Below are positions 1 to 64,000 of a DNA stretch of 64,000 bases, in pieces. How positions within the stretch are numbered: the first letter of the stretch is position 1; each line of letters opens with the position of its first letter. A model generated the notes under the pieces. That model was not told where the DNA came from. It ran no database searches and saw only the letters and a program-made list of their open reading frames with translations. The DNA lies in the NCBI RefSeq assembly GCF_000243335.1, contig NZ_JH597773.1:1013989-1077988 (forward strand), written 5' to 3'. A program made the position numbers and the translations under genes. Source of the stretch: Leptonema illini DSM 21528. Its GTDB lineage: Bacteria; Spirochaetota; Leptospiria; Leptospirales; Leptonemataceae.

Positions 1-364
1 CGGCGATGTCTTTCCCGGGTTGTCTCTTGAGGGCCTGAACCTCTTCGATAATGTTCGCCGGCACGATTCTCGTCTTGCTATTCGCGGGCCCTTTCAATGT
101 CTTCGAGAATACGACGATATCAAGCGAGTCGAATACGCGAGCGAACTCAATCGATGAAGCGTCTTCGGTCTGTTCACGGGCAACATCAGGCCAGTAGGGC
201 ACCATGAGTTCGTAGGTCGTGCGGCCGAACAGAATCACGCTCGCACTGCGAAGCCGTTCCGTGAAATAATCGTGAAGCTCTGCGTCGGCGATCCCATCTT
301 CGTGGGAACAGTAGCCGTCGGCGGTGATGTTGATGGCAAAAACGACCTTTCTCGTGTTTTCCAT
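1..364 (-). CDS. RibD/dihydrofolate reductase-like family protein, C-terminus cut off
   Basis: The reading frame starts at an ATG (362-364, minus strand) behind an AGAGG ribosome site and runs off the left edge, giving about 121 residues. The opening [18 protein letters not shown], followed by a conserved [10 protein letters not shown] stretch and then DIVVFSKTL, matches the RibD C-terminal domain/DHFR-like family (YyaP/YwjB type). These bacterial proteins have a nucleotide-binding DHFR fold and a substrate that is mostly unknown. Family membership is well supported; the specific reaction is not. The next gene to the right (HNH) is also on the minus strand but lies beyond a repeat-rich gap of about 380 bases, so an operon is unlikely. 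Confidence 0.8.
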
Positions 365-742
365 GAGGCCTCTTCTGGGTCGTGATGTGGCTGTCCCTGT
401 AATCAAGGTGCTGTCATGTTAAATGTCAAGGGAAAATAGCGCGACCGCCGGGGCTTCACGGGCACTCCAGTGTCAATAATTTTTCGCGGCCGCCATCCCT
501 GGCACGTATGCTCCAGCCTGAGCACGTTAGCCTCATCGCTCACCCCGCCTCGCGTTCCGGTTTTATTCTGCGAGCTAAGACTTTTGTCCACGAAACACAC
601 GAAATTCGCGAAAGGGCTTCTTCGTTATGGAAGCCGAGAAAAGATTCTCGTCGTTGTGACTCTGACGCTGTTAAAATATAATGTGAAGAGATTTGACCAC
701 GGAGGGAATGAACGGTTGAGGGGGGAGTGCAGACCGCTCCTC
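365..742. other. intergenic gap with repeat copy A, no convincing gene
   Basis: About 380 bases without a believable gene. Short open frames exist on both strands, but none has a ribosome site, a recognisable motif or a family signature. The middle is occupied by a dispersed repeat (copy A, about 485-615). The right part carries a TTGACCACGGAGGGAATGAA stretch of unknown meaning and runs into the end of the HNH gene. Confidence 0.6.
485..615. repeat. intergenic repeat, copy A (direct repeat left of the HNH gene)
   Basis: This stretch aligns by eye with 1567-1705 in the same orientation. Shared blocks are the GCCGCMA...TGG start, CTCCAGCC, CACGTT-GCCTCATCGCT, CCGCTCGCGT-like and TTTTCGCGAG-like blocks, and the end TCCACGAAA-CACGAAA. 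The terminal word array (587-614) has three spaced CGAAA words. Similarity is imperfect. The two copies bracket the HNH endonuclease gene. Confidence 0.6.
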
Positions 743-1456
743 TCAGTCCTCCTTTATTCCAATACGCTCACGATGGCGCCGCAGGAAACGCTGGTCTGGT
801 CGTATAGTAATGTCTGAGCGGAATGGGATTGAACTCGCAAAAACCGCATCGATCATTTTACTATCTGCGTCTCTCCTGGAACGAACTACGGCGAGCTGAT
901 CCGAAAAGCAAAAATAACCAGCCTCAAATAGTTTGTCGTGAAAAATACACAGACAGAGGACGTTCGAAAGATCAGCGCGAGCATCAGGGTTGTCAGCCCA
1001 ACGATCAATATGACTGGTAACGAGAAGGTCTGGCGATCTTACGTCGCATATCGCGCATTGTTCTCGATAGTTATTGAGAACTGCTTTTCTCAGAGCTTGC
1101 ATCTTGCGTCTTGTCTGCAATACCGTGGCTGCAGCGGACTCTTCAGCGGAAAACAAGAGTTTCCCGGCCTCTGCAAGACTGACCAATTCTTCATCTGAGA
1201 GGTCGTAATCGTCAGGATTCAAAGAAGTTTCTACGAGCAGATACCGCCCACGTTCAAGGAATAGAATCTGACCCGAGTCCCTTAGCCTCTGAAGATAGTA
1301 GTTGAGGCTCGATTCCGGAGTCTTTCCTGTTGTCGCTGTGTCGCTGATGATATTCTGAATTTCCTCTGCAATCAGTTCAGACCGCGGGATCAGCAAAGTG
1401 TTTTGCTTCTCTGTGTATCTCTTGATCGCGTTCAGTGTTGCATCTGTCCAGTTCAT
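743..1456 (-). CDS. HNH endonuclease, solitary restriction-like protein
   Basis: A 237-residue protein. Residues ~1-75 look like a winged-helix region (RSELIAEEI, YYLQRLRDSGQILFLERGRY). Residues ~130-180 hold an HNH domain: CAIC, then TSHIDRWADN, then the N-L-CLCIFHDKLFEAGYF block, which supplies the His/Asn/His and Cys pairs of the family. Such proteins are typically solitary nucleases or the cutting subunit of restriction systems. No methyltransferase or partner gene lies beside it. It sits between repeat copies A and B, which suggests an acquired or mobile unit. The ATG at 1456 has only a weak upstream AGAGG. HNH nuclease identity is strong; a restriction role is inference. Confidence 0.85.
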   Translation of the reverse strand: MNWTDATLNAIKRYTEKQNTLLIPRSELIAEEIQNIISDTATTGKTPESSLNYYLQRLRDSGQILFLERGRYLLVETSLNPDDYDLSDEELVSLAEAGKLLFSAEESAAATVLQTRRKMQALRKAVLNNYREQCAICDVRSPDLLVTSHIDRWADNPDARADLSNVLCLCIFHDKLFEAGYFCFSDQLAVVRSRRDADSKMIDAVFASSIPFRSDITIRPDQRFLRRHRERIGIKED

Positions 1457-1566
1457 GACGTTTTAAGCCTCTGCTTCACTCTATTACAGCCTTATCATAC
1501 GCTCCGGCCCGGCCATTCGATTCTCTCTGTGGTCCCGCGGCGTCAGTGGTTTACAACCTATAAAGA

Positions 1567-1705
1567 GTCGCCGCAAGATTGGCCTTCCTGATTACTCCAG
1601 CCGCGACACGTTCGCCTCATCGCTTATTCCGCTCGCGTGCCCTTCCGTGTTTTTCGCGAGGAAAGAATTTTTCGTCCACGAAATCCACGAAAGAGCACGA
1701 AAAGA
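1567..1705. repeat. intergenic repeat, copy B (direct repeat right of the HNH gene)
   Basis: Same-orientation partner of copy A. The conserved core CTCCAGCC...CACGTTCGCCTCATCGCT is followed about 50 bases later by TCCACGAAATCCACGAAAG and a further GCACGAAAAG. It begins about 110 bases upstream of the HNH start codon. Boundaries are approximate because the similarity fades at both sides. Confidence 0.6.
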
Positions 1706-1795
1706 CTCTATATACCCGAACGCCTTTCTCCCATACTTCTTTCCACTTATCCATTTGCCTGCATTTAAGGGATAATCAAAAGCCGGTTTTCGAGG

Positions 1796-1823
1796 TTCGT
1801 GTCTTTTCGTGACTTTCGTGGAC
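1796..1823. repeat. CGTG-type word array in inverted orientation
   Basis: The sequence TTCGTGTCTTTTCGTGACTT followed by TCGTGGACC is the reverse complement form of the CCACGAAA/CACGAAA array that ends repeat copies A, B and C. It is inverted relative to 1671-1704. Confidence 0.65.
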
Positions 1824-1908
1824 CAGAAATGTTTTCAGCCTTGATTTCCACAGGCATCAGAATACCAGCCCGAGGCCTGTCGTCCCTGGACAAAATCCAT
1901 TCCAACCA

Positions 1909-1976
1909 CTTTTCCACGAAACACACGAAAGCGGCTCGCCGTTATGAAACTCCTATAAAATTTTCGCGGCGGCCAC
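1909..1976. repeat. intergenic repeat, partial copy C
   Basis: It contains TTCCACGAAACACACGAAAG, nearly the same as copy A at 587-604. This is followed by CGTTATGAAA, as CGTTATGGAA follows copy A. The TTTTCGCGGCGGCCA block at 1960-1975 resembles the block that precedes copy A at 481-495. The unit therefore appears modular. Confidence 0.55.
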
Positions 1977-1995
1977 TGTGTCGCTATAACGCGTG

Positions 1996-2940
1996 TCAGA
2001 TCTCGATCGTATCGCCTTCGCGGGCAAGGATCAGTTCGAGCTTTCCCGCATATCTTTCGTCGAGATAGGCCTGCGCTTCTTCGAGCATGCGCATGGTCGT
2101 CAGGTCATCGTGCGCCGGTTCATGATGCGTCAGTACGAGACGCTTCACCTTCCAGGCGACGGCGCAGTCGACGGCGACGATCATCGACGTATGTCCCCAT
2201 CCGATCTTCTGTTCGGATTCCTTTACCGAGTACTGCGCATCCATGATCAGGCAATCGGCTCCTTTAAAAAAAGGAGCCTTGCGCTTAACGATCTCTTCAA
2301 GGTCGGGGCCGAAGAACTCGGTGTCGGTGGCGAAGATGAACGACTTCTTTCCCTTCTCGACTCTGTAGGCCGTGGAGTTGCCCGGATGAATGAGGCTTTC
2401 GGTTTTGATCTTCAGGCTTCCGATCTTGAACGAATCGCCGGGCTCGTAGCTGTGAAAATCTCGCTTCGACATCATCTGATCGAGGGCGAGCGGAAAGAAG
2501 TCGAAGATCTGTTGCGTTCGGAACCGCTGTTCGCAGTCTTTGATCGAGGAGTGAAAGTGAATCTGATTGCCCGGTATATATGCCGGAATAAAAAACGGCC
2601 ACCCCTGGATATGATCCCAGTGCGTATGCGTCATGAGGATGTGAATATCGCCGGTCACGCCCCGGGCCATCATGTCGTAGCCGAGTCGCCGCGCTCCCGT
2701 TCCCATGTCGAAGATGAGCTGTTCGCTGCCTTCGCGAAGCTCCACGCAGGTCGTCTCGCCGCCGATCAGGTCACGGATGTGGGCGGGCAGCTTTTCGCGG
2801 ATCTCATCGGCAGAGAGAGACGGATTCTTCTTCAAGAGATCGCGCGTCTTCTCGATCACCGAGTTGATCCTGCTGCGATAGTCGCGGGGGTCGAGAGGGG
2901 ACGGAACCGAGCCACGAACACCCCACAATTTCACCTGCAT
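1996..2940 (-). CDS. MBL-fold metallo-hydrolase
   Basis: A 314-residue metallo-beta-lactamase fold protein. The metal-binding motif is THTHWDHIQGWPFF (HxHxDH). Later ligands are likely the His in IHPGNS, the Asp in FATDTE and the His in LTHHEPAHDD. I chose the ATG at 2940, where the conserved strand MQVKLWGVRGS begins behind an AGAGGA ribosome site; a longer upstream frame exists but lacks conservation. The fold and opening resemble phosphodiesterase/RNase Z-like hydrolases, but the substrate cannot be read from sequence. It is divergent from trmB to the right. Confidence 0.88.
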   Translation of the reverse strand: MQVKLWGVRGSVPSPLDPRDYRSRINSVIEKTRDLLKKNPSLSADEIREKLPAHIRDLIGGETTCVELREGSEQLIFDMGTGARRLGYDMMARGVTGDIHILMTHTHWDHIQGWPFFIPAYIPGNQIHFHSSIKDCEQRFRTQQIFDFFPLALDQMMSKRDFHSYEPGDSFKIGSLKIKTESLIHPGNSTAYRVEKGKKSFIFATDTEFFGPDLEEIVKRKAPFFKGADCLIMDAQYSVKESEQKIGWGHTSMIVAVDCAVAWKVKRLVLTHHEPAHDDLTTMRMLEEAQAYLDERYAGKLELILAREGDTIEI

Positions 2941-3064
2941 TGTTGTTCCTCTATTGCCTGAACGGGCTTGAACGAATCGTTTTTCTCTTTTACAGAGCCG
3001 GTCCGCCACAAAACTGTCACGGGCTATTTCTATTTTCGGCCTCCCCCTGAAGAGAAGTAAAGCA

Positions 3065-3739
3065 ATGATCCAGGAAAAAGAGCTACGCCAGAGGCTTCTG
3101 GCAATCGTGAGAAGGCCGTCAAAACTGAAGAATCATCCGGCTGTGCTTGTGCCGCCTGAGTCGGGCGCCTTTTCGTCGTCTGATATCTTCGCAAGCGAAT
3201 CGTCGGTGCATCTGCTTGAGCTGGGCAGCGGATGGGGGGAGTTCGCCATCCAGTGGCTGGGCGCTCATCCCGGGCACGAAATCCTCGCCCTTGAGGCGAA
3301 GCCCGATCGCATCTACCATACGCTGAAAGAAGCCGAGAGAAAGCAGGTTACCGGCCTGAAGATGCTGCAGCTGAACTTTAACTGGTTCCTCGAAGAGTTC
3401 CTTCCGCCTCAGAGCTTCGACTGGATCATCGTGAATTTTCCAGATCCCTGGCCGAAGCGCCGTCACTGGAAGCATCGCCTGGTGCAGCCCGGCTTCGCGG
3501 AGCGCATGGCCCCCCTGCTGCGAGCAGGCGGCGTACTGCATCTTGCCACCGACTACGCCCCGTACGCCCGGCGTATGCTTTCGGTGATGCGAGCCTCGCC
3601 GCTTTTCGAGCCCGTCTTCCAGAATCCGGATTACCGGCGCGAAAGACCTGAGGGCTTCCCTGCGACAAAATTCGAGCGCATGCAGGCCAGTCAGGGGTAT
3701 CGCCCCTACTTCATGCAGTGGCGCCTGCGCAGGTCCTGA
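3065..3739 (+). CDS. trmB: tRNA (guanine-N7-)-methyltransferase TrmB
   Basis: A 224-residue class I methyltransferase that makes 7-methylguanosine at position 46 of tRNA. The SAM-binding motif is LLELGSGWGEFAIQ (about residues 50-65). The TrmB signature is VNFPDPWPKRRHWKHRLV, followed by LRAGGVLHLATDYAPYARRM. Length and motif order fit the family. The first ~45 residues include a short family-variable lead-in. It is followed at short distance by a small hypothetical gene and a membrane protein on the same strand. Confidence 0.93.
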   Translation: MIQEKELRQRLLAIVRRPSKLKNHPAVLVPPESGAFSSSDIFASESSVHLLELGSGWGEFAIQWLGAHPGHEILALEAKPDRIYHTLKEAERKQVTGLKMLQLNFNWFLEEFLPPQSFDWIIVNFPDPWPKRRHWKHRLVQPGFAERMAPLLRAGGVLHLATDYAPYARRMLSVMRASPLFEPVFQNPDYRRERPEGFPATKFERMQASQGYRPYFMQWRLRRS

Positions 3740-3795
3740 TCGGGCGGCGAAAAATCGCTGTTCCGGTGGGGCGGTCTGTCGAAATACAGAAGGCG

Positions 3796-3999
3796 ATGCA
3801 CGACGAGAAAAAGATGCGACTGACCGGAGCTCAGCTACGTGAGATTCTGCTACAGAATCGCAAGATGCGAGAGCTTCTGGCCGACTGGCCGGCTCGCAAG
3901 ATCATGATGGGCTATGAAAAGGACTGGGATGAAAAACGACGTCGCTTCTTTGACGACCATCCTCCCGTGCTTGATGATCAGGTGCAAGAAGAGTCATGA
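3796..3999 (+). CDS. small charged hypothetical protein
   Basis: A 67-residue protein rich in Lys, Arg, Asp and Glu, starting MHDEKKMRLTGAQLREILLQ. I recognise no family. The frame is open further upstream into trmB, but the ATG at 3796 follows an AGAAGG ribosome site and starts the helix-rich charged part. The stop lies 3 bases before the GTG of the next gene, so the two are probably co-transcribed. It could be a small cytoplasmic helical protein; function unknown. Confidence 0.55.
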   Translation: MHDEKKMRLTGAQLREILLQNRKMRELLADWPARKIMMGYEKDWDEKRRRFFDDHPPVLDDQVQEES

Positions 4000-4002
4000 G
4001 CC

Positions 4003-5604
4003 GTGATCGCCGCTTTACTGCTCTTCACGCTCGCCCTGCTGGCTCTTCCGCTGAGCGAACCGCATCTCTTCCCTCATCTTGTCGGATTTGAGTCTCTACT
4101 TATCGCCGCCGGCCTGTACGCGTTAGTCGATCGTCGCATTCCTTTCTCTGTGCCCGACATAAAAGCGCCGAAGCGGACGTCGGCGCTGCTCATTGTGGCG
4201 GGCATGCTGCTGCTTTTTCTGCTCCCGATGCGTCGCATCCTTGCTCCACCGGAGGGGGCTGGAGATAGCCTCTGGCTTGTCGAGCTGCTTCCGCTGTCAG
4301 CCGAGCTTACGGGCTACTGGAGCTCCTTTGACGAGATCCTTGAGCCGCTCATGCGATCGCTTTCGTATCGCCTGATCTCATATCTGTCGGGCCCAGACTT
4401 TTCAGGCTTCATTTTATTCGGTGCAGACATTTCCGACTCTCACGTTGCAGGCTCCCTGTTACTGGCCGGCGATTTTGAACGCATCTTTCTCTCGCTCGGG
4501 CTGTACAGCTATGTTTGCGGCCTTATTCAACTGATGGTCATCGTCTTCTTTCTGAGAAACAGGCCGCTTCGCAGCCAGATTCGCGGATTCCTGCTTCTCT
4601 TCTGCGTGCCCGCCACTCAGCTTTTCGCCGGTTATATAGAGCACTATGCCTTCTCATCGATGAGTATTACCATAATCCTGCTTCTTGTACGGTCAGATCT
4701 CGACTCCGCCTCTTCAGTAAAGTTAGGCGCTCCGCGTCAGGCGGGCTTGACCGGTCGCTTTGCGCCGCCCATCATTGCCGCACTGGCAGCGCTGGCCGTG
4801 CTGCATCACCTGATTGCGGGCTTTCTGCTGCCGGGCCTCATATACTATCTGTGGTTGAGGAACGGAGGAAACGTGCGGACCTTTGTTAAAGAGGCATCGC
4901 TCTCTCTTTTGATCGCCTTGATCGCGCTTTCAGCTGGATGGTATCTCTACTTTAAGGTGCTTCAGCTAACGATCGCCGGATCGCATCTCATGCATCCGCC
5001 TCTGCTTTCGCTTCATAAAATCGTCTCATCGATGAATCTCGTCAAAATTCTCTTCGTGCTGCTTCTCTGCGCACCGGCCACGTTTGCCTTCCCGTCTCTT
5101 CTGTTCAGACGCTCCGCTGATGCGGCAGAGAAGGTCGTCGCCGTCATCGCCTTCACATACGGCATTCAGCTAACGATCTGGAATCCCGTTATCGGCCTGC
5201 CTGCGGACTGGGATCTTCTGAGCGTCGTCGCCTTCCCGTTGCATGTCCTTCTTTTTATGAGAAGTGAAAAAACGCCTGATCATATGCGGCTCGGCTCCCT
5301 TGCCGCGGTGACGCTGCTTCCTGCCCTTCTCTGGTTTCAGTACAATCACAGAGACGATAACGAACAGGCCAGGCGGGCGTTACGGACGGCACAGGCCGTC
5401 CTGATCGAGTTGAAGGACGATTCTCACTGGACGTCGCTGCGATCGGAGCGCAAACGAGAGCTGATGCTCCTGCATCTGTTCGTCGAGAAAAGTAACGGAG
5501 ATCGTTCAAAAGCTCGCAGCCTGTTAAAGAGGGCCCGACAGGCAGAAGATGATAGGTCTTACAACGAGGCCCTTGACGAGCTGCGCAGCATGCTGGCGCC
5601 CTGA
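4003..5604 (+). CDS. large multi-pass membrane protein, GT-C-like, function unknown
   Basis: A 533-residue protein starting at GTG 4003, directly after the stop of the preceding small gene. It has around ten or more hydrophobic segments up to residue ~440, followed by a soluble charged tail (about 445-533) rich in Arg and Glu that may be helical. Motifs AGYIEHYAF and GLPADWDLLSVVAFP recall uncharacterised membrane proteins with the architecture of GT-C glycosyltransferases, but I see no clear acidic catalytic motif in the first loop. I would not assign a reaction. Its neighbour to the right is convergent. Confidence 0.75.
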   Translation: MIAALLLFTLALLALPLSEPHLFPHLVGFESLLIAAGLYALVDRRIPFSVPDIKAPKRTSALLIVAGMLLLFLLPMRRILAPPEGAGDSLWLVELLPLSAELTGYWSSFDEILEPLMRSLSYRLISYLSGPDFSGFILFGADISDSHVAGSLLLAGDFERIFLSLGLYSYVCGLIQLMVIVFFLRNRPLRSQIRGFLLLFCVPATQLFAGYIEHYAFSSMSITIILLLVRSDLDSASSVKLGAPRQAGLTGRFAPPIIAALAALAVLHHLIAGFLLPGLIYYLWLRNGGNVRTFVKEASLSLLIALIALSAGWYLYFKVLQLTIAGSHLMHPPLLSLHKIVSSMNLVKILFVLLLCAPATFAFPSLLFRRSADAAEKVVAVIAFTYGIQLTIWNPVIGLPADWDLLSVVAFPLHVLLFMRSEKTPDHMRLGSLAAVTLLPALLWFQYNHRDDNEQARRALRTAQAVLIELKDDSHWTSLRSERKRELMLLHLFVEKSNGDRSKARSLLKRARQAEDDRSYNEALDELRSMLAP

Positions 5605-5624
5605 TGCCCCTCCCGCAAAGGATG

Positions 5625-5647
5625 GGCCGGCCATTCCTGAGCCGGCC
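5625..5647. terminator. hairpin between convergent genes
   Basis: GGCCGGC (5625-5631) and GCCGGCC (5641-5647) form a perfect 7-bp GC stem with a 9-base loop. The stem lies between the convergent ends of the membrane protein and the Cys-rich lipoprotein. It has no U-run, so terminator function is only plausible. Confidence 0.4.
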
Positions 5648-5681
5648 TTCACGTAGAAGTTATCTCAAGAATGACTTCAGA

Positions 5682-5945
5682 CTACTGTGCCAGGAGCAGA
5701 AAGCTCGTATCGCAGAGCACATCGCACTGCGCCGCGCACGTATTGAAGGCTCGCAGCTCCTCACCCGTGGCCCCGCCTGAACTGACGCCCGAGCTTGTGC
5801 CGCAATCGTTGTAACAACCATCGATGCCGCTCGGACAGAGAAGCTGGTAGGTAGCCAGTTTCTCGGGGAAGTCGCTTTCGTCCTTCTTGCAGGCGACAGA
5901 AACGAGCAAAATGGCAACAAGAGATAGAATTCGAATACGAAGCAT
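5682..5945 (-). CDS. small Cys-rich lipoprotein
   Basis: An 87-residue protein with a hydrophobic signal peptide ending in the lipobox VSVAC (lipid Cys near residue 19). Six further cysteines lie in the mature part, three of them in CPSGIDGCYNDC and three in CAAQCDVLC. The CX3C spacing suggests paired disulfides or a small metal or helical-hairpin fold outside the cytoplasm. A Gly/Ser stretch links the two Cys clusters. No family is recognised. It is divergent from the following lipoprotein genes, with about 55 bases between the starts. Confidence 0.72.
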   Translation of the reverse strand: MLRIRILSLVAILLVSVACKKDESDFPEKLATYQLLCPSGIDGCYNDCGTSSGVSSGGATGEELRAFNTCAAQCDVLCDTSFLLLAQ

Positions 5946-5999
5946 AGCGTATTCACATTAAAAATTGACAGAGAGAGGAGAAGCAAGCATAATTTCCCG

Positions 6000-6452
6000 A
6001 TGCCATCGCTACACCGACAGAGAGCGCCGCTGGCGATATGGAAAGGCAGGCTGTGCGCCGTTTGCCTCCTGCCGTTTTTCGCCCTCAGCTGTGAGAGAAC
6101 CTCAGCCGTCCATCTGCGGCAGAAGCTGCCCGGGTCGCATCCGCTTGCAGAGAAGATCACCCTGCACCTGATCGATGCCGATCCGCTACCTGAGCGTGAA
6201 TGGCAGGCCGAAGCCGATCGTCTTGCGCTGTTACGCAAACAGCAGAACCGGTGCCGGGACTGGAATAACGAAGGGGTGTATAGAGCCCTGATAGAACTGC
6301 GGCAGCCACAGAACGCTAAACAAATCCCGAAAGCCCTGCCGATTCTCGAAAAGGCCGTGCGCCTCTGCAAACGCAGCATAGTCGACGAAAACTACCGTGC
6401 CATCTTCTACCTTAATGGCCAAAAATCCGCCTCTTCAGAGAAAGGCCTGTGA
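6000..6452 (+). CDS. putative lipoprotein
   Basis: A 150-residue protein with a basic N-terminal stretch, a hydrophobic segment and the lipobox-like FFALSC (Cys near residue 31). The mature part is helical and charged (EREWQAEADRLALLRKQQNR). No family is recognised. The start ATG lacks a well-placed ribosome site (an AGAGAGGAG lies about 20 bases upstream), so the real start may differ. The stop overlaps the GTG of the next gene (GTGA), marking an operon with the next two genes. Confidence 0.62.
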   Translation: MPSLHRQRAPLAIWKGRLCAVCLLPFFALSCERTSAVHLRQKLPGSHPLAEKITLHLIDADPLPEREWQAEADRLALLRKQQNRCRDWNNEGVYRALIELRQPQNAKQIPKALPILEKAVRLCKRSIVDENYRAIFYLNGQKSASSEKGL

Positions 6453-6868
6453 AGGTATCGCGGCTGCTTTTAGCGACGCTTGTCTTCGCTCTGCTTTCCT
6501 GCCGGCAGGGAACGACCGGTGAGCTTGAATTTCTCAATCCGCTTCTTGTAAACGGACTGAGACGCCCGACCGCCCCCGATGGACTGACATCGACATACGA
6601 CCCGGTATTACAGTACCTGTGCGTTCGCTGGAATCCGTCGATCGACCCGGACACGGAAAAGGAGGTTCCCGTTTACAGGCTTTATCTCTACTTCGTTTAT
6701 CCGCCGACGGAGTTCTTCAGGCCCGAAGACCTGCTTGAGGAGGTTGTGGTACGCGGGCATTGCTTCGAAACCGACACGTATATCGGCATGTTAACCTTTG
6801 TAGTAACGGGCTATGACGGCCTTGCCGAATCCCTGCCGTCATCGCCTCTTGTTACGGTGCTTCCATGA
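6449..6868 (+). CDS. putative lipoprotein with fibronectin-like segment
   Basis: A 139-residue protein starting at GTG 6449, overlapping the previous stop. The signal peptide ends in FALLSC (Cys near residue 18). The mature part has a beta-rich look (YRLYLYFVYPP, TFVVTGYDGLAESLPSS) resembling a fibronectin type III-like fold, but this is a guess from pattern only. The stop overlaps the ATG of the next gene (ATGA). It probably faces the periplasm or the cell surface. Confidence 0.62.
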   Translation: MKVSRLLLATLVFALLSCRQGTTGELEFLNPLLVNGLRRPTAPDGLTSTYDPVLQYLCVRWNPSIDPDTEKEVPVYRLYLYFVYPPTEFFRPEDLLEEVVVRGHCFETDTYIGMLTFVVTGYDGLAESLPSSPLVTVLP

Positions 6869-7482
6869 AAAACGCCATCCTTATCGTTATCTTTCTGTTG
6901 CTTCTCTGCGCTCCGCTTGCGCCCGCTCCCATGACATCTGAGCAGAAAATGAGGCTGAAACCTGAAACGGCGATATGGCTCGAACCTGTTCTTCCAGGCA
7001 TCGTTTTCTTTAATCGAGGCCGACCGATGGCCGGCTCATTGATGCTCGCCGGTCGCATCATCACGCTTGCCGGAGCCCTTCATTTCCACAATCGTTATGC
7101 GGACTATGCATCGGCCGAAAGGGCCGCTCGCGTAGCGGATTTCTACTACGGGCCCGGTTTACAGTACAGGGATCCTTATTCCGGCGGATACAAGACGACG
7201 ACACAGTTTAGAAAAGAGGCCGACAGGAACTTGACCCTGGCCGGATATTCCGCCGGTATTCATCTGATCCTGCTCGGCGTCGGTATGTATAACGGATTGC
7301 TTTTCGTGGCCGAAGACAGGCTTGAAAAGGCTCCCGTCTATGAAGCGGCCTTCTCTGATACGATGCCGGTCGGTATAACGCCGATTCGCCGATCGGCTCT
7401 TCCTGCCATAACGGACGATCCGTCATTGCCCGGGCCCGGGCAGCATCGGCTTTTTGAGATCTTTATTCCCCTGGATTTTTAA
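6865..7482 (+). CDS. membrane-associated hypothetical protein, DUF5683-like pattern
   Basis: A 205-residue protein with an N-terminal signal or anchor segment and two further hydrophobic stretches (PGIVFFNRGRPMAGSLMLAG and AGIHLILLGVGMYNGLLFV). The order of a Gly/Pro-rich turn, a hydrophobic helix, then Tyr/Ala/Arg-rich spacers resembles DUF5683-type envelope proteins; this is weak. It is translationally coupled to the lipoprotein before it. Its 3' end overlaps the 3' end of the convergent sugar transferase gene by 20 bases. Confidence 0.6.
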   Translation: MKNAILIVIFLLLLCAPLAPAPMTSEQKMRLKPETAIWLEPVLPGIVFFNRGRPMAGSLMLAGRIITLAGALHFHNRYADYASAERAARVADFYYGPGLQYRDPYSGGYKTTTQFRKEADRNLTLAGYSAGIHLILLGVGMYNGLLFVAEDRLEKAPVYEAAFSDTMPVGITPIRRSALPAITDDPSLPGPGQHRLFEIFIPLDF

Positions 7483-8923
7483 TCATTGAGGGGATGGTGC
7501 GCAGGACGATGAGCACGTCGAAAAGAAGCGACCAGTTTTCGATATAGTAGATGTCGGCTTCGATCCTTTTCTCGATCGATGTATCGCCGCGATAGCCGAG
7601 GATCTGCGCCCATCCCGTAATGCCCGCCTTCGCGCTATGTCGCAGCATATAACGCTCATAGGTATTCTTGAACTGCTTCACAAAATGCGGACGCTCGGGA
7701 CGCGGGCCGACGACGGACATGTCGCCCAGGAATACGTTCAAGAATTGCGGCAGCTCGTCCAGCGACGTCTTGCGTAAAAACTTGCCGATCGGCGTTACCC
7801 GCACATCGTTCTTGCTGCCCCATGTCGTATCGGAGCGGTTCTTTTCCTGAACCGTCATCGTACGGAACTTGATCAGCTTGAAAAGCCGTCGATCCAGTCC
7901 GACGCGCTCCTGCACGAAGAAAACCGGACCGGGCGACGACAGCTTCACGATCAGAGCCAGAACGACAAAAAGCGGTAGGTTGAGGATGAGCACGACGGAC
8001 GAAAAGACGATGTCAAAGAGGCGCTTCATAAAGCGATGATATCCGTTATGAAGCGGAATATCGCGCAGCGTGAGCACGGGCAGGCCGTTCATATCTTCGA
8101 CGCGAGCCCGATGCGTTACAAGGTCAAAGAGATCGGGAATGATGCGGCAGTCGATGCCTTCCCGGTAGCAGAAATCGACGACGGATCGCAGCTCTTTCGA
8201 GGCCCCTTCCAGAGCGACGACGACGGAGTCGATCTGCTCGTCTTCGCAGATGGTCTCCAGCTCTTTCAGATCGCCGATGCGATACGTCGCCATCTCCTTC
8301 GGCATCTTCGTTTTCGGTCCGAGCGCTCCGCGAATGCGATAGCCATAAAGCGGATACTGCTCCATACTCTGGATAAAACGAAGTGCGTTCTTGCCTGTTC
8401 CGACAAGAAGGATGTTGCGTATATTGTATCCGCGACCGCGCAAATAGCTGAGGGCGGCGCGAAAGAGCCCGTGCCCGGCGATGATATAAAGGACGGAAAG
8501 CACCGTCGCATAACCGATCATCAACCGCGAATAACTCTGCCCCCTGTAAAAGAAGAGCGCGGCAAGTACAATAACGAGAGCGATGGCCACCGCCCTTACG
8601 ATCGCGAGGTTCTCACGTAATGATTGACGCCCCTGAAGCGGGCGATAGAGATCGACGGCAAGAAATACGACAACCTGAGCCATCACAAACATCAGGGCCA
8701 GCGGCAGATAGGCAAGAAGCATCTGCAGCTCGGGCGAACCGACGAAAAACTGAGCCGGCGCGAAAAGACCGTCCGTCATCACAAACTCGCGTCGCTCAGG
8801 ACTGATCACATAAAAATGCAGAACGAAGGCCGACCAGAAGGCCAGAAAACCGGCAAGCGCATCGAGAAATAGAAGAGATATTTTCAGGGTTTGTTTTCGT
8901 TCACGTATCATACTGTCGCTCAC
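7463..8923 (-). CDS. undecaprenyl-phosphate sugar phosphotransferase (WbaP/WcaJ family)
   Basis: A 486-residue polyprenyl glycosylphosphotransferase that starts a repeat unit of exopolysaccharide or O-antigen by loading a sugar-phosphate onto the lipid carrier at the inner membrane. Several N-terminal membrane helices (about 10-140) are followed by a Rossmann-like CoA-binding-type domain (ILLVGTGKNALRF). The C-terminal catalytic domain has LFKLIKFRTM, TSLDELPQFLNV, SVVGPRPERP and AGITGWAQILGYRGDT. The start is GTG 8923, overlapping the lptD stop by one base; an internal ATG four codons on is also possible. Sugar specificity is unknown. Confidence 0.92.
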   Translation of the reverse strand: MSDSMIRERKQTLKISLLFLDALAGFLAFWSAFVLHFYVISPERREFVMTDGLFAPAQFFVGSPELQMLLAYLPLALMFVMAQVVVFLAVDLYRPLQGRQSLRENLAIVRAVAIALVIVLAALFFYRGQSYSRLMIGYATVLSVLYIIAGHGLFRAALSYLRGRGYNIRNILLVGTGKNALRFIQSMEQYPLYGYRIRGALGPKTKMPKEMATYRIGDLKELETICEDEQIDSVVVALEGASKELRSVVDFCYREGIDCRIIPDLFDLVTHRARVEDMNGLPVLTLRDIPLHNGYHRFMKRLFDIVFSSVVLILNLPLFVVLALIVKLSSPGPVFFVQERVGLDRRLFKLIKFRTMTVQEKNRSDTTWGSKNDVRVTPIGKFLRKTSLDELPQFLNVFLGDMSVVGPRPERPHFVKQFKNTYERYMLRHSAKAGITGWAQILGYRGDTSIEKRIEADIYYIENWSLLFDVLIVLRTIPSMIKNPGE

Positions 8924-11691
8924 TATGGCCCGATGGATTGCACACCTATATCTCCGGGTCGCACGCGCTGCCGGTTCAGGATAAAGCGGCTGGGCCTCTG
9001 CGAGACTCCGCCGACATCAAATCTCAGGAAGGTGAAGCTGGCGAAGATCTTATTATCGTAATAGTTCACGACCTGAACGGAGTTTGAGCCGCCGAGCATA
9101 CTCCTCTGTTCAAGCGCATAACCGAGACGGATCTCATAGTCGTGTGCATCGATCAAGAAGGCGCCCTCAAAGTACCCGATATTGAACGCCGACGTTTCGC
9201 GGGCCCGCTGTCCGTTCACGCCCAGCGAATTCGTGAAATCGCGCACAAAATCCGTTTTGCGTTCGGTTTCGGGCAGGAGCGACTCGGGCATGCAACGATC
9301 GTTCTTGCACATCGAATCAGCGTCATAATTACGCGAATCGTAGCGATCGGGACGAGTCAGTCGTGATTCAAGCTCCATCTCGAAGAAAAGCCACTTTGTG
9401 ATCTTCACGTCGAGCTTCGAGCTGAAGCGCATATGATCGAGCGACGGATCATAATAAACATGATACCAGTAATAACCGAGCTCAAGATAACGCAGGCGAT
9501 CAAGCAGCCACAGATCGAAACCGCCGGCCTGAAAGATAACGCCGAACAGATTCGAATGATCGCGCTTCAATATCGGATCATAAACATAGTCGTTCACGAC
9601 TCTGAGATCAAGGAAATGCGCCCGGCGCCGGCTGAGCAGGTTCTCACGCCCCGGACGAAACAGGCCGAGCATGTTAAAAAGCATATCGGCGCGAAAAACC
9701 GGATAACTCCATCGCTCTTTCGCTGGAACGTCGTACTCGTATTGCCGGAAGTCGTAAACGGATAGCACCTGCAGATTCAGATCCTCAAGCGGGCTGGCGT
9801 TAATCGAAGCCTCAACCTCGTTGACGCGCTGTCGGCCGTTAAAGCCCGTATAATCGCTTCGCGTCGCATCTTTCAGTTCTTCTTTGAAGGCGTCTTTCTT
9901 GCGGTAGACGGCGCGCAAGAAAAGTTCATGAGGGCCGAACGAGAGATCATGTTCCTGCCACCAGTACTGATAGGAATCCCGCTCCGCCGCCGCCTTGATT
10001 ACGTCTTCGTCTGTCGTCGATAGGTTCTTCGGGTCGGCATTGGTCTTACGCACGCCGAATCCGGCCGAGGGGCGGTAGGTGATGTAAGGATAAAGCGAGA
10101 AATGCCCGCGCAGGCCGGATTTATACTCGTTTTCGTTATACTCGACGTAAGGATCGCCGTTTGAATAAAGCTTCTTGAATTGCGAATTCAGCGTATGATC
10201 CCAGTACACGGGAAAGAGATCGGCGATCTTGCCGAGGAAGATCTTCTTCTCGATCTTTACAGATGGAGCGATGTCCTGCGTCGGCTCATATCTCGATTCG
10301 TCAAATTCTGGACGCTCGATCCATAGCCTGTTACGAGAGGCCTTCACTGTAATATTAAGATCTCCGCGCTGATCGTTATACGTCATCGTCCAGTCCGTCT
10401 GATTGCGCGGAATTCCTCGCCCGGCTTCGTTCTTTTTGTAAAGAGCGGGGATGGTCGTATCAGGCTGATAACGTCCGCCGAACTCAGTTTCGAAAAGCCG
10501 ATGCCTGTAATCCTCGTAACGGATCGAAAGCTTCTGGACGCTGTTTTCTTTGTAGTTCTTATTCTGATATGCGATCAGAGCAAAGGCCTTGTACCATTTA
10601 TGACGTTCCTGACTGTAGGTTCCGTCATCTTGAAGAATCTGATTCGAAGCGCTGATGCCTCTGCCCGTTCGAGGATCGGCGACTACCTCATAGCGTTTAA
10701 AATCGGCCATGCCGAAGTCGAGAACATAGCTGAGCCCCGGCGAGAACCTGTACATCTCAAGGCCCACATGGCTGCCGGTTTTCTCGTAGATGTCGGCCTT
10801 GATACGATACGCCATCGGCAGGAACGAAGAGAGATAGGCCGAAGGAACGGCAAACTGATATGTATTCTGAAAGAAGTAGCCCTGCAGCGTACCGTGCCCG
10901 AACTGCGAGATGACGCCCGTTCCCCATTCCGATGCATAATAAAACGGAAGCGGTAAAACGGGAACGCCGCCCACCGAATAAACGACGCCGGCAGCAGCGA
11001 TCCTTCCATCGGAATAGATCCACGCCTTACGTGCGCGAAAGTTATAATGCGGCTCTTTCGCCGCGCACGTCGTAAAGTAGGCGTGACTGATCGAGAAGCG
11101 TCCTTCGCCAAGACCGCGGATGTTCTTCCCGGTGAAATAGATCGGCTGTCTGTAGCCCTCACCGTTATAGAGGATGCCTGCTCCGAGGCGCTGATCATAA
11201 ATCAGACGATCGGCCGTGACGCGGGCCTGACCTTCGACATAGATCAGATTGCCTTCGGCATAGAGCTCCTTGCGCTCCGTATCGATGATCACTCGATCGG
11301 CGAGCAAGATGCCCTGCCCCAGACGAATGCGAATGCGACCGTACAGTTTCAGAAGACCGGTGCCGTCTTCTTCGCCCTGCATCCACTGGCCCTCGGCGGC
11401 GTTTTCGATAGCAACCTTACTTTCTTCTTCTTCGCTTCGCACGTCAGAGAGGGCGGCCTTCAACCAGGCATCTTCAAGCTCAGAGCGGTTCTTCAGCGGA
11501 TCGGCCGTCAGCGACGGGCTTGGCATCGAGCGATCTTCAAGCGTCGGCTGCGTAAGAACGGGATCGGGAAAAAGAAAGACAGCAACAACGGCAAGAAAGA
11601 GCGTGCTTCGAAGGCCCTTCAGAATACGCGCCGGAGCAGAAAAAAGGGGCTCCAATGGCCCGAATTCTTTACTTTTTGAATAGAAGGCCAT
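8923..11691 (-). CDS. lptD: LPS-assembly protein LptD (OstA) family
   Basis: A 922-residue outer membrane protein. A signal/anchor segment (about 28-48) is followed by an OstA-type N-terminal domain (about 110-230: DRVIIDTERKELYAEGNL, ARVTADRLIYDQR) and a long aromatic beta-barrel region. Known role: with LptE, it inserts lipopolysaccharide into the outer leaflet. Leptospires do make LPS, and the adjacent sugar-transferase gene fits. The C-terminus is less conserved, so a close OstA paralogue rather than the main LptD is possible. The stop overlaps the next start by one base. The start ATG has a weak ribosome site. Confidence 0.85.
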   Translation of the reverse strand: MAFYSKSKEFGPLEPLFSAPARILKGLRSTLFLAVVAVFLFPDPVLTQPTLEDRSMPSPSLTADPLKNRSELEDAWLKAALSDVRSEEEESKVAIENAAEGQWMQGEEDGTGLLKLYGRIRIRLGQGILLADRVIIDTERKELYAEGNLIYVEGQARVTADRLIYDQRLGAGILYNGEGYRQPIYFTGKNIRGLGEGRFSISHAYFTTCAAKEPHYNFRARKAWIYSDGRIAAAGVVYSVGGVPVLPLPFYYASEWGTGVISQFGHGTLQGYFFQNTYQFAVPSAYLSSFLPMAYRIKADIYEKTGSHVGLEMYRFSPGLSYVLDFGMADFKRYEVVADPRTGRGISASNQILQDDGTYSQERHKWYKAFALIAYQNKNYKENSVQKLSIRYEDYRHRLFETEFGGRYQPDTTIPALYKKNEAGRGIPRNQTDWTMTYNDQRGDLNITVKASRNRLWIERPEFDESRYEPTQDIAPSVKIEKKIFLGKIADLFPVYWDHTLNSQFKKLYSNGDPYVEYNENEYKSGLRGHFSLYPYITYRPSAGFGVRKTNADPKNLSTTDEDVIKAAAERDSYQYWWQEHDLSFGPHELFLRAVYRKKDAFKEELKDATRSDYTGFNGRQRVNEVEASINASPLEDLNLQVLSVYDFRQYEYDVPAKERWSYPVFRADMLFNMLGLFRPGRENLLSRRRAHFLDLRVVNDYVYDPILKRDHSNLFGVIFQAGGFDLWLLDRLRYLELGYYWYHVYYDPSLDHMRFSSKLDVKITKWLFFEMELESRLTRPDRYDSRNYDADSMCKNDRCMPESLLPETERKTDFVRDFTNSLGVNGQRARETSAFNIGYFEGAFLIDAHDYEIRLGYALEQRSMLGGSNSVQVVNYYDNKIFASFTFLRFDVGGVSQRPSRFILNRQRVRPGDIGVQSIGP

Positions 11692-11747
11692 GCGAAAACG
11701 TTCCCGGTAAGCATTTTTGGCGAAACGCTTACTGTCAAAGCAAAGAA

Positions 11748-13502
11748 ATGATACTGATCCTTGATTTTTATGTGGATGAACCTGCCTGTTTCGGTGTTCC
11801 TCCTTATCTCTCTCCGTACTGCCGCTACGCAGCAGGCGCCCTTGTTGCCGGCGGTATTCCCGCCGAACAGATCGCTTATATGACCGTCGACCAGTGGCGC
11901 GCCGCCGGCAAGACGTTGCCCGACGAGTACGAGCTTGTGCTTCTGATATCGGGCACCACCGTTCCGGGCCGCTACCTGGGCGGCAAGATCGGCACCGTCG
12001 CCGAAGTGCTGGAGTTTCTCGACCTGCAGGCCCGTCATGATCCGCATAGCACGACGCTGATCGGCGGCCCCATTCGCTACGCCTCTCCTGAGATTCAGAA
12101 GTCCATGCGCGAAAAAGGCGGATGGCTCATTCGCGGAGACCTTGAGTATTACGCCGAACGGCTGGCGGCGCATCCAGAAGGCATCAAGAAGGGTGTGCAC
12201 GCCATTTTTGAAAACGCACGCCATCCGGTCTTTCCTGCGAAGCGCAGCTACGAAGACGTCGACCGTTACGCCCCGCGCGGCGCCTTTCTTTCGGCGCTGC
12301 ATCCGAACAACCCGTATCTTATACTCGAACTCGAAACCTACCGGGGATGCACGCGCGAGGTCTTCTGCTCGTTCTGCACCGAAGCCTTTTACGGCAAACC
12401 CGTCTTCAGACAGCCTCTGGGCATCTTTGACGAGGTGGCCGAGCTTTCGCGCATGGGCAATCGTTACTTCCGTATCGGACGTCAGGCCGATCTGATGACG
12501 TATCTGCCCGATATGGGCGATTTCAAGAACTCCTTTCCGCGCCCCGTCCCCGAAAGCCTTGAGCTGCTGTATACGGGCATAAGAAAGGCGGCGCCCGATC
12601 TGAAGTTGCTGCATCTCGACAATATCAATCCCGGATTGATCTCCACCTTTCCCGAAGAATCGCGTCGCATCATCGAGATCATCTGTCGTTATAACACGCC
12701 GGGCGACACGGCGGCGATGGGTCTTGAATCGGCCGACCCCGACGTCATTGCGGCTAACGATCTGAAATGTTCGCCCGAAGAGGCCATGCGAGCCATCGAG
12801 ATCGTCAACGAATACGGAGCGGCGCGAACCGACGGGCTTCCGCGTCTTCTTCCTGGCCTGAATCTGATTCAGGGGCTTGCAGAAGAGACCGAGCGTACTT
12901 TCGAGAAGAACTATCTCTTTTTAAAGAGAGTGCTTGATAGCGGGATGCTACTGCGTCGCATCAATATACGCCAGGCGATGCCGTATAAAAACACGAAGCT
13001 CGAACGCGGCCGGCGTCAGCAGAAGCTCAGAGGTCGAAACAAACTCGAGCAGCGTTTCATCTATTACCGCGACCGCATCAGAAAAGAGATCGATCATGCC
13101 TTCTTGAAGAAGAACTTTCCCGCCGGAACGATTCTTCGTGAGGTGATCATTGAAGAGCAGAATCCAGGTTACATGCTCGGACGACCTCTCGGTTCGTATC
13201 CGGTCACGGTAAAGATTCCGCTTGACGACGCCCTGGCCGAGCAGGCGCGCAAAGAGCGTCGTCCGTTAGACGTCGTCATTACAGGGTGGGAAGAACGATC
13301 CCTGCGAGCGCTGCATCATCCGATCGATCTGCGCCGCCTCGGGCTGAAGGCCATTGAAACCGTTCCCGGCCTCAGCCGCAGACAGGCAGGGGAGCTTTTC
13401 ATACGACTCGGCAAAGGCGAAGTCGGCGACGAAGAGCTGCTTCGTATTACAGAGACGTTGCGCGATCTCCGATTTGATTCGGCTTCTTTACCGGGCCCAT
13501 AG
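11748..13502 (+). CDS. radical SAM protein with C-terminal helix-hairpin-helix (COG1031 type)
   Basis: A 584-residue protein. It opens with a B12-binding-like or Rossmann region (LILDFYVDEPACFGVPPYLSP). The radical SAM core around residues 210-225 has LELETYRGC...FCSFCTEAFYGKP, with cysteine spacing CX5CX2C. The C-terminus (about 530-580) has a helix-hairpin-helix (LKAIETVPGLSRRQAGELF), as in COG1031 proteins, which are mostly archaeal and of unknown function. I chose the ATG at 11748, where the conserved start lies; the frame is open upstream but would run into the lptD promoter area. Its 3' end overlaps the convergent lipoprotein by 56 bases. The substrate is unknown. Confidence 0.85.
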   Translation: MILILDFYVDEPACFGVPPYLSPYCRYAAGALVAGGIPAEQIAYMTVDQWRAAGKTLPDEYELVLLISGTTVPGRYLGGKIGTVAEVLEFLDLQARHDPHSTTLIGGPIRYASPEIQKSMREKGGWLIRGDLEYYAERLAAHPEGIKKGVHAIFENARHPVFPAKRSYEDVDRYAPRGAFLSALHPNNPYLILELETYRGCTREVFCSFCTEAFYGKPVFRQPLGIFDEVAELSRMGNRYFRIGRQADLMTYLPDMGDFKNSFPRPVPESLELLYTGIRKAAPDLKLLHLDNINPGLISTFPEESRRIIEIICRYNTPGDTAAMGLESADPDVIAANDLKCSPEEAMRAIEIVNEYGAARTDGLPRLLPGLNLIQGLAEETERTFEKNYLFLKRVLDSGMLLRRINIRQAMPYKNTKLERGRRQQKLRGRNKLEQRFIYYRDRIRKEIDHAFLKKNFPAGTILREVIIEEQNPGYMLGRPLGSYPVTVKIPLDDALAEQARKERRPLDVVITGWEERSLRALHHPIDLRRLGLKAIETVPGLSRRQAGELFIRLGKGEVGDEELLRITETLRDLRFDSASLPGP

Positions 13503-14337
13503 AATCGCTGTCGCTTTTGCCCTCGTCGCTGCCGGAGTCGGGCGAATCGGCCGGCTCATCCGGCGATTCTTGCGTATCTTCATCGTTTGATTCTTCCGTC
13601 GATTCTTCTGTAGATTCATCAGAGGCGGGCATCGTATCTTTAAGGTACTGCACCATGCGATCCGTTCGCTGAAAGTCTATCTTGCCTTCGCTGCTTGTCG
13701 TCAGGATACCGCCCTGGAAGACAAGCATAAGCGGACAATCGATCAGCATGCCATCGCCAAACGCCGTCGGGCGCAGATGATGACGTTTTCCGTCCATGTC
13801 TGTGAATACGACGCTGCGCGGAAGCCCGGTCCCGCGAAAGAAGATACGGTAGTTTGCCGTCGAGAGAAAGGCCTTCGCAAGCTGCTCCGTTTGCGCATCA
13901 TCGCCTGTTGCGGCCTTTTTCTTGTTATTGCCCGAAGGCCTGAAGAGAAAGACCCACTGCTTTGCGCCGTCAGGATAAGGCAGGAACATGCCTTTGTCGG
14001 ACTCCGATACCTCGCCAAGCAAGGTGCGCGTCGTGCTGAAATCGAACTGACGACGTAACGTCATCTCATCAGAAAGGTCCTGCGCCTTTACGTTATTATG
14101 AATGCGCTTCGCATCGTGCACAAAATCCTTCGCCTCCGGAGCCTTCGACTTCGTCTCTTCGCCCTGCTGAAGGGCCTTCGACATCGTTATGCGAACGGAC
14201 ATTCGAATCGTGCCGTCTTTCTTCGCGTCGATGGTCTGCAAAACCTCAAAGCAGCTTCCGGTGAAAAAGACGGCACCCAGAACAAGCAGGCGCAGGATAT
14301 GCGACATAGCGCGACGAAAAGAGACAACGGATTTCAT
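13447..14337 (-). CDS. lipoprotein with acidic Ser/Asp/Glu tail
   Basis: A 296-residue protein with a signal peptide and lipobox FFTGSC (Cys near residue 29). The central part is beta-rich (FFRGTGLPRSVVFTDMDGK). Residues about 240-285 form a low-complexity acidic tail (STEESTEESNDEDTQES and PADSPDSGSDEG). No enzyme motif is visible. It is a surface or periplasmic lipoprotein of unknown role. The last 56 bases overlap the convergent radical SAM gene; the overlapped part encodes the tail end. Confidence 0.75.
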   Translation of the reverse strand: MKSVVSFRRAMSHILRLLVLGAVFFTGSCFEVLQTIDAKKDGTIRMSVRITMSKALQQGEETKSKAPEAKDFVHDAKRIHNNVKAQDLSDEMTLRRQFDFSTTRTLLGEVSESDKGMFLPYPDGAKQWVFLFRPSGNNKKKAATGDDAQTEQLAKAFLSTANYRIFFRGTGLPRSVVFTDMDGKRHHLRPTAFGDGMLIDCPLMLVFQGGILTTSSEGKIDFQRTDRMVQYLKDTMPASDESTEESTEESNDEDTQESPDEPADSPDSGSDEGKSDSDSMGPVKKPNQIGDRATSL

Positions 14338-14404
14338 GACCCGGCGACGCTACGGCACTCGCCGGAATTGTCCAGAGAAAAAAGCAAGCGTTAGAAGCAC
14401 ACCG

Positions 14405-14438
14405 GGCCTTCGGGTCACGACAGAGCTACCCGAAGGCC
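14405..14438. terminator. 11-bp hairpin just past the glycerate kinase stop
   Basis: GGCCTTCGGGT (14405-14415) pairs perfectly with ACCCGAAGGCC (14428-14438) across a 12-base loop. It starts three bases beyond the stop codon at 14441. There is no good U-run, so it may be a weak or factor-assisted terminator, or an RNA-stabilising hairpin. Confidence 0.5.
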
Positions 14439-14440
14439 TT

Positions 14441-15616
14441 TCAGTCGTGGCTTATGACGCTAACAATAAGATCGTTTACGTTTGTTCCTGTATAGCCCCG
14501 CCGATACAGAGCATCTGCAGCATCAAGTGCCGGGTAAGAATCGCAATCGGCAAGTGCCTGTCGGGCATCCCATCCCTGCCTCTGCATGAGTGCCGTTGTC
14601 GTCGCGTCGACGATGGCGCCGGCGGCGTCGGTCGGTCCATCACGGCCGTCCGTTCCAAGCGAGGCAATCGTAATCGCCTGCGACCCGCCGGCAAGGCGAA
14701 TGGCAGCGGCAAGGGCCAGATGCATGTTGCGCCCTCCTCTGCCAGTGCCCGTCACATGAACGGTGGTTTCTCCTGTGGCGAGAAGCGCAATTGGCCCATC
14801 GATGCCCAGGGATTCCATCTGGCTACAGAGAGCGGCCAGCGTCTCGCCGACGTAAGCCGCATCTCCCTGCAAAGAAGCCGATACCGGAAGCGCCCTGTAG
14901 CCGAGACGTCGAGCCTCTTCGGCGGCCACGCGAAGGGCTACGGCGGCGCTGCCGATGATGCGAGTCGAATTGCGACTCAGCTCGGGCGCATAGCCGGGCC
15001 CCGAGGCGATAACGGCCGGATCGTCGCCCGGCACATCTGAAAGAAGAAGCTGTATAACGCCGGCCTGTGTCGAACGAGCCAGTCGGCCGCCTTTTACAAG
15101 AGAACGGCTACGGCGCAATGCGTTCACTTCATGGATGGAACGCCCCGATGCGATCAGCTCGGCATACCAGCTCTGCAATTCAGGCAGAGACATCTCGGGC
15201 ACAGGAAGCTCGAAAAGAGCCGAGCCGCCGCCTGAAATCAAGAACAACACGACGTCCTCTTCGCGCAGGCCCTGGACGAAAGCCAGAACGGTCCGGGCCG
15301 CCTGCACGCTATTTTCGTCGGGGATGGGATGCCCGGCATAAAAAATCGAAAGTCCGGCCGATTCGCCTAACCCAATCTCAGATCCATGCGGAACGACCAC
15401 GAATGTCGTTTCGACGACGACGCTATGTTCTTCACAGAATCGCAGAGCTCCTTTAGCCATCGAGCCGGCAGCCTTACCGATGGCGACGACGACAACTCTG
15501 CTCGCCGATTTCAGAGCGCCGGCATATTCGTGCAGATGCTCGAAAACGGCCTCTTCGGGTAAACAGGCTCGAACCGCCGCCTCATAGATCTTGATAATGT
15601 CGGAACGGGACGACAT
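14441..15616 (-). CDS. glycerate 2-kinase (MOFRL/GckA-TtuD family)
   Basis: A 391-residue protein that in this family phosphorylates D-glycerate to 2-phosphoglycerate. Markers are VVAIGKAAGSMAKGAL near the start, the Gly-rich FLISGGGSALFELP, LLLSDVPGDDPAVIASGPG, and the MOFRL-domain end ATGETTVHVTGTGRGGRN...SLGTDGRDGPTDAAGA. The C-terminal Asn-Asp (TGTNVNDLIV) is also typical. Older annotations call such proteins hydroxypyruvate reductases. The start codon overlaps the stop of the exonuclease gene by one base, so they are co-transcribed. Confidence 0.93.
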   Translation of the reverse strand: MSSRSDIIKIYEAAVRACLPEEAVFEHLHEYAGALKSASRVVVVAIGKAAGSMAKGALRFCEEHSVVVETTFVVVPHGSEIGLGESAGLSIFYAGHPIPDENSVQAARTVLAFVQGLREEDVVLFLISGGGSALFELPVPEMSLPELQSWYAELIASGRSIHEVNALRRSRSLVKGGRLARSTQAGVIQLLLSDVPGDDPAVIASGPGYAPELSRNSTRIIGSAAVALRVAAEEARRLGYRALPVSASLQGDAAYVGETLAALCSQMESLGIDGPIALLATGETTVHVTGTGRGGRNMHLALAAAIRLAGGSQAITIASLGTDGRDGPTDAAGAIVDATTTALMQRQGWDARQALADCDSYPALDAADALYRRGYTGTNVNDLIVSVISHD

Positions 15617-16656
15617 CAGTCGACGATCACCTCAAGCCCCACGGGACAATGATCGCTGCCCATCACATCCGCCTCAATCCACGCGTTCTTGATGATGGGT
15701 AACGTCTCTTCGCTGATCCAGAAATAATCGATGCGCCATCCGGCATTACGCTCACGCGCTCGCGTGAACTGGTCCCAGTATGTGTATTTTTCAGGCGAGG
15801 CGTCATAGCGACGGAAGATGTCGATGTAGCCGAGCGATTCCATTTTATCGAGAAAGGCCCGTTCTTCGGGCAGAAATCCCGTTACCTTCGAGTTTTCTTT
15901 CGGGCGGGCCAGGTCGATTTCTTTATGCGCCGTATTGTAATCTCCCGTAATAATAATCCGCTTTCCTTCGCTGCGCGTCTTCTGCCACAGATCGAGGCAG
16001 TGCTCGTAAAAGGCGAGCTTGTATTCGACGCGCTCCGGCCCTCGGCCTCCGTTCGGGAAATAGACATTCCAGAGAACAAAGCCCGGATACTCGGTTATCA
16101 TAACCCTGCCCTCTGAGTTATAGTTGCGATCGGCGGGATCGTTTATAAATCCGCTTTGATATGAGGCTGGCTTATACTTTGAAAAGGTGGCCACGCCGCT
16201 ATAGCCGCCTTTCTCGGCATTGGCCCAGTACCAGCAGTAGCGATTATCTTCAAGAAGAGGACGGGCCTGCTCTTCTTTGACGACCTGCGGCGTTCGAGCG
16301 CGGGTCTCCTGCAAGCAGAAGATATCGGGATCGGCCTGATCCAACCAGTCAAAGAAGCCCTTCTTACTGACCGCACGAATGCCGTTCACGTTCCAGCTAT
16401 ACAGCTTGAGCGTCGTCTGGGCGGCCGGCCATGCAGGCAGCTCTCGTTCCCGGAAGGCAAAGCGCTCTTCGGGCAGAGAGGATTTTTTTGGGGCCACCGA
16501 TGATCGTTTCGCTGTGCCGTCAGTTTTCTTCGCCGCTTTTTTTGTCGCTTTTTTTGCAACAGTCTCTGCAGTCTTTCTGGCCGACTTCTTCACCGTTTTC
16601 ACGGCGGTCTTCTTGCTTGCTCTGCTGTCGGTTTTTTTCGCTCTCTTTTCTGCCAT
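15616..16656 (-). CDS. xthA: exodeoxyribonuclease III (AP endonuclease) with histone H1-like N-tail
   Basis: A 346-residue protein. Residues ~75-346 are an ExoIII/AP-endonuclease domain for base excision repair: KLYSWNVNGIRA, DIFCLQETRA, WNVYFPNGGRGPERVEYKL, GDYNTAHKEIDLARP and the ending MGSDHCPVGLEV, with catalytic Glu, Asp, Asn and His in place. Residues 1-55 are a Lys/Ala/Thr-rich tail (SKKTAVKTVKKSARKTA, AKKATKKAAKKTDG) like histone H1 or leptospiral/chlamydial H1-like proteins. It is absent from ordinary ExoIII and likely adds non-specific DNA binding. I use ATG 16656; a TTG nine bases upstream is also in frame. Neither start has a strong ribosome site. Confidence 0.93.
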   Translation of the reverse strand: MAEKRAKKTDSRASKKTAVKTVKKSARKTAETVAKKATKKAAKKTDGTAKRSSVAPKKSSLPEERFAFRERELPAWPAAQTTLKLYSWNVNGIRAVSKKGFFDWLDQADPDIFCLQETRARTPQVVKEEQARPLLEDNRYCWYWANAEKGGYSGVATFSKYKPASYQSGFINDPADRNYNSEGRVMITEYPGFVLWNVYFPNGGRGPERVEYKLAFYEHCLDLWQKTRSEGKRIIITGDYNTAHKEIDLARPKENSKVTGFLPEERAFLDKMESLGYIDIFRRYDASPEKYTYWDQFTRARERNAGWRIDYFWISEETLPIIKNAWIEADVMGSDHCPVGLEVIVD

Positions 16657-16740
16657 CAAGAGCAAGATGGGCGAAGCAAATAAAAAGTCATCACAAAAAA
16701 ACGAAGCCGTTAACCATTGCCGCCGGACTACTCCGGAATG

Positions 16741-16766
16741 AAAAAACCCCGCCTTGCGGCGGGGTT
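16741..16766 (-). terminator. rho-independent terminator of flaB
   Basis: The stem AACCCCGCC (16745-16753) and GGCGGGGTT (16758-16766) has a TTGC loop. Read on the minus strand it is followed by a run of U residues (16746-16741). It lies about 30 bases past the flaB stop. Confidence 0.92.
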
Positions 16767-16794
16767 GAAAAAAACCATCGAATCCGTGTCTGTA

Positions 16795-17640
16795 TTATCT
16801 GAGAAGCTGCAGAACGGATTGCGGTCGCAGATTGGCCTGAGCAAGCATCGCCGTTCCCGACTGAACCAGGATCTGGTTCTTCGTGAAGGCAACGGATTCC
16901 TCCGCCATATCGACGTCCCGAATACGAGATTCGGATGCCTGCGTGTTTTCGTAGGCGACCATAAGGCCGTTCGAAGCATGTTCGAGACGGTTATAGTAGG
17001 CGCCCAGGTCGGCACGCTGCTTGTTAATCCTGTTCAACGCAGAATCCAGGACTCCGATGGCATCATTCGCGAACTCCGCCGTCGAAAGCGTGAGAAGCGT
17101 TCCGTCGTATCTTTTCAGTGAAAGGGACTGAGAGGTCATCGTCTGGATGTAAACCCTCTCTCGCTGATGCTGGTTCGGTCCGATGTGGAACCACATCGAC
17201 GATACACGCGAACCGCGAGCGAAATCACCCTTCAGAAGATTCATCTTGTTGAACTCGGCCTGAGAGGCGATACGATCCACCTCGTCGATCAGCTGAGAAA
17301 CTTCAACCTGAATCATCTGACGGTCCATAGCCGTGTAAATACCGTTAGACGACTGTACGGCAAGAACTCGAACACGCTGAAGGATGTCGGCCACTTCTGC
17401 CAGATACCCTTCGGTAGTTTGAATCATGCTCATACCGTCTTCGGCGTTACGCTCGGCCTGACGGAGCCCCTGAATTTGAGCCCGCATCTTTTCAGATACG
17501 GCAAGACCGGATGCGTCATCGCCAGCGCGGTTGATGCGCATACCGGAAGAAAGCTTTTCCATGTTCTTGTCAACGTCCCAGTGCTGAAACTTCAGCGTGC
17601 GATGGGAGTTGATCGCGGACAGGTTATGGTTAATGATCAT
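16795..17640 (-). CDS. flaB: flagellin core protein FlaB
   Basis: A 281-residue spirochete flagellin, the core subunit of the periplasmic flagellar filament. The N-terminal D0/D1 region ([36 protein letters not shown]) and the C-terminal region ([20 protein letters not shown] ... [13 protein letters not shown]) are both intact, with the short central region usual in FlaB. The ATG at 17640 has a strong GGAGG 7-8 bases upstream. A good terminator follows, so the gene is probably a single transcription unit. I looked for a sigma-28 promoter and found no convincing match. Multiple FlaB paralogues are usual in leptospires; only one is here. Confidence 0.97.
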
Positions 17641-17754
17641 ACTAAGTTTCCTCCGTGAAACTCATAGAATCGCCTCAGAGCATCCATGCTCATCACATTG
17701 GCGGTTCTGATATAGATTCGGGGAAAGGGAGGAACAAAATTAGAGCGATAACGA

Positions 17755-17790
17755 TTTTTTCGGCCCGCTGTCGGCATACTGCCGAAAAAA
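17755..17790. promoter_or_regulatory. inverted repeat upstream of flaB
   Basis: TTTTTTCGGC (17755-17764) and GCCGAAAAAA (17781-17790) form a perfect 10-bp inverted repeat. A second, competing hairpin, TCGGCA-TAC-TGCCGA (17771-17785), lies inside it. It sits between fliN and flaB, in what could be the flaB leader or the fliN terminator. No U-run follows the stem on the minus strand. Confidence 0.45.
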
Positions 17791-17842
17791 GTGCATCGCT
17801 TTTTTAGCGGTGGTTAAGAAAAAATACGCAGTATGGCTAAAG

Positions 17843-18367
17843 TCACAGATTGCGATACGCAGTCATCGGATTGACGATCTGCGTAATCTGAACGGCGTAA
17901 AACTCGTCGACGACGACGAGTCTTCCGCGCCCGAAAAGGCGATCGTTGACAAGAAGATCGACGTCGTCGCCCACGTTTTTATCAAGCTCGACGATCGATC
18001 CCTCAGAAAGAAGCATCACATCTTTGATATACATCTGCGTGCGGCCGAGCTCGACGATAAACCGGACGTTCACATCAAGCAGCAGAGGAAAGTTCTTCTT
18101 GCCCTGATCGCCGCTCATCTCTTCGTTACGAGATGCGCCGAAGTTCATCGCTTCAACCGGCTCGGAGGAGGGAGAAGAAGAGCCGAGGAAGTCGGCGATC
18201 GTATTCAGCTGATCCTGATCAAGGCCGGCATCCGATGCCGCTGGAGTCGGTCCGCCGCCGAGCAGATCCTGCGTCAGGGCGTCAAGCTCCGAGGCGCTTG
18301 CCTTCTCGCTATCGGTTCCGAGAAGCTGATCAAAATCCTCCAGACTGAGATTGGTTTCCTCTGCCAT
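17843..18367 (-). CDS. fliN: flagellar motor switch protein FliN
   Basis: A 174-residue protein. The C-terminal ~85 residues are the FliN/SpoA domain: LLLDVNVRFIVELGRTQM, LSEGSIVELDKNVGDDVDLLVND, FGRGRLVVVDEFYAVQI. This part of the switch complex at the rotor base controls rotation sense. The N-terminal ~85 residues are low-complexity and acidic/Ser/Ala rich, as in longer spirochete FliN proteins. A good AAGGAA ribosome site precedes the ATG. It lies 200 bases upstream of flaB on the same strand. Confidence 0.93.
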   Translation of the reverse strand: MAEETNLSLEDFDQLLGTDSEKASASELDALTQDLLGGGPTPAASDAGLDQDQLNTIADFLGSSSPSSEPVEAMNFGASRNEEMSGDQGKKNFPLLLDVNVRFIVELGRTQMYIKDVMLLSEGSIVELDKNVGDDVDLLVNDRLFGRGRLVVVDEFYAVQITQIVNPMTAYRNL

Positions 18368-18421
18368 ACGTTCCTTTATCGGCAGATCGCCGCAGCCGAA
18401 AATGAAAAAAGTCAGAGCCCG

Positions 18422-19654
18422 ATGATGCCCTCTCTCTCACGCTTCTTTTTGCCCCCACTCCGGCGTGTCGTCTTTTTCCTACGGAAGACGGTTCCTGCCT
18501 TTTTTGCGGCGGGCGGCGCCATCCATGACAGGGCGGATTACCCGCTGACGCTTGTCGCGCTGCGACCGGCTGTGCGGGCTATCTTTCACAATAGAAGAAG
18601 CGACCACAGGGTGCTCTACTGGCTACAGGCCTTGCGGTGGATCCGGCTCAGCGCACGCCTCGCCGCGCACTCCGTCGAGCTGCGCCTTGAGCCGGGGGCG
18701 TGGCCGGGGCGACTTCTTTTAAAGCTCTTCTCGTATCAGGCCGCCCGGTCGCTGCGTCGGTTGCATGCGCGCATCTATGAGGCGGCCCATCAGCAGGCCT
18801 CGCAGGCTGATGATCAGGGCAGCGGCTTCGAGTTCGCCGGCAGCATGCCCCACTACAGCCGCCCCGCTCCCATAAACCGCTTTGCGGCGCTGCTGCAAAC
18901 CCTCTATAGATTCACCTGGCTGCCTGTGGAACGGCTGCGTCTCAGCTCCGTCTTTTTTATCGCGCTGAAGCCGACGCTTCCCGACATCCCCCCTTTTCAT
19001 AGCGGTGGGGCCGGATGGCTTCTCTCTGCTGAGCTTTTTGCCATTACCGCGAAGAAAGGCCTGCGTATTCCGCGCCTCCTCTCGCGCCGACTGCAGTCGC
19101 TCCTGTGGCAGATGCATCCGGTCATGCTCATTCGAAACGAAGACGGACGACACCTGCATGGCTATCTCATCACAGAGCAACGGGGGCATGCCGTACGGCC
19201 CGCCGGCCCGTTTTATTATCTGCCGCTTGAGGCCGGTATAAGCGGACTCGCCCTGCGGCCCGGTCGGTATGGCGGCTTCGACAGAGCCTTTCCGTTTCGC
19301 AATACCGATGATCCGACATTCCTTTTTTATGAAAGGTCGGATGGCCTCATCGACTGCTATCAGGTGCTCTGCGAGTATCCGGCCAATCATCTACAGCGTT
19401 TTTCGGTGCGGCCGCTATACACATCGGAGGCAGGACAGCAGAAGCGCCCCTTCGTCGAAACGCCACAGAGCGTGGTTCGGCCGCTTCCCGTCGACGGAGC
19501 GCTCTATCTGAGCCGGATCGACCTGCATCTGCAAACGTTCTTCCGTCTGCGCCGCGCAGATTGTCTGTGGCGGCCGGCCCTTGATCCCGTGCCCGCTCTT
19601 GATCGTGTTCAGGCGCTTGATTCTATGCCGGTTGATATGCGGCCAGGCACGTAA
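18422..19654 (+). CDS. hypothetical protein, unrecognised, about 410 residues
   Basis: An Arg/Leu/Pro-rich protein of 410 residues from ATG 18422 (a second ATG follows immediately). I recognise no domain. Features are a basic N-terminus (LSRFFLPPLRRVVFFLRKTV), many aromatic residues, and a conserved-looking second half (GPFYYLPLEAGISGLALRPG, DDPTFLFYERSDGLIDCY). There is no clear signal peptide. The frame stays open upstream, but that part runs antisense to fliN and is not used here. A long opposite-strand frame (18719-19390) exists; I prefer the plus strand because its amino-acid make-up looks more natural and it leads directly into the ABC1 kinase gene. Confidence 0.6.
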   Translation: MMPSLSRFFLPPLRRVVFFLRKTVPAFFAAGGAIHDRADYPLTLVALRPAVRAIFHNRRSDHRVLYWLQALRWIRLSARLAAHSVELRLEPGAWPGRLLLKLFSYQAARSLRRLHARIYEAAHQQASQADDQGSGFEFAGSMPHYSRPAPINRFAALLQTLYRFTWLPVERLRLSSVFFIALKPTLPDIPPFHSGGAGWLLSAELFAITAKKGLRIPRLLSRRLQSLLWQMHPVMLIRNEDGRHLHGYLITEQRGHAVRPAGPFYYLPLEAGISGLALRPGRYGGFDRAFPFRNTDDPTFLFYERSDGLIDCYQVLCEYPANHLQRFSVRPLYTSEAGQQKRPFVETPQSVVRPLPVDGALYLSRIDLHLQTFFRLRRADCLWRPALDPVPALDRVQALDSMPVDMRPGT

Positions 19655-19695
19655 ATTCCCGATTGCACTCTATGACGTGGCCGCTTCGATGAGTC

Positions 19696-20967
19696 ATGAT
19701 CGACTTCCTCTTCAAGAATAGCGTGCGCATGGCAGAGACGGCGCTGGTGCTCGGCCAGGCCGGCCTCGGCTGGCTGCTCGGACATCGTCCGCCGGCCCCC
19801 CGGCTGCTTCGCGAAACCTTTGAACGACTCGGCACCACATACATCAAACTCGGTCAGTTCATTGCAAGCGCTCCGTCTATCTTTCCTGCCGAGTACGTTG
19901 AAGAGTTCCAGTACTGTCTCGATCGCACGCCGCCCGTCGCCTTTTCTGATATCAAACGCATCCTGAAAGAGCAGTACGGGCGCGACCCGTCCGAGTTATT
20001 CCGGCGCATCGAAGAGAAACCGCTTGCCTCGGCCTCTATCGCTCAGGTACACGAGGCCGAGCTGCATGACGGTCGCGTCATCGTGCTGAAGGTGCAGAAG
20101 CCCGGCGTGCGCGATATCATCCTTACCGATCTGAATTTTCTTTTTATCGCCTCGCGACTTCTCGAATGGTTTGTGCCCGGCATGGAGCGTACGTCGATCT
20201 CGGCCATCATTGAAGATCTGCAGAAAACGATGATGGAAGAGTGCGATTTTCTGCATGAGGCCCGTAACCTCAAAGAGTTCCGGGAATTCCTCGATCGTAC
20301 GGGCATCGATTTCGCCACGGCTCCGGCCGTCTATGAAGAGTTAAGCGGTCCTCGCGTGCTCGCCATGGAGCGCCTCTATGGAGTATCGCTTACCGATCTC
20401 GACTCCATTCGCAAGTATTCGAAAGATCCCGAGCAGACGCTTATCCAGGCGTTAAACGTCTGGTTCCTGAGTCTCATGGCCTGCGACTTCTTTCACGCCG
20501 ACGTGCATGCAGGCAACCTGCTGGTGCTCGAAGACGGACGCATCGGCTTCATCGACTTCGGCATCGTCGGCCGCATCAGCAAAGAGATCTGGTCGGGCAT
20601 GGATCTGCTGATGCAGGGCATGAACGCCCAGGATTACCGCCAGATGGCCGAGGCCATGACAAGAATCGGCGCCGCCGATCGCGACGTAGACATCGACGTT
20701 TTTGCAAACGATCTGAAAACGATCTTTGAAAGTATGCAACGCATGGAAACCGCCGCCTTCCGGTCGGGCCAGGTCGACGAGATGGAGATCAATCATCTGG
20801 TGCTGTCGTTATCCGAAGCGGGTCGCAAGAACGGCATCAAGTTCCCGCGCGAATTCGCTCTGCTCATCAAGCAATTCCTGTACTTCGATCGGTATATTAA
20901 GATACTCGCTCCGAAAATGAATATGTTTCAGGATGCGCGCATACAGCGGACGGGACTGATTGGGTAA
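19696..20967 (+). CDS. ABC1/AarF (UbiB-type) kinase-like protein
   Basis: A 423-residue atypical kinase-like protein of the ABC1 family, which supports quinone synthesis or lipid homeostasis in bacteria. Family motifs are TYIKLGQFIASAPSIFP (KxGQ), PLASASIAQVHEAEL (Ala-rich loop), IVLKVQKPG (Lys), MMEECDFLHEARNL and FFHADVHAGNLLVLEDGRIGFIDFGIVG (catalytic and metal-binding). Most UbiB proteins have two C-terminal membrane helices; I see none, so this is a shorter ABC1 form. It follows the unknown gene at 41 bases on the same strand. Confidence 0.92.
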   Translation: MIDFLFKNSVRMAETALVLGQAGLGWLLGHRPPAPRLLRETFERLGTTYIKLGQFIASAPSIFPAEYVEEFQYCLDRTPPVAFSDIKRILKEQYGRDPSELFRRIEEKPLASASIAQVHEAELHDGRVIVLKVQKPGVRDIILTDLNFLFIASRLLEWFVPGMERTSISAIIEDLQKTMMEECDFLHEARNLKEFREFLDRTGIDFATAPAVYEELSGPRVLAMERLYGVSLTDLDSIRKYSKDPEQTLIQALNVWFLSLMACDFFHADVHAGNLLVLEDGRIGFIDFGIVGRISKEIWSGMDLLMQGMNAQDYRQMAEAMTRIGAADRDVDIDVFANDLKTIFESMQRMETAAFRSGQVDEMEINHLVLSLSEAGRKNGIKFPREFALLIKQFLYFDRYIKILAPKMNMFQDARIQRTGLIG

Positions 20968-21057
20968 GAGAGGGGAGAGTGCTCCAACATACCAGGAAAG
21001 AATCATTTCTTAAGTCCCGGTCGGTACATCGACTAACCAGATCCTTCCTGTCAACGA

Positions 21058-21546
21058 TTATGGCTCGATTTTGTCAAACCATTGTTCCATGGTTCTCTTG
21101 ACGGATTCATCAATATTTTCGGTTTTCACACCATGACTCTGGACGAAAGCATCCGCCTCAACAACGACATGTTCCAGAAGCATGGTGGTTTCCTCAGCAA
21201 TGGCATCAAGCCGCACAATTAGATCACGGCAGCCTTTATCAGTAAGAACTGCATCCTTGCTATCAGATCTTGATCGATGAACCAGCCAGTTTCGTTCTGC
21301 GAGAAGATGCTTAAATCTCGGTTCCAGCGCTTCAGGCATCTTTTGTTCTTTGATAAGCTCCTTAATTGTTGAACCGAACGTACCTTTCAGAGCTGAACCA
21401 ATCTTGACCTCGACATCCTCTCTACCCATTCCTTGTTTTGCCTGAACAACAAGAACAAAAAACTTTGCAATGACTTCTTCGAGCACCTGAAGCTGCCAGA
21501 GAGTTTGCCCAACTTTCCCGGAAATGAGTTCCAGACGGTTACCCAT
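21058..21546 (-). CDS. HEPN-like hypothetical protein, probable acquired gene
   Basis: A 162-residue, all-helical looking protein. It contains FKHLLAERNWLVHRSRSDSK (about residues 80-100). The RNWLVH segment fits the R-x4-H motif of HEPN domains, many of which are RNases in toxin or defence systems. No antitoxin-like partner is next to it. The region reads more AT-rich and uses rarer codons than its neighbours (by eye), and it separates the ABC1 kinase from rdgB. I chose ATG 21546 because AAGGAA precedes it. HEPN assignment rests on one motif and predicted helices. Confidence 0.6.
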   Translation of the reverse strand: MGNRLELISGKVGQTLWQLQVLEEVIAKFFVLVVQAKQGMGREDVEVKIGSALKGTFGSTIKELIKEQKMPEALEPRFKHLLAERNWLVHRSRSDSKDAVLTDKGCRDLIVRLDAIAEETTMLLEHVVVEADAFVQSHGVKTENIDESVKRTMEQWFDKIEP

Positions 21547-21665
21547 TTGAATTTCCTTTTCAAATCTGAACATCTATAGATCCCATTTTCACTATGTGGC
21601 TCGATCTGAAGCCTCCAAGAAACATCACTGACCACTTAATCAAACCTCCCGTCCAACAAAAACCA

Positions 21666-21762
21666 AACGCCTCATTCCCTCTCGACAGCGGAGCAGGACG
21701 CGGAGCGCCCCGCCTGGCGCAGGAGTGCGCCATCGCGGGGAAGAGAGAGGGAATGAGGCGTT
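21666..21762. repeat. large nested hairpin: 18-bp perfect outer stem, GC-rich inner stem
   Basis: The outer arms 21666-21683 and 21745-21762 are perfect reverse complements (18 bp) and begin exactly at the rdgB stop codon (21763-21765). Inside, CCCCGC (21708-21713) pairs with GCGGGG (21735-21740), and TGGCGCA (21715-21721) with TGCGCCA (21726-21732) around a 4-base loop. On the minus strand a TTTGGTTTTTGTTGG tract follows, so it could terminate rdgB. A mobile palindromic repeat is the alternative. Confidence 0.75.
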
Positions 21763-22374
21763 CTACAGTCTCTGCAAATCCGCCAGAAACGACTTCAACG
21801 CTCGCCCGCGATGCGATCGCTCGTTTTTCTCCTCTGCCGAAAGAGAGGCGTAGCTACGACCGGTGATCAGATCTTCGAAAACCGGGTCATAGCCAAAGCC
21901 GCCGATGCCTTCGGGCTCGAGAAGGATGCGGCCTTCGGCAACGCCTTCGTAATAACGTATCTCGTCGTCCGGAGTCAGGAAAGCAAGCGTGCAGACGAAG
22001 CGTGCCTGCCTGAGATGCGAGGCGACTCCGTGCATTTTTTCAAGCAGCAGCCTCAGACGTCCGGTGTCGTCCAGGCCTTCGCCGCCATAGCGAGCGCTTT
22101 TCACGCCCGGTTCGCCGTTCAACGCATCGACGACGAGGCCGGAATCGTCGGCAAGAACGGGAATGCCCGCTGCCTCGCAGAAAGCACGCGCCTTCAGGGC
22201 GGCGTTTTCGGCGAAGGTGTTTCCCGTTTCCTCCACATCAAGGCTGAGGCCGATAGAGGCCGGCGTGCGAACGGGGATGGCAAATTCAGAAAGCATCTCT
22301 TCGAGCTCGCGTATCTTATGGGCGTTGCCGGTGGCGATGAGGATGCCGCTTCGTCTGAGCTCAGGGAGTTTCAT
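21763..22374 (-). CDS. rdgB: XTP/dITP pyrophosphatase RdgB (HAM1 family)
   Basis: A 203-residue nucleotide pool-cleaning enzyme that hydrolyses dITP and XTP to the monophosphates. Typical motifs are ILIATGNAHKIRELEEML at the start, TGNTFAENAALKARAF, PVLADDSGLVVDALNGEPGV, SARYGGEG, and the end GGFGYDPVFEDL ... NERSHRGRAL. Length is standard. The first 14 bases overlap the end of the STAS gene, and comF lies upstream, so comF-STAS-rdgB form one operon. Confidence 0.96.
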   Translation of the reverse strand: MKLPELRRSGILIATGNAHKIRELEEMLSEFAIPVRTPASIGLSLDVEETGNTFAENAALKARAFCEAAGIPVLADDSGLVVDALNGEPGVKSARYGGEGLDDTGRLRLLLEKMHGVASHLRQARFVCTLAFLTPDDEIRYYEGVAEGRILLEPEGIGGFGYDPVFEDLITGRSYASLSAEEKNERSHRGRALKSFLADLQRL

Positions 22375-22726
22375 GTCCCTGCCCTCTTACCTGATAAGAA
22401 TGCACGGCTGCGTCAAGGTTATCAAATACGAGAAAGACGCGGTCAAGCAGAGTGATCTGCAACACGCGAAGGACGTCGCCAGCCGTCGTAACGATTCTTA
22501 CGTCTCCTTCGTGACGGCGAATGCGTCGCTTTACAGAGATAAGGGCACCAAGCGCCGAAGAGCATATATGCTGAACGGCCGTCAGATCGAGAACGATGAG
22601 ACGACTGCCCTGCTCCAGAGTACGCTCAAGCTCCTTCTCAAATACGGGGCTATCCGTATGCTGGATGTTGCCCTTCACTGTGAGAATGTCGACGTCTCCC
22701 TTTCGGTTTCTTGAGATGGAGTCCAT
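22361..22726 (-). CDS. STAS-domain anti-sigma factor antagonist-like protein
   Basis: A 121-residue SpoIIAA/RsbV-like protein. The domain runs from DILTVKGNIQHTDSPVFEKEL to the phospho-acceptor loop DLTAVQHICSSALGALI, where the first Ser of SS is the probable phosphorylation site. Such proteins relieve anti-sigma factors when dephosphorylated. No anti-sigma kinase is encoded nearby. It overlaps comF by 52 bases and rdgB by 14, so it is translated within the operon. Confidence 0.88.
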   Translation of the reverse strand: MDSISRNRKGDVDILTVKGNIQHTDSPVFEKELERTLEQGSRLIVLDLTAVQHICSSALGALISVKRRIRRHEGDVRIVTTAGDVLRVLQITLLDRVFLVFDNLDAAVHSYQVRGQGHETP

Positions 22727-23400
22727 ACCAGCCCGTCCCTCTGTCTCTGGAAGAGCGAGATGACATGCACCTCTTTCACTCCGGCCCTTTTCAACAGGCG
22801 AGCCGATTCGTTCGCCGTTGCGCCGGTGGTGAAAATGTCTTCGAGCAGCAGATAATGGTCTACTTTCTCAAAGGATGCTGTCAAGCGTAACGAACGCGGA
22901 AGGTCAAAAAAACGATTCTCATATCGCGCAGCAGATTGCTTTGCGCGCTTGATCTTCATGATATCGGCGCCGCATGCGACGCCCGCTCTTTTCGATGCGT
23001 ATTGAGCCAGATCGGCGACGGGTTGATAGGGGCGAATCCGGTGTGCAAGCTTGCCCGACGAGATCCATCCGATGCGCCGCACTTGCATCGACGACATAAC
23101 GTCACAGATGGCGTCGGTAAAAAGGCGGATCAGCCAGCGCTCGTTCTCGAATTTCAGTTTACGTATCAGCGGCGCCGTCGTTTCATCAAGAGCGTACAGG
23201 GCCCTGTACGTATCAAAGAAGACGTTACGGCTCGAGCAGAACGAGCATCCGTCGTCCAGCCGCGAAAAACAGGTTGCACATCGTCCTTGCCCATCAAGCC
23301 TTTGCAGGCGAAGACGGCAGGATGGGCAGAGGCCGGTGTTCTCTATTTCGATTTCGCAGATAGAGCAGAGCGAAGGGCTGTAAAGATGAAGCAGACTCAT
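22675..23400 (-). CDS. comF: ComF family protein (phosphoribosyltransferase fold)
   Basis: A 241-residue protein with an N-terminal zinc-ribbon pattern (CSICEIEI, CPSC, CATC, CSFC) and a C-terminal PRTase motif, HYLLLEDIFTTGATANESARLLK. In naturally competent bacteria ComF supports DNA uptake; elsewhere the role is unclear. I chose ATG 23400 because upstream codons look unlike the family. The C-terminus overlaps the STAS gene. It is divergent from the FlaA-like gene. Confidence 0.88.
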   Translation of the reverse strand: MSLLHLYSPSLCSICEIEIENTGLCPSCRLRLQRLDGQGRCATCFSRLDDGCSFCSSRNVFFDTYRALYALDETTAPLIRKLKFENERWLIRLFTDAICDVMSSMQVRRIGWISSGKLAHRIRPYQPVADLAQYASKRAGVACGADIMKIKRAKQSAARYENRFFDLPRSLRLTASFEKVDHYLLLEDIFTTGATANESARLLKRAGVKEVHVISLFQRQRDGLVWTPSQETERETSTFSQ

Positions 23401-23440
23401 GCCTGTAAAGGTGCGAAAGTGATCGAACGGAAATAAAAAA

Positions 23441-24058
23441 ATGGAAAAAAAACGACAGAGCCTGGCCGCTCTGACAGGGATGGCCTTTTCAGGCCGGATG
23501 TTTTTCGCACTGCCCGCCCTGTTTCTCATGGCCTTCTCAACGATGGAGGCACGACCGTTCAGCGATGAGGCGACGCTTGCAGCGGAAAGCTACACCGTTC
23601 AACCGGGACGGGGGCCTTTCAAATACGCTCACCTTTTTAATATCGAGCAGGATCAAGAGGGCGAACGATCGCTCGGACTCATCTTTCGCGCACGCACGGC
23701 CGTAACCCTGCGCCTGAAGAAGCCTCTTCGCCTGCACGGCTTCACGACCTCAATCCATCTGCGCCTTGAAGGATTTCGCGGCGCAGAGACCGTCTATGCC
23801 CTGTTTGTCGATCGGCGCGGTAAGACGCATCGCGTTCTTATGGGAAGGGCCGACAACTACGGCTTTCAGGAATGGCATGCCGATCTTCGCGGTAAGCTTG
23901 TATTTCGACCGCAACGTTTATCTGAAATGAGCTACGTCGACTTCGTCGGATGGAATATCGAACCCGATCTGCGGCAGGCGGAGCGCAGTACCTATATTAT
24001 AATGCGTCAGCCTGTTTTTGACGTGCGGCCGTATGATATGCGCGGCGACGCTCTCTAA
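23441..24058 (+). CDS. FlaA-like flagellar sheath family protein
   Basis: A 205-residue exported protein with an N-terminal signal segment (about 20-38). The body resembles spirochete FlaA proteins, which coat the FlaB filament: a charged strand, then ETVYALFVDRRGKTHRVLMG, GFQEWHADLRGKL, SYVDFVGWNIEPDLRQAE, and a terminal YIIMRQPVFDV. It is shorter than FlaA1/FlaA2, so a FlaA-associated or divergent paralogue is likely. The reading is from pattern only. It stands alone between comF (divergent) and a convergent lipoprotein gene. Confidence 0.65.
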   Translation: MEKKRQSLAALTGMAFSGRMFFALPALFLMAFSTMEARPFSDEATLAAESYTVQPGRGPFKYAHLFNIEQDQEGERSLGLIFRARTAVTLRLKKPLRLHGFTTSIHLRLEGFRGAETVYALFVDRRGKTHRVLMGRADNYGFQEWHADLRGKLVFRPQRLSEMSYVDFVGWNIEPDLRQAERSTYIIMRQPVFDVRPYDMRGDAL

Positions 24059-24100
24059 AAGCGCCTTCGCCTCTCGCACAGTATCTATTACGGAGCAGGA

Positions 24101-24952
24101 TTAAAGCTCTGACAGGATGCGCTTGCGCTGCTCTTCGTATTCCTTCTCTGTAATGACGCCTGACGCCTTCAGCTGCTCGAGTTTCTTCAAGCGCTCGGCG
24201 ACATCGCCCTTCATTTCACCCGGCTTCCCGTCTGGACTCTTTTCAGGCGAAGGCTTCTCGGCCGTGTCGGATCGCATAAACCGCGGATCGGGTTTCAATG
24301 CCAGCATCTCTTTTTCGGGAATGACGATATGCGTCAGGTGCGTGAAATCGCCCACTTTCTCAAACGAATAGAGCGTACTATCGAGAAGACGCGTATCTTC
24401 CGGAGCCTTCCGCAGATTGACCGGCTGCACATCGATCCACTTATCATCGTTGATGAAGTCGTCGCCCAGTAGCTCGGTGTGAATTTCGCCGAATACAAGA
24501 TGTACGTTCTCGCCATCGGTCCAGAAAAGCATCGTATTACGACGCATCTTCGAAAGCACCGTATTAAACGGATCGAACCTTGTTACAAGCAGATAGCGCA
24601 CATGCGGCTGCCCGGCCTCGATCACATCTTTCAATACCGGAGCGATCTCGGCCAGCTGCGCCTTGTAGAAAACCGGATACGTGCTGGCGCCGATCAGCCC
24701 TTTTTTCTCGACTCGCAAATACGTAAACAGGCTGAGCAGTCCTTCTGTCGAACCGGCCGGCAGCGGCTTCACCGGCTTCAACAGCGGACGAATCTCGTCG
24801 TCATCGGGATAGTCGGCCTCGGCAAGTGTGTAAACGTAGACCCGCTCAGATTTGTAGATTGCCTGCTTTTTGTAAAAGGCCGATGAGCACGAAGCAAGAA
24901 AAAACAATACGATGAGGACGATAAGGCTGCGGAGAGAAACGCGAAAATCCAT
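24101..24952 (-). CDS. lipoprotein with C-terminal SHOCT domain
   Basis: A 283-residue protein. The signal peptide ends in FFLASC (Cys near residue 22). The central part is unrecognised (YVYTLAEADYPDDDE; DKWIDVQPVNLRK). A Pro/Lys linker precedes the C-terminal SHOCT domain (ERLKKLEQLKASGVITEKEY), a short helical hairpin that often mediates oligomerisation. It is probably anchored to the inner or outer membrane and faces the periplasm. Upstream are the STAS gene and small companion, separated by about 50 bases. Confidence 0.8.
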   Translation of the reverse strand: MDFRVSLRSLIVLIVLFFLASCSSAFYKKQAIYKSERVYVYTLAEADYPDDDEIRPLLKPVKPLPAGSTEGLLSLFTYLRVEKKGLIGASTYPVFYKAQLAEIAPVLKDVIEAGQPHVRYLLVTRFDPFNTVLSKMRRNTMLFWTDGENVHLVFGEIHTELLGDDFINDDKWIDVQPVNLRKAPEDTRLLDSTLYSFEKVGDFTHLTHIVIPEKEMLALKPDPRFMRSDTAEKPSPEKSPDGKPGEMKGDVAERLKKLEQLKASGVITEKEYEEQRKRILSEL

Positions 24953-25005
24953 GGGCAGTACGCTACCGCTTCATAGAGAGCTAAGTCAAGCGGCTTTATC
25001 GAAGC

Positions 25006-25362
25006 TCAAAAAAAAGGTCGAAGCTCCTCTTCTGAGAAGACTTTCTTGAGATCGGCGACCTCAATCACGCGGAAAATCTGAAAGAGACCGGCAAGCTTGA
25101 ATACGGAATGAAGCGACCGATTGAGGCCGACAAGGTTCAGACTGCCCAGCCCGTTACGAAGCAGCTCCGAAGATTTGATGAGGATTCCGATGCCGGAGCT
25201 GTCGACAAACTGAACTCGCGAGAAATCGAGATAGACATTTGTGCCAGAAACATCTTCGAGAGCCAGCAACTCGTCGTAAAAATCATGCGCATTCTCCATG
25301 CGGATGTCTTCAAGAGGACGGATGAGGATATCACGAGAGTTCCTGATCAAAACTTCTATCAT
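25006..25362 (-). CDS. STAS-domain anti-sigma factor antagonist
   Basis: A 118-residue SpoIIAA/RsbV-like protein, distinct from the one at 22361. It opens with VLIRNSRDILIRPLEDIRM and has the phospho-acceptor loop DFSRVQFVDSSGIGILIKSS. The last third (SVFKLAGLFQIFRVIEVADL) is typical of anti-sigma factor antagonists. The ATG overlaps the stop of the preceding small gene (ATGA), so the two are coupled. Confidence 0.92.
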   Translation of the reverse strand: MIEVLIRNSRDILIRPLEDIRMENAHDFYDELLALEDVSGTNVYLDFSRVQFVDSSGIGILIKSSELLRNGLGSLNLVGLNRSLHSVFKLAGLFQIFRVIEVADLKKVFSEEELRPFF

Positions 25363-25559
25363 TCGAGATCTTCTTTCTTCAAGCCCGGAATCACGTGCTC
25401 GAACCCCTCTTTATCTCTGTAGAGAACATGGATCGACTCACCCTCTACCTTCTGAATCAGAACGGGGCTGCCCTGCAGGACAAAAATCCCCTTGAAGAGA
25501 AAGGTCGGTTTTTTCAAAAATCGCTGTTCGCCGGGTTCAAATGACACGCTGGACCCCAT
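25359..25559 (-). CDS. small hypothetical protein coupled to a STAS gene
   Basis: A 66-residue protein, MGSSVSFEPGEQRFLKK..., beta-rich and without signal peptide or Cys. I know no family. I use ATG 25559; a TTG five codons earlier is possible. Its stop overlaps the STAS start, which suggests a shared role, perhaps as a partner of the STAS protein. That is inference from gene order only. Confidence 0.6.
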   Translation of the reverse strand: MGSSVSFEPGEQRFLKKPTFLFKGIFVLQGSPVLIQKVEGESIHVLYRDKEGFEHVIPGLKKEDLE

Positions 25560-25602
25560 TCTTCTCTGCTCCAATTGAAAACAAGGTTTTTTTGATACCC
25601 AA

Positions 25603-26385
25603 TCAGACCCTGCCCGCCTGCTCGGTGTAGAGTGTCTTTCCTTCCTGCTTCATGACCCTGTACAGATGCACCTGCCTCTGGTCGAGACGTGTGCCGACAT
25701 CATAAAGGGCTCCGTCAAACTGAGCGCCGTCCACCTGCGCCCCAGCCAGCTTTGCCCAGCGCAGATCGGCCTCGCGCAGGTCGGCATTCTTGAGATTACA
25801 GCTATTAAGGAAGGCGCCGCGTAACCGGGCGCCGCGCAGATTTGCGCCTTCAAGATTCGCATTCTGCAAGAAGGCATTCTGTAGATTGGCGCCCTCAAAA
25901 TCGACGCCTCGCAGATCCTCTCCTTCGAGGATGACCTGCGTCAGCTTCTCACCGCGCAGATGACCCTGCTCTTTCAGCTTCTGTAGAGCGACGGTACGCG
26001 ACACACGATCGTCGGCGCTGATGCCCGTTCCGTTACGAAAATCGGCGATGGCCTTTTGCATGGCCTCGACGGCCGATTCGGGATAATTCTTGCGCCGCTC
26101 GGGGAATTCAAACATACCCTCAACGTCGGCGGCGGTGATGCGCTCGACCTCTTCGACCGACCTTCCTCTGGCCCATTCGGTGGCCATGGCAAGGGCGGCC
26201 AGGCCGAAGCCACAGCCCGTCGTCGTATAGCTGGCGTCGACGACGCGATCGGAATCGATTTTCAGATAAAGCCTGTATCCGTCGCCGCAGCCTGTATTGC
26301 GATATGATGAGACGACGGTGGCATCGTCCATCTCACGATAGTTCAGACGGGTATCATTGATTTCTTTAAAGCGTTCGTAGTCCAT
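25603..26385 (-). CDS. IscU/NifU-like domain fused to pentapeptide repeats
   Basis: A 260-residue protein from ATG 26385 (AGAGAAGG upstream). Residues ~20-150 resemble the IscU/NifU scaffold: SYRNTGCGDGYRLYLKID and DASYTTTGCGFGLAALAMA carry the first two ligand cysteines, and RKNYPESAVEAMQKAIADF aligns where the third Cys normally sits, but has Tyr instead. Residues ~175-235 are pentapeptide repeats (LRGVDFEGANLQNAFLQNAN and LREADLRWAKL) that should form a right-handed beta helix. A fully functional Fe-S scaffold is therefore doubtful; it may bind metal differently. I do not know this fusion from characterised proteins. Confidence 0.8.
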   Translation of the reverse strand: MDYERFKEINDTRLNYREMDDATVVSSYRNTGCGDGYRLYLKIDSDRVVDASYTTTGCGFGLAALAMATEWARGRSVEEVERITAADVEGMFEFPERRKNYPESAVEAMQKAIADFRNGTGISADDRVSRTVALQKLKEQGHLRGEKLTQVILEGEDLRGVDFEGANLQNAFLQNANLEGANLRGARLRGAFLNSCNLKNADLREADLRWAKLAGAQVDGAQFDGALYDVGTRLDQRQVHLYRVMKQEGKTLYTEQAGRV

Positions 26386-26549
26386 GGCCTTCTCTTGAAG
26401 CGTCCCGGGCGGGATGCCGACGGCGTCCCGGAGGCTTGCGACTCCGAGCAACTTCAATTAAGTAAGGCCCGACACATGCGACGAGCGAAAAGGCGTAATA
26501 CGAGGCTCAAAACTCCTCTTGCCCGGAGCAGATTGAGCGCTTAAGCCTC

Positions 26550-28130
26550 TCACTTTTCTCGTCGAGAGGCACCGACGACCGGAGACGTATACGAATACAA
26601 TCCGTGCACCGTTCCCTGTGCCTGTGCCGATAGCGATCGCCTTTCAAAGCGCACCTTGCCCTGCGCCATCTGCTCATGCAGCTCGGGGATGCTTTTCACG
26701 CCCATATCCTGAAAGGATTGCTTCAGGCCCTGTACGAGATAAGGAACATACTGGAACATGGAGCCTTTATCGACGACGGCGCCCGTTACTCCCTGCGCTA
26801 CCTTGATATCAAGATCCTCAGAGAAATAACGCTTTGCGCCGCCTGCTTCCATCGCCTCAAGCGAGGCCATACCGCGATACCGCTTCAGTCGGACGCCGTT
26901 CTCGTAGAAATACTCGCCGGGCGCTTCAGACGTTCCGGCAAACATAGAGCCCATCATCGTCGTCGATGCTCCGATAGCAAGGGCGACGGCGATATCGCCG
27001 ATGTTCGAAATGCCGCCGTCGGCAATGACCGGAACGTTGTAGCGACGTGCGAATTTCGCCGTCTGATATACGGCCGTCGCCTGCGCACGGCCCACAGCCA
27101 TCGTATCCTGCGTGATACAGATCGAACCGGGTCCCATACCGATACGCAGCGCATCGGCGCCGGCTTTGATGAGATTGTAACACTGATCCATCGTCACGAC
27201 GTTGCCGGCGATGATCTGCACTTCGGGATAATGCTTCTTCATGTACTGAAGCAGCTCGATCTGATAATGAGAATTACCCTGAGCCGAATCCACGACAACG
27301 ACGTCCACACCGGCTTCGATTAACGCTTCCAGTCGATCACGGGCCTCAAGCTTCGTCGAGATCGCGGCGCCGACCATGAGCCGCTTCTGCGAATCCTTCG
27401 ACGCGTCGGGATATTCACGATGCTTCTTGATATCGGTACGACAGATAAGCGAAACAAGCTGGCCCTTCTCGTTCACGATGGGCAGCTTTCCTTTTTTAGA
27501 GCTTTTCAATATCTCGTTCGCTTCGGCAAGCGGGATGCCTTCGCGCACCGTAACAAGGTCCTTTGTCATCACCCGATCGAGCGTGAGAGTGCGGTCTTTC
27601 TCGAGGTCGACGTCGCGGTTCGTGACGATACCGATCAGTTTGCCGTTGCGCGTTCCGTCTTCGGTAATCGGAATGCCCGAGAATCCGAAGCGTGCCTTGA
27701 TCGTATAAACGTCTTCGATAGTATTTCGGGGCGAGAGCACGATCGGATCGGTGATAAAGCCGTTTTTAAAGCGCTTCACTTTCAAGATAAGATCACGCTG
27801 CTGTTCAATCGTGTTATTGTAGTGGATAATACCGATGCCGCCCGTCAGCGCCATGGCGATGGCCATACGGTCTTCGGTGACCGTATCCATGGGCGAAGAG
27901 ATCAGAGGCTTTTTAATGCGGAGGTCACGAGTAAGCTGCGTGTCCAGATCCACTTCAGATGGATGGAAATCGATAAAGCCGGGCAATACGATGAAATCTT
28001 TGTAGGTCAGACCGGTCTGGCCGGCGAACATCTCTTCGGCCGAGAAGCCGTCTCTCAGGTCTTCGGCGTTGATTTGAAAATCCGTATCGTCTGTGAGCTT
28101 GGTGTATTCCTGCGAGCCTGCACCGGGCAT
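26550..28130 (-). CDS. guaB: inosine-5'-monophosphate dehydrogenase, eukaryote-like
   Basis: A 526-residue enzyme that converts IMP to XMP in guanine nucleotide synthesis. The catalytic loop is [16 protein letters not shown], and the NAD/IMP region includes [18 protein letters not shown]. Two CBS domains ([20 protein letters not shown]) sit between. These wordings, with [11 protein letters not shown] and ASKDSQKR, closely match animal/fungal-type IMPDH rather than the shorter common bacterial form. I chose ATG 28130, preceded by GGAGG. Downstream (left) is intergenic; upstream is the CoA transferase gene. Confidence 0.97.
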
Positions 28131-28282
28131 ACTAGTCCTCCCACAGGAGCTCCCTGTGGAAGAGAGCCACTGTAGAAACAAGATTATCAAAATCCCTGTA
28201 CAGGCAAGTGATTTAAGAGCGGAGCAAGCCGGCGGCCGAACGGATTCCCTGACATATCAGGGCTACATCTCGCCGCAGGGTC

Positions 28283-29497
28283 TTACAGAATCCGCTTCTT
28301 CTTTAACTCCTCAAGTCTGGCCGCATCAAGACCCAGCGCTCCGTAAACGGCGGCGTTGTGCTCGCCGACGTCGGGCGGAGCAAGCCGATAGCTGACGGGC
28401 GTTTCTTTTAAATGAAAGGGTGAGCCAGGAACTCTGATCTTCCCCAGACGTCGATCTTCCAGCTCTACGATGGCATCGCGATCGTGTAACTGCGGATTGG
28501 CGAACGCCTCCTCTATCGTAAGAATCGGCGACAGACAGGTATCGGTATGATCGAAGATAGGCTGTAGATCGGCGTAGGTTTTTTCGGCAAAGAAGGCGGC
28601 CAGTTCGGTACGCACTCCTTCATAATCGCCATCCGCAGTTCGCTTCAACAGCTCCTCACGACCGATCTGACGCAGAAAGACCTGAAAGAACTGACCTTCA
28701 AGAGCGGCCAGAACGACATGGCGACCGTCCTTCACGCGATAGATCTGATAGTTAGGCAGAAGCCGGCTCAGCTGCATCTTGCTGCGCTCGGGGTTGCGTC
28801 CCGTCGCCAGATACTCGCCGGCATGCAGCGTGAGCATGCTGAAGGCTCCGTCCATCATCCCCGTATCGACGAAGTTACCGCGGCCTGTGCGCTCTCGTGC
28901 ATAGAGAGCGGCTAAGATACCGGAAAGAGCAAGCAGTGTTCCACCGGCGATATCGGCGACCTGAATGCCCGGCAGTACAGGATCCTCTTCCGTGCCCGTA
29001 ATATGCAGAACGCCTGTGCCCGCCAGATAATTCGCGTCATGCCCGGCCTTATCGCGATCGGGCCCGGTCGTTCCATAACCCGAGATGGCGCAATAGATCA
29101 AACGGGGAAAGCGCTCTTTTAGCGCCGTATAACCCAGGCCGAGATCGTCCATCATTCCGGGTCGAAAACCTTCGAGCAGAACATCGGCCGTCTCCAGGAG
29201 CTTGAGCAGCAGCTCCTGTCCTTCCGGTCGCTTGTAGTTCAGAGTGATCGCCTTTTTGTTGCGGTTAACGACATAGAAATAGGCGTTTGTTTCTTCTCCG
29301 TTGCCTCGCAATACGGGGCCCATACGCCTTGTTCCGTCGATGGCGACGGGATGCTCCACCTTGATCACCTCGGCGCCCAGATCGGCGAGATGCATGGAGC
29401 AGAGCGGCCCTGGAAGCAGCATGGAAAGATCAAGAACACGAACGCCGGCCAGAGGGCCGTTGCTGGCATCGCTGCCGGAATACGAATAGGTTTGCAT
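28283..29497 (-). CDS. CaiB/BaiF CoA-transferase family protein, AMACR-like
   Basis: A 404-residue protein. Motifs are VRVLDLSMLLPGPLCSMHLA, VIKVEHP, LNYKRPEGQELLLKL, LLEGFRPGMMDDLGLGY, and AGHDANYLAGTGVLHITG; the GHDxNY motif points to alpha-methylacyl-CoA racemase-like members rather than plain CoA transferases. The Asp in the GHDANY motif is a likely catalytic residue. The ATG at 29497 is read from frame; a longer GTG start exists at 29542. An exact start could be one codon off. It is divergent from ada. Confidence 0.9.
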   Translation of the reverse strand: MQTYSYSGSDASNGPLAGVRVLDLSMLLPGPLCSMHLADLGAEVIKVEHPVAIDGTRRMGPVLRGNGEETNAYFYVVNRNKKAITLNYKRPEGQELLLKLLETADVLLEGFRPGMMDDLGLGYTALKERFPRLIYCAISGYGTTGPDRDKAGHDANYLAGTGVLHITGTEEDPVLPGIQVADIAGGTLLALSGILAALYARERTGRGNFVDTGMMDGAFSMLTLHAGEYLATGRNPERSKMQLSRLLPNYQIYRVKDGRHVVLAALEGQFFQVFLRQIGREELLKRTADGDYEGVRTELAAFFAEKTYADLQPIFDHTDTCLSPILTIEEAFANPQLHDRDAIVELEDRRLGKIRVPGSPFHLKETPVSYRLAPPDVGEHNAAVYGALGLDAARLEELKKKRIL

Positions 29498-29659
29498 AAG
29501 AAATCCTTTATATTTTAGAGTATCTGAGTGATTGACGGGCACTTTTTATCGATCCAGATTGACTTTCAAGTCAATTTTCACCTGTTCGGTTATCACAATT
29601 TCGGATTTCAAAGCAAGAATCGTGGTGCAACGGCTCCCGGGTCATGCTAACTACTATGT

Positions 29660-30790
29660 ATGACGGCTGACACAGCATCACTGAAAACACTCGCAGAAGA
29701 ACGCTGGAATGTGCTTGTATCGAGGCGGAGCCATGTGCCCGATGCAAGCACTTCAGGCCTCGCCGTTCCACTTAATCCCGCCTTGCTCGAGCCGGGCTTC
29801 TTTTACGGTGTGAAGACGACGAAGATCTACTGCCGCCCGAGATGTCCGTCGAAGCTTGCCCGTCGCGAGAACGTCGTCTTCTTTGACACGATTGAAATGG
29901 CCAGGCGGGCCGGATTCAGGCCCTGCAAGCGTTGCCGTCCCGACGATGCGTCCTCCGGTACGAAGAACGACAACATCATCGCCTCACTCTGTCGCTACAT
30001 CGACGGCTGCGAACATATTCCGACGTTAAATGAGCTCTCTCAGAGATGCGCCATCAGCCCTTATCATCTTCACAGACTTTTCCGCGAGCGGACGGGCCTG
30101 ACGCCTCGTCAGTATGCGAACGGACGTCGTCGCGAACGCCTGCGATCCGAACTACCGAAAAGCCGTTCGGTCACCGATGCGCTTTATCAGAGCGGATATA
30201 ATGCCGGCAGTCGCTTCTATTCGGATTCCGATCGCACGACAGGCATGTTGCCGACAAAATACAGAAACGGCGGCGATGGTGTCGTTATTCGCTACGCGAC
30301 CGGCCAATGTTCTCTCGGCCGTATCCTGATCGCTGAAAGCGATCGCGGCATCTGCGCCGTTCTGTTTGCCGATCATGACGATATTCTGAGACGGGAACTG
30401 ACCGCCATGTTTCCAGCCGCCGGCATCACCGAAGATACAGAATCGTTATCCGATCGCCTGCGCGCCGTTACGTCGCATATCGAGCATCCCGGCCGCATCT
30501 TTTCGCTGCCGCTGGATCTGCAAGGAACGGTCTTTCAACGGAGGGTCTGGCAGGAATTGCAGACGCTCTCGCCCGGCACGACGATCAGCTATGCCGACCT
30601 CGCCCGCCGTATCGGATCGCCCGATGCCGTCCGCGCCGTCGCCGGAGCCTGCGCGGCGAACCGTCATGCCGTCGTTATCCCCTGCCATCGCGTATTGCGC
30701 TCGGACGGATCCATATCGGGATACCGATGGGGCGTAGAGCGAAAGAAGCTGCTGATAGAAAGGGAGAGGCAGAGCCGAATCGACGATTAA
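29660..30790 (+). CDS. ada: Ada: DNA repair methyltransferase and transcriptional regulator
   Basis: A 376-residue bifunctional protein. The N-terminal phosphotriester-repair domain has KTTKIYCRPRCPSK (acceptor Cys) and GFRPCKRCRPDD (zinc). An AraC-type helix-turn-helix follows (about 110-190: LSQRCAISPYHLHRLFRERT). The C-terminal O6-alkylguanine transferase has VVIPCHRVLRSDG (active Cys in PCHRV). All key residues are present. It probably controls its own transcription on methylation. Its 3' end overlaps the convergent helicase gene by 4 bases. Confidence 0.96.
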   Translation: MTADTASLKTLAEERWNVLVSRRSHVPDASTSGLAVPLNPALLEPGFFYGVKTTKIYCRPRCPSKLARRENVVFFDTIEMARRAGFRPCKRCRPDDASSGTKNDNIIASLCRYIDGCEHIPTLNELSQRCAISPYHLHRLFRERTGLTPRQYANGRRRERLRSELPKSRSVTDALYQSGYNAGSRFYSDSDRTTGMLPTKYRNGGDGVVIRYATGQCSLGRILIAESDRGICAVLFADHDDILRRELTAMFPAAGITEDTESLSDRLRAVTSHIEHPGRIFSLPLDLQGTVFQRRVWQELQTLSPGTTISYADLARRIGSPDAVRAVAGACAANRHAVVIPCHRVLRSDGSISGYRWGVERKKLLIERERQSRIDD

Positions 30791-33666
30791 ACGACAACGT
30801 AGATCTGTAAAAGCTCCAGATCAAACTCAATGCGGGACTCGGCCTTCAACTGCGAGAGCTGTAGCTGCATCTCCTGGCGCACCTTGATAAGCTCGTTCTC
30901 GGTGCGAGTCAGCACCGCCTTTCGCTCCGGAACGGGATTCTGGGATGCGCGCATACGCTCGATATCCTTCTTCTCTTCAAGCTGGCGAATCTTTTTACCG
31001 AAGCTGATCTCGATCTTCGATTCTTCGCTTCGAAAAAGCCCGTTCCGTTCCCGACGCACTTCCTGTCCGCGCTGAAGCGCATGCTCGCTCACGATCTTGC
31101 GACATGCCTCGATCTCTGCCGGATGCACAGCGAGCATCTCGGGCAACAGTCGCTCATCGTCTTCGAAGGGAAGACGATCGAGAATCGTAATCGCAGGCTC
31201 TGCATCGGGCAGACCGTCTGATCCTCCGGCCGGACGAAAGCTCATCGCAAGATCGGTGAACTGCAACCCAGAGCGATAGTGAATCACCCAGGTCAGATAA
31301 AGGCCGGGCTGCAGACCGCGACGACGCTTTACGGTTAACTGTGTGCGGCGCTCCGGATGATGCATGAAATAGTCGATGGCCTGTTCGATCAGCGGATGCC
31401 CGGCGGCCAGAAAGACAAGTCGCTCGTTCTGAAGGGCATAGTCCGAGTCGAAGGTCGCCTCTTCTGAGGCCTCTGTGTGCAGATCGTGCAGGCGGTAGAC
31501 GGTGCACGTTTCGCGACGTTCTTCGATCTGGCGGCGACCCTTCCGGGAGGCCTGTTCGGCCTGCTCGGCCCTGACGATCTCCTGCTCGCGATCGTCGGGC
31601 AGCAGCTCGACCTCGCGCAGGCGTTCAAGACGGAACCGGCCCTCCGGAACGATCTTCAAGAAACGCAGAACGAGGTCTTCGATAAGGCCGTTATCCAGAC
31701 GTCGCTCCCGTCTTGTATAGCGATAGTAATCATTGAGATTAAAGTCGACGAAACGCGGAGCGACAAGCTGATTCAACAGATTATACGAGTCCCGGGCCCT
31801 GCTGACGCGCTCTTCAAGGCCTTCGTCGAAGTCATTCTTGCCGATGCGGCCCGAGATAAAGTCCATGAGACTGCGCGAGAAGCGCAGATCGTCTTCGACG
31901 GTGCCAAGCAGCATGTCGGAGGGCCCTATCGACTCCTCAAAAAGACGGATCTTCTGTTCAAGCACCTCGATGACGCGCTCGGCGACCGTATCGCGTGTGC
32001 AGAAGTTCAGAATCAGGCAGTCGTTCTTCTGCCCGAAACGGTGGATCCTGCCGATACGCTGCTCGATCTTCAGAGGCGACCACGGAAGATCATAGTTCAC
32101 GAGGATGTCGGCAAACTGCAGATTTCGCCCTTCGCCGCCGGCCTCGGTGCAGATCAGCACCTCGTCGTCGCGCTTGAACGTTTCGATGGCATCCTCTTTC
32201 TGTTTTACGTTCAAGGAGCCGTGGAACTGCACGACGCGATAGCCCTCAAGGGCCTCGGCCAGATACTCCTGCGTCGTGCGGAACTGCGTGAAGATAATGA
32301 ACTTCTTGTGTCCTTTCTTGCGCAGTTGATCGACGGCCTCTTTCAGCTTCACGACCTTGCGGTCCACGCGAATCCGGCGTCCGAGCTGGATCAATCGCGA
32401 AAGCGTGAGGATCTCTTTGCGAAAATCGTTCAGGTTCTTCTGCAAAACGGAGCGGTCGTCGCCGCCCAGCTCTTCGGCCAGTTCGACTAAATACTCTTCG
32501 TCTTCGATCGAATCGAGCGAATCCATGAAGTCGTCTTCTTCCTGCACAAGACGCTCGGCGAACGAAGCGGTACGATGCATGCGCATCTCAAGCATGGCCT
32601 TGCGCTTTTCCAGAGCGCGCAGAAGGGCCCGCGTCGACGAATCCAGCAGCTTCTGGAAGACGATCATCACGAATCCGACGGCCCTGTTCTTCTCGGACAT
32701 GGCGATGTTGTATTCGCGCTTCACATATTCCGTCGTCGCGTCATAGAAGGCGCGCTCTTCGGGGCTGAGATCGAAACGCACCGTGCGGGCGATGCGACGC
32801 GTGAATCCGCCCACCTCTACCTTGCGGCGGCGAATCAGGATCTTTTCGAGCTTCGTTCGCAGCTGCTCGACGCTTTCGCCGTTGCGCGACGGAATGACGT
32901 ATTCGTTATAGAAAGAATGCTTCGGACCGAGCAGATGCGGATCGAGCAGATGAATCAGATAATAAAGCTCTTCAAGCTTGCCGCGAAAAGGCGTGGCGCT
33001 TAACAGAAGAAGGGCGTCGACACGCGAGGCGATCTGATCGGCGAATTGATATCCCTGTGTGATCTTGTTGTCGTCGCGACGCAGGCGATGCGCCTCGTCG
33101 AAGACGGCCATATCCCACGGCATCTTTAAGATCTTTTCGTTGTACTTCTCGTTCTTGATGAAGTCGATCGACGTGATGATGCGGATGGACTCGGACTTCG
33201 CTGCCTGCGCCATAACGGAATTGAAGTTCCCCCGGTTCATGACGAGGAACTCTTCATTGAACCGCGTACGCATCTCATTCTGCCATTGAATCGTAAGTGT
33301 CGCCGGCGTGGTGACGAGGATGCGTCGGTAACCTTTACGCAGCATCAGCTCCTTCATAACCAGACCGGCCTCGATCGTCTTACCGAGGCCGACTTCATCG
33401 GCGAGAAGAAAGCGAGGTCGCAGAGCCGAACAGACGCGATGCGTCGCCTCAATCTGATGAGGAAGAAGACGCGTTCGCGAATTCGAAAGACTGCTGAGCT
33501 TGTCGTAGCTATGACTGAGACGTATGCGATGGGCCAGATAAACAAGCGCCGGCAGATCGCTTCCTCTTGCGGCTACAAATACCGGATTCTCGCCTTCCAC
33601 CGGTTGCGCGGGAAGCGAGAACAGATCGACGCCTGTCATTTCTTTAATGGAAGAGGAAGCCTTCAT
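30787..33666 (-). CDS. SNF2/RapA-type ATP-dependent helicase
   Basis: A 959-residue protein. Motifs: RLLPHQIEATHRV (Q-like), LLADEVGLGKTIEAGLVMKE (Walker A), AVFDEAHRLRRDD (DEAH), LLLSATPFRGK, IIFTQFRTTQEYLAEAL, and the C-terminal EAGGEGRNLQFADILVNYDLP and QRIGRIHRFGQKN (arginine finger). Known family roles are chromatin/RNA polymerase remodelling (RapA) or defence helicases (DISARM DrmD); I see no methyltransferase or other DISARM gene next to it. The C-terminal ~300 residues are charged and unassigned. It stands on its own transcription unit between ada and sbcC. Confidence 0.88.
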   Translation of the reverse strand: MKASSSIKEMTGVDLFSLPAQPVEGENPVFVAARGSDLPALVYLAHRIRLSHSYDKLSSLSNSRTRLLPHQIEATHRVCSALRPRFLLADEVGLGKTIEAGLVMKELMLRKGYRRILVTTPATLTIQWQNEMRTRFNEEFLVMNRGNFNSVMAQAAKSESIRIITSIDFIKNEKYNEKILKMPWDMAVFDEAHRLRRDDNKITQGYQFADQIASRVDALLLLSATPFRGKLEELYYLIHLLDPHLLGPKHSFYNEYVIPSRNGESVEQLRTKLEKILIRRRKVEVGGFTRRIARTVRFDLSPEERAFYDATTEYVKREYNIAMSEKNRAVGFVMIVFQKLLDSSTRALLRALEKRKAMLEMRMHRTASFAERLVQEEDDFMDSLDSIEDEEYLVELAEELGGDDRSVLQKNLNDFRKEILTLSRLIQLGRRIRVDRKVVKLKEAVDQLRKKGHKKFIIFTQFRTTQEYLAEALEGYRVVQFHGSLNVKQKEDAIETFKRDDEVLICTEAGGEGRNLQFADILVNYDLPWSPLKIEQRIGRIHRFGQKNDCLILNFCTRDTVAERVIEVLEQKIRLFEESIGPSDMLLGTVEDDLRFSRSLMDFISGRIGKNDFDEGLEERVSRARDSYNLLNQLVAPRFVDFNLNDYYRYTRRERRLDNGLIEDLVLRFLKIVPEGRFRLERLREVELLPDDREQEIVRAEQAEQASRKGRRQIEERRETCTVYRLHDLHTEASEEATFDSDYALQNERLVFLAAGHPLIEQAIDYFMHHPERRTQLTVKRRRGLQPGLYLTWVIHYRSGLQFTDLAMSFRPAGGSDGLPDAEPAITILDRLPFEDDERLLPEMLAVHPAEIEACRKIVSEHALQRGQEVRRERNGLFRSEESKIEISFGKKIRQLEEKKDIERMRASQNPVPERKAVLTRTENELIKVRQEMQLQLSQLKAESRIEFDLELLQIYVVV

Positions 33667-33845
33667 CGATATATCTGTACTGTCAGAAGCCTGATCGGCC
33701 CCAACAGGTTGTACAGGCTGGATTATGTCTCATTTTCAGCAAGTCAAATTTTGGAGCCTGTCCTAAAACCGCCTCTTCAAGGTCAGGCTGCTCCGCGCAA
33801 TCGCCCATCCCCGTTTAACCGGATTCCCGGAACTGTAAAGCTGCG

Positions 33846-36800
33846 TTACAGATGCCAGCGCAGTCGGCTGCCCGTCGGCCCTGGCAGGACTTCGATACGG
33901 GCCTCCACCTGCTGGCGTATCTCTTCGACGTGCGAGATGACTCCGACAAGACGTCCGCCTTCTTGAAGCTGCTTCAAAGTCGAAAGCGCAAGATCAAGGG
34001 CTTCAGGATCAAGAGATCCGAAGCCTTCATCGATGAGAATCGTATCAAGTCGGATGCCGCCCGTGCGCGACTGGACGACCGAAGAAAGGGCAAGCGCCAG
34101 AGCAAGCGAGGCGAGAAAGCTCTCTCCACCCGAAAGCGAAGAGACGGGACGCAGCTTACCCGTGCGATGATCGTACACAACGAGATCAAGTCCGAACGTC
34201 TGTCGCAGGTCGTCGCTTTCCTGCGATCTGCGCAGTGAATAGCGTCCCTGTGTCATACGACGCAGGCGCTCCGAGGCGTTACCCAGAACCTCTTCCAGTC
34301 GATAGGCAAGCACATAACGCTGCAATGTGATCCTTCTACCCGATGCGCCCGATGCGGCATCGGCTAACCCTTTCCAGAGCTCTCTTCGTCTGCGCAGGCT
34401 TTCCTGATCGCGATCGAGTTCGCGCACCGCTTCGATGGCGCGTAGCAGATTCATCTGCCGTTCGACAAAGGCCCCTTTCTCAGTATGCAGACGACTCTGG
34501 CTTTCCTGTAGCCTTTGATTCTCTTCTTTGAGGATGCCCAGGTCGGGGCGTTCTTTCTGTGCTGTCTTCTCTGCAAGCTCGCTGAAGCGAGACTCCAGGC
34601 CCTGACGCTGCGCGTCGTACCGTCTGATCTTCTGCTTGAGTAATTCTCTTTCTTCGACTGGCATGGCCGCAGCAAGAAACTGCTCTTCACTCTGCCAGCC
34701 TGATTCTTCAAGCAGAGAACGAAAGGCATGACGCTGTTTCTCAAGCGCTATCGATTCTTCGGCATGACGCTCCTGAAGCGAACGCAGCGTGGCCGAAGTA
34801 GATGCCTCTTCGCGTACGGCCCTTTCATAGTCGCTTTGCAGTTGAGTCAGTCGCTTCTGATCGGATTGCTCATCTGCAAGAAGACGCTCCAGTTCTTTCG
34901 TGATGTTACTGATGCCATCTTTTCTCTCTGCTCCCTCAATACTGCCAACAGAACGAAACAGCTGCTCTCGCCCGGCAACGGAGGCAGAGAGCTTGCTCAA
35001 CTCTTCAGAAAGCAGAAGCTGCATCTCGCGCAGACGCTCCGTCTCGCTTTCAAGAGATTTTTGCGAAGCGAGCAGAGCGTTACGTTCCGCCTGGATCTGC
35101 GCTTCCCGGCGCTCCGCATCGATGGCCAGGCGCAGATGTTCCTGTCTTTCTTTAACTTCGACCCGACGCTCGTCTTCACTCGCCAGGGCCAACGGACCGA
35201 GTTCTGCCTTCAACTCGGCAATACGTTCCTGAAGCAGCTGCACCTCTTTTTGATCGGCATGCTTTTTGCGCGAACATGCGTCATGCTCGGCACGCAGGGC
35301 GTCAAAACGCTCACGAAGCGTCAGAAGCGAATCATCGTCATGAGCGGCCGATGGCACGGCCGGAGCCGGATGGTGCTCGGAGCCGCAGACCGGACAGGGC
35401 TCGCCCGGAACAAGACTGCCGGCAAGCACGGCTGCCTGCGCTTTCTTCTGCTCTTCTTCAAGAGCGTGAATCGAACGCGCCGTTTCGTCAAGGGCTGTTT
35501 TTAAAGCGGCCTCTTTTGATGCAGCCAGTTCGGCCTCAAGCGCCTCCAGTCTCTGGCGAGATTGTTCGAAGGACGCATGCAACCGCATCAATCGTTCCCA
35601 GTCGACGAGCGCCTGCTCGCGAAGAGGCCGTGACGCTGCAGGCGCACGCAATTCGGCTAACTCTCCGTCGATGCGCTCCAGGGCCTGGCGACCCGCCTCT
35701 CGTTTTGCGATCGCTCCTTCAAGCGTGCGCTTGATCGTCTCGATCTGTTCTGTCGCTTCACGAAGACGGCGCCGTTCGCCCTCGAAGCGCTCCCATTCAG
35801 GCAGGATGCGTTGCAGCTCTTCGATGCGGCGGCGGCGATTCTCGCGATCGGGCGCAGCGTCGGCCATGCGTCGGTTCTCTTCCTGTAACGTCTGAAGGCG
35901 ATTCACAAGGCCTTCGCGCTCGGCACCTATCTTTTTCAGCTGCTCACTCTGAGAGAACAGGCTTCGCTCCATCTCCTGAATGCGCTCAAACGCAGGCTGC
36001 AACCTGACGGCCTTCTCGGCCTCCTGAAGTCGTGCATCATCGCGATTGCGATGTATTTCATCAGATCTGCAGCGCTCAAGCTGCTCGGCCACCGAATCAT
36101 ATTCGAGAAAGATCTGATGCAGGGCTTCGGCCGATGTCAGCCTGAGATTCAGCTCTTTCTGTCTGACGGCAAGCTGAGATTCTTCCTGTTGCAGGCGCTC
36201 CAGCTCGGCGGCAAGGATCGGCTCGCGGGCCTCAAGCTCTTCAAGCGAAGTGGCGCCCTGCCCCGTTAACAGAGTCGTGCGCGAGCTCTCGATGGCCGTA
36301 TAACGGGCATTCTCACTCTGTGCCTGCTCTTTTAAGAAAGCTGTGATCTGTTCGTAGCGGTCCGTGCCAAAAAGCGTTTTCAGAATCGCTTCTTTATCTT
36401 TACTGCTTGCAAGTAAGAAACGCGAGAACTGCCCCTGAGGAAGCATGACGACCTGCCGGAACTGCTCGACGTCAAACCCAAGAAGGGACTTGATATGATC
36501 CGAAAAATCCTTGCGTTCGACGATGATCTCGTAGCCGCCGTCCTTCCATTCTTCCAGCTTCGGAACTACGTTTCCTCCTTTCGTCATACGACGCTCTGCG
36601 CGAAAGCGGCGTTCGCCCAGCGTGAACTCAAAGACGACCGAGGTCAGCGTCTTATCGTCGGCATGATGCGACCTGTAAGTATCGCGCATGCCCGTGCTGC
36701 GTCCGTACAGCGCGAAACACATAGCGTCAAGCAGCGAGGTCTTGCCCGATCCCGTCGGACCATGAATGAGAAAGAAGTTGCGGCCTTTCAGTTCGCCGAA

Positions 36801-36863
36801 ATCGACGATCTGTTCATGGACATAGGGCCCGAAGGCCGTCATCTTCAAAACAAGAGGTCTCAT
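33846..36863 (-). CDS. sbcC: exonuclease subunit SbcC
   Basis: A 1005-residue SMC-like ATPase. N-terminal half: [13 protein letters not shown] and the Walker [21 protein letters not shown]. Two coiled coils surround the zinc hook [14 protein letters not shown] (about residues 487-497). The C-terminal half has the ABC signature [19 protein letters not shown] and Walker [20 protein letters not shown]. With SbcD it cleaves hairpins and processes broken ends. Its start overlaps the sbcD stop (ATGA). Confidence 0.97.
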
Positions 36864-38005
36864 GCATCCTCGCTTTGCGACAGTCGGTCGAACGCCGCGA
36901 CAAGAAGGCCGTTCTGTTCTTCGTCGATCTGCTCGCCCATCGTGTATTCGTAGAACGATCGGAACAACTCGATGTCGCTCATGCGCTCTTCCTGGATTAG
37001 AGGCAGATCTTGCGATCCCACAGAGGTCTGCGCCCAGCGCAGATTCATAAAATTCGGATAACGCTTTCGCAGATGAACGTCGGCGTCGGGCTCGGGAACG
37101 CTTTCTGTAAATCGAAAGAAGATATAGTCCCCGGTGTTCACACCTTCGGGAATACGCTCGCGCAGATCGAAGTAGCTGCCTTCAAGCACATGAAGCTCGC
37201 GACGAGGCGAAAAGGGAAGCGCATCGATCGTTACGGCGCCGGCACCGTCGATCGTAACCAGCGACGCCGATTTCTGCTGCCCCGCCTCGGACTCTGAATA
37301 ACGCAGAAGTGAGCCCGAATACCGAATGCGGTCGCCGATGCTCTGCGGCCGATGCAGGTGGCCGAGCGCCACATAATCGAAGTCATAGAAGAGACTGGCA
37401 TCCATGATGCCGGTGGCGCCGATCTCGCGCTCCGATTCGGTGGGGGCGGCGCCGACGACGGCAAGGTGTGCGATCAGGACGTTGCGCTCTTTCTTGCGAA
37501 AGCCGCGACGTATGTGATCCAGAAGCGCTCCCATGGCGGCTCCATACAGCACGGGCTCTCTGCCCGGCGCTACCCTGTCGAGATAGGCCTCGATCGCCCC
37601 CGATTCAACAAAAGGAAGCGGATGAAAGGCGACTGTTCCGTGTTCGTCTTTCAATCGCAAAGGCGATCCGATACGCGAAAGATCCCCCACCATGAGCAGC
37701 CCCGACTCTTCAAGCAGGCGTGAGGCAAAACCGATGCGATCGGCGCTATCGTGATTTCCCGAGATCACAAGCACGCGCTTCTTTAGATCAAGCACAAGCC
37801 GGTTGATGACGTCGTTCATGAGTCGGATGGATTCGGCGGGCGGATTGGCGATGTCATAAAGATCGCCGGCAAGCACGATGAGATCGGGCTTCGTATCGGC
37901 GGCCATGCGGGTAAACTGTTCAAGCACATAGGCCTGATCTTCAAGCAGATGAAAGCCATACAGGCGACGGCCAAGATGCCAGTCCGATGAATGCAGTATT
38001 CTCAT
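36860..38005 (-). CDS. sbcD: exonuclease subunit SbcD
   Basis: A 381-residue Mre11-type nuclease subunit. Calcineurin-like metal-binding motifs are all present: HSSDWHLGRRLYGF, DLIVLAGDLYDIANPP, LVISGNHDSADR, LIAHLAVVGA and YVALGHLHRPQS. It forms the SbcCD complex with the next gene, to which it is translationally coupled. Confidence 0.97.
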   Translation of the reverse strand: MRILHSSDWHLGRRLYGFHLLEDQAYVLEQFTRMAADTKPDLIVLAGDLYDIANPPAESIRLMNDVINRLVLDLKKRVLVISGNHDSADRIGFASRLLEESGLLMVGDLSRIGSPLRLKDEHGTVAFHPLPFVESGAIEAYLDRVAPGREPVLYGAAMGALLDHIRRGFRKKERNVLIAHLAVVGAAPTESEREIGATGIMDASLFYDFDYVALGHLHRPQSIGDRIRYSGSLLRYSESEAGQQKSASLVTIDGAGAVTIDALPFSPRRELHVLEGSYFDLRERIPEGVNTGDYIFFRFTESVPEPDADVHLRKRYPNFMNLRWAQTSVGSQDLPLIQEERMSDIELFRSFYEYTMGEQIDEEQNGLLVAAFDRLSQSEDA

Positions 38006-38189
38006 GGTTCTTCTCTATGAAATTGCCGAGGGATTAGCGAACGGTTGCAAAATCTGCCGTGCCAACGCGCTCTCTGCGACTGTAGCTCGCCATCGGGACA
38101 GAACCTGTAAATTCACGCGCGGGCGAAACGATTTTTTTGTTTCCGTTTACGGTAACGTGAATAGGTTCGGCACCAGCTGAGGCAATTTC

Positions 38190-39272
38190 ATGAAACGTAT
38201 CGCTCTGTCCATCATCAGTTTTTTACTGATCCTTTTCGCCGGCCTGTACACGTGGGCCCGACTCACGACGCTGCATCCGGCTGAGACGCAGGAAGAGACG
38301 GTCAGCTGCGCCGCTGACGCTCCGCAGTGGGACGGTCGGCCGCTCAAGGTGATGAGCTGGAACGTGCAGTATATGGCCGGCAAATCCTACGTCTTCTTCT
38401 ATGATCTGCCCGATGGATCGGGCCCCGATGAACGGCCTTCTCACGAAGAAATCGAGAAAACGACGCTCGAAGTCGCTCGCATCATCAACGACGAAAGGCC
38501 CGACGTTATCCTTCTGCAAGAGCTCGACGATGGCGCCTCGAAGACCGACTATCGCGATCAGCTTGCCGATGTGCTCGGTCTTCTTACAGACAGGTATCCC
38601 TGTCATGCCTCGGCCTTCTATATGAAGTCGACCTTTACGCCGCATCCTCACATTCGCGGAGCTACGGGTATGAAGCTGTCGACGATCAGCCGCTATCAGA
38701 TGAGCAAGGCGATCCGGCATCAGCTGCCGACGATTCCCGATAACTTCGTCGTGAAGCTTTTTAACTTTAAGCGTGCCGTGCTCGAGGTTCGTATTCCGAC
38801 CACCGGCAAAGAAGCGAAAAAAGAAGCGGCCTTCCTCAATACGCATACGGACGCCTTCGCCCAGGGGACGACGACGATGCAGGATCAGATCGATCGCATT
38901 CATGGCATCCTTTCAGATCTGAAGGCACAGGGTATTCCGTTTGTCATCGGCGGCGATTTCAACCTGCTGCCGCCGGATTTCGCGCGTACCGAACTGCATG
39001 CAAGCGTGCAGGTGTATTATAACGACGAAACGGAGATCGCTCCGCTGTTCAAAGATTTTGCGCCAGGCGCCACCATCGAACAGTTAACGGGAAAAGACAG
39101 GGCGAAGTACTTTACGGCTTACCCGAATAACCCCATCGCCTCGGGGCCGGATCGTACGATCGACTATCTTTTCTATGACGGTTTCAAGATGAACCGTTAT
39201 TATGTGCGCCAGCATGACACGCTGAAAATCTCGGATCATCTGCCGCTTGTGGGCGAGTTCGCTCTGCCCTGA
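38190..39272 (+). CDS. endonuclease/exonuclease/phosphatase-fold hydrolase, membrane anchored
   Basis: A 360-residue protein with an N-terminal membrane segment (about 4-24) and the EEP fold: VMSWNVQYMAG, DVILLQELDDG (catalytic Glu), FVIGGDFNLLPPDF, TIDYLFYDGF and ISDHLPLVGEFAL (Asp-His pair). The fold covers phosphatases, sphingomyelinases and nucleases; leptospiral sphingomyelinases belong to it, but no specific mark lets me decide. With a signal anchor, the domain is likely periplasmic. GAGG precedes the start. Confidence 0.85.
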   Translation: MKRIALSIISFLLILFAGLYTWARLTTLHPAETQEETVSCAADAPQWDGRPLKVMSWNVQYMAGKSYVFFYDLPDGSGPDERPSHEEIEKTTLEVARIINDERPDVILLQELDDGASKTDYRDQLADVLGLLTDRYPCHASAFYMKSTFTPHPHIRGATGMKLSTISRYQMSKAIRHQLPTIPDNFVVKLFNFKRAVLEVRIPTTGKEAKKEAAFLNTHTDAFAQGTTTMQDQIDRIHGILSDLKAQGIPFVIGGDFNLLPPDFARTELHASVQVYYNDETEIAPLFKDFAPGATIEQLTGKDRAKYFTAYPNNPIASGPDRTIDYLFYDGFKMNRYYVRQHDTLKISDHLPLVGEFALP

Positions 39273-39277
39273 CAGCC

Positions 39278-39676
39278 CTACGCCTGCTCGGCGGCTAACT
39301 TCAGTATGTCGGGAGGAAGGCGTCTCGGACGGCCTTCGTGGCTGATGCACAGATGCCACGTATGGCCCGTAACGAGCACTTCCTCGCCGCGCATCACCCT
39401 GTAATCGACGCGAAAGCGTCCGCCTTCGACGACGGCGATTCGGCCGCGGATCTCGATGCGATCATCATAAAGAGCGGATTTGAAATACTCGCAATGCGCC
39501 TCGATTACGGGAAAGCGCAGTCCGGATGCCTCGATCTCCCTGTAGCTGCGGCCCGAGCTGCGAATAAGTTCGTTGCGCAAGCGCTCGAAATACACGAAGT
39601 AGTTCGCATAATAAACGACCGACATCTGATCGGTATCGGCATAGGGTACGGTATAAGGCAGGATAACTTCTTTCAT
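39278..39676 (-). CDS. acyl-CoA thioesterase (4HBT/YbgC hot-dog family)
   Basis: A 132-residue hot-dog protein. The family motif is VPYADTDQMSVVYYANYFVYFERLRNELI (catalytic Asp in TDQMSVVYYANY), followed by EAHCEYFKSALYDD. Substrate unknown. It lies downstream of the pot operon, beyond a predicted terminator, and 5 bases from the convergent EEP-protein gene. Confidence 0.92.
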   Translation of the reverse strand: MKEVILPYTVPYADTDQMSVVYYANYFVYFERLRNELIRSSGRSYREIEASGLRFPVIEAHCEYFKSALYDDRIEIRGRIAVVEGGRFRVDYRVMRGEEVLVTGHTWHLCISHEGRPRRLPPDILKLAAEQA

Positions 39677-39710
39677 AACGATGGCGGCAGCTGATGTCGA
39701 TGGATAGATA

Positions 39711-39760
39711 AAAGGCCCGTCTTCCCGACGGTTGTCTTTCCGACTTTTAGACAGGCCTTT
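39711..39760 (-). terminator. terminator-like hairpin after potD
   Basis: AAAGGCCCGTCT (39711-39722) pairs with AGACAGGCCTTT (39749-39760); one G-U pair. The minus strand continues with TTTTATC. It lies between potD and the thioesterase gene. Confidence 0.65.
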
Positions 39761-39772
39761 CGTTAAAGTTGA

Positions 39773-40825
39773 TTATCGGGCGAGCTTGATCTCTTCCCAG
39801 ATCTTGTTATGCACCTGAACAGCGTCGCCGATATCTTCAAGCACGGTGGCTCGCTTCAGCTCCTCAATCGGATACAGATCGGGGATGGACTTCAGCTTGC
39901 GGGCCTCGACGTTGATCGACGGCATATTGAAATGCTCGACGATTTTAACATACACTTCCGGGCGCATGATGAAGTTCATGAAGCGATGGGCCGCTTCGAC
40001 GTTCTTTGCGTCTTTCAGAAGAACCATGCTGTCGATGGCCATCATGGCGCCTTTTTCAGGAATGAAGTAGACGAAGTGCTTCTTCTGTTCGTCTGACAGT
40101 TCGGAGTTGATATTCTCTGCGTACCCGTGAGCGACCCAGTATTCTTCAGAGGCGAAGGCCTTGCCGAAGCCTTCGGAATCAAAACGCAGGATGTTCTTCT
40201 TCCAGGCAAGGGCCTCTTCTTTCGCCTTCCTCAGAGCCTCCGGATCTGTCGAGCCCTGATCGTAGCCGTGAATCAGCAGCGCAGACGAGATGATCTCACG
40301 CATGTCGTCAAGTAACGTCATGCGATTCTTATACTTCTCCATTTTGAAGATGTCGAAGCTGCGCGGAAAATCTTTCACATACTTCGTGTTCACGGCGATG
40401 CCGACGGCGCCCATCGCATACGGAACGGCATAGTCGTGCTGCGGATCGAAGGTCATCTTTGCCAGAAAATCGGGATCAAGATGCTTCATATTGTCGAGCT
40501 TCGAGCGATCGACCTTCTGTAACATGCCCTCGCCGATCATGATCTTTGCATAGTCCGACGACGGGAAGGCGATATCATAGCCGCCGCCGCCGGCCTTGAT
40601 CTTCGCGTACATCTCTTCGTTCGAAGAATAGACGTCATAGACGACGTCGATGCCCGTCTCTTTCTCGAATTCGGCGATGACCTCGTCGGGCATATACTCG
40701 GACCAGTTATATACGTAGAGCTTCTTATTCGCCTCGCCCTTAGAGCAGCCGACGGAGAGAAGCAGAATCGCTGATAGCGAAAGCAGGATGCGAAATCCCT
40801 GCTTGCGGAAAGTTTCTCGAATCAC
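39773..40825 (-). CDS. potD: polyamine ABC transporter substrate-binding lipoprotein PotD
   Basis: A 350-residue spermidine/putrescine-binding protein. The signal peptide ends in the lipobox LLSVGC, so it is probably lipid-anchored. The family mark is LYVYNWSEYMPDEVIAEFE, then GYDIAFPSSDYAKIMI, and VPYAMGAVGIAVNTKYV, plus a conserved GAMMAIDSMVLLK. I prefer GTG 40825, behind AGAGGTG; an ATG 12 codons further upstream is possible. It is the last gene of potABCD. Confidence 0.95.
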   Translation of the reverse strand: MIRETFRKQGFRILLSLSAILLLSVGCSKGEANKKLYVYNWSEYMPDEVIAEFEKETGIDVVYDVYSSNEEMYAKIKAGGGGYDIAFPSSDYAKIMIGEGMLQKVDRSKLDNMKHLDPDFLAKMTFDPQHDYAVPYAMGAVGIAVNTKYVKDFPRSFDIFKMEKYKNRMTLLDDMREIISSALLIHGYDQGSTDPEALRKAKEEALAWKKNILRFDSEGFGKAFASEEYWVAHGYAENINSELSDEQKKHFVYFIPEKGAMMAIDSMVLLKDAKNVEAAHRFMNFIMRPEVYVKIVEHFNMPSINVEARKLKSIPDLYPIEELKRATVLEDIGDAVQVHNKIWEEIKLAR

Positions 40826-40909
40826 GGAATCACCTCTTTTGTTGTCCGATTTTTCAAACATCTTCTCACATGAAGACGACCGTTTGCTTTCGGGTATCTG
40901 CCCGGCATG

Positions 40910-41695
40910 TCATGCCTTCTGTCGACCGATCATGTATTTCTGCATGTTCTTGCTCATCAGAGTGAGAAGTACCGTGACGGCAATCATAATTACCGAAAGG
41001 GCATTGATTACGGGAGAGACACCGAAACGTAGCATGGAGTAGATATGCAGCGGCAGCGTCGAAGATCCGGGGCCCGATACAAAGAAGGTGATGACGAAAT
41101 CGTCAAGCGAAAGGGTCATCGACATGAGAAATCCGCTGATAATGCCCGGCAGCAGCATCGGAATAATCACGCGGCGAAGCGTATAGAACTCGCCCGCACC
41201 CAGATCTCGCGACGCTTCAATGACGGAGTCGTCGAATTCTTCGAGACGTGCCAGCAGTATAAACAGAACAAAAGGGACGCTGAACGTCGTATGCGCTATG
41301 AAAATCGTCTGCAGGCCGAGGTTGAAGTGCACGGCGGCGAAAAAAATCAAGAGCGAAACGCCCATGATGATGTCGGGGATAATAAGCGGCAGATAGGTGA
41401 CGAACTTCAGATAACGACGTCCGCGAAAGTCATACCAGTGCAGCGCGACGGCGCCGGCCGTTCCGAGGGCGCAGGCCAGCGTCGACGAGGCGACCGCGAT
41501 AAGCACGCTGAAGCCGAAGGCGCGCCACAGCATATCGGAATTCATGAAAAGCTCTTCGTACCAGCGAAACGAGAAGGCCTGCCAGATCATCGTCTTCGCC
41601 TCGTTGAACGAGAAGAGCATCATCAGAACCAGCGGCAGATAGAAGAACAGCATCGTCAGCCCGAAGACGACGGGCGAAAGCCTTTTACGCTCCAT
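40910..41695 (-). CDS. potC: polyamine ABC transporter permease PotC
   Basis: A 261-residue inner membrane permease with about six helices. The EAA loop is EASRDLGAGEFYTLRRVIIP followed by MLLPGIISGF. Conserved LSLDDFVITFFVSGPG near the end fits PotC. Its start overlaps the potB end by 11 bases. Confidence 0.95.
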   Translation of the reverse strand: MERKRLSPVVFGLTMLFFYLPLVLMMLFSFNEAKTMIWQAFSFRWYEELFMNSDMLWRAFGFSVLIAVASSTLACALGTAGAVALHWYDFRGRRYLKFVTYLPLIIPDIIMGVSLLIFFAAVHFNLGLQTIFIAHTTFSVPFVLFILLARLEEFDDSVIEASRDLGAGEFYTLRRVIIPMLLPGIISGFLMSMTLSLDDFVITFFVSGPGSSTLPLHIYSMLRFGVSPVINALSVIMIAVTVLLTLMSKNMQKYMIGRQKA

Positions 41696-42527
41696 GTTCG
41701 TCCTCCCGCGCCGAATAGCGCATGAAAAGAACGATACCGACGGCGGTTACGGCCATAAGCACGACTGAGATCGCCGAGGCCATAGGCCAGTTTCGCGTTA
41801 CCGTCAGCTCCCGCGCAATGACGTTGCCCAGCATCATCGAATCCTTTCCGCCGACGAGCTGCGGTACGGCATACGAGCCCATCGCCGGAATAAACGTAAA
41901 AAGCAGAGCGGTCATCAGCCCCGGCCGGATGCCGGGAACAAAGACCTTCCACATCGCCTGAAACTTGGACGCTCCAAGATCACGGGCCGCCTCAAGCAGA
42001 GAGAAATCGAATTTCTCGATAGAGGCGTAAAGAGGCAGGATGGCATACGGAAGATATGTATAGACGGTGATCAGGACGACGGCGCCGACGTTATACAGCA
42101 TCTGCACGGGTTCGGTCAGACCAAAAACCTCCATCAAACCGCGATTCACAAAACCGTTATTGCCGAGCAGAGCGATGAAGGCATAGACGCGAATCAGAAA
42201 GTTCGTCCAGAACGGTATGATAATGAGCATGAGCAGCAGATTGCGCCGTCGCGATCGAGCGATAAAATACGCCGTCGGCAGAGCGAGCACGATGGCGATA
42301 ATCGAAACGGCGACCGAGATATAGAAGGTAATCCAGAGCACGTGAAGAAAGTTCGGATCAATAAAATTACGATACGCCTCGAACGAGAGATTCCACTTCA
42401 CGCCGCCGTAGGTGCCGCGCTCAAGAAAGCTGTAAAGCACGACGATGGCCGAAGGAACGGCGAAGAAGATCGTTATCCATAAAAGAAGGGGCGAGGCGTA
42501 AAGCAGCCCGCGATTACGATCCTGCAT
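41685..42527 (-). CDS. potB: polyamine ABC transporter permease PotB
   Basis: A 280-residue inner membrane permease with about six helices. The EAA loop is LEAARDLGASKFQAMWKVFV. The helix 1 region LLLWITIFFAVPSAIVVLYS is typical. I use ATG 42527, behind GGAGG; upstream codons are unlike the family. It overlaps potA by 14 bases. Confidence 0.95.
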   Translation of the reverse strand: MQDRNRGLLYASPLLLWITIFFAVPSAIVVLYSFLERGTYGGVKWNLSFEAYRNFIDPNFLHVLWITFYISVAVSIIAIVLALPTAYFIARSRRRNLLLMLIIIPFWTNFLIRVYAFIALLGNNGFVNRGLMEVFGLTEPVQMLYNVGAVVLITVYTYLPYAILPLYASIEKFDFSLLEAARDLGASKFQAMWKVFVPGIRPGLMTALLFTFIPAMGSYAVPQLVGGKDSMMLGNVIARELTVTRNWPMASAISVVLMAVTAVGIVLFMRYSAREDEHGA

Positions 42528-43773
42528 GCTCGACCTCCACAAGGTAGGCATCTTCGCAGTTCCAGAAAAGAAATACCTTTTCCTTCCATTTGATGAGCTC
42601 ATTTGATTCGACGTACTCGACATGCTGCCTGTACACACGGATGCGGTTCTGCGTCTGAATCAGCGACATGCCCTCTTCAAGCAGCTCTTCATCATGCATT
42701 CCGTCACCGGCCGTCTCTTCCTCTTCGGATGATTCCGTGTCATCGCTTCGCCGCACCTCGCTATCGGGGCGCCCACCTGAAGCGGCGCTGACGGCGACAA
42801 AGAAGCGGGTCTGGAAGCCCGAGTAGATCAGATCTTCAACCGTACCTTCGAGAACGTTATGATTCGGATTCACAAGCTCCGGACGACTGCGCGAGATGCG
42901 CACCTTTTCGGGGCGCAGGGTGATCGTGACGCGATCGCCGGGAAGGCACGGTTTATCCATCTGAAACACGATCGAACCGAAAAGATCGCTCTGCATAACG
43001 CCCGTCGGTACCGATCCCTGCGTCTTGACCTCTTTCACCGTCCCTTCGATCAGATTCGTCTCACCGATGAAATCGGCGACAAAGGCAGTAGCCGGGCTTT
43101 CGTAAATCTCTGCCGGCGTACCGATCTGAAGAATGCGCCCTTCGTCCATGACGGCGATGCGATCCGAGACGGAAAGAGCCTCCTGTTGATCATGCGTGAT
43201 AAAAATGAATGTGATGCCCACCTGATCGTGGATGGCGTCGAGCTCCATCAGCATGTGATGCCGCAGTTTCGCGTCGAGAGCGCTTAACGGCTCGTCGAGA
43301 AGAAGCACTTCCGGATGATTGACAAGAGCACGTGCGATGGCGACACGCTGCTTCTGCCCGCCCGAAATCTGATGCGGACGTCTGTCGCGCTGCCGTTCCA
43401 GCTTTACCATCGCCAGATGACGCATCACCTCTTCTTCGATCTGCTCTTTCGGAAGCTTTTTTACACGAAGAGGAAAGGCGACGTTCTCGAAAACGGTCAG
43501 GTGCGGGAAGAGCGCATAGCTCTGAAAGATCGTGTTAACGTTGCGCCGGTTCGGCGGCATGCCATTGATGCGCTGGTTGCCGAGCAGAATCTCGCCTTTA
43601 TCGGGTTCGACAAAGCCTGCAATAAGGCGCAGCAGAGTCGTCTTTCCGCAGCCCGACGGGCCAAGAATCGAGAAGAACTCGCCCGGCTGAATCTCCAGAT
43701 TTATACCATCAAGAATCTTCTCGCCATCAAAGCTTTTTTCCACTCCGGAGATACGAACCGAACTACCTTTCAA
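42514..43773 (-). CDS. potA: polyamine ABC transporter ATP-binding protein PotA
   Basis: A 419-residue ATPase. Walker A LGPSGCGKTTLLRLIAGF; Q-loop IFQSYALFPHLTV; signature HQISGGQKQRVAIARALV; Walker B LLLDEPLSALDAK; switch His IFITHDQQEAL. The C-terminal TOBE region carries an acidic insertion (TESSEEEETAGDGMHDEELL, about 350-370) absent from common PotA; it may affect regulation. First gene of the operon potA-potB-potC-potD, divergent from the DUF2452 gene. Confidence 0.96.
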   Translation of the reverse strand: MKGSSVRISGVEKSFDGEKILDGINLEIQPGEFFSILGPSGCGKTTLLRLIAGFVEPDKGEILLGNQRINGMPPNRRNVNTIFQSYALFPHLTVFENVAFPLRVKKLPKEQIEEEVMRHLAMVKLERQRDRRPHQISGGQKQRVAIARALVNHPEVLLLDEPLSALDAKLRHHMLMELDAIHDQVGITFIFITHDQQEALSVSDRIAVMDEGRILQIGTPAEIYESPATAFVADFIGETNLIEGTVKEVKTQGSVPTGVMQSDLFGSIVFQMDKPCLPGDRVTITLRPEKVRISRSRPELVNPNHNVLEGTVEDLIYSGFQTRFFVAVSAASGGRPDSEVRRSDDTESSEEEETAGDGMHDEELLEEGMSLIQTQNRIRVYRQHVEYVESNELIKWKEKVFLFWNCEDAYLVEVEHAGS

Positions 43774-43875
43774 TGCATTGCCTCACCTGACCTGCTTTCT
43801 CTCCAGGCGGACACAGGGCAATCCCATTTTAGAGGATTTGCTTGCAAGGAGGACTGCAGAAACGACAGAGGAAGC

Positions 43876-44283
43876 ATGCACAATAAGAACGAGCCCGTCA
43901 TCGAAAACCGGCGCAGCCTGAGTGTGCCGTCCCGCACGCTTGATCCTCCGATCAGGCTGGTGGACCGGGCTCGCGAGATCGAACTCGCCGACAGCTCGCT
44001 TCGCAGCCATACCGAAGGAAAGCTCGATCTGATTCTCAAACAGATTCGCTCGCTACAGGAAGAGGCTCGCAGCATCCTCGAAAAGGCCGAGCGGGACGCC
44101 GCCCTGCATCGCGTGAAATGCAGCTTCGAGAAACGTATCGGCCAGACGATCTACCTCTACGAAAAAGAAGAAGGCCGGTATTTTTCTCTTCTCTCGCCGG
44201 AGGACTGGAACGGAAGCCCGCCGCATACCTTTATCGGCGCCTACTCTCTCAATGGCGATCAGAGTTTTACGGAGGTCCGTTAA
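43876..44283 (+). CDS. DUF2452 family protein
   Basis: A 135-residue protein from ATG 43876 (AGAGGAAGC upstream). The C-terminal half matches the DUF2452 pattern: IGQTIYLYEKEEGRYFSLLS and PHTFIGAYSLNGDQSFTEV. The first half is a charged helical stretch (LILKQIRSLQEEARSILEKA). Function unknown. Its stop overlaps the convergent MarR gene by 4 bases. The frame is open far upstream, antisense to potA, which I do not use. Confidence 0.82.
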   Translation: MHNKNEPVIENRRSLSVPSRTLDPPIRLVDRAREIELADSSLRSHTEGKLDLILKQIRSLQEEARSILEKAERDAALHRVKCSFEKRIGQTIYLYEKEEGRYFSLLSPEDWNGSPPHTFIGAYSLNGDQSFTEVR

Positions 44284-44753
44284 CCGATCTCTGCGCGACG
44301 ATGATCGCCTTTCTCGTCGATGGCCTCAAAGATCACTCGCAGCTCGCGAAGCATACCGAGCAGTATCGCCTGCTTCTCTTGCGGGAACGGCGAGAGAAGA
44401 GCGCCAAAATGTGACAGCACACGCCCGGGCAGCACATCGGCAAGATTGCGGCCCGCCTCGGTAAGAACGACGCGACTGATCCGCTGATCGGCCGCATCAA
44501 CCTCTCTATGAACCCACCCGTCGCGCTCCATGCGGGCCAGCATACGCGATACGGTGGGCGCATCCTGAAGGGTAACGGCGGCGATCTCGCTCTGACTCAG
44601 GCGATCCTTTCCCCAGAGGGTAACAAGCGCCTGCCACTGCTCGGGAGTGAGCGAGTATTCGCCCAGACAGCGGAGCAGCTCCCGGCGAAACAGAAGCGAA
44701 AGACGGTAGAGATTGAATCCGATCTGCTCGTCGAGTACGATGCGCTTTTCCAT
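44280..44753 (-). CDS. MarR family transcriptional regulator
   Basis: A 157-residue winged-helix regulator. LTPEQWQALVTLWGKDRLSQ, SEIAAVTLQDAPTVSRMLARM (recognition helix) and GWVHREVDAADQRISRVVLT (wing, with DQR) are typical. It probably represses its own operon or a transporter in response to a small ligand. It is co-transcribed with the MgtC gene (TAATG overlap). Confidence 0.93.
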   Translation of the reverse strand: MEKRIVLDEQIGFNLYRLSLLFRRELLRCLGEYSLTPEQWQALVTLWGKDRLSQSEIAAVTLQDAPTVSRMLARMERDGWVHREVDAADQRISRVVLTEAGRNLADVLPGRVLSHFGALLSPFPQEKQAILLGMLRELRVIFEAIDEKGDHRRAEIG

Positions 44754-45433
44754 TAGAATTCCCTGTTCTCAAAACCGATTTTGACGACGTCTTTCAGCTT
44801 GCCGAGTTCTCTGGTTAACGTTTCGATACGCACTTCACGCGGGAGGCCGATGAGCATACGCACATGCGTTTCTTTCTTCTGCAAAGAGCGTACGAGATCG
44901 ACATCTGACGTTTCGATGCCATGCGCTGCAAGAATGGCGTTCAGGTCGTCGATATCGAAACGTGCGCTTTTCAATGACAGCAGAAGAAGCTTCTGACGAT
45001 CCCCGGAAAAGAAACGCTTCTCGACCCAATCAAGGATGATGAGAGTAAATAGAGCGGCCAGCGTTGTGAGCACCGAGATCACGTACATGCCCGCGCCGAC
45101 GGAAAGCCCGATGGCCGCGACGATCCAGATGGAGGCGGCGGTGTTCAATCCCTTAACGTTCAACCCCTGCCGCATGATAACGCCGGCGCCCAAGAAGCCG
45201 ACGCCTGAAACGACCTGAGCGGCGATACGGGTGAGGTCGCCGTTTTCGCCGCCCAGCATATTCGGCACATGGACGCTTACCAGCATGAACAGCGTAGCGC
45301 CGACGCTGATCAGCACATGTGTTCGAATGCCAGCCGGCTTCCTTTTGTATTCCCGGTTCAGGCCGACGGCAGCACCGAGTAGCAGACTGAGAGCGAGTTT
45401 CGCTGCAGCAATGTAATGGGGGATTGGATCCAT
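44753..45433 (-). CDS. MgtC/SapB family membrane protein
   Basis: A 226-residue protein. N-terminal half: about four or five helices with LGAAVGLNREYKRKPAGIRT, QVVSGVGFLGAGVIMR and GLNTAASIWIVAAIGLSVGA, all hallmark stretches. C-terminal half: a soluble domain ending at residue 226 (ACT-like in MgtC proteins). In pathogens MgtC relates to Mg starvation and virulence; here the role is unknown. It is co-transcribed with MarR and divergent from the LuxR-type gene. Confidence 0.93.
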   Translation of the reverse strand: MDPIPHYIAAAKLALSLLLGAAVGLNREYKRKPAGIRTHVLISVGATLFMLVSVHVPNMLGGENGDLTRIAAQVVSGVGFLGAGVIMRQGLNVKGLNTAASIWIVAAIGLSVGAGMYVISVLTTLAALFTLIILDWVEKRFFSGDRQKLLLLSLKSARFDIDDLNAILAAHGIETSDVDLVRSLQKKETHVRMLIGLPREVRIETLTRELGKLKDVVKIGFENREF

Positions 45434-45578
45434 ACTGCATAAATACGCATGATTCTCGGGCCGTCAAGAAATGCCACAGACCTGAAAAAAAGCGCGAACA
45501 GAATACAGGATGTTTGCAGAGATGGCATGCCGGTTAAAATGAGGAGCGGTTTTCGCAAGTACTATCCGGAATCTGTCA

Positions 45579-46646
45579 ATGACGGCTTTTTTTCTTATAC
45601 CGCTCTCGGCTTTTCTGGCCGATCTGCTTTTAATCATCGTACTGCGCAGGCGAAGAGATACCTTCGGTCGTGCGTTTCTGTTGCTGGCCATTTTTCTTGC
45701 CGGCGCAAACCTGTTGCTTGTATTCCAGCTCATATCTGCCGACGAGAAAACGGCCGGCTTGCTCTTTCACGCGATGCGGCATGCGCTGTTCCCTGTACCG
45801 GTAATCCTGCTCGCCCTGTCCGTACTTCTTTCGGGTCGAAAGCTGTCTTCGCCGGTGCTGCTTTTCCCGCTCGGCCTGCTTTTCATTTTTCTCGTGCTGA
45901 TCAATCTCGCCTTTTTCAGCGGAAGCTCCATTCTTGTCGCGGGCATGAAACGGCATACGTTCGGATTCTTCCCCGTTCTCAATACACCGGGCTTACTGCT
46001 GCTCAGCACCCTTTTCGGGGCTTGCTTTCTACTCTCGATGAGCGTTCTTCTGCAACCGAAAGAGGCCTCTGTCGTCGACCATCCCCTGAAGAGACGTCTG
46101 CCTGTTCTGTTTTTCCTGTGGTGGGTCGGATTTTCGTTGAACCTCATCCCATTGAGCGGGCAGGCCTTTCCGCCGGTGGGCATGGCTGTCGACGCCCTGA
46201 TCTGCATTCTCTTCGCCTCTCATCTGATCAGCAGCGACGACCGCTTGTTTCGCACCTCTGAAATGCTCGGAGCTCTCTCTGCCAGCGCTCTGGGCGGAAC
46301 GCTTGTCCTGTTGCTGCTTCCCGAGCAGCCGGGATCCGTGCAGACGGCCACTGTTATGATTGCCTGCGCCCTCTCGGCGCTGCTCTGGACGCGCATCATT
46401 CAATCCTCGCCGAAGCCATCCGGTGATTTCTCTTCTACCGCTCTCACCAAACAGGAGAATCGCATCTGCGAGTTGATCAATGAAGGCTACAGCCGGAAGC
46501 AGATCGCCTTCTTTCTTGGAGTTACGGAAGGAACACTGCGAAACCATCTGATGAACATTTACGCGAAACTGCTCGAAGGCGATGATGGACGCGATCGCTT
46601 TCAGAGGCTCACCGTCTTAATTAAGAAGGCTTCGGGCAAAACATGA
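45579..46646 (+). CDS. membrane-bound LuxR-type transcriptional regulator (7TM + HTH)
   Basis: A 355-residue protein. Residues ~1-280 contain seven or eight hydrophobic helices that look like the 7TM N-region found on some histidine kinases (ILLALSVLLSGRKL; PLGLLFIFLVLINLAFF). Residues ~290-350 form a LuxR/GerE helix-turn-helix: LTKQENRICELINEGYSRKQ and LGVTEGTLRNHLMNIYAKL. The membrane part likely senses a signal and the HTH binds DNA directly. The neighbouring palindrome and membrane gene may be its target, but this is inference. Confidence 0.85.
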   Translation: MTAFFLIPLSAFLADLLLIIVLRRRRDTFGRAFLLLAIFLAGANLLLVFQLISADEKTAGLLFHAMRHALFPVPVILLALSVLLSGRKLSSPVLLFPLGLLFIFLVLINLAFFSGSSILVAGMKRHTFGFFPVLNTPGLLLLSTLFGACFLLSMSVLLQPKEASVVDHPLKRRLPVLFFLWWVGFSLNLIPLSGQAFPPVGMAVDALICILFASHLISSDDRLFRTSEMLGALSASALGGTLVLLLLPEQPGSVQTATVMIACALSALLWTRIIQSSPKPSGDFSSTALTKQENRICELINEGYSRKQIAFFLGVTEGTLRNHLMNIYAKLLEGDDGRDRFQRLTVLIKKASGKT

Positions 46647-46679
46647 CGGGCGTCATGCCCCTTCGACGGATTCATGACG
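46642..46679. promoter_or_regulatory. palindrome plus third half-site, candidate operator
   Basis: CATGACG (46642-46648) and CGTCATG (46651-46657) form a perfect 7-2-7 palindrome, and a third CATGACG lies at 46673-46679. The palindrome includes the stop codon of the LuxR-type gene and sits about 90-105 bases upstream of the next start, a position suited to an operator. Confidence 0.45.
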
Positions 46680-46746
46680 CCGCGCCGATGGACAGTTTTA
46701 TCCGCGCGATGCATACTCTCTGTAAATCCCTTCACAGGAGAGAAGT

Positions 46747-47502
46747 ATGTATCACTTCGCTGTTCAGATTCCGGCCTTCACACAGGCCTTCATTCTTGCG
46801 TCCGTTGTAGCTATCGTCGCTCTGTTGCACCTTTCCCTTCGACGTCTCGTCGGAGCACAGCCGTTTCTATGGAAGGCGACGGGCATGCTCTGCCTCTATC
46901 TACTTCTCATCGCCGGCCTGTCGGTGATCGGCGTTTTTGAGGATTTCAGTTTGCCGCCTCGTATTATCGCTGGAGCGTTCTTGACCATCGTCGTTCTAAT
47001 CCTGATCTCGATCTACTTCAGACAGAGCATGCACCGAATGACGACGGAACGCCATGAAACCGGCATCAAGAATTTTACGCTCTCAGGGTTAACGATGGTA
47101 CAGGTCTGGCGTATTCTTCCCGAGACGATCATTCTGCTGCTTATTCAAAACGGCATAATGCCCGAAGTGATGACCTTTACGGGTCGTAATTTTGATATCT
47201 TTGCGCCGTTAACAGCGCCTTTAATGGCGATGATGATTCGCCGGGAATCGCCGGCAAGGATCAAGATCCTGCTCGTCTGGAACGTAATCTGTTCGCTTAT
47301 CTTGATCGTTACCGTCACGCACGGGGTGCTTGCGACGCCCACACCTCTGCGTATAATATTCTCAGAGATTCCTAACGCCGCAATCGGATCGTTCCCCGCC
47401 ACGATGCTACCGGTCTTTATGGTGCCGCTCGCCTTCGTAATTCACGGATGGAGCATTCGCATCTGCCTGAATCGCCTGACATCGATCAAAGAACATTTGT
47501 GA
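46747..47502 (+). CDS. multi-pass membrane protein, unknown function
   Basis: A 251-residue protein with about seven hydrophobic helices (VVAIVALLHLSLRRLV; GAFLTIVVLILISIYFR; MLPVFMVPLAFVIHGWSI). No recognised family. AGGAGAG precedes the ATG. It follows the membrane LuxR-type regulator by 100 bases and is the likely partner or target of that regulator. The hybrid histidine kinase downstream is convergent, 8 bases away. Confidence 0.78.
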   Translation: MYHFAVQIPAFTQAFILASVVAIVALLHLSLRRLVGAQPFLWKATGMLCLYLLLIAGLSVIGVFEDFSLPPRIIAGAFLTIVVLILISIYFRQSMHRMTTERHETGIKNFTLSGLTMVQVWRILPETIILLLIQNGIMPEVMTFTGRNFDIFAPLTAPLMAMMIRRESPARIKILLVWNVICSLILIVTVTHGVLATPTPLRIIFSEIPNAAIGSFPATMLPVFMVPLAFVIHGWSIRICLNRLTSIKEHL

Positions 47503-47510
47503 GATGGCTT

Positions 47511-49892
47511 CTAATTCAGATTGCGGTAGAGCACTTCTTTCAGTTCTGACGGTCGGAACGGCTTGGCAAGATAATCGTCCATTCCGACCTCAAGGCAGCG
47601 CTCTCTATCGCCCTTCATCGCATCGGCCGTAAGGGCGATGATGCATCGGTGGCCGCCGCTCTGCGCCTCCCTGTTACGTATGGCGATCGTCGCCGTATAG
47701 CCGTCCATGACGGGCATGTGCACGTCCATCAATACGACGGCATAATCCGTCTGCTCAAGCCTGTCGAGAGCCTCGCTACCGTCGGTGGCCTCATCCACCT
47801 CGAAGCCCATCGATTTCAACTGTCGTCGCAGGATCTCTCTATTCAGCGGATCGTCTTCGACGATCAGAGCTCTTGTTCCGGGATCTGCGCGAAACGCTTC
47901 GGATAACGAACTCGATTCGGACGATTTTACGGAAGGCGTGCCCGGCAGAGGTATCTCGACGATAAACGTCGTTCCCTTACCTATCTCGCTATGAACACGG
48001 ATGCCGCCGCCCATCAGCTCGACCAGCTTCTTCGCAATCGACAGACCGAGTCCCGATCCAGGATAACGACGATGCGTGCTCTGATCGATCTGATAAAAGC
48101 GGTCGAAGATACGCGGAAGCGCTTCGCCGCTCATTCCTATTCCCGTATCACGAACGGTAAAGCGAATCAGGTCGTCGAAGGCCGGTTGCACGCGCAGCTC
48201 GATCTCGCCATGCTCGGTGAACTTCAGAGCATTGCTGAGCAGATTGAGAAGAATCTGACGCAGTCGCCCGCCATCGCCGAAAACGGTCGTCGGAACGACG
48301 GGATCTATCTTCCAGAGGCATTGAACGCCTTTCTGCTCGGCTCTAACCTGCAGCGGTCGCATCATTCGCTCGATCAATTCCGCCAGAACGAAGGGCTTTG
48401 TATCAAGCGTCAGCATGTCCGACTCGATTCGCGAGAAATCCAGGATATCGTCGAGCACCTCGAGCAATTCAAGAGCAGACTCTCGAATATTCTTCACGTC
48501 TCCCTGAACGGACGAAGATAAAGACGACGAATCGGTTACCTGCTCGGCGAGAACAAGATCGGCAAGACCGACGATACCGTGGATGGGAGTGCGGATCTCA
48601 TGACTCATCGTAGCGAGGAAAGCCGATTTTGCTCGATCGGCCTTTTCGGCCTCTTCTTTCGCGAAAAGCAGGGCCTGCTGAAACTGATGCCTGTCGGTTA
48701 CGTCACGATTGGAGATTCGACGGCCGAGGAAGCGACCGTCCGGAGCGAATACGGGACGGCAGACATGCTCCATCCAGCGCAGCTCGCCGTCTTTATGAAT
48801 AATACGAAACTCCGAACGATGAAAGGACTCAAGATGCGTCAGGTTACCGCCATGGTACTCGCCGAGATGCTTGATAAATGCCGGACGATCCTCGACATGT
48901 ACGATCCGCTCTATCAGACCGGGATCTTTCATGAATTCTTCGGATCGATACCCCGATAACGACTCGCACGAAGGCGACATGTACACGATATTGCGGTCGG
49001 GATCGATCCAGTATTCCCAGTCTCCCGTATAATTCGACATGGTACGGAATTTTTCTTCGCTGCTCTGCCTTCGGTTATACTCGCGAAGAAAAACCGAAAC
49101 AAGAGAGGTAAGAATCAGACCGGCCGGAATGGCCCACCAGTAAAGAAACGATCTATGCGTCATTACATAGTCCGGCGTGCCGCGCACATCGATGCGGTAG
49201 GAGCGCCCCGCCTCGTTAAAGAAAAACGTATGGCTTAACGCCGGAGAAGGATCAATCATGAGAACCGACGGTACCTCAACGGCATCAGGACTCCATGAGA
49301 TAACCTGCTGATGCCCGGGAGTCGCCGAAACGTCGAACCACTCTACGGGTAACGGCTGGATCTGACGTTTTACCGTCTCGTCCAGAAGAGCTGCGATCTC
49401 GATGATAACAACGACGATGCCGGTCGCCTGTTTGAGCTGCGTGTACACGGGTACGGCCAGGATCAGCGTATCGTTCTTCGGAGGAGAAGCGACCATCTTC
49501 CCGCTTCGCAGTGCATTCGCAAGAAGGTCTCTCGGAATGCCGCCCGTCGGAGCATGGCGCTCTTCGCTATACAGTATCCTGACACCGCCTTCGAGATTCG
49601 CAGAAACGAAGTAGAATCCGTGAATGCCTGGCCTGCTCTCGATAGCGGGACGCGTAAACGCCGCGAACTCAGCCTCATTCACAGAAGCGGATGACTCGAA
49701 AAGGCGGCGTACGGCGTCCGCCTCCTGAAAGTAATCTTTATAGCCATTCGCAAGCCGACTGGCCTGATTCTCAGCAGCCGGGCGAAAGCGAGCCTCCAGG
49801 CCGGTATTCTCAAGGCTACGGCCCAGAAAGAAGGCGGCAGCCGTCGCGAGCAGACCGGAAAGCCAGATCGTCAGCAGTTGAGAACGATGCAT
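47511..49892 (-). CDS. hybrid sensor histidine kinase with receiver domain
   Basis: A 793-residue protein. A periplasmic CHASE-like sensor (about 30-245) lies between two helices (about 8-25, 252-270). A PAS domain follows (about 280-405: TGDWEYWIDPDRNIVYMSPS). The kinase has the H-box AFLATMSHEIRTPIHGIVG (His ~434), N-box LLNLLSNALKFTEHG, and G-boxes DTGIGMSGEAL and GSGLGLSIAKKLVELMGG. The receiver (about 670-793) has LIVEDDPLN and VLMDVHMPVMDG (Asp ~724) and ends with DDYLAKPF. No output partner is adjacent. Confidence 0.95.
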   Translation of the reverse strand: MHRSQLLTIWLSGLLATAAAFFLGRSLENTGLEARFRPAAENQASRLANGYKDYFQEADAVRRLFESSASVNEAEFAAFTRPAIESRPGIHGFYFVSANLEGGVRILYSEERHAPTGGIPRDLLANALRSGKMVASPPKNDTLILAVPVYTQLKQATGIVVVIIEIAALLDETVKRQIQPLPVEWFDVSATPGHQQVISWSPDAVEVPSVLMIDPSPALSHTFFFNEAGRSYRIDVRGTPDYVMTHRSFLYWWAIPAGLILTSLVSVFLREYNRRQSSEEKFRTMSNYTGDWEYWIDPDRNIVYMSPSCESLSGYRSEEFMKDPGLIERIVHVEDRPAFIKHLGEYHGGNLTHLESFHRSEFRIIHKDGELRWMEHVCRPVFAPDGRFLGRRISNRDVTDRHQFQQALLFAKEEAEKADRAKSAFLATMSHEIRTPIHGIVGLADLVLAEQVTDSSSLSSSVQGDVKNIRESALELLEVLDDILDFSRIESDMLTLDTKPFVLAELIERMMRPLQVRAEQKGVQCLWKIDPVVPTTVFGDGGRLRQILLNLLSNALKFTEHGEIELRVQPAFDDLIRFTVRDTGIGMSGEALPRIFDRFYQIDQSTHRRYPGSGLGLSIAKKLVELMGGGIRVHSEIGKGTTFIVEIPLPGTPSVKSSESSSLSEAFRADPGTRALIVEDDPLNREILRRQLKSMGFEVDEATDGSEALDRLEQTDYAVVLMDVHMPVMDGYTATIAIRNREAQSGGHRCIIALTADAMKGDRERCLEVGMDDYLAKPFRPSELKEVLYRNLN

Positions 49893-49946
49893 AGATAGCC
49901 TTTAATTTTTCGATGCCACCGTAAGGGCATGCCTTTTTCGTGACTC

Positions 49947-50786
49947 ATGTTCTTCCTGGTTTCTAAAGTCGCCTCTCTTTTTCTTTTGCCGTATCCCTTT
50001 TTTTATTTCTGCGGTCTGTTCGGATTGCTTGCCTATCGACGACGCATTCCTGGACGGAAACCCGGCTGGCCTGTTCTGCTCTATCTTGGATTCGGCCTTA
50101 TGTCGACGGATATCTTTTCGAATTATACGCTTCGCCTGCTTGAGGACCGGTTCCCGCGACGCTCCGTCGCCGAAGTCGCCCCGGCAGACGCAGTCTTCGT
50201 TCTCGGAGCAATCAGTAATCCGCTTGCAAGCGTCGATGAGACTCCTCAGTTCACCGACGGCGTGGACCGCCTGCTTGCCGCTATGGATCTTTTCAAGGCA
50301 GGCAAGGTAAGGTATATTATTCTCACAGGAAGATCCTCGATGATTGATCATAAAGGCAACGCCGAATCGGAGGATCTGAAGAACTACCTGATTCAGCGCG
50401 GATTCCCCGCCGACCGTATTCTCATCGATGCTGAATCGCGTAACACGGCCGAGAATTTCCTGTATGGTCTCAAACTCGGGAAAGAGCACAATCTTCGCAG
50501 CTACTATCTGGTCACATCGGCCTTTCATATGTACAGAAGCGTGCTGACTTACGATAGAGTGAAGGCCGAGCATTATGCCGATCTATCGATTGAGATGACA
50601 CCGTTTCCGGTCGACTACCGATCCGATCGCATTCCCTCGGGCATAGAGCAATACTTTCCGGCCGCTCATCCCGTTTACAAATCCTCCCTTTCTCTCAAAG
50701 AGTTCATGGGAATGCTGGTGGAGGCAGCGAAGGGGCATACAAGTTTTGATCGCCTCGTTTCGGATTTCAAGACCGTGGACTTCTGA
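49947..50786 (+). CDS. YdcF/ElyC-like (DUF218) membrane protein
   Basis: A 279-residue protein with two N-terminal helices (about 3-28, 40-60) and a DUF218 domain: ADAVFVLGAI, YIILTGRSSM, SRNTAENFLYGLKLG and YLVTSAFHMYRSVLTY. ElyC and SanA relatives affect envelope integrity; the substrate is unknown. It is divergent from the hybrid kinase gene. Confidence 0.88.
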   Translation: MFFLVSKVASLFLLPYPFFYFCGLFGLLAYRRRIPGRKPGWPVLLYLGFGLMSTDIFSNYTLRLLEDRFPRRSVAEVAPADAVFVLGAISNPLASVDETPQFTDGVDRLLAAMDLFKAGKVRYIILTGRSSMIDHKGNAESEDLKNYLIQRGFPADRILIDAESRNTAENFLYGLKLGKEHNLRSYYLVTSAFHMYRSVLTYDRVKAEHYADLSIEMTPFPVDYRSDRIPSGIEQYFPAAHPVYKSSLSLKEFMGMLVEAAKGHTSFDRLVSDFKTVDF

Positions 50787-50871
50787 TTGGCGCAGTTTCA
50801 CGAAGCGGAATTAAAGGCCTGACCGTAACCGTCCGTCGCAGATGACGAATGATCTCTGCGCGGAGGTAACC

Positions 50872-51453
50872 ATGAATCGTACCGCAGCTCTTGTCGTTTT
50901 CTCCATCTCTCTCTTATCTGGAGTACTGGCATGCGCCGATTCAGGCGCCATGCCCGGAAAAAGTGAGGAAGCCATGCAGGGAACGAAACGACCGGACTTC
51001 TATATAAAAGGAACGCCCGATCAACTCGAAGCCTATCGTTTCGATGGAAAGACCATTGGGCTCAGCGAAGACGAATGGAAACGCATCCTCACCCCCGAGG
51101 CCTATCATATTCTACGCGAAAAAGGAACGGAGAGAGCCTTCACCGGCAGTCTCAATAAAGAGTATTCCGAGGGCGTCTTTCAATGCGGCGCATGCGGGAT
51201 GCCGCTTTTCACTTCTGACAGCAAATTCGATTCGGGCAGCGGATGGCCGAGCTTCTTTCGACCCATCGTACATGAGGGCGAACCGGCCCGCGTGAAAGAA
51301 GTCGTCGATCATGCATTCGGGATGGTGCGCACCGAAATCCTCTGCGCGCGATGCGGATCACACCTCGGTCATGTATTTCCCGACGGGCCTCATCCGACAG
51401 GGCTGCGTTACTGCGTGAACTCCGCCTCGCTCGGTTTCAGCAAAGAAAATTAG
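50872..51453 (+). CDS. msrB: methionine-R-sulfoxide reductase MsrB, lipoprotein form
   Basis: A 193-residue protein. The signal peptide ends in SGVLAC (lipobox). The MsrB domain has zinc ligands FQCGACGMP and [15 protein letters not shown], and [10 protein letters not shown], and the active Cys in [12 protein letters not shown]. It repairs oxidised methionine on exported proteins. I use ATG 50872, with GGAGG upstream; the frame extends ten codons further. Export is uncommon for MsrB in most bacteria. Confidence 0.92.
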
Positions 51454-51569
51454 CTTACGCGAAAGAAGGCGAAGACGGACGCTTCATGAGCGCACCAGGC
51501 GCTTTCGATGAGCTTACAGGAACGAGAAAGTTTGATAGACAGCGATCTTTAGCTCTCTATCATGTGACC

Positions 51570-52283
51570 ATGTTCTCAAGAAAACTACAGCGAACGGCAT
51601 GGATCGCTCTTGCTCTTCTTATTGTTTTGCAGTGCAAAGAAGAGCCTAAACTCAAGGCTCGCATTAACCGCACAAAAGGGTCGGTCGAAATCGTATCAGG
51701 CACAACAAAGAAAGCTGCGGCGGTCGGCGATCTGCTCCTGCCGGGTGATCGGCTTGTAACGGGCTCTGACAGTTCGGTCGATCTATTGTTTCCGGGCGGC
51801 TCGGTGCTCAGGCTCCAGCAGAGCAGCGATTTGACGCTCGAAGAGCTCGGAGCAAAAAGCCAGATGAAGCTCGATAAAGGCGATCTTCTGCTTGGAGTGA
51901 GTAAGCTGAAGGCCAGCGAAAGCATGCAGATCACGACGCCAACCGTCGTCGCCGCCGTCCGTGGAACGTCGTTTTCGATCTCAACGATAAAGAATGCCAT
52001 CGCCGTCCTGACCGGCAAGGTCCAGGTAGAAAAAGACGGACAGAGCGTCGTCGCCGAATCGATGAAAGAGGTTCGCACCGACGAAGATAAGCTGCAATCG
52101 GCGAAGCTGAGCAAAGAGAACGCCGATCAGCTGCGAGAGATTCTTGAAATCGAAGGCGTGCAAAATCTCGATGACTTCGAAGAGATGCAGAAGAACTGGG
52201 CCGGCTTCGCTCTCGAGAATAACCTCGACTATCTGCCCGCCGCAAAACAGGAATTACCTTCACGCGAGGTTCGCGAGAAATGA
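51570..52283 (+). CDS. FecR-domain lipoprotein
   Basis: A 237-residue protein. The signal sequence ends in LIVLQC, an unusual lipobox. The FecR-like region includes KGSVEIVSG, LLLPGDRLVTGSDSSVDLLF, GSVLRLQQSSDLTLEEL and TPTVVAAVRGTSFSIST, which is typical for FecR domains that dock partners in the periplasm. It is coupled to the TPR gene (ATGA overlap), a common pairing in spirochetes. The function of the pair is unknown. Confidence 0.85.
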   Translation: MFSRKLQRTAWIALALLIVLQCKEEPKLKARINRTKGSVEIVSGTTKKAAAVGDLLLPGDRLVTGSDSSVDLLFPGGSVLRLQQSSDLTLEELGAKSQMKLDKGDLLLGVSKLKASESMQITTPTVVAAVRGTSFSISTIKNAIAVLTGKVQVEKDGQSVVAESMKEVRTDEDKLQSAKLSKENADQLREILEIEGVQNLDDFEEMQKNWAGFALENNLDYLPAAKQELPSREVREK

Positions 52284-53209
52284 GATTTCGTCTAACCATC
52301 ACGTTATTGATCGCCGCCCTCTCCTCCTGTGTATCGGCGCAGGACCTCTTTCAAAAAGGCGTAACCGAAGAGTCGCAGGGAAACCGGGAAAAGGCGATCG
52401 AGTATTACAGCGCCGCCATTCAGACCGACGCCGACTTCGTGAAGGCCTACAACAACAGAGCCCTTATCTATATGCAGAACAATCGACTCGCCGATGCGGC
52501 GACCGATCTCGACGAAGCGCTGCGGCGTCAGTCGCAGTATGCTCCGGCTCTTGTGAATCGCGGAATTCTCTACGAGAAACAGGGAGATCTGGAGCGCGCC
52601 TACGGCTCTTATGACGCCGCTTCACAAGCCGACGGCGCCCTGCTTGCCGCACGTTTTAACGCTGCGAAAGCGGCCCTTTCGCTCGGTCGAACGAAAGATG
52701 CCGTCCTTCATATCGACGAGGCGAAAAAGATCGCCCCCGCCGACGCGGCCGTTAACCGGCTGGCTGCCCGCATCTATCTGGCCGCAGGCAGAAGCGGCGA
52801 GGCCCGCGATATCTACAAGACGATCTATGACGGCGACGGCAAAGACGAAGAGGCGCTGGTCGGTCTGATACAGGCGTCGCGACGCATCGGCCGACGTGAT
52901 GATGCCCTGAAATACGCCGAGATCTATGCCCGTGAAAGGCCGGGTTGTTCGCGCTGTATCATCCTTCTCAGCTCTCTGTATCTTGAAAACGGACGTAACG
53001 AAACTGCGCTGACCACGCTTGAAGCGGGCGTACAGCGCTTTCCATCCGACTCGACGATACGCTATCGCCTCGGACTGCTCTATGCAGGCAAAGGGGAACG
53101 GGCAAAGGCCGTGGCACAGCTGGAAGAATACGTAAAACTGCGCGGCGAAGAAACGGATGAAGAGGCCGAGGCGGCTAAGACGCTGCTTGCGACGATGAAG
53201 AAGAAATAA
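52280..53209 (+). CDS. TPR-repeat protein, exported
   Basis: A 309-residue protein with a signal segment (LSSCVSAQ; Cys near residue 17 allows lipidation). At least seven TPR-like 34-residue repeats follow, e.g. REKAIEYYSAAIQTDADFVK, ADAATDLDEALRRQSQYAPA and ERAKAVAQLEEYVKL. It probably binds the FecR lipoprotein encoded just upstream. Confidence 0.88.
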   Translation: MRFRLTITLLIAALSSCVSAQDLFQKGVTEESQGNREKAIEYYSAAIQTDADFVKAYNNRALIYMQNNRLADAATDLDEALRRQSQYAPALVNRGILYEKQGDLERAYGSYDAASQADGALLAARFNAAKAALSLGRTKDAVLHIDEAKKIAPADAAVNRLAARIYLAAGRSGEARDIYKTIYDGDGKDEEALVGLIQASRRIGRRDDALKYAEIYARERPGCSRCIILLSSLYLENGRNETALTTLEAGVQRFPSDSTIRYRLGLLYAGKGERAKAVAQLEEYVKLRGEETDEEAEAAKTLLATMKKK

Positions 53210-53247
53210 GGGCCGTATCTGATAACTGTTTCCGGAAGGTAAAGACG

Positions 53248-55971
53248 ATGGAACGTATCTCGACAGAGTTTCTCTACCTCTGGCGGGCTTTTGAGCAGGT
53301 CCTCGGCGAGAATGGCGAAGCCGAGCTCGCCGACCGCATGTCGGCCCTTTTCCTGTCGCCGGCAGCAGACGCCTCCGTGCATGCTGCCCGATCTCTGCCG
53401 GTTTCTCTTGCCCTTTTTCAGGCCGGCTCTCTTGCCTTTCACCTGATGAATATCGCCGAAGAGCGGGCTCTTTTGCGGGCTTACCGGCGCGAAGAGACGC
53501 CCGGACTTCTGCCCGAGCGTCTGAATCAGCTGAAGCGTCCCGGCACGGATGATCAAACTCTTGCGCTCTTGCAGCGTGTTCGCGTCGAGCCCGTCTTCAC
53601 CGCGCATCCCACAGAAGCAAAGCGAGCAACGATACTCGAACATCATCGTGAACTTTACGATCTTCTGACCGAAACCGATCGTGAGGCTTTAACCGAAGAG
53701 GAAAATCGGCATATACGCGAGCGGATTCTCGAAATCATCGATCGACTCTGGAAAACAGGCGAGATCTACCTGGAAAAACCCGACGTAGCTTCCGAGGTCT
53801 CGAATATTCTTCATTACGCGACGAACATCCTTCCCGACGCGATCGTTAAGCTGGGGCAGAGGTTAACCGATAGTTACGAGACGGCCTCCGGCGCCTCTTT
53901 ACCGTCAGAGGCACAGCCCGAAATCCGATTCGGCTCCTGGGTCGGAGGAGACCGCGACGGTCATCCCTTTGTTACGGCCCGCGTTACGGAAGAGACGTTA
54001 CAGCGTCTGCGCCTGCAGGCATTTATCGTTATCCGCAGACAGCTTCTGCGCCTCATCGACCTGAGTCTTTCAGACCATCGCGTTCAGGTTCCGGATCATT
54101 TTATCAATCGGTTGAAAGAGCGGGCATCCTCTCTCGGTGAATCCGGACAGGCCGCCCTGAAGCGAAACGTCGGCGAATCATTCCGGCAGTGGGTTCAGAT
54201 TATGCTGATCAGGCTTCCGCTTGCCGTCGCCCGTGACCACGCCACACATCTTGAACAGCGCCCGGAATGTTATACGGATCCCGCCGAGCTTCTCGATGAT
54301 ATTGCCATCCTTAAAGACGCTCTCATATCGGCCGGCGGTCAGCGACAGGTGCGCTGGCTGCTCGATCCCGTCGTGCAGGTTATTCGCACGTTTCGGTTTC
54401 ATCTGCTAAAGCTTGATATCAGACAGAACAGCGCGTTTTACGAGACGGCTCTGTTGCAGATACTCCAGCATGCCGGCATTCCCGCACCCGCGACGGCCGA
54501 CGAGCGTCGCCTTTTCTTCGATCGGGAGCTTTCATCCTCCCGCCCGTTCTTTCCTTACGATCGGAATCATGCATATTCCGATAAACCTGAGATGGCCGAG
54601 AGCCTTGCAACGCTTCAGGTGATCGCCGACTGGATGCGAAGGTACGGACCTGAGGCGATCGGCCATCTGATCATCAGCATGACACGCGACGCTACCGATC
54701 TGTTTACCGTCTATCTGCTTGCGCGCGAGGTCGGTTTACTCCGGAACGATGGCGATGGACAGTTCTTCATGCCCGTCTCTGTAGTGCCGCTCTTTGAAAC
54801 GATCGACGACCTGAAACGGGCTCCGCAGATTCTCGAACAGTTCCTTGATCATCCGATCACCGCGCAGAGCCTGCGCTTCTGGAATCCTGGCGGACCGCCT
54901 GCTGTGACCATCATGGTCGGTTATTCCGATTCCAATAAAGACGGCGGCTTTCTTGCAAGCCAGTGGTCTCTGTATCGATCGCAGCAGGATATGATCGCCA
55001 TTGCGGAAAAAAGAGGCATCGCCGTGCGTTTCTTTCACGGTCGCGGCGGAACGATCAGCAGAGGAGCCGGACCGACGCACCGCTTCGTCGAGTCTTTGCC
55101 CGAGGGATCGATCAACGCCGCGGGCATCCGATTAACCGAACAGGGAGAAACGATCGCCCAGAAATACGGAACGCCTCTGACCGCCTGCTATAACCTTGAA
55201 CAGCTTGTGGCCGGAGCGCTCATACGCCTCGCCCCGCGACGCAGGCCGGGTCCGCCCGGAACGATTCTCGACCGCCTCACGCAGAGCAGTTATGAACGCT
55301 GGCGCAGCCTGCTTGACCGCCCCGCATTTTTACAGTTTTACGCAGAGGCTACGCCGATCGATGCCATCGAAACGAACCGCATCGGTTCGCGCCCCGCTCG
55401 CCGTACCGGAAGGCGCAGCCTTGCCGACCTGCGGGCCATCCCCTGGGTGTTCAGCTGGAGCCAGTCTCGCTTTCATCTAACGGGCTGGTTCGGCACCGGT
55501 CATGCGCTGGCAGAACTGCGACAGAATTCCCCGCAAGAATGGGATGAGCTTCAACGCCTCTCGGTTGAAGCGAACGCAGCAGGAGCGGATCGAGCAAAGG
55601 CCAGTCCGTTTCTTATCGCCCTCTGGAGCAACATCGAGAACAGCATCGCCTGGGCCGATCCGTCTATTATGGAGTTATACAGCTCCCTCGTCAGAGATAC
55701 AGACGTTCGAAGCGACGTTCTGCCCCTGATACTTGCCGAATATGAATCGACGATGAAAGAACTCCAGCTGCTCAGAGGCGATCTCTTTCCGCGAAGAAAA
55801 GGCCTGCATGCTACGCTTCAATCCCGCAGTGCGGCATTGCACGAACTGCACCGCCATCAGGTTACACTGCTTCGCGATTGGAGAGAGACGGACCGCTCGA
55901 ACAAAGATATTGAGCAGGTTCTGTTGCTCAGCCTGAGCGCTATCGCCGCCGGTCTCAAGGCGACAGGTTAG
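53248..55971 (+). CDS. ppc: phosphoenolpyruvate carboxylase
   Basis: A 907-residue enzyme adding bicarbonate to PEP to make oxaloacetate. Motifs are VFTAHPTEAKRATI (catalytic His region), WVGGDRDGHPFVTA, VTIMVGYSDSNKDGGFLAS and VRFFHGRGGTISRGAGPTH (catalytic). The ending LLLSLSAIAAGLKATG also fits the family's short C-terminal Asn/Gly end (here Gly). Length is normal. AGGTAAAG precedes the ATG. Together with gdhA it feeds TCA-cycle intermediates and nitrogen assimilation. Confidence 0.96.
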   Translation: MERISTEFLYLWRAFEQVLGENGEAELADRMSALFLSPAADASVHAARSLPVSLALFQAGSLAFHLMNIAEERALLRAYRREETPGLLPERLNQLKRPGTDDQTLALLQRVRVEPVFTAHPTEAKRATILEHHRELYDLLTETDREALTEEENRHIRERILEIIDRLWKTGEIYLEKPDVASEVSNILHYATNILPDAIVKLGQRLTDSYETASGASLPSEAQPEIRFGSWVGGDRDGHPFVTARVTEETLQRLRLQAFIVIRRQLLRLIDLSLSDHRVQVPDHFINRLKERASSLGESGQAALKRNVGESFRQWVQIMLIRLPLAVARDHATHLEQRPECYTDPAELLDDIAILKDALISAGGQRQVRWLLDPVVQVIRTFRFHLLKLDIRQNSAFYETALLQILQHAGIPAPATADERRLFFDRELSSSRPFFPYDRNHAYSDKPEMAESLATLQVIADWMRRYGPEAIGHLIISMTRDATDLFTVYLLAREVGLLRNDGDGQFFMPVSVVPLFETIDDLKRAPQILEQFLDHPITAQSLRFWNPGGPPAVTIMVGYSDSNKDGGFLASQWSLYRSQQDMIAIAEKRGIAVRFFHGRGGTISRGAGPTHRFVESLPEGSINAAGIRLTEQGETIAQKYGTPLTACYNLEQLVAGALIRLAPRRRPGPPGTILDRLTQSSYERWRSLLDRPAFLQFYAEATPIDAIETNRIGSRPARRTGRRSLADLRAIPWVFSWSQSRFHLTGWFGTGHALAELRQNSPQEWDELQRLSVEANAAGADRAKASPFLIALWSNIENSIAWADPSIMELYSSLVRDTDVRSDVLPLILAEYESTMKELQLLRGDLFPRRKGLHATLQSRSAALHELHRHQVTLLRDWRETDRSNKDIEQVLLLSLSAIAAGLKATG

Positions 55972-56001
55972 TCGAAGGTCCTCGATCGAGCCTCCGGTCC
56001 G

Positions 56002-56892
56002 CTATCCTCCCGATACGGAAAGCAGGTAGAGCGAAACAAGCGAGGTCACAACGGCAATGCCCTTCCGCCAGGTAAGCTGTTCCCATTTCAGAGCTACCGA
56101 CAGCAGCAGAGCGAAGACAAAGCTCAGGTTTGCGACCGGAACGACCACGCTGGCCTCGCCGAGTTCCACCGCCTGCAAGAGAAGGTTTACGATTAAGAAT
56201 ACGAGAACCCCAGAAAACAGTGCGTAGAAAAGCAGCGTGCGATCGAGCGGCTGACGATCTCTGAAAGATGGAGCGGTCAGATACCGAATCAGAGCGTAGA
56301 GAAGCCCTCCGACGATCCATGAGACGGCCGTAATCAAAAGCATGGTGTCCTTTGCAGCGCCATGCAACAGAGCAAACTTTGAGACGACGACATACAGGGC
56401 GCGCAGAACGGAAGCCACAACCGCCAGCCCGAAGAAGAAACGAAAATTCGTGTATAGATCGCCGGCATGCCCGCTCCGCCTGTAAAGCAGAAGCACGGCC
56501 GCCAATCCGGCCAGCACGCCCGAGGCCTTGAAGAAGTCCAGAGCCTCGGCCAGGAAGGCCACGGAGAGGATAACGACCACAACCGTGTTCAATCGATAGA
56601 TCATCGAACCAAGCCCGACGTCAATATGAGTGAGGCTTTCGAGAAGCAGGATGTTTGATGCAGCAAGCAAAAGGCCGCAGATCAATCCAAACACAAGCGA
56701 AGGCGTGCTCCAATCGAAGACCTGCCCCTGAATAGAAGATAGGGTTAACTGCAAGATCGTCCATACCATGCCGATTCCTGCAAGATACAGACCTCGCGAA
56801 CGAGATCGTGTAGAAAACCTTTTAAAAACGACGTCGTTCAGTCCGGCGCAGATCAGGCTTCCCAGAGCGAAGAGTAACGCTGATGAAATCAT
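56002..56892 (-). CDS. EamA/DMT-family transporter
   Basis: A 296-residue membrane protein with about ten helices and a two-fold EamA repeat (ALLFALGSLICAGLNDVVFK; VASVLRALYVVVSKFALLHG). The substrate is unknown. I use ATG 56892, behind GAGGTGAG; that ribosome site overlaps the end of the methyltransferase remnant. Convergent with ppc. Confidence 0.88.
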   Translation of the reverse strand: MISSALLFALGSLICAGLNDVVFKRFSTRSRSRGLYLAGIGMVWTILQLTLSSIQGQVFDWSTPSLVFGLICGLLLAASNILLLESLTHIDVGLGSMIYRLNTVVVVILSVAFLAEALDFFKASGVLAGLAAVLLLYRRSGHAGDLYTNFRFFFGLAVVASVLRALYVVVSKFALLHGAAKDTMLLITAVSWIVGGLLYALIRYLTAPSFRDRQPLDRTLLFYALFSGVLVFLIVNLLLQAVELGEASVVVPVANLSFVFALLLSVALKWEQLTWRKGIAVVTSLVSLYLLSVSGG

Positions 56893-56893
56893 C

Positions 56894-57137
56894 TCACCTC
56901 GCCACATACATCCCGTAGCCGTAATAGGCGCCAGAGGTTTCGTACATAAGGATCTCTTCTTCGTCGTCCGCCACAACCGATATCGGCGATCTTTAATCTG
57001 CGCGAGCGATCCAGGCCGGCCAGCGAAAGGGCTCGCATCGTTTCGGTATCGTTACCGGGGCCCTGTCTGTGATTCGGCCGGTGTTCATCGACGAGCAGTT
57101 GCAATGTATCCATATCGTAAGACTCCTGTTCGCTCAA
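56894..57137 (-). pseudogene. class I SAM methyltransferase remnant with internal deletion
   Basis: Start-side frame (from 57137 or ATG 57113) reads MDTLQLLVDEHRPNHRQGPG ... LKIADIGCGG, the normal beginning of a class I methyltransferase with motif I. In the neighbouring frame directly after it (about 56965 to TGA 56894-56896) comes EEEILMYETSGAYYGYGMYV, which looks like the end of the same family. The central ~150-200 residues are missing and the frame shifts at the junction. It must be inactive. Confidence 0.75.
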
Positions 57138-57182
57138 GAAGCGGCTTCAGGTCAGATTCTGATGAGCATCGTTATCGAGCTA

Positions 57183-57962
57183 TCAGTCAGGCGATAAACC
57201 GAGAGCATACCAGTACGGATCGAAGGCCGCTTCAGCCAGGTCTATACTCAAAATGAGAAAGCGATCGTAATCCTGCGTCGTATGAGCAGAATCGAGCGCT
57301 TCATAATATTCCAGTCTTCTTTCCATCGGAACGATCAACGGCGGAAATCCGTTCTTCATAAGTTCAAGGTTCATCAGCAATCGGGCCGTTCTACCGTTTC
57401 CATCGATAAAGGGGTGGATGCCCACGAAATCGACATGAAGCCTTGCGGCTCTCTGCACAGGATGCATGGCTGTAGCGGAGTCGTACCAGTTCATGAGCTC
57501 TTCCATAGACCTCTGCACGTGAAGGGCATCGGGTGGCCGATGAACGGCGCCAGCAATCGTAACGTTAACTTTGCGATACTCACCTGCATGCTCATCGTCG
57601 ATATTCTTGAGTATCAATCGATGAATAGACCGAATCAAACATTCCGATAAAGGCTCGCGATTCTGGACGACATCCTCGATAAAGAGAATGGCCTCACGAT
57701 GGTTCATGACCTCAAAGTGTTCCCGGATCGTCTTCCCTCCTATCGTGATCCCCTCCAGAGCAACGCGCGTCTCTTTCAACGTCAACGTATTCCCTTCGAT
57801 GGCATTGGAATGATAAGTCCAGCGGAGGACCAGATCTTCATGCAGGTTCCGCGCCACCTCGGGCGATAGAGGACGAACGGCATCAAGCTGCCGTTTCAAA
57901 CGGTCCAGTTTTGCGAAGGTCTGCACGGCCATCTCTCTGATATCTCTATAACGAGGTAACAT
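57183..57962 (-). CDS. Fic family protein (AMPylator), class II inhibitory motif
   Basis: A 259-residue protein. The Fic core is VDFVGIHPFIDGNGRTARLL (HPFxDGNGR). An N-terminal inhibitory motif, YHSNAIEGNTLTL (SxxxEG), and flap HAGEYRKVNVTI fit class II Fic enzymes. The protein probably transfers AMP onto an unknown target, or removes it. I use ATG 57962; a TTG seven codons earlier is in frame. No antitoxin gene is adjacent, as expected for class II. Confidence 0.93.
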   Translation of the reverse strand: MLPRYRDIREMAVQTFAKLDRLKRQLDAVRPLSPEVARNLHEDLVLRWTYHSNAIEGNTLTLKETRVALEGITIGGKTIREHFEVMNHREAILFIEDVVQNREPLSECLIRSIHRLILKNIDDEHAGEYRKVNVTIAGAVHRPPDALHVQRSMEELMNWYDSATAMHPVQRAARLHVDFVGIHPFIDGNGRTARLLMNLELMKNGFPPLIVPMERRLEYYEALDSAHTTQDYDRFLILSIDLAEAAFDPYWYALGLSPD

Positions 57963-58102
57963 GTAGAAAGATAATCCGATCAAACGGGTGTCAAATGATG
58001 TTTGCCCGGCGATAGAGTTCAGTCAGCGTTTCGGGCTCGACGAGGGAAAGCGGCGTAAGATCCTATACTTTCAAGTATTTTTTTCTGCCTGAAAGCAGAT
58101 GA

Positions 58103-59488
<1,386 letters not shown>

Positions 59489-59913
59489 CGAGCGATTAGA
59501 GGGTCAGTCAGTTTGAAACGGCTCCGTAAAGCGGGGCCTTTTTTTTATGGAGGAGTTGATCTGCGAGAGGCGGGGGAGCGAGAGCGTCCTGCTTCGACGG
59601 GAATCGATCGGGTCACGGTCGGGCGTAAAGCGACATAACGTGCGGTATTGAAGCCTGGCTGCGTTAGTCGATGGCAACGGTCGCCGACATAAAAACCAGA
59701 AGCGCCCAGCCACTCCTACTCCGCTACACAGGCAAGCGAGCAGGCTGCATTCAGCGCAAGCAGATTCATGAAGAGGCACTTTCGATTACGGAGAGGGCTC
59801 TAGCAAGCGCCTGCAACCCATTCCCTCTGCGCTATCCCGTCCGAACCGGGCCTGGCGCTCAACCCGACAACAAAGGCGCCACCCGCACGGTGAGGATGGG
59901 ATGGCGCAGATTC
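59489..59913. other. intergenic gap between gdhA and ssrA, no gene seen
   Basis: About 425 bases. Apart from the gdhA terminator I see no convincing gene: the open frames on both strands have no ribosome site or recognisable motif. Close to ssrA, GCGCCA/TGGCGC and CACC/GGGTG pairs (59878-59907) form a possible ssrA terminator followed by CTTTGTTGT on the minus strand. This is weak. Confidence 0.5.
59520..59546 (+). terminator. rho-independent terminator of gdhA
   Basis: GGCTCCG (59520-59526) pairs with CGGGGCC (59532-59538) across TAAAG, followed by eight T residues (59539-59546). One T-G pair. It is 31 bases past the gdhA stop. Confidence 0.88.
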
Positions 59914-60257
59914 TGGAGACGGCGGGAGTCGAACCCGCGTCCTACCGTGCGACCCGAGGGCCCCTACATGCTTAGTCGCTGCTGGTTACGATCGGGGCAA
60001 GCGCAGCGACGGCCAACCACAATCGTTCCGGGCGGGTTATACAAAAGTTACAGCCGTCCGGGCCCGCAACCTTCGCCTTCTCTGAGGTGGCGCTCTGTTC
60101 CGGCCCGAGAAGGAAAGCCGGGCAGAGCGTCTTGCTACCTATTAAGCAGCGAGAGCAAACTCTTCGTTTGCACGTAAAGGGTGAGGTTTTTAGAAGCTCC
60201 TCAACTTCGCATGCGACCAACGACCCGATTCACGGCAGTCGAAACCAGATCGTCCCC
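59914..60257 (-). ncRNA. ssrA: tmRNA (ssrA)
   Basis: A 344-nt tmRNA. The 5' end GGGGACGATCTGG (from 60257) pairs with the 3' end CGTCTCC plus discriminator A (59921-59914): a 7-bp acceptor stem with one G-U pair. The T-arm is GCGGGTTCGACTCCCGC, and the 5' end continues with the typical TGGTTTCGAC. The tag frame at 60171-60142 reads ANEEFALAA then TAA. The 3' CCA is not encoded. With SmpB it rescues stalled ribosomes. A single-piece, non-permuted form. Confidence 0.95.
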
Positions 60258-60278
60258 GATTTCTTCTGCAAGGTCATA

Positions 60279-60306
60279 GGCCTTTCCGCAATGATGCGGA
60301 AAGGCC
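60279..60306. promoter_or_regulatory. 12-bp perfect palindrome just upstream of ssrA
   Basis: GGCCTTTCCGCA (60279-60290) and TGCGGAAAGGCC (60295-60306) are perfect reverse complements around ATGA. It ends 22 bases before the tmRNA 5' end, where a promoter would be expected. A TATGAC lies between stem and ssrA (60278-60273) and could be the -10 box. Confidence 0.6.
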
Positions 60307-60389
60307 ACCACCTATAGAAGGAACAGGAAGCTCCGACGTCAAGCGGAATTCAGTTGACATGAGGCGGATCTACAGTCCGGGTTTCCATT

Positions 60390-61322
60390 ATGACAAAAAC
60401 CCGTCGCAACTGGCTCCTTATGCTTGCCGCCCTGCTCCTGCTTTCTGCATCTCTTTACGGCATATTCATTATCAACTCCCCTGAGGGCAGGCCCGGCGCC
60501 TATACGATCGATCTGGCCGGCATGCGCGAAATGGCGAAATCCGACGATCTGCCTTCTGAGATCGAGGGTCTTGCCATCGGCGAAGGCGCATTCCCTGCCG
60601 CCGCCATTCGTGCAGGATGGTCTTTGCTCAAGAAGCATCCGATGGTTTTCGCCACCTATCGCTTGAAATACGACGACCGCTCCGTCATCATCGATACGGC
60701 CCACGATCGTTCGCTGCACGAAAAGATGTTTCCGGGCAATCCGTTCTACGACGATCGCTATGAACAGATGCAAAAGGTGATGCTTGACTCGGTCGACCGC
60801 AACGGCGCCATCGTACTAACGCACGAACATCCGGATCATATCGGAGGCATCGCTCGCTCCGCCTCGATCATGGAGCTGGCGCGGATCGCGAAGATCACCG
60901 TCGAACAATTGAACGGTCCGTCGTTGCCCGAGTCCGGATTCCCCGAAGAGGCGAAGCCGCTTTTCACTCCGTATGCCTATGAAGGCATCGCCTCGCCGGC
61001 TCCCGGTGTCGTCGTCGCAAAGGCGCCGGGGCATTCGCCCGGAAGCCAGCTCGTATACGTTATTCTACGAGACGGACGTGAGTTTTTATTTGTGGGTGAT
61101 ATCGCATGGGATCGCGCCAATATCGAAACCGGCATCGGTCGCCCGCTGCTCGTCAGTCTCTTCTTCTTACATGAAGATCGCCAGGCTGTCGCCGATCAGC
61201 TGCTTGCGATCAGGGAATTGCAGAAGACCGAACCTGGCTTGCATATCGTCGTAGCGCACGACGCCGCCCAGTTTGAAGATCTGAAGCTCAGGAAGGTACT
61301 GGCGGATGGATTCGCTCAGTAG
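60390..61322 (+). CDS. MBL-fold metallo-hydrolase, membrane anchored
   Basis: A 310-residue protein. An N-terminal helix (about 7-28) anchors or exports it. The metal-binding motif is IVLTHEHPDHIGGIA (HxHxDH); later ligands are likely GHSPGSQLVY (His) and FLFVGDIAWD (Asp). The rest is standard for the fold. Substrate unknown; different from the MBL protein at 1996-2940. The stop lies 6 bases from the convergent lipoprotein gene. Confidence 0.85.
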   Translation: MTKTRRNWLLMLAALLLLSASLYGIFIINSPEGRPGAYTIDLAGMREMAKSDDLPSEIEGLAIGEGAFPAAAIRAGWSLLKKHPMVFATYRLKYDDRSVIIDTAHDRSLHEKMFPGNPFYDDRYEQMQKVMLDSVDRNGAIVLTHEHPDHIGGIARSASIMELARIAKITVEQLNGPSLPESGFPEEAKPLFTPYAYEGIASPAPGVVVAKAPGHSPGSQLVYVILRDGREFLFVGDIAWDRANIETGIGRPLLVSLFFLHEDRQAVADQLLAIRELQKTEPGLHIVVAHDAAQFEDLKLRKVLADGFAQ

Positions 61323-61328
61323 CGCCGC

Positions 61329-61817
61329 TCATTTCTGAAACTGCATTCTCTCACCGGCACGACGCACCGAACCGAACCTCCATTGTTCGCCGTCCTTCTC
61401 GTATCTGATGCGTATCGCGCCTTCGATACGCTCGTTGCTTTTCGGGGCGTCATCAAAGACGACGTTAACCACAATCTCTCGCGCTGTGTCGTCGCCGTCC
61501 ACGGTCTGCACGGCAAATTCCTTGATCTCACGGGCAAAGATCGTCCAGGCCACATCAAGCTGTCGGCCTTCGCCTTCTTCAGGGCCATAGGCGAATATGG
61601 TCTTACCCGTCAGATCGTCTTTGATACGCTCTTCGGTGATCTCTGTGCCGAGTAGCTCAGCGTTCCGCCTGCGTATCTGCTCGGCTGGATCTACCGGCGT
61701 CGATTCTTCTACCTGTCGTGTGCTCTTCTCTTCACGAACCTGTGTTGCACAGGAAGACGTTAGCACCGACACCGCAGCGATCACGCCTGTAAATATAACT
61801 CGCTCTAATTGCTTCAT
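61329..61817 (-). CDS. lipoprotein of unknown function
   Basis: A 162-residue protein. The signal peptide ends in LTSSC (Cys near residue 23). The mature part starts with a charged stretch (ATQVREEKSTRQVEES). The second half is beta-rich (EFAVQTVDGDDTAREIVVN and AIRIRYEKDGEQWRFGSV). Not recognised as a known family. It lies 42 bases downstream of the Bat-like gene and probably belongs to the same unit. Confidence 0.75.
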   Translation of the reverse strand: MKQLERVIFTGVIAAVSVLTSSCATQVREEKSTRQVEESTPVDPAEQIRRRNAELLGTEITEERIKDDLTGKTIFAYGPEEGEGRQLDVAWTIFAREIKEFAVQTVDGDDTAREIVVNVVFDDAPKSNERIEGAIRIRYEKDGEQWRFGSVRRAGERMQFQK

Positions 61818-61859
61818 TTATTCTCTCCTTTGATCATACGATGCATATAAAAGCATGGC

Positions 61860-63812
61860 TCACCACCAGATCGGTCGACCGTCGGAGCCTTCTGTCGGTT
61901 TGCCCGGCTGGCTCTCCTGTCCTTCCTCTTCTCTGCCCTGTTGCTGCCTGCTCTGACGGAACTCTCCGCGGTTCTGCCCTTTCAGCTGTTCCAGGCGGGC
62001 GGTCACTTCATCGGCGGGCTTTACAGATCCTCTGACGCCAGGATTCTTCTGTGGTTCTTCGTTTTTGTTTCTGTTCTCGTTCTTCTCGGATTGATGCTCC
62101 GGTTCTTGTTCAGACTCGGGCTTTTTCTCCGGATTCTTTTCAGGCGGATTCTTCTTTGATGAGTTGGGGTCCTGATCTTTCCCTGAATTGTCCTTATCGT
62201 CCTGTGATTTCGGATCTTTCTCAGGCGGCGGGCATTTCTTCTGCATGGCTTCGATCTTCTGACGCTGTTCCGTTAACAAATCGAGCGAATCCATAGCCCG
62301 GGATTCTACGTCAGGCTCATGAAGCAGATGCCGTTCATAAAAACGTCGGATGGCTCCGCGATCTTTCGAAAGAGAGACGGCCGTCTCGAATCGCTGCGAA
62401 GAAACGTCCAGTAGCTCTTTCGCTCGATCAAGCCGGCACTCTTCGGCCTCATGAAGAGCCCAGAGAACGAGCAGGCGACCGTCTTCATAGTGAACGGCAG
62501 GACGATCGAACTGCACACGGATCGACGCCTCAAAAAGATCATGCGCTGCGGCATAGTCTTTCTCGTCGCCGGAAAGTGAGCCGAGGTTAGCCGATGCCGT
62601 TCCCGCACCGGAGCTGTAAAGTCTTGCTCGCTCGTACTGCTCTCTGGCCTGCGCTGCGTCGATCTTTTCGAGAAGGATGCCCTTTTCATTATACATATGC
62701 GACGTCCATCGATCGCATTGAAGCAGAGATGAAAGCATAAAAGGCAGAAGAAGAAAGGCCATCCGACGTTCTCGCAGAATCGAAAGGCCAATCGAATCGA
62801 TCACAAGCAGAAGCGCAAAAAATCCCATTATGTACGGAGTGAGATCTTTGCGTGCCTCGGGGTCGGCGATGCCCGCCTCCCCGGCCTTCGCCGCAAGGCC
62901 TCTCACGACAGGGGCAACGGTTTCATCGATCGCGACGATACTTTCGACGGCAGCAAAGCGAGCGTCGGTGGCGTCGGCAATGCGCTCGTAGTGTTCGTCC
63001 TGCCGAGCCGTCTCTGCCGTACCGAGAGGCTTGATGCGCTCGCCGGGATTGCGAATGAGCTCGGCGGTGTCATAGAGCGTGATCGTCGTCGGCACGTCAT
63101 GCCCGACCGTGATCGCATGCACGGCAATGCCGGCCGCCTCAAGCGCATCAAGGTCTTCGTCGTATTGATCCTCGTAGCCTGGCGGGATCTCACCGTCGCC
63201 GATTAACACGGCCTGAAAGGTCTCACCTGGGGCGGCATAGGCGGCCTGCGATCGGATCGCCGCAAGCACAGCGGAGAGGCTTGATCCGGTGTTTGCATAG
63301 GATGTCGTTCCAAGCGAATCCAGCACCGAAAGAACGGCCTCTCGATCATCAGAAGGGGGGCTGTGAACGACGACGGTTCCCGCGAAAGAATAAAGACCGG
63401 TGCGAAGATTCAATCCCGCCTCTGAGGATTTGAAGATTATATGCCGGGCGATGTCCTTCGCTATCTCAAGCCTTGAAACGGAGTTGCCGTCTCGCGTGAT
63501 GTCGCGAGCCTGCATGCTTAACGACGCATCAATGAAGATGAGCACACGGCCGCTGGCCTTCGAAACGGCGCCTTCGCCCTGACTGTAAGGAGAGGCGACG
63601 GCAACGATCACAAGAAGCGACATCAAAAAATACCAGACGAACAGAAGTGCATGGCTGCGGCGATTCAGCACGGTTAATCCGGCACGACGCTCAGGCGCAC
63701 TGTGCGCCTCTATAAAGAGTAGAGAACATCGACTGCGCCAGTACAGGTACAGGATAACGACGACCGAGGGCACGATCAGAAAAAACGCTATAGGATGAGC
63801 GAAGCCGATCAC
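61860..63812 (-). CDS. BatB-BatC-like fusion: VWA domain protein with tail repeats
   Basis: A 650-residue protein from GTG 63812. Three or so helices and a von Willebrand A domain (about 80-280; MIDAS LIFIDASLSMQARD) resemble BatB. A short helical/TPR-like segment (about 385-500: DAAQAREQYERARLYSSGAG) resembles BatC. The tail (about 520-650) is Lys/Glu/Pro/Gln-rich low complexity. Bat proteins act in stress tolerance in leptospires; the exact role is unclear. The start overlaps the stop of the BatA-like gene upstream (GTGA). Confidence 0.82.
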   Translation of the reverse strand: MIGFAHPIAFFLIVPSVVVILYLYWRSRCSLLFIEAHSAPERRAGLTVLNRRSHALLFVWYFLMSLLVIVAVASPYSQGEGAVSKASGRVLIFIDASLSMQARDITRDGNSVSRLEIAKDIARHIIFKSSEAGLNLRTGLYSFAGTVVVHSPPSDDREAVLSVLDSLGTTSYANTGSSLSAVLAAIRSQAAYAAPGETFQAVLIGDGEIPPGYEDQYDEDLDALEAAGIAVHAITVGHDVPTTITLYDTAELIRNPGERIKPLGTAETARQDEHYERIADATDARFAAVESIVAIDETVAPVVRGLAAKAGEAGIADPEARKDLTPYIMGFFALLLVIDSIGLSILRERRMAFLLLPFMLSSLLQCDRWTSHMYNEKGILLEKIDAAQAREQYERARLYSSGAGTASANLGSLSGDEKDYAAAHDLFEASIRVQFDRPAVHYEDGRLLVLWALHEAEECRLDRAKELLDVSSQRFETAVSLSKDRGAIRRFYERHLLHEPDVESRAMDSLDLLTEQRQKIEAMQKKCPPPEKDPKSQDDKDNSGKDQDPNSSKKNPPEKNPEKKPESEQEPEHQSEKNENRNKNEEPQKNPGVRGSVKPADEVTARLEQLKGQNRGEFRQSRQQQGREEEGQESQPGKPTEGSDGRPIWW

Positions 63813-64000
63813 AGCGGCGGCCTCCGCACAAAGTGAATCAGATAGATCTGCCTGACAAGAAAAAGAAGAAGAGCTACAAGGGCGGCCATCCATGCATCAG
63901 ATCTACGGGTGCGGATTTCACGCACATCAAGCGGAGTTCGGCTTAGAGAACCGATCTCTTTCAGGATCGATCTCAATGCATCCTCGTCCTTTGCTCTGTA
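63809..64000 (-). CDS. BatA-like VWA protein, C-terminal end only
   Basis: The last 63 residues of a gene that enters from the right edge. They read YRAKDEDALRSILKEIGSLS ... DAWMAALVALLLFLVRQ, i.e. a conserved segment followed by a C-terminal membrane helix, as at the end of BatA-type aerotolerance proteins. The stop overlaps the GTG of the fusion gene, which supports a bat operon. Confidence 0.75.
   Translation of the reverse strand, partial: YRAKDEDALRSILKEIGSLSRTPLDVREIRTRRSDAWMAALVALLLFLVRQIYLIHFVRRPPL

Follow-up and report, generated by a model that had tools for sequence, protein, structure and literature searches.

The gene at 25603-26385 of the 64,000 nucleotide stretch of Leptonema illini DSM 21528 DNA analysed here (the window; Table 1) encodes an IscU-like domain fused to pentapeptide repeats, with tyrosine in place of the third ligand cysteine. 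As judged by alignment and tree, the protein and its relatives are a single clade, separate from ordinary IscU/NifU proteins, and the fusion is co-inherited with a small SH3-like protein encoded next to it in most genomes that carry it. We tentatively read the fusion as an IscU-derived pseudo-scaffold without a persulfide acceptor which, together with its SH3-like partner, is predicted to be an accessory that handles metal, probably for Fe-S assembly; we put the chances of this reading slightly below even. Each of the folds involved is already known. What is new, as far as the open-access literature searched goes, is the lost-acceptor clade, its fusion and the co-inherited small partner, no description of which was found there.

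Table 1. Positions in the window of the fusion gene, its domains and the neighbouring genes.
Feature	Position	Strand	Remarks
STAS-domain protein (anti-sigma-factor-antagonist type)	25006..25362	(-)	4-base overlap with SH3-like gene
SH3-like partner	25359..25559	(-)	66 aa from ATG at 25559; no Pfam family; conserved neighbour
Fusion gene	25603..26385	(-)	260 aa, ATG start, by translation
Pentapeptide-repeat domain (beta-helix)	25702..25959	(-)	residues 143-228
IscU-like NifU_N domain	26032..26385	(-)	residues about 1-118; Cys33, Asp35, Cys58, Asn100-Tyr101
Other parts of the fusion protein			helical linker about 130-140; C-terminal cap after beta-helix
guaB (IMP dehydrogenase)	26550..28190	(-)	upstream of fusion, same strand

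Pfam assigned the N-terminal half of the fusion to NifU_N (PF01592; 69 bits, cut-off 22, residues 20-118) and the C-terminal half to Pentapeptide (PF00805; 83.3 bits, cut-off 20.2, in three stretches), the repeat domain being short at about 85 residues. The motifs GCGDG and GCGFG supply Cys33 with Asp35 and Cys58, respectively, while KNYPES contains Lys99-Asn100-Tyr101. A longer version of the gene starting from TTG at 26457 was rejected because the relatives in a 17-row alignment begin at the Met of the ATG start or at most one residue off. The AlphaFold2 model, for which a 34-row alignment served as input, had a mean pLDDT of 92.5, and Foldseek matched its first half to IscU chains, with TM by target reaching 0.83, and its second half to pentapeptide proteins. 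None of the curated NCBIfam cut-offs for IscU, SufU or NifU was reached by the fusion, which scored 44.6 of 192.4 bits for TIGR01999, 46.2 of 273.3 for TIGR02000, 59.2 of 187.9 for TIGR03419 and 48.9 of 92.5 for the curated SufU model. Scores for the gyrase-protecting models were likewise below cut-off (MfpA 48.4 of 360 and Qnr 27.4 of 240 bits).

Across the third site, a profile of the N-terminal domain made from 17 rows aligned with solved IscU chains (4eb5_C and 7c8m_A) with no gap, placing gfPerrknYpes over GLPxxKMHCSNL. Asn100 thus occupies the site of the IscU ligand histidine and Tyr101 that of the third cysteine. In our alignment A3, tyrosine was found at this column in 34/34 rows, as were Cys33, Asp35 and Cys58 at theirs. 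This invariance led us to reject chance or an artefact of assembly, annotation or sequencing as the cause of Tyr101. A third cysteine elsewhere in the fusion was also rejected, there being no other conserved Cys column in A3 (next best 13/34). The alignment used for the tree contained 37 family rows, 36 of which cover the third site (L089 stops short); all 36 have Tyr, preceded by Asn in 35 (the exception, L034, has Tyr), whereas the ordinary rows have Cys there in 14 of 14 cases. Based on the Tyr in 36/36 rows and the invariant Cys33, Asp35 and Cys58, the sequences indicate that the Cys to Tyr change is old and fixed and marks a subfamily, not an oddity of a single genome. The role of the conserved Tyr and Asn may be structural only.

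These results bear out the preliminary description in its architecture, that is an IscU-like domain fused to pentapeptide repeats with the third Cys replaced by Tyr, which holds by translation, Pfam, ungapped profile alignment and conservation. Its proposal that the protein is a repurposed rather than a normal scaffold is well supported by the clade-wide invariant Tyr, by curated scores that all stay under their cut-offs and by an ordinary SufU encoded elsewhere in the genome; the two-Cys form is not the one that characterises the curated IscU, SufU and NifU families. Metal binding by the two cysteines, also suggested there, is putative, and Asp35 is retained as well. Overall, the earlier interpretation is partly supported. 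It did not include the SH3-like neighbour, which is co-inherited with the fusion and is the most informative feature of all.

With the family profile, family rows scored 134.9-200.7 bits, the lowest value belonging to the truncated L089, and ordinary NifU_N rows 22.5-98.6 bits. In the tree, a branch with support of 100/99 separates the family from the other rows; support was 100/100 once three long rows and the columns of the trait had been taken out. This grouping is partly built in since rows were sorted by the same profile score, although branch support is not so affected. The truncated relative (L089, 6001-6285, from a MAG) terminates at a stop codon immediately ahead of the Tyr site and is possibly broken or misassembled. 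In two further loci (L120 and L121, from G402 and G401), weak second NifU_N matches of 29.6 and 27.9 bits were seen, which are possibly degenerate SufU-type genes.

At a match threshold of E <= 1e-50, the fusion was found in 34 of 392 Spirochaetota genomes, of which 21 belong to f1, the group that includes the window's genome, 7 to f2 and 6 to f3; one of the 34, G115, is cut by a contig end. These counts apply to the genomes searched, among which species of Leptospira proper may be missing, the genus of G004 being represented by one genome. Five of 294 planctomycete genomes also carry the fusion, a count that is not a rate because all five were already among the collected loci, and an Acidobacteria MAG (L080) provides one more fusion. 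Relatives with a single domain, and with Tyr at the same site, were seen in G004, G160, an FCPU426 MAG (L088) and G400 (L091).

The SH3-like partner is encoded by an unannotated gene 43 bases downstream of the fusion gene, for which the open reading frame listing gives a TTG start at 25574 instead of the ATG in Table 1. Members share the pattern TFLHxGIFV...DKEGxPH...EEL; Asp47 and Glu49 are invariant, with a His close by in most. In Pfam, the copy in the window had no match, and a scan of 23 members gave none that was consistent. NifZ, considered as an identity for the partner, was not among the 10 families listed, at E up to 10, for these 23 members, in a search in which filters drop most weak matches. 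The model (pLDDT 94) is an SH3-like barrel, and no fold match at Foldseek E <= 0.001 was obtained. Comparison with NusG/KOW barrels gave VIA Z up to 8.6, the barrel arrangement being a common one. A relation by sequence to solved structures was rejected, the best E of 0.035 not being meaningful. Small SH3-like proteins such as NdhS/Ssl0352 and the NusG KOW domain thus have the same barrel fold, but no sequence relation to the partner was found for them and so common a barrel tells little of function.

The partner is co-inherited with the fusion. It occurs in 35 of 392 Spirochaetota genomes, namely in 34/34 of those with the fusion and in one of the remaining 358, the 83% complete draft G202. 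As judged from the listed positions, the genes lie side by side in 26 of these genomes and apart or on separate contigs in the other eight. Within group f3 (13 genomes), six have both genes, one has the partner only and six have neither. Among the 294 planctomycete genomes the partner was present in six, comprising all five with the fusion and the draft G430. It was not found in the Acidobacteria MAG G397, which has the fusion, nor in G398 and G399, which have a single-domain or truncated relative. Since the genomes share ancestry, the association is stated as counts, without a P value. G400 carries the IscU-like domain as a separate gene (L091), and there a separate 155-residue pentapeptide gene is followed by the SH3-like gene with a 4-base overlap (counted by hand). 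Finding the same parts joined in one genome but encoded separately elsewhere is a classical hint of joint function, so that the split genes of G400 hint that these parts act together.

A link to Fe-S genes was seen in group g21, where G055, G115 and G202 have the run sufB-sufC-sufD-sufT-LEA-partner-inositol-phosphatase type (Pfam and NCBIfam scans covered the run in G055 and parts of it in G115 and G202, the rest being assigned by eye). A fourth genome, G193, has LEA-partner-phosphatase as far as a contig end. Limited to one genus, the suf link counts as one evolutionary event. Outside g21, the neighbours are guaB, a STAS protein and a lipoprotein or unrelated genes, and by eye no Fe-S genes were seen among the called frames beside the five planctomycete fusions. 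In the window's genome, SufB, SufD, SufS and a three-Cys SufU are grouped in a SUF operon, SufC being assigned by eye. This SufU, found when a normal IscU or SufU was sought, scores 154 bits against the curated model and is a separate gene beside sufS. At a distance of about 0.8 kb from sufB, the same genome has on the opposite strand a rhodanese-like gene whose product carries a short Cys motif at its N-terminus (L179, 2130-2675, (-); by eye).

Closer to the fusion, the STAS gene and guaB are neighbours in many loci and probably lie outside the core module. A second small STAS-domain-like gene (22361-22726, (-)) lies within 3 kb of the first, and both recur beside the cluster in relatives; the domain scan covered the first copy. 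A fast-evolving lipoprotein-like gene with a SHOCT C-terminus (24101-24952, (-)) lies close to the cluster in 31 of the 58 loci that were searched. For the gene at 29660-30790 (+), which from its motifs, read by eye, we take to be an Ada-type regulator/methyltransferase, no match was found in the 58 neighbour loci.

The fusion shares with IscU/ISCU2 the fold, the CGD and GC motifs and the helix past the third site, at about 23-31% identity in the Foldseek-matched region. It differs in having Asn-Tyr for His-Cys, [FY]P-x-RR for LPxxK and a C-terminal pentapeptide domain, and in scoring under every curated IscU/NifU model. In the excerpted text of PMC11021402, free ISCU2 holds Fe2+ through Cys69, Asp71, Cys95 and His137, and Cys138 is the persulfide acceptor. 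Relative to these resting iron ligands, the fusion family keeps three of four (Cys33, Asp35 and Cys58), with His changed to Asn. The SufU excerpt (PMC6006206) names Cys41, Asp43, Cys66 and Cys128 as zinc ligands and Cys41 as acceptor; equivalents of three of these four ligands exist in the fusion, and that of Cys128 is Tyr. SufU shares with the fusion the superfamily, the first two Cys and the Asp, but the gene beside sufS is the separate three-Cys SufU and not the fusion. The repeat region is likewise of the beta-helix type known from Alr5209, HetL, MfpA and Qnr, but it is short, lies behind an IscU-like domain and falls below all curated subfamily cut-offs.

From these comparisons, the metal side of IscU appears largely retained in the fusion family and the sulfur side deleted. 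The fusion may hold a single metal ion, Fe2+ or Zn2+, through Cys-Asp-Cys together with water, the Tyr/Asn pair or a residue of the partner. Since the ISCU2 acceptor given in the PMC11021402 excerpt is exactly the lost cysteine, the fusion should be unable to accept persulfide as IscU does and consequently would not build clusters by the ISC route. From the co-inheritance of the fusion and the SH3-like protein, we propose that the pentapeptide part may act as a docking rod, with the SH3-like protein as an obligate partner. The pair would then act as an accessory of SUF, for example as iron donor, desulfurase regulator or metal sensor, with the ordinary SufU of the genome presumably performing sulfur relay. 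Speaking against the accessory reading are the suf link being restricted to one genus, with guaB, STAS or unrelated neighbours elsewhere, and the genomes in which one gene occurs without the other (fusion only in G397, partner only in the drafts G202 and G430). Its most specific form, in which fusion and partner are a dedicated iron donor of SUF-type Fe-S assembly with the beta-helix and the SH3-like protein guiding the donor to its client, is in our view unlikely.

Other readings assign the same residues differently. A structural or regulatory protein without Fe-S chemistry, in which for instance the repeat face binds protein or nucleic acid and the head senses redox via Cys33/Cys58, has perhaps a modest chance of being correct. 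It would fit the non-Fe-S neighbours in most genomes, the SH3/KOW barrel of the partner, a general interaction module, and the gyrase binding of pentapeptide proteins such as MfpA/Qnr. However, Asp35 is as invariant as both cysteines, as a metal site would predict, the partner sits within the suf gene run in one genus and the repeat domain is short. Should the protein instead be a divergent but working cluster scaffold, the third cluster ligand would be supplied by Tyr101 or by the SH3-like partner. We regard this as improbable, even though Tyr101 is present in every row covering the site and the partner offers its invariant Asp47 and Glu49 and mostly a nearby His, because Tyr ligation of Fe-S clusters is rare and because the third Cys of ISCU2 is, in the excerpt of PMC11021402, needed for persulfidation. 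Similarly doubtful is a SufU-type sulfur transfer in which Cys33, the CGD cysteine, accepts persulfide and Tyr is a spectator. Here, the invariant first Cys and Asp of CGD and the use of the equivalent Cys41 as SufU acceptor in the excerpt of PMC6006206 are set against the missing Cys128 equivalent of the zinc site described there and a genome that already has a SufU adjoining its SufS.

In conclusion, if the pseudo-scaffold reading holds, the family would represent a natural split between metal holding and sulfur accepting, which IscU combines, and this split would be fixed across a clade rather than engineered by mutation. A further outcome of the analysis is a small, undescribed protein family that is co-inherited with the fusion and lies inside a suf run in one genus. 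A specific iron donor for SUF is posed as a question in the excerpted part of the review PMC6006206, and fusion and partner may provide a concrete candidate for it.
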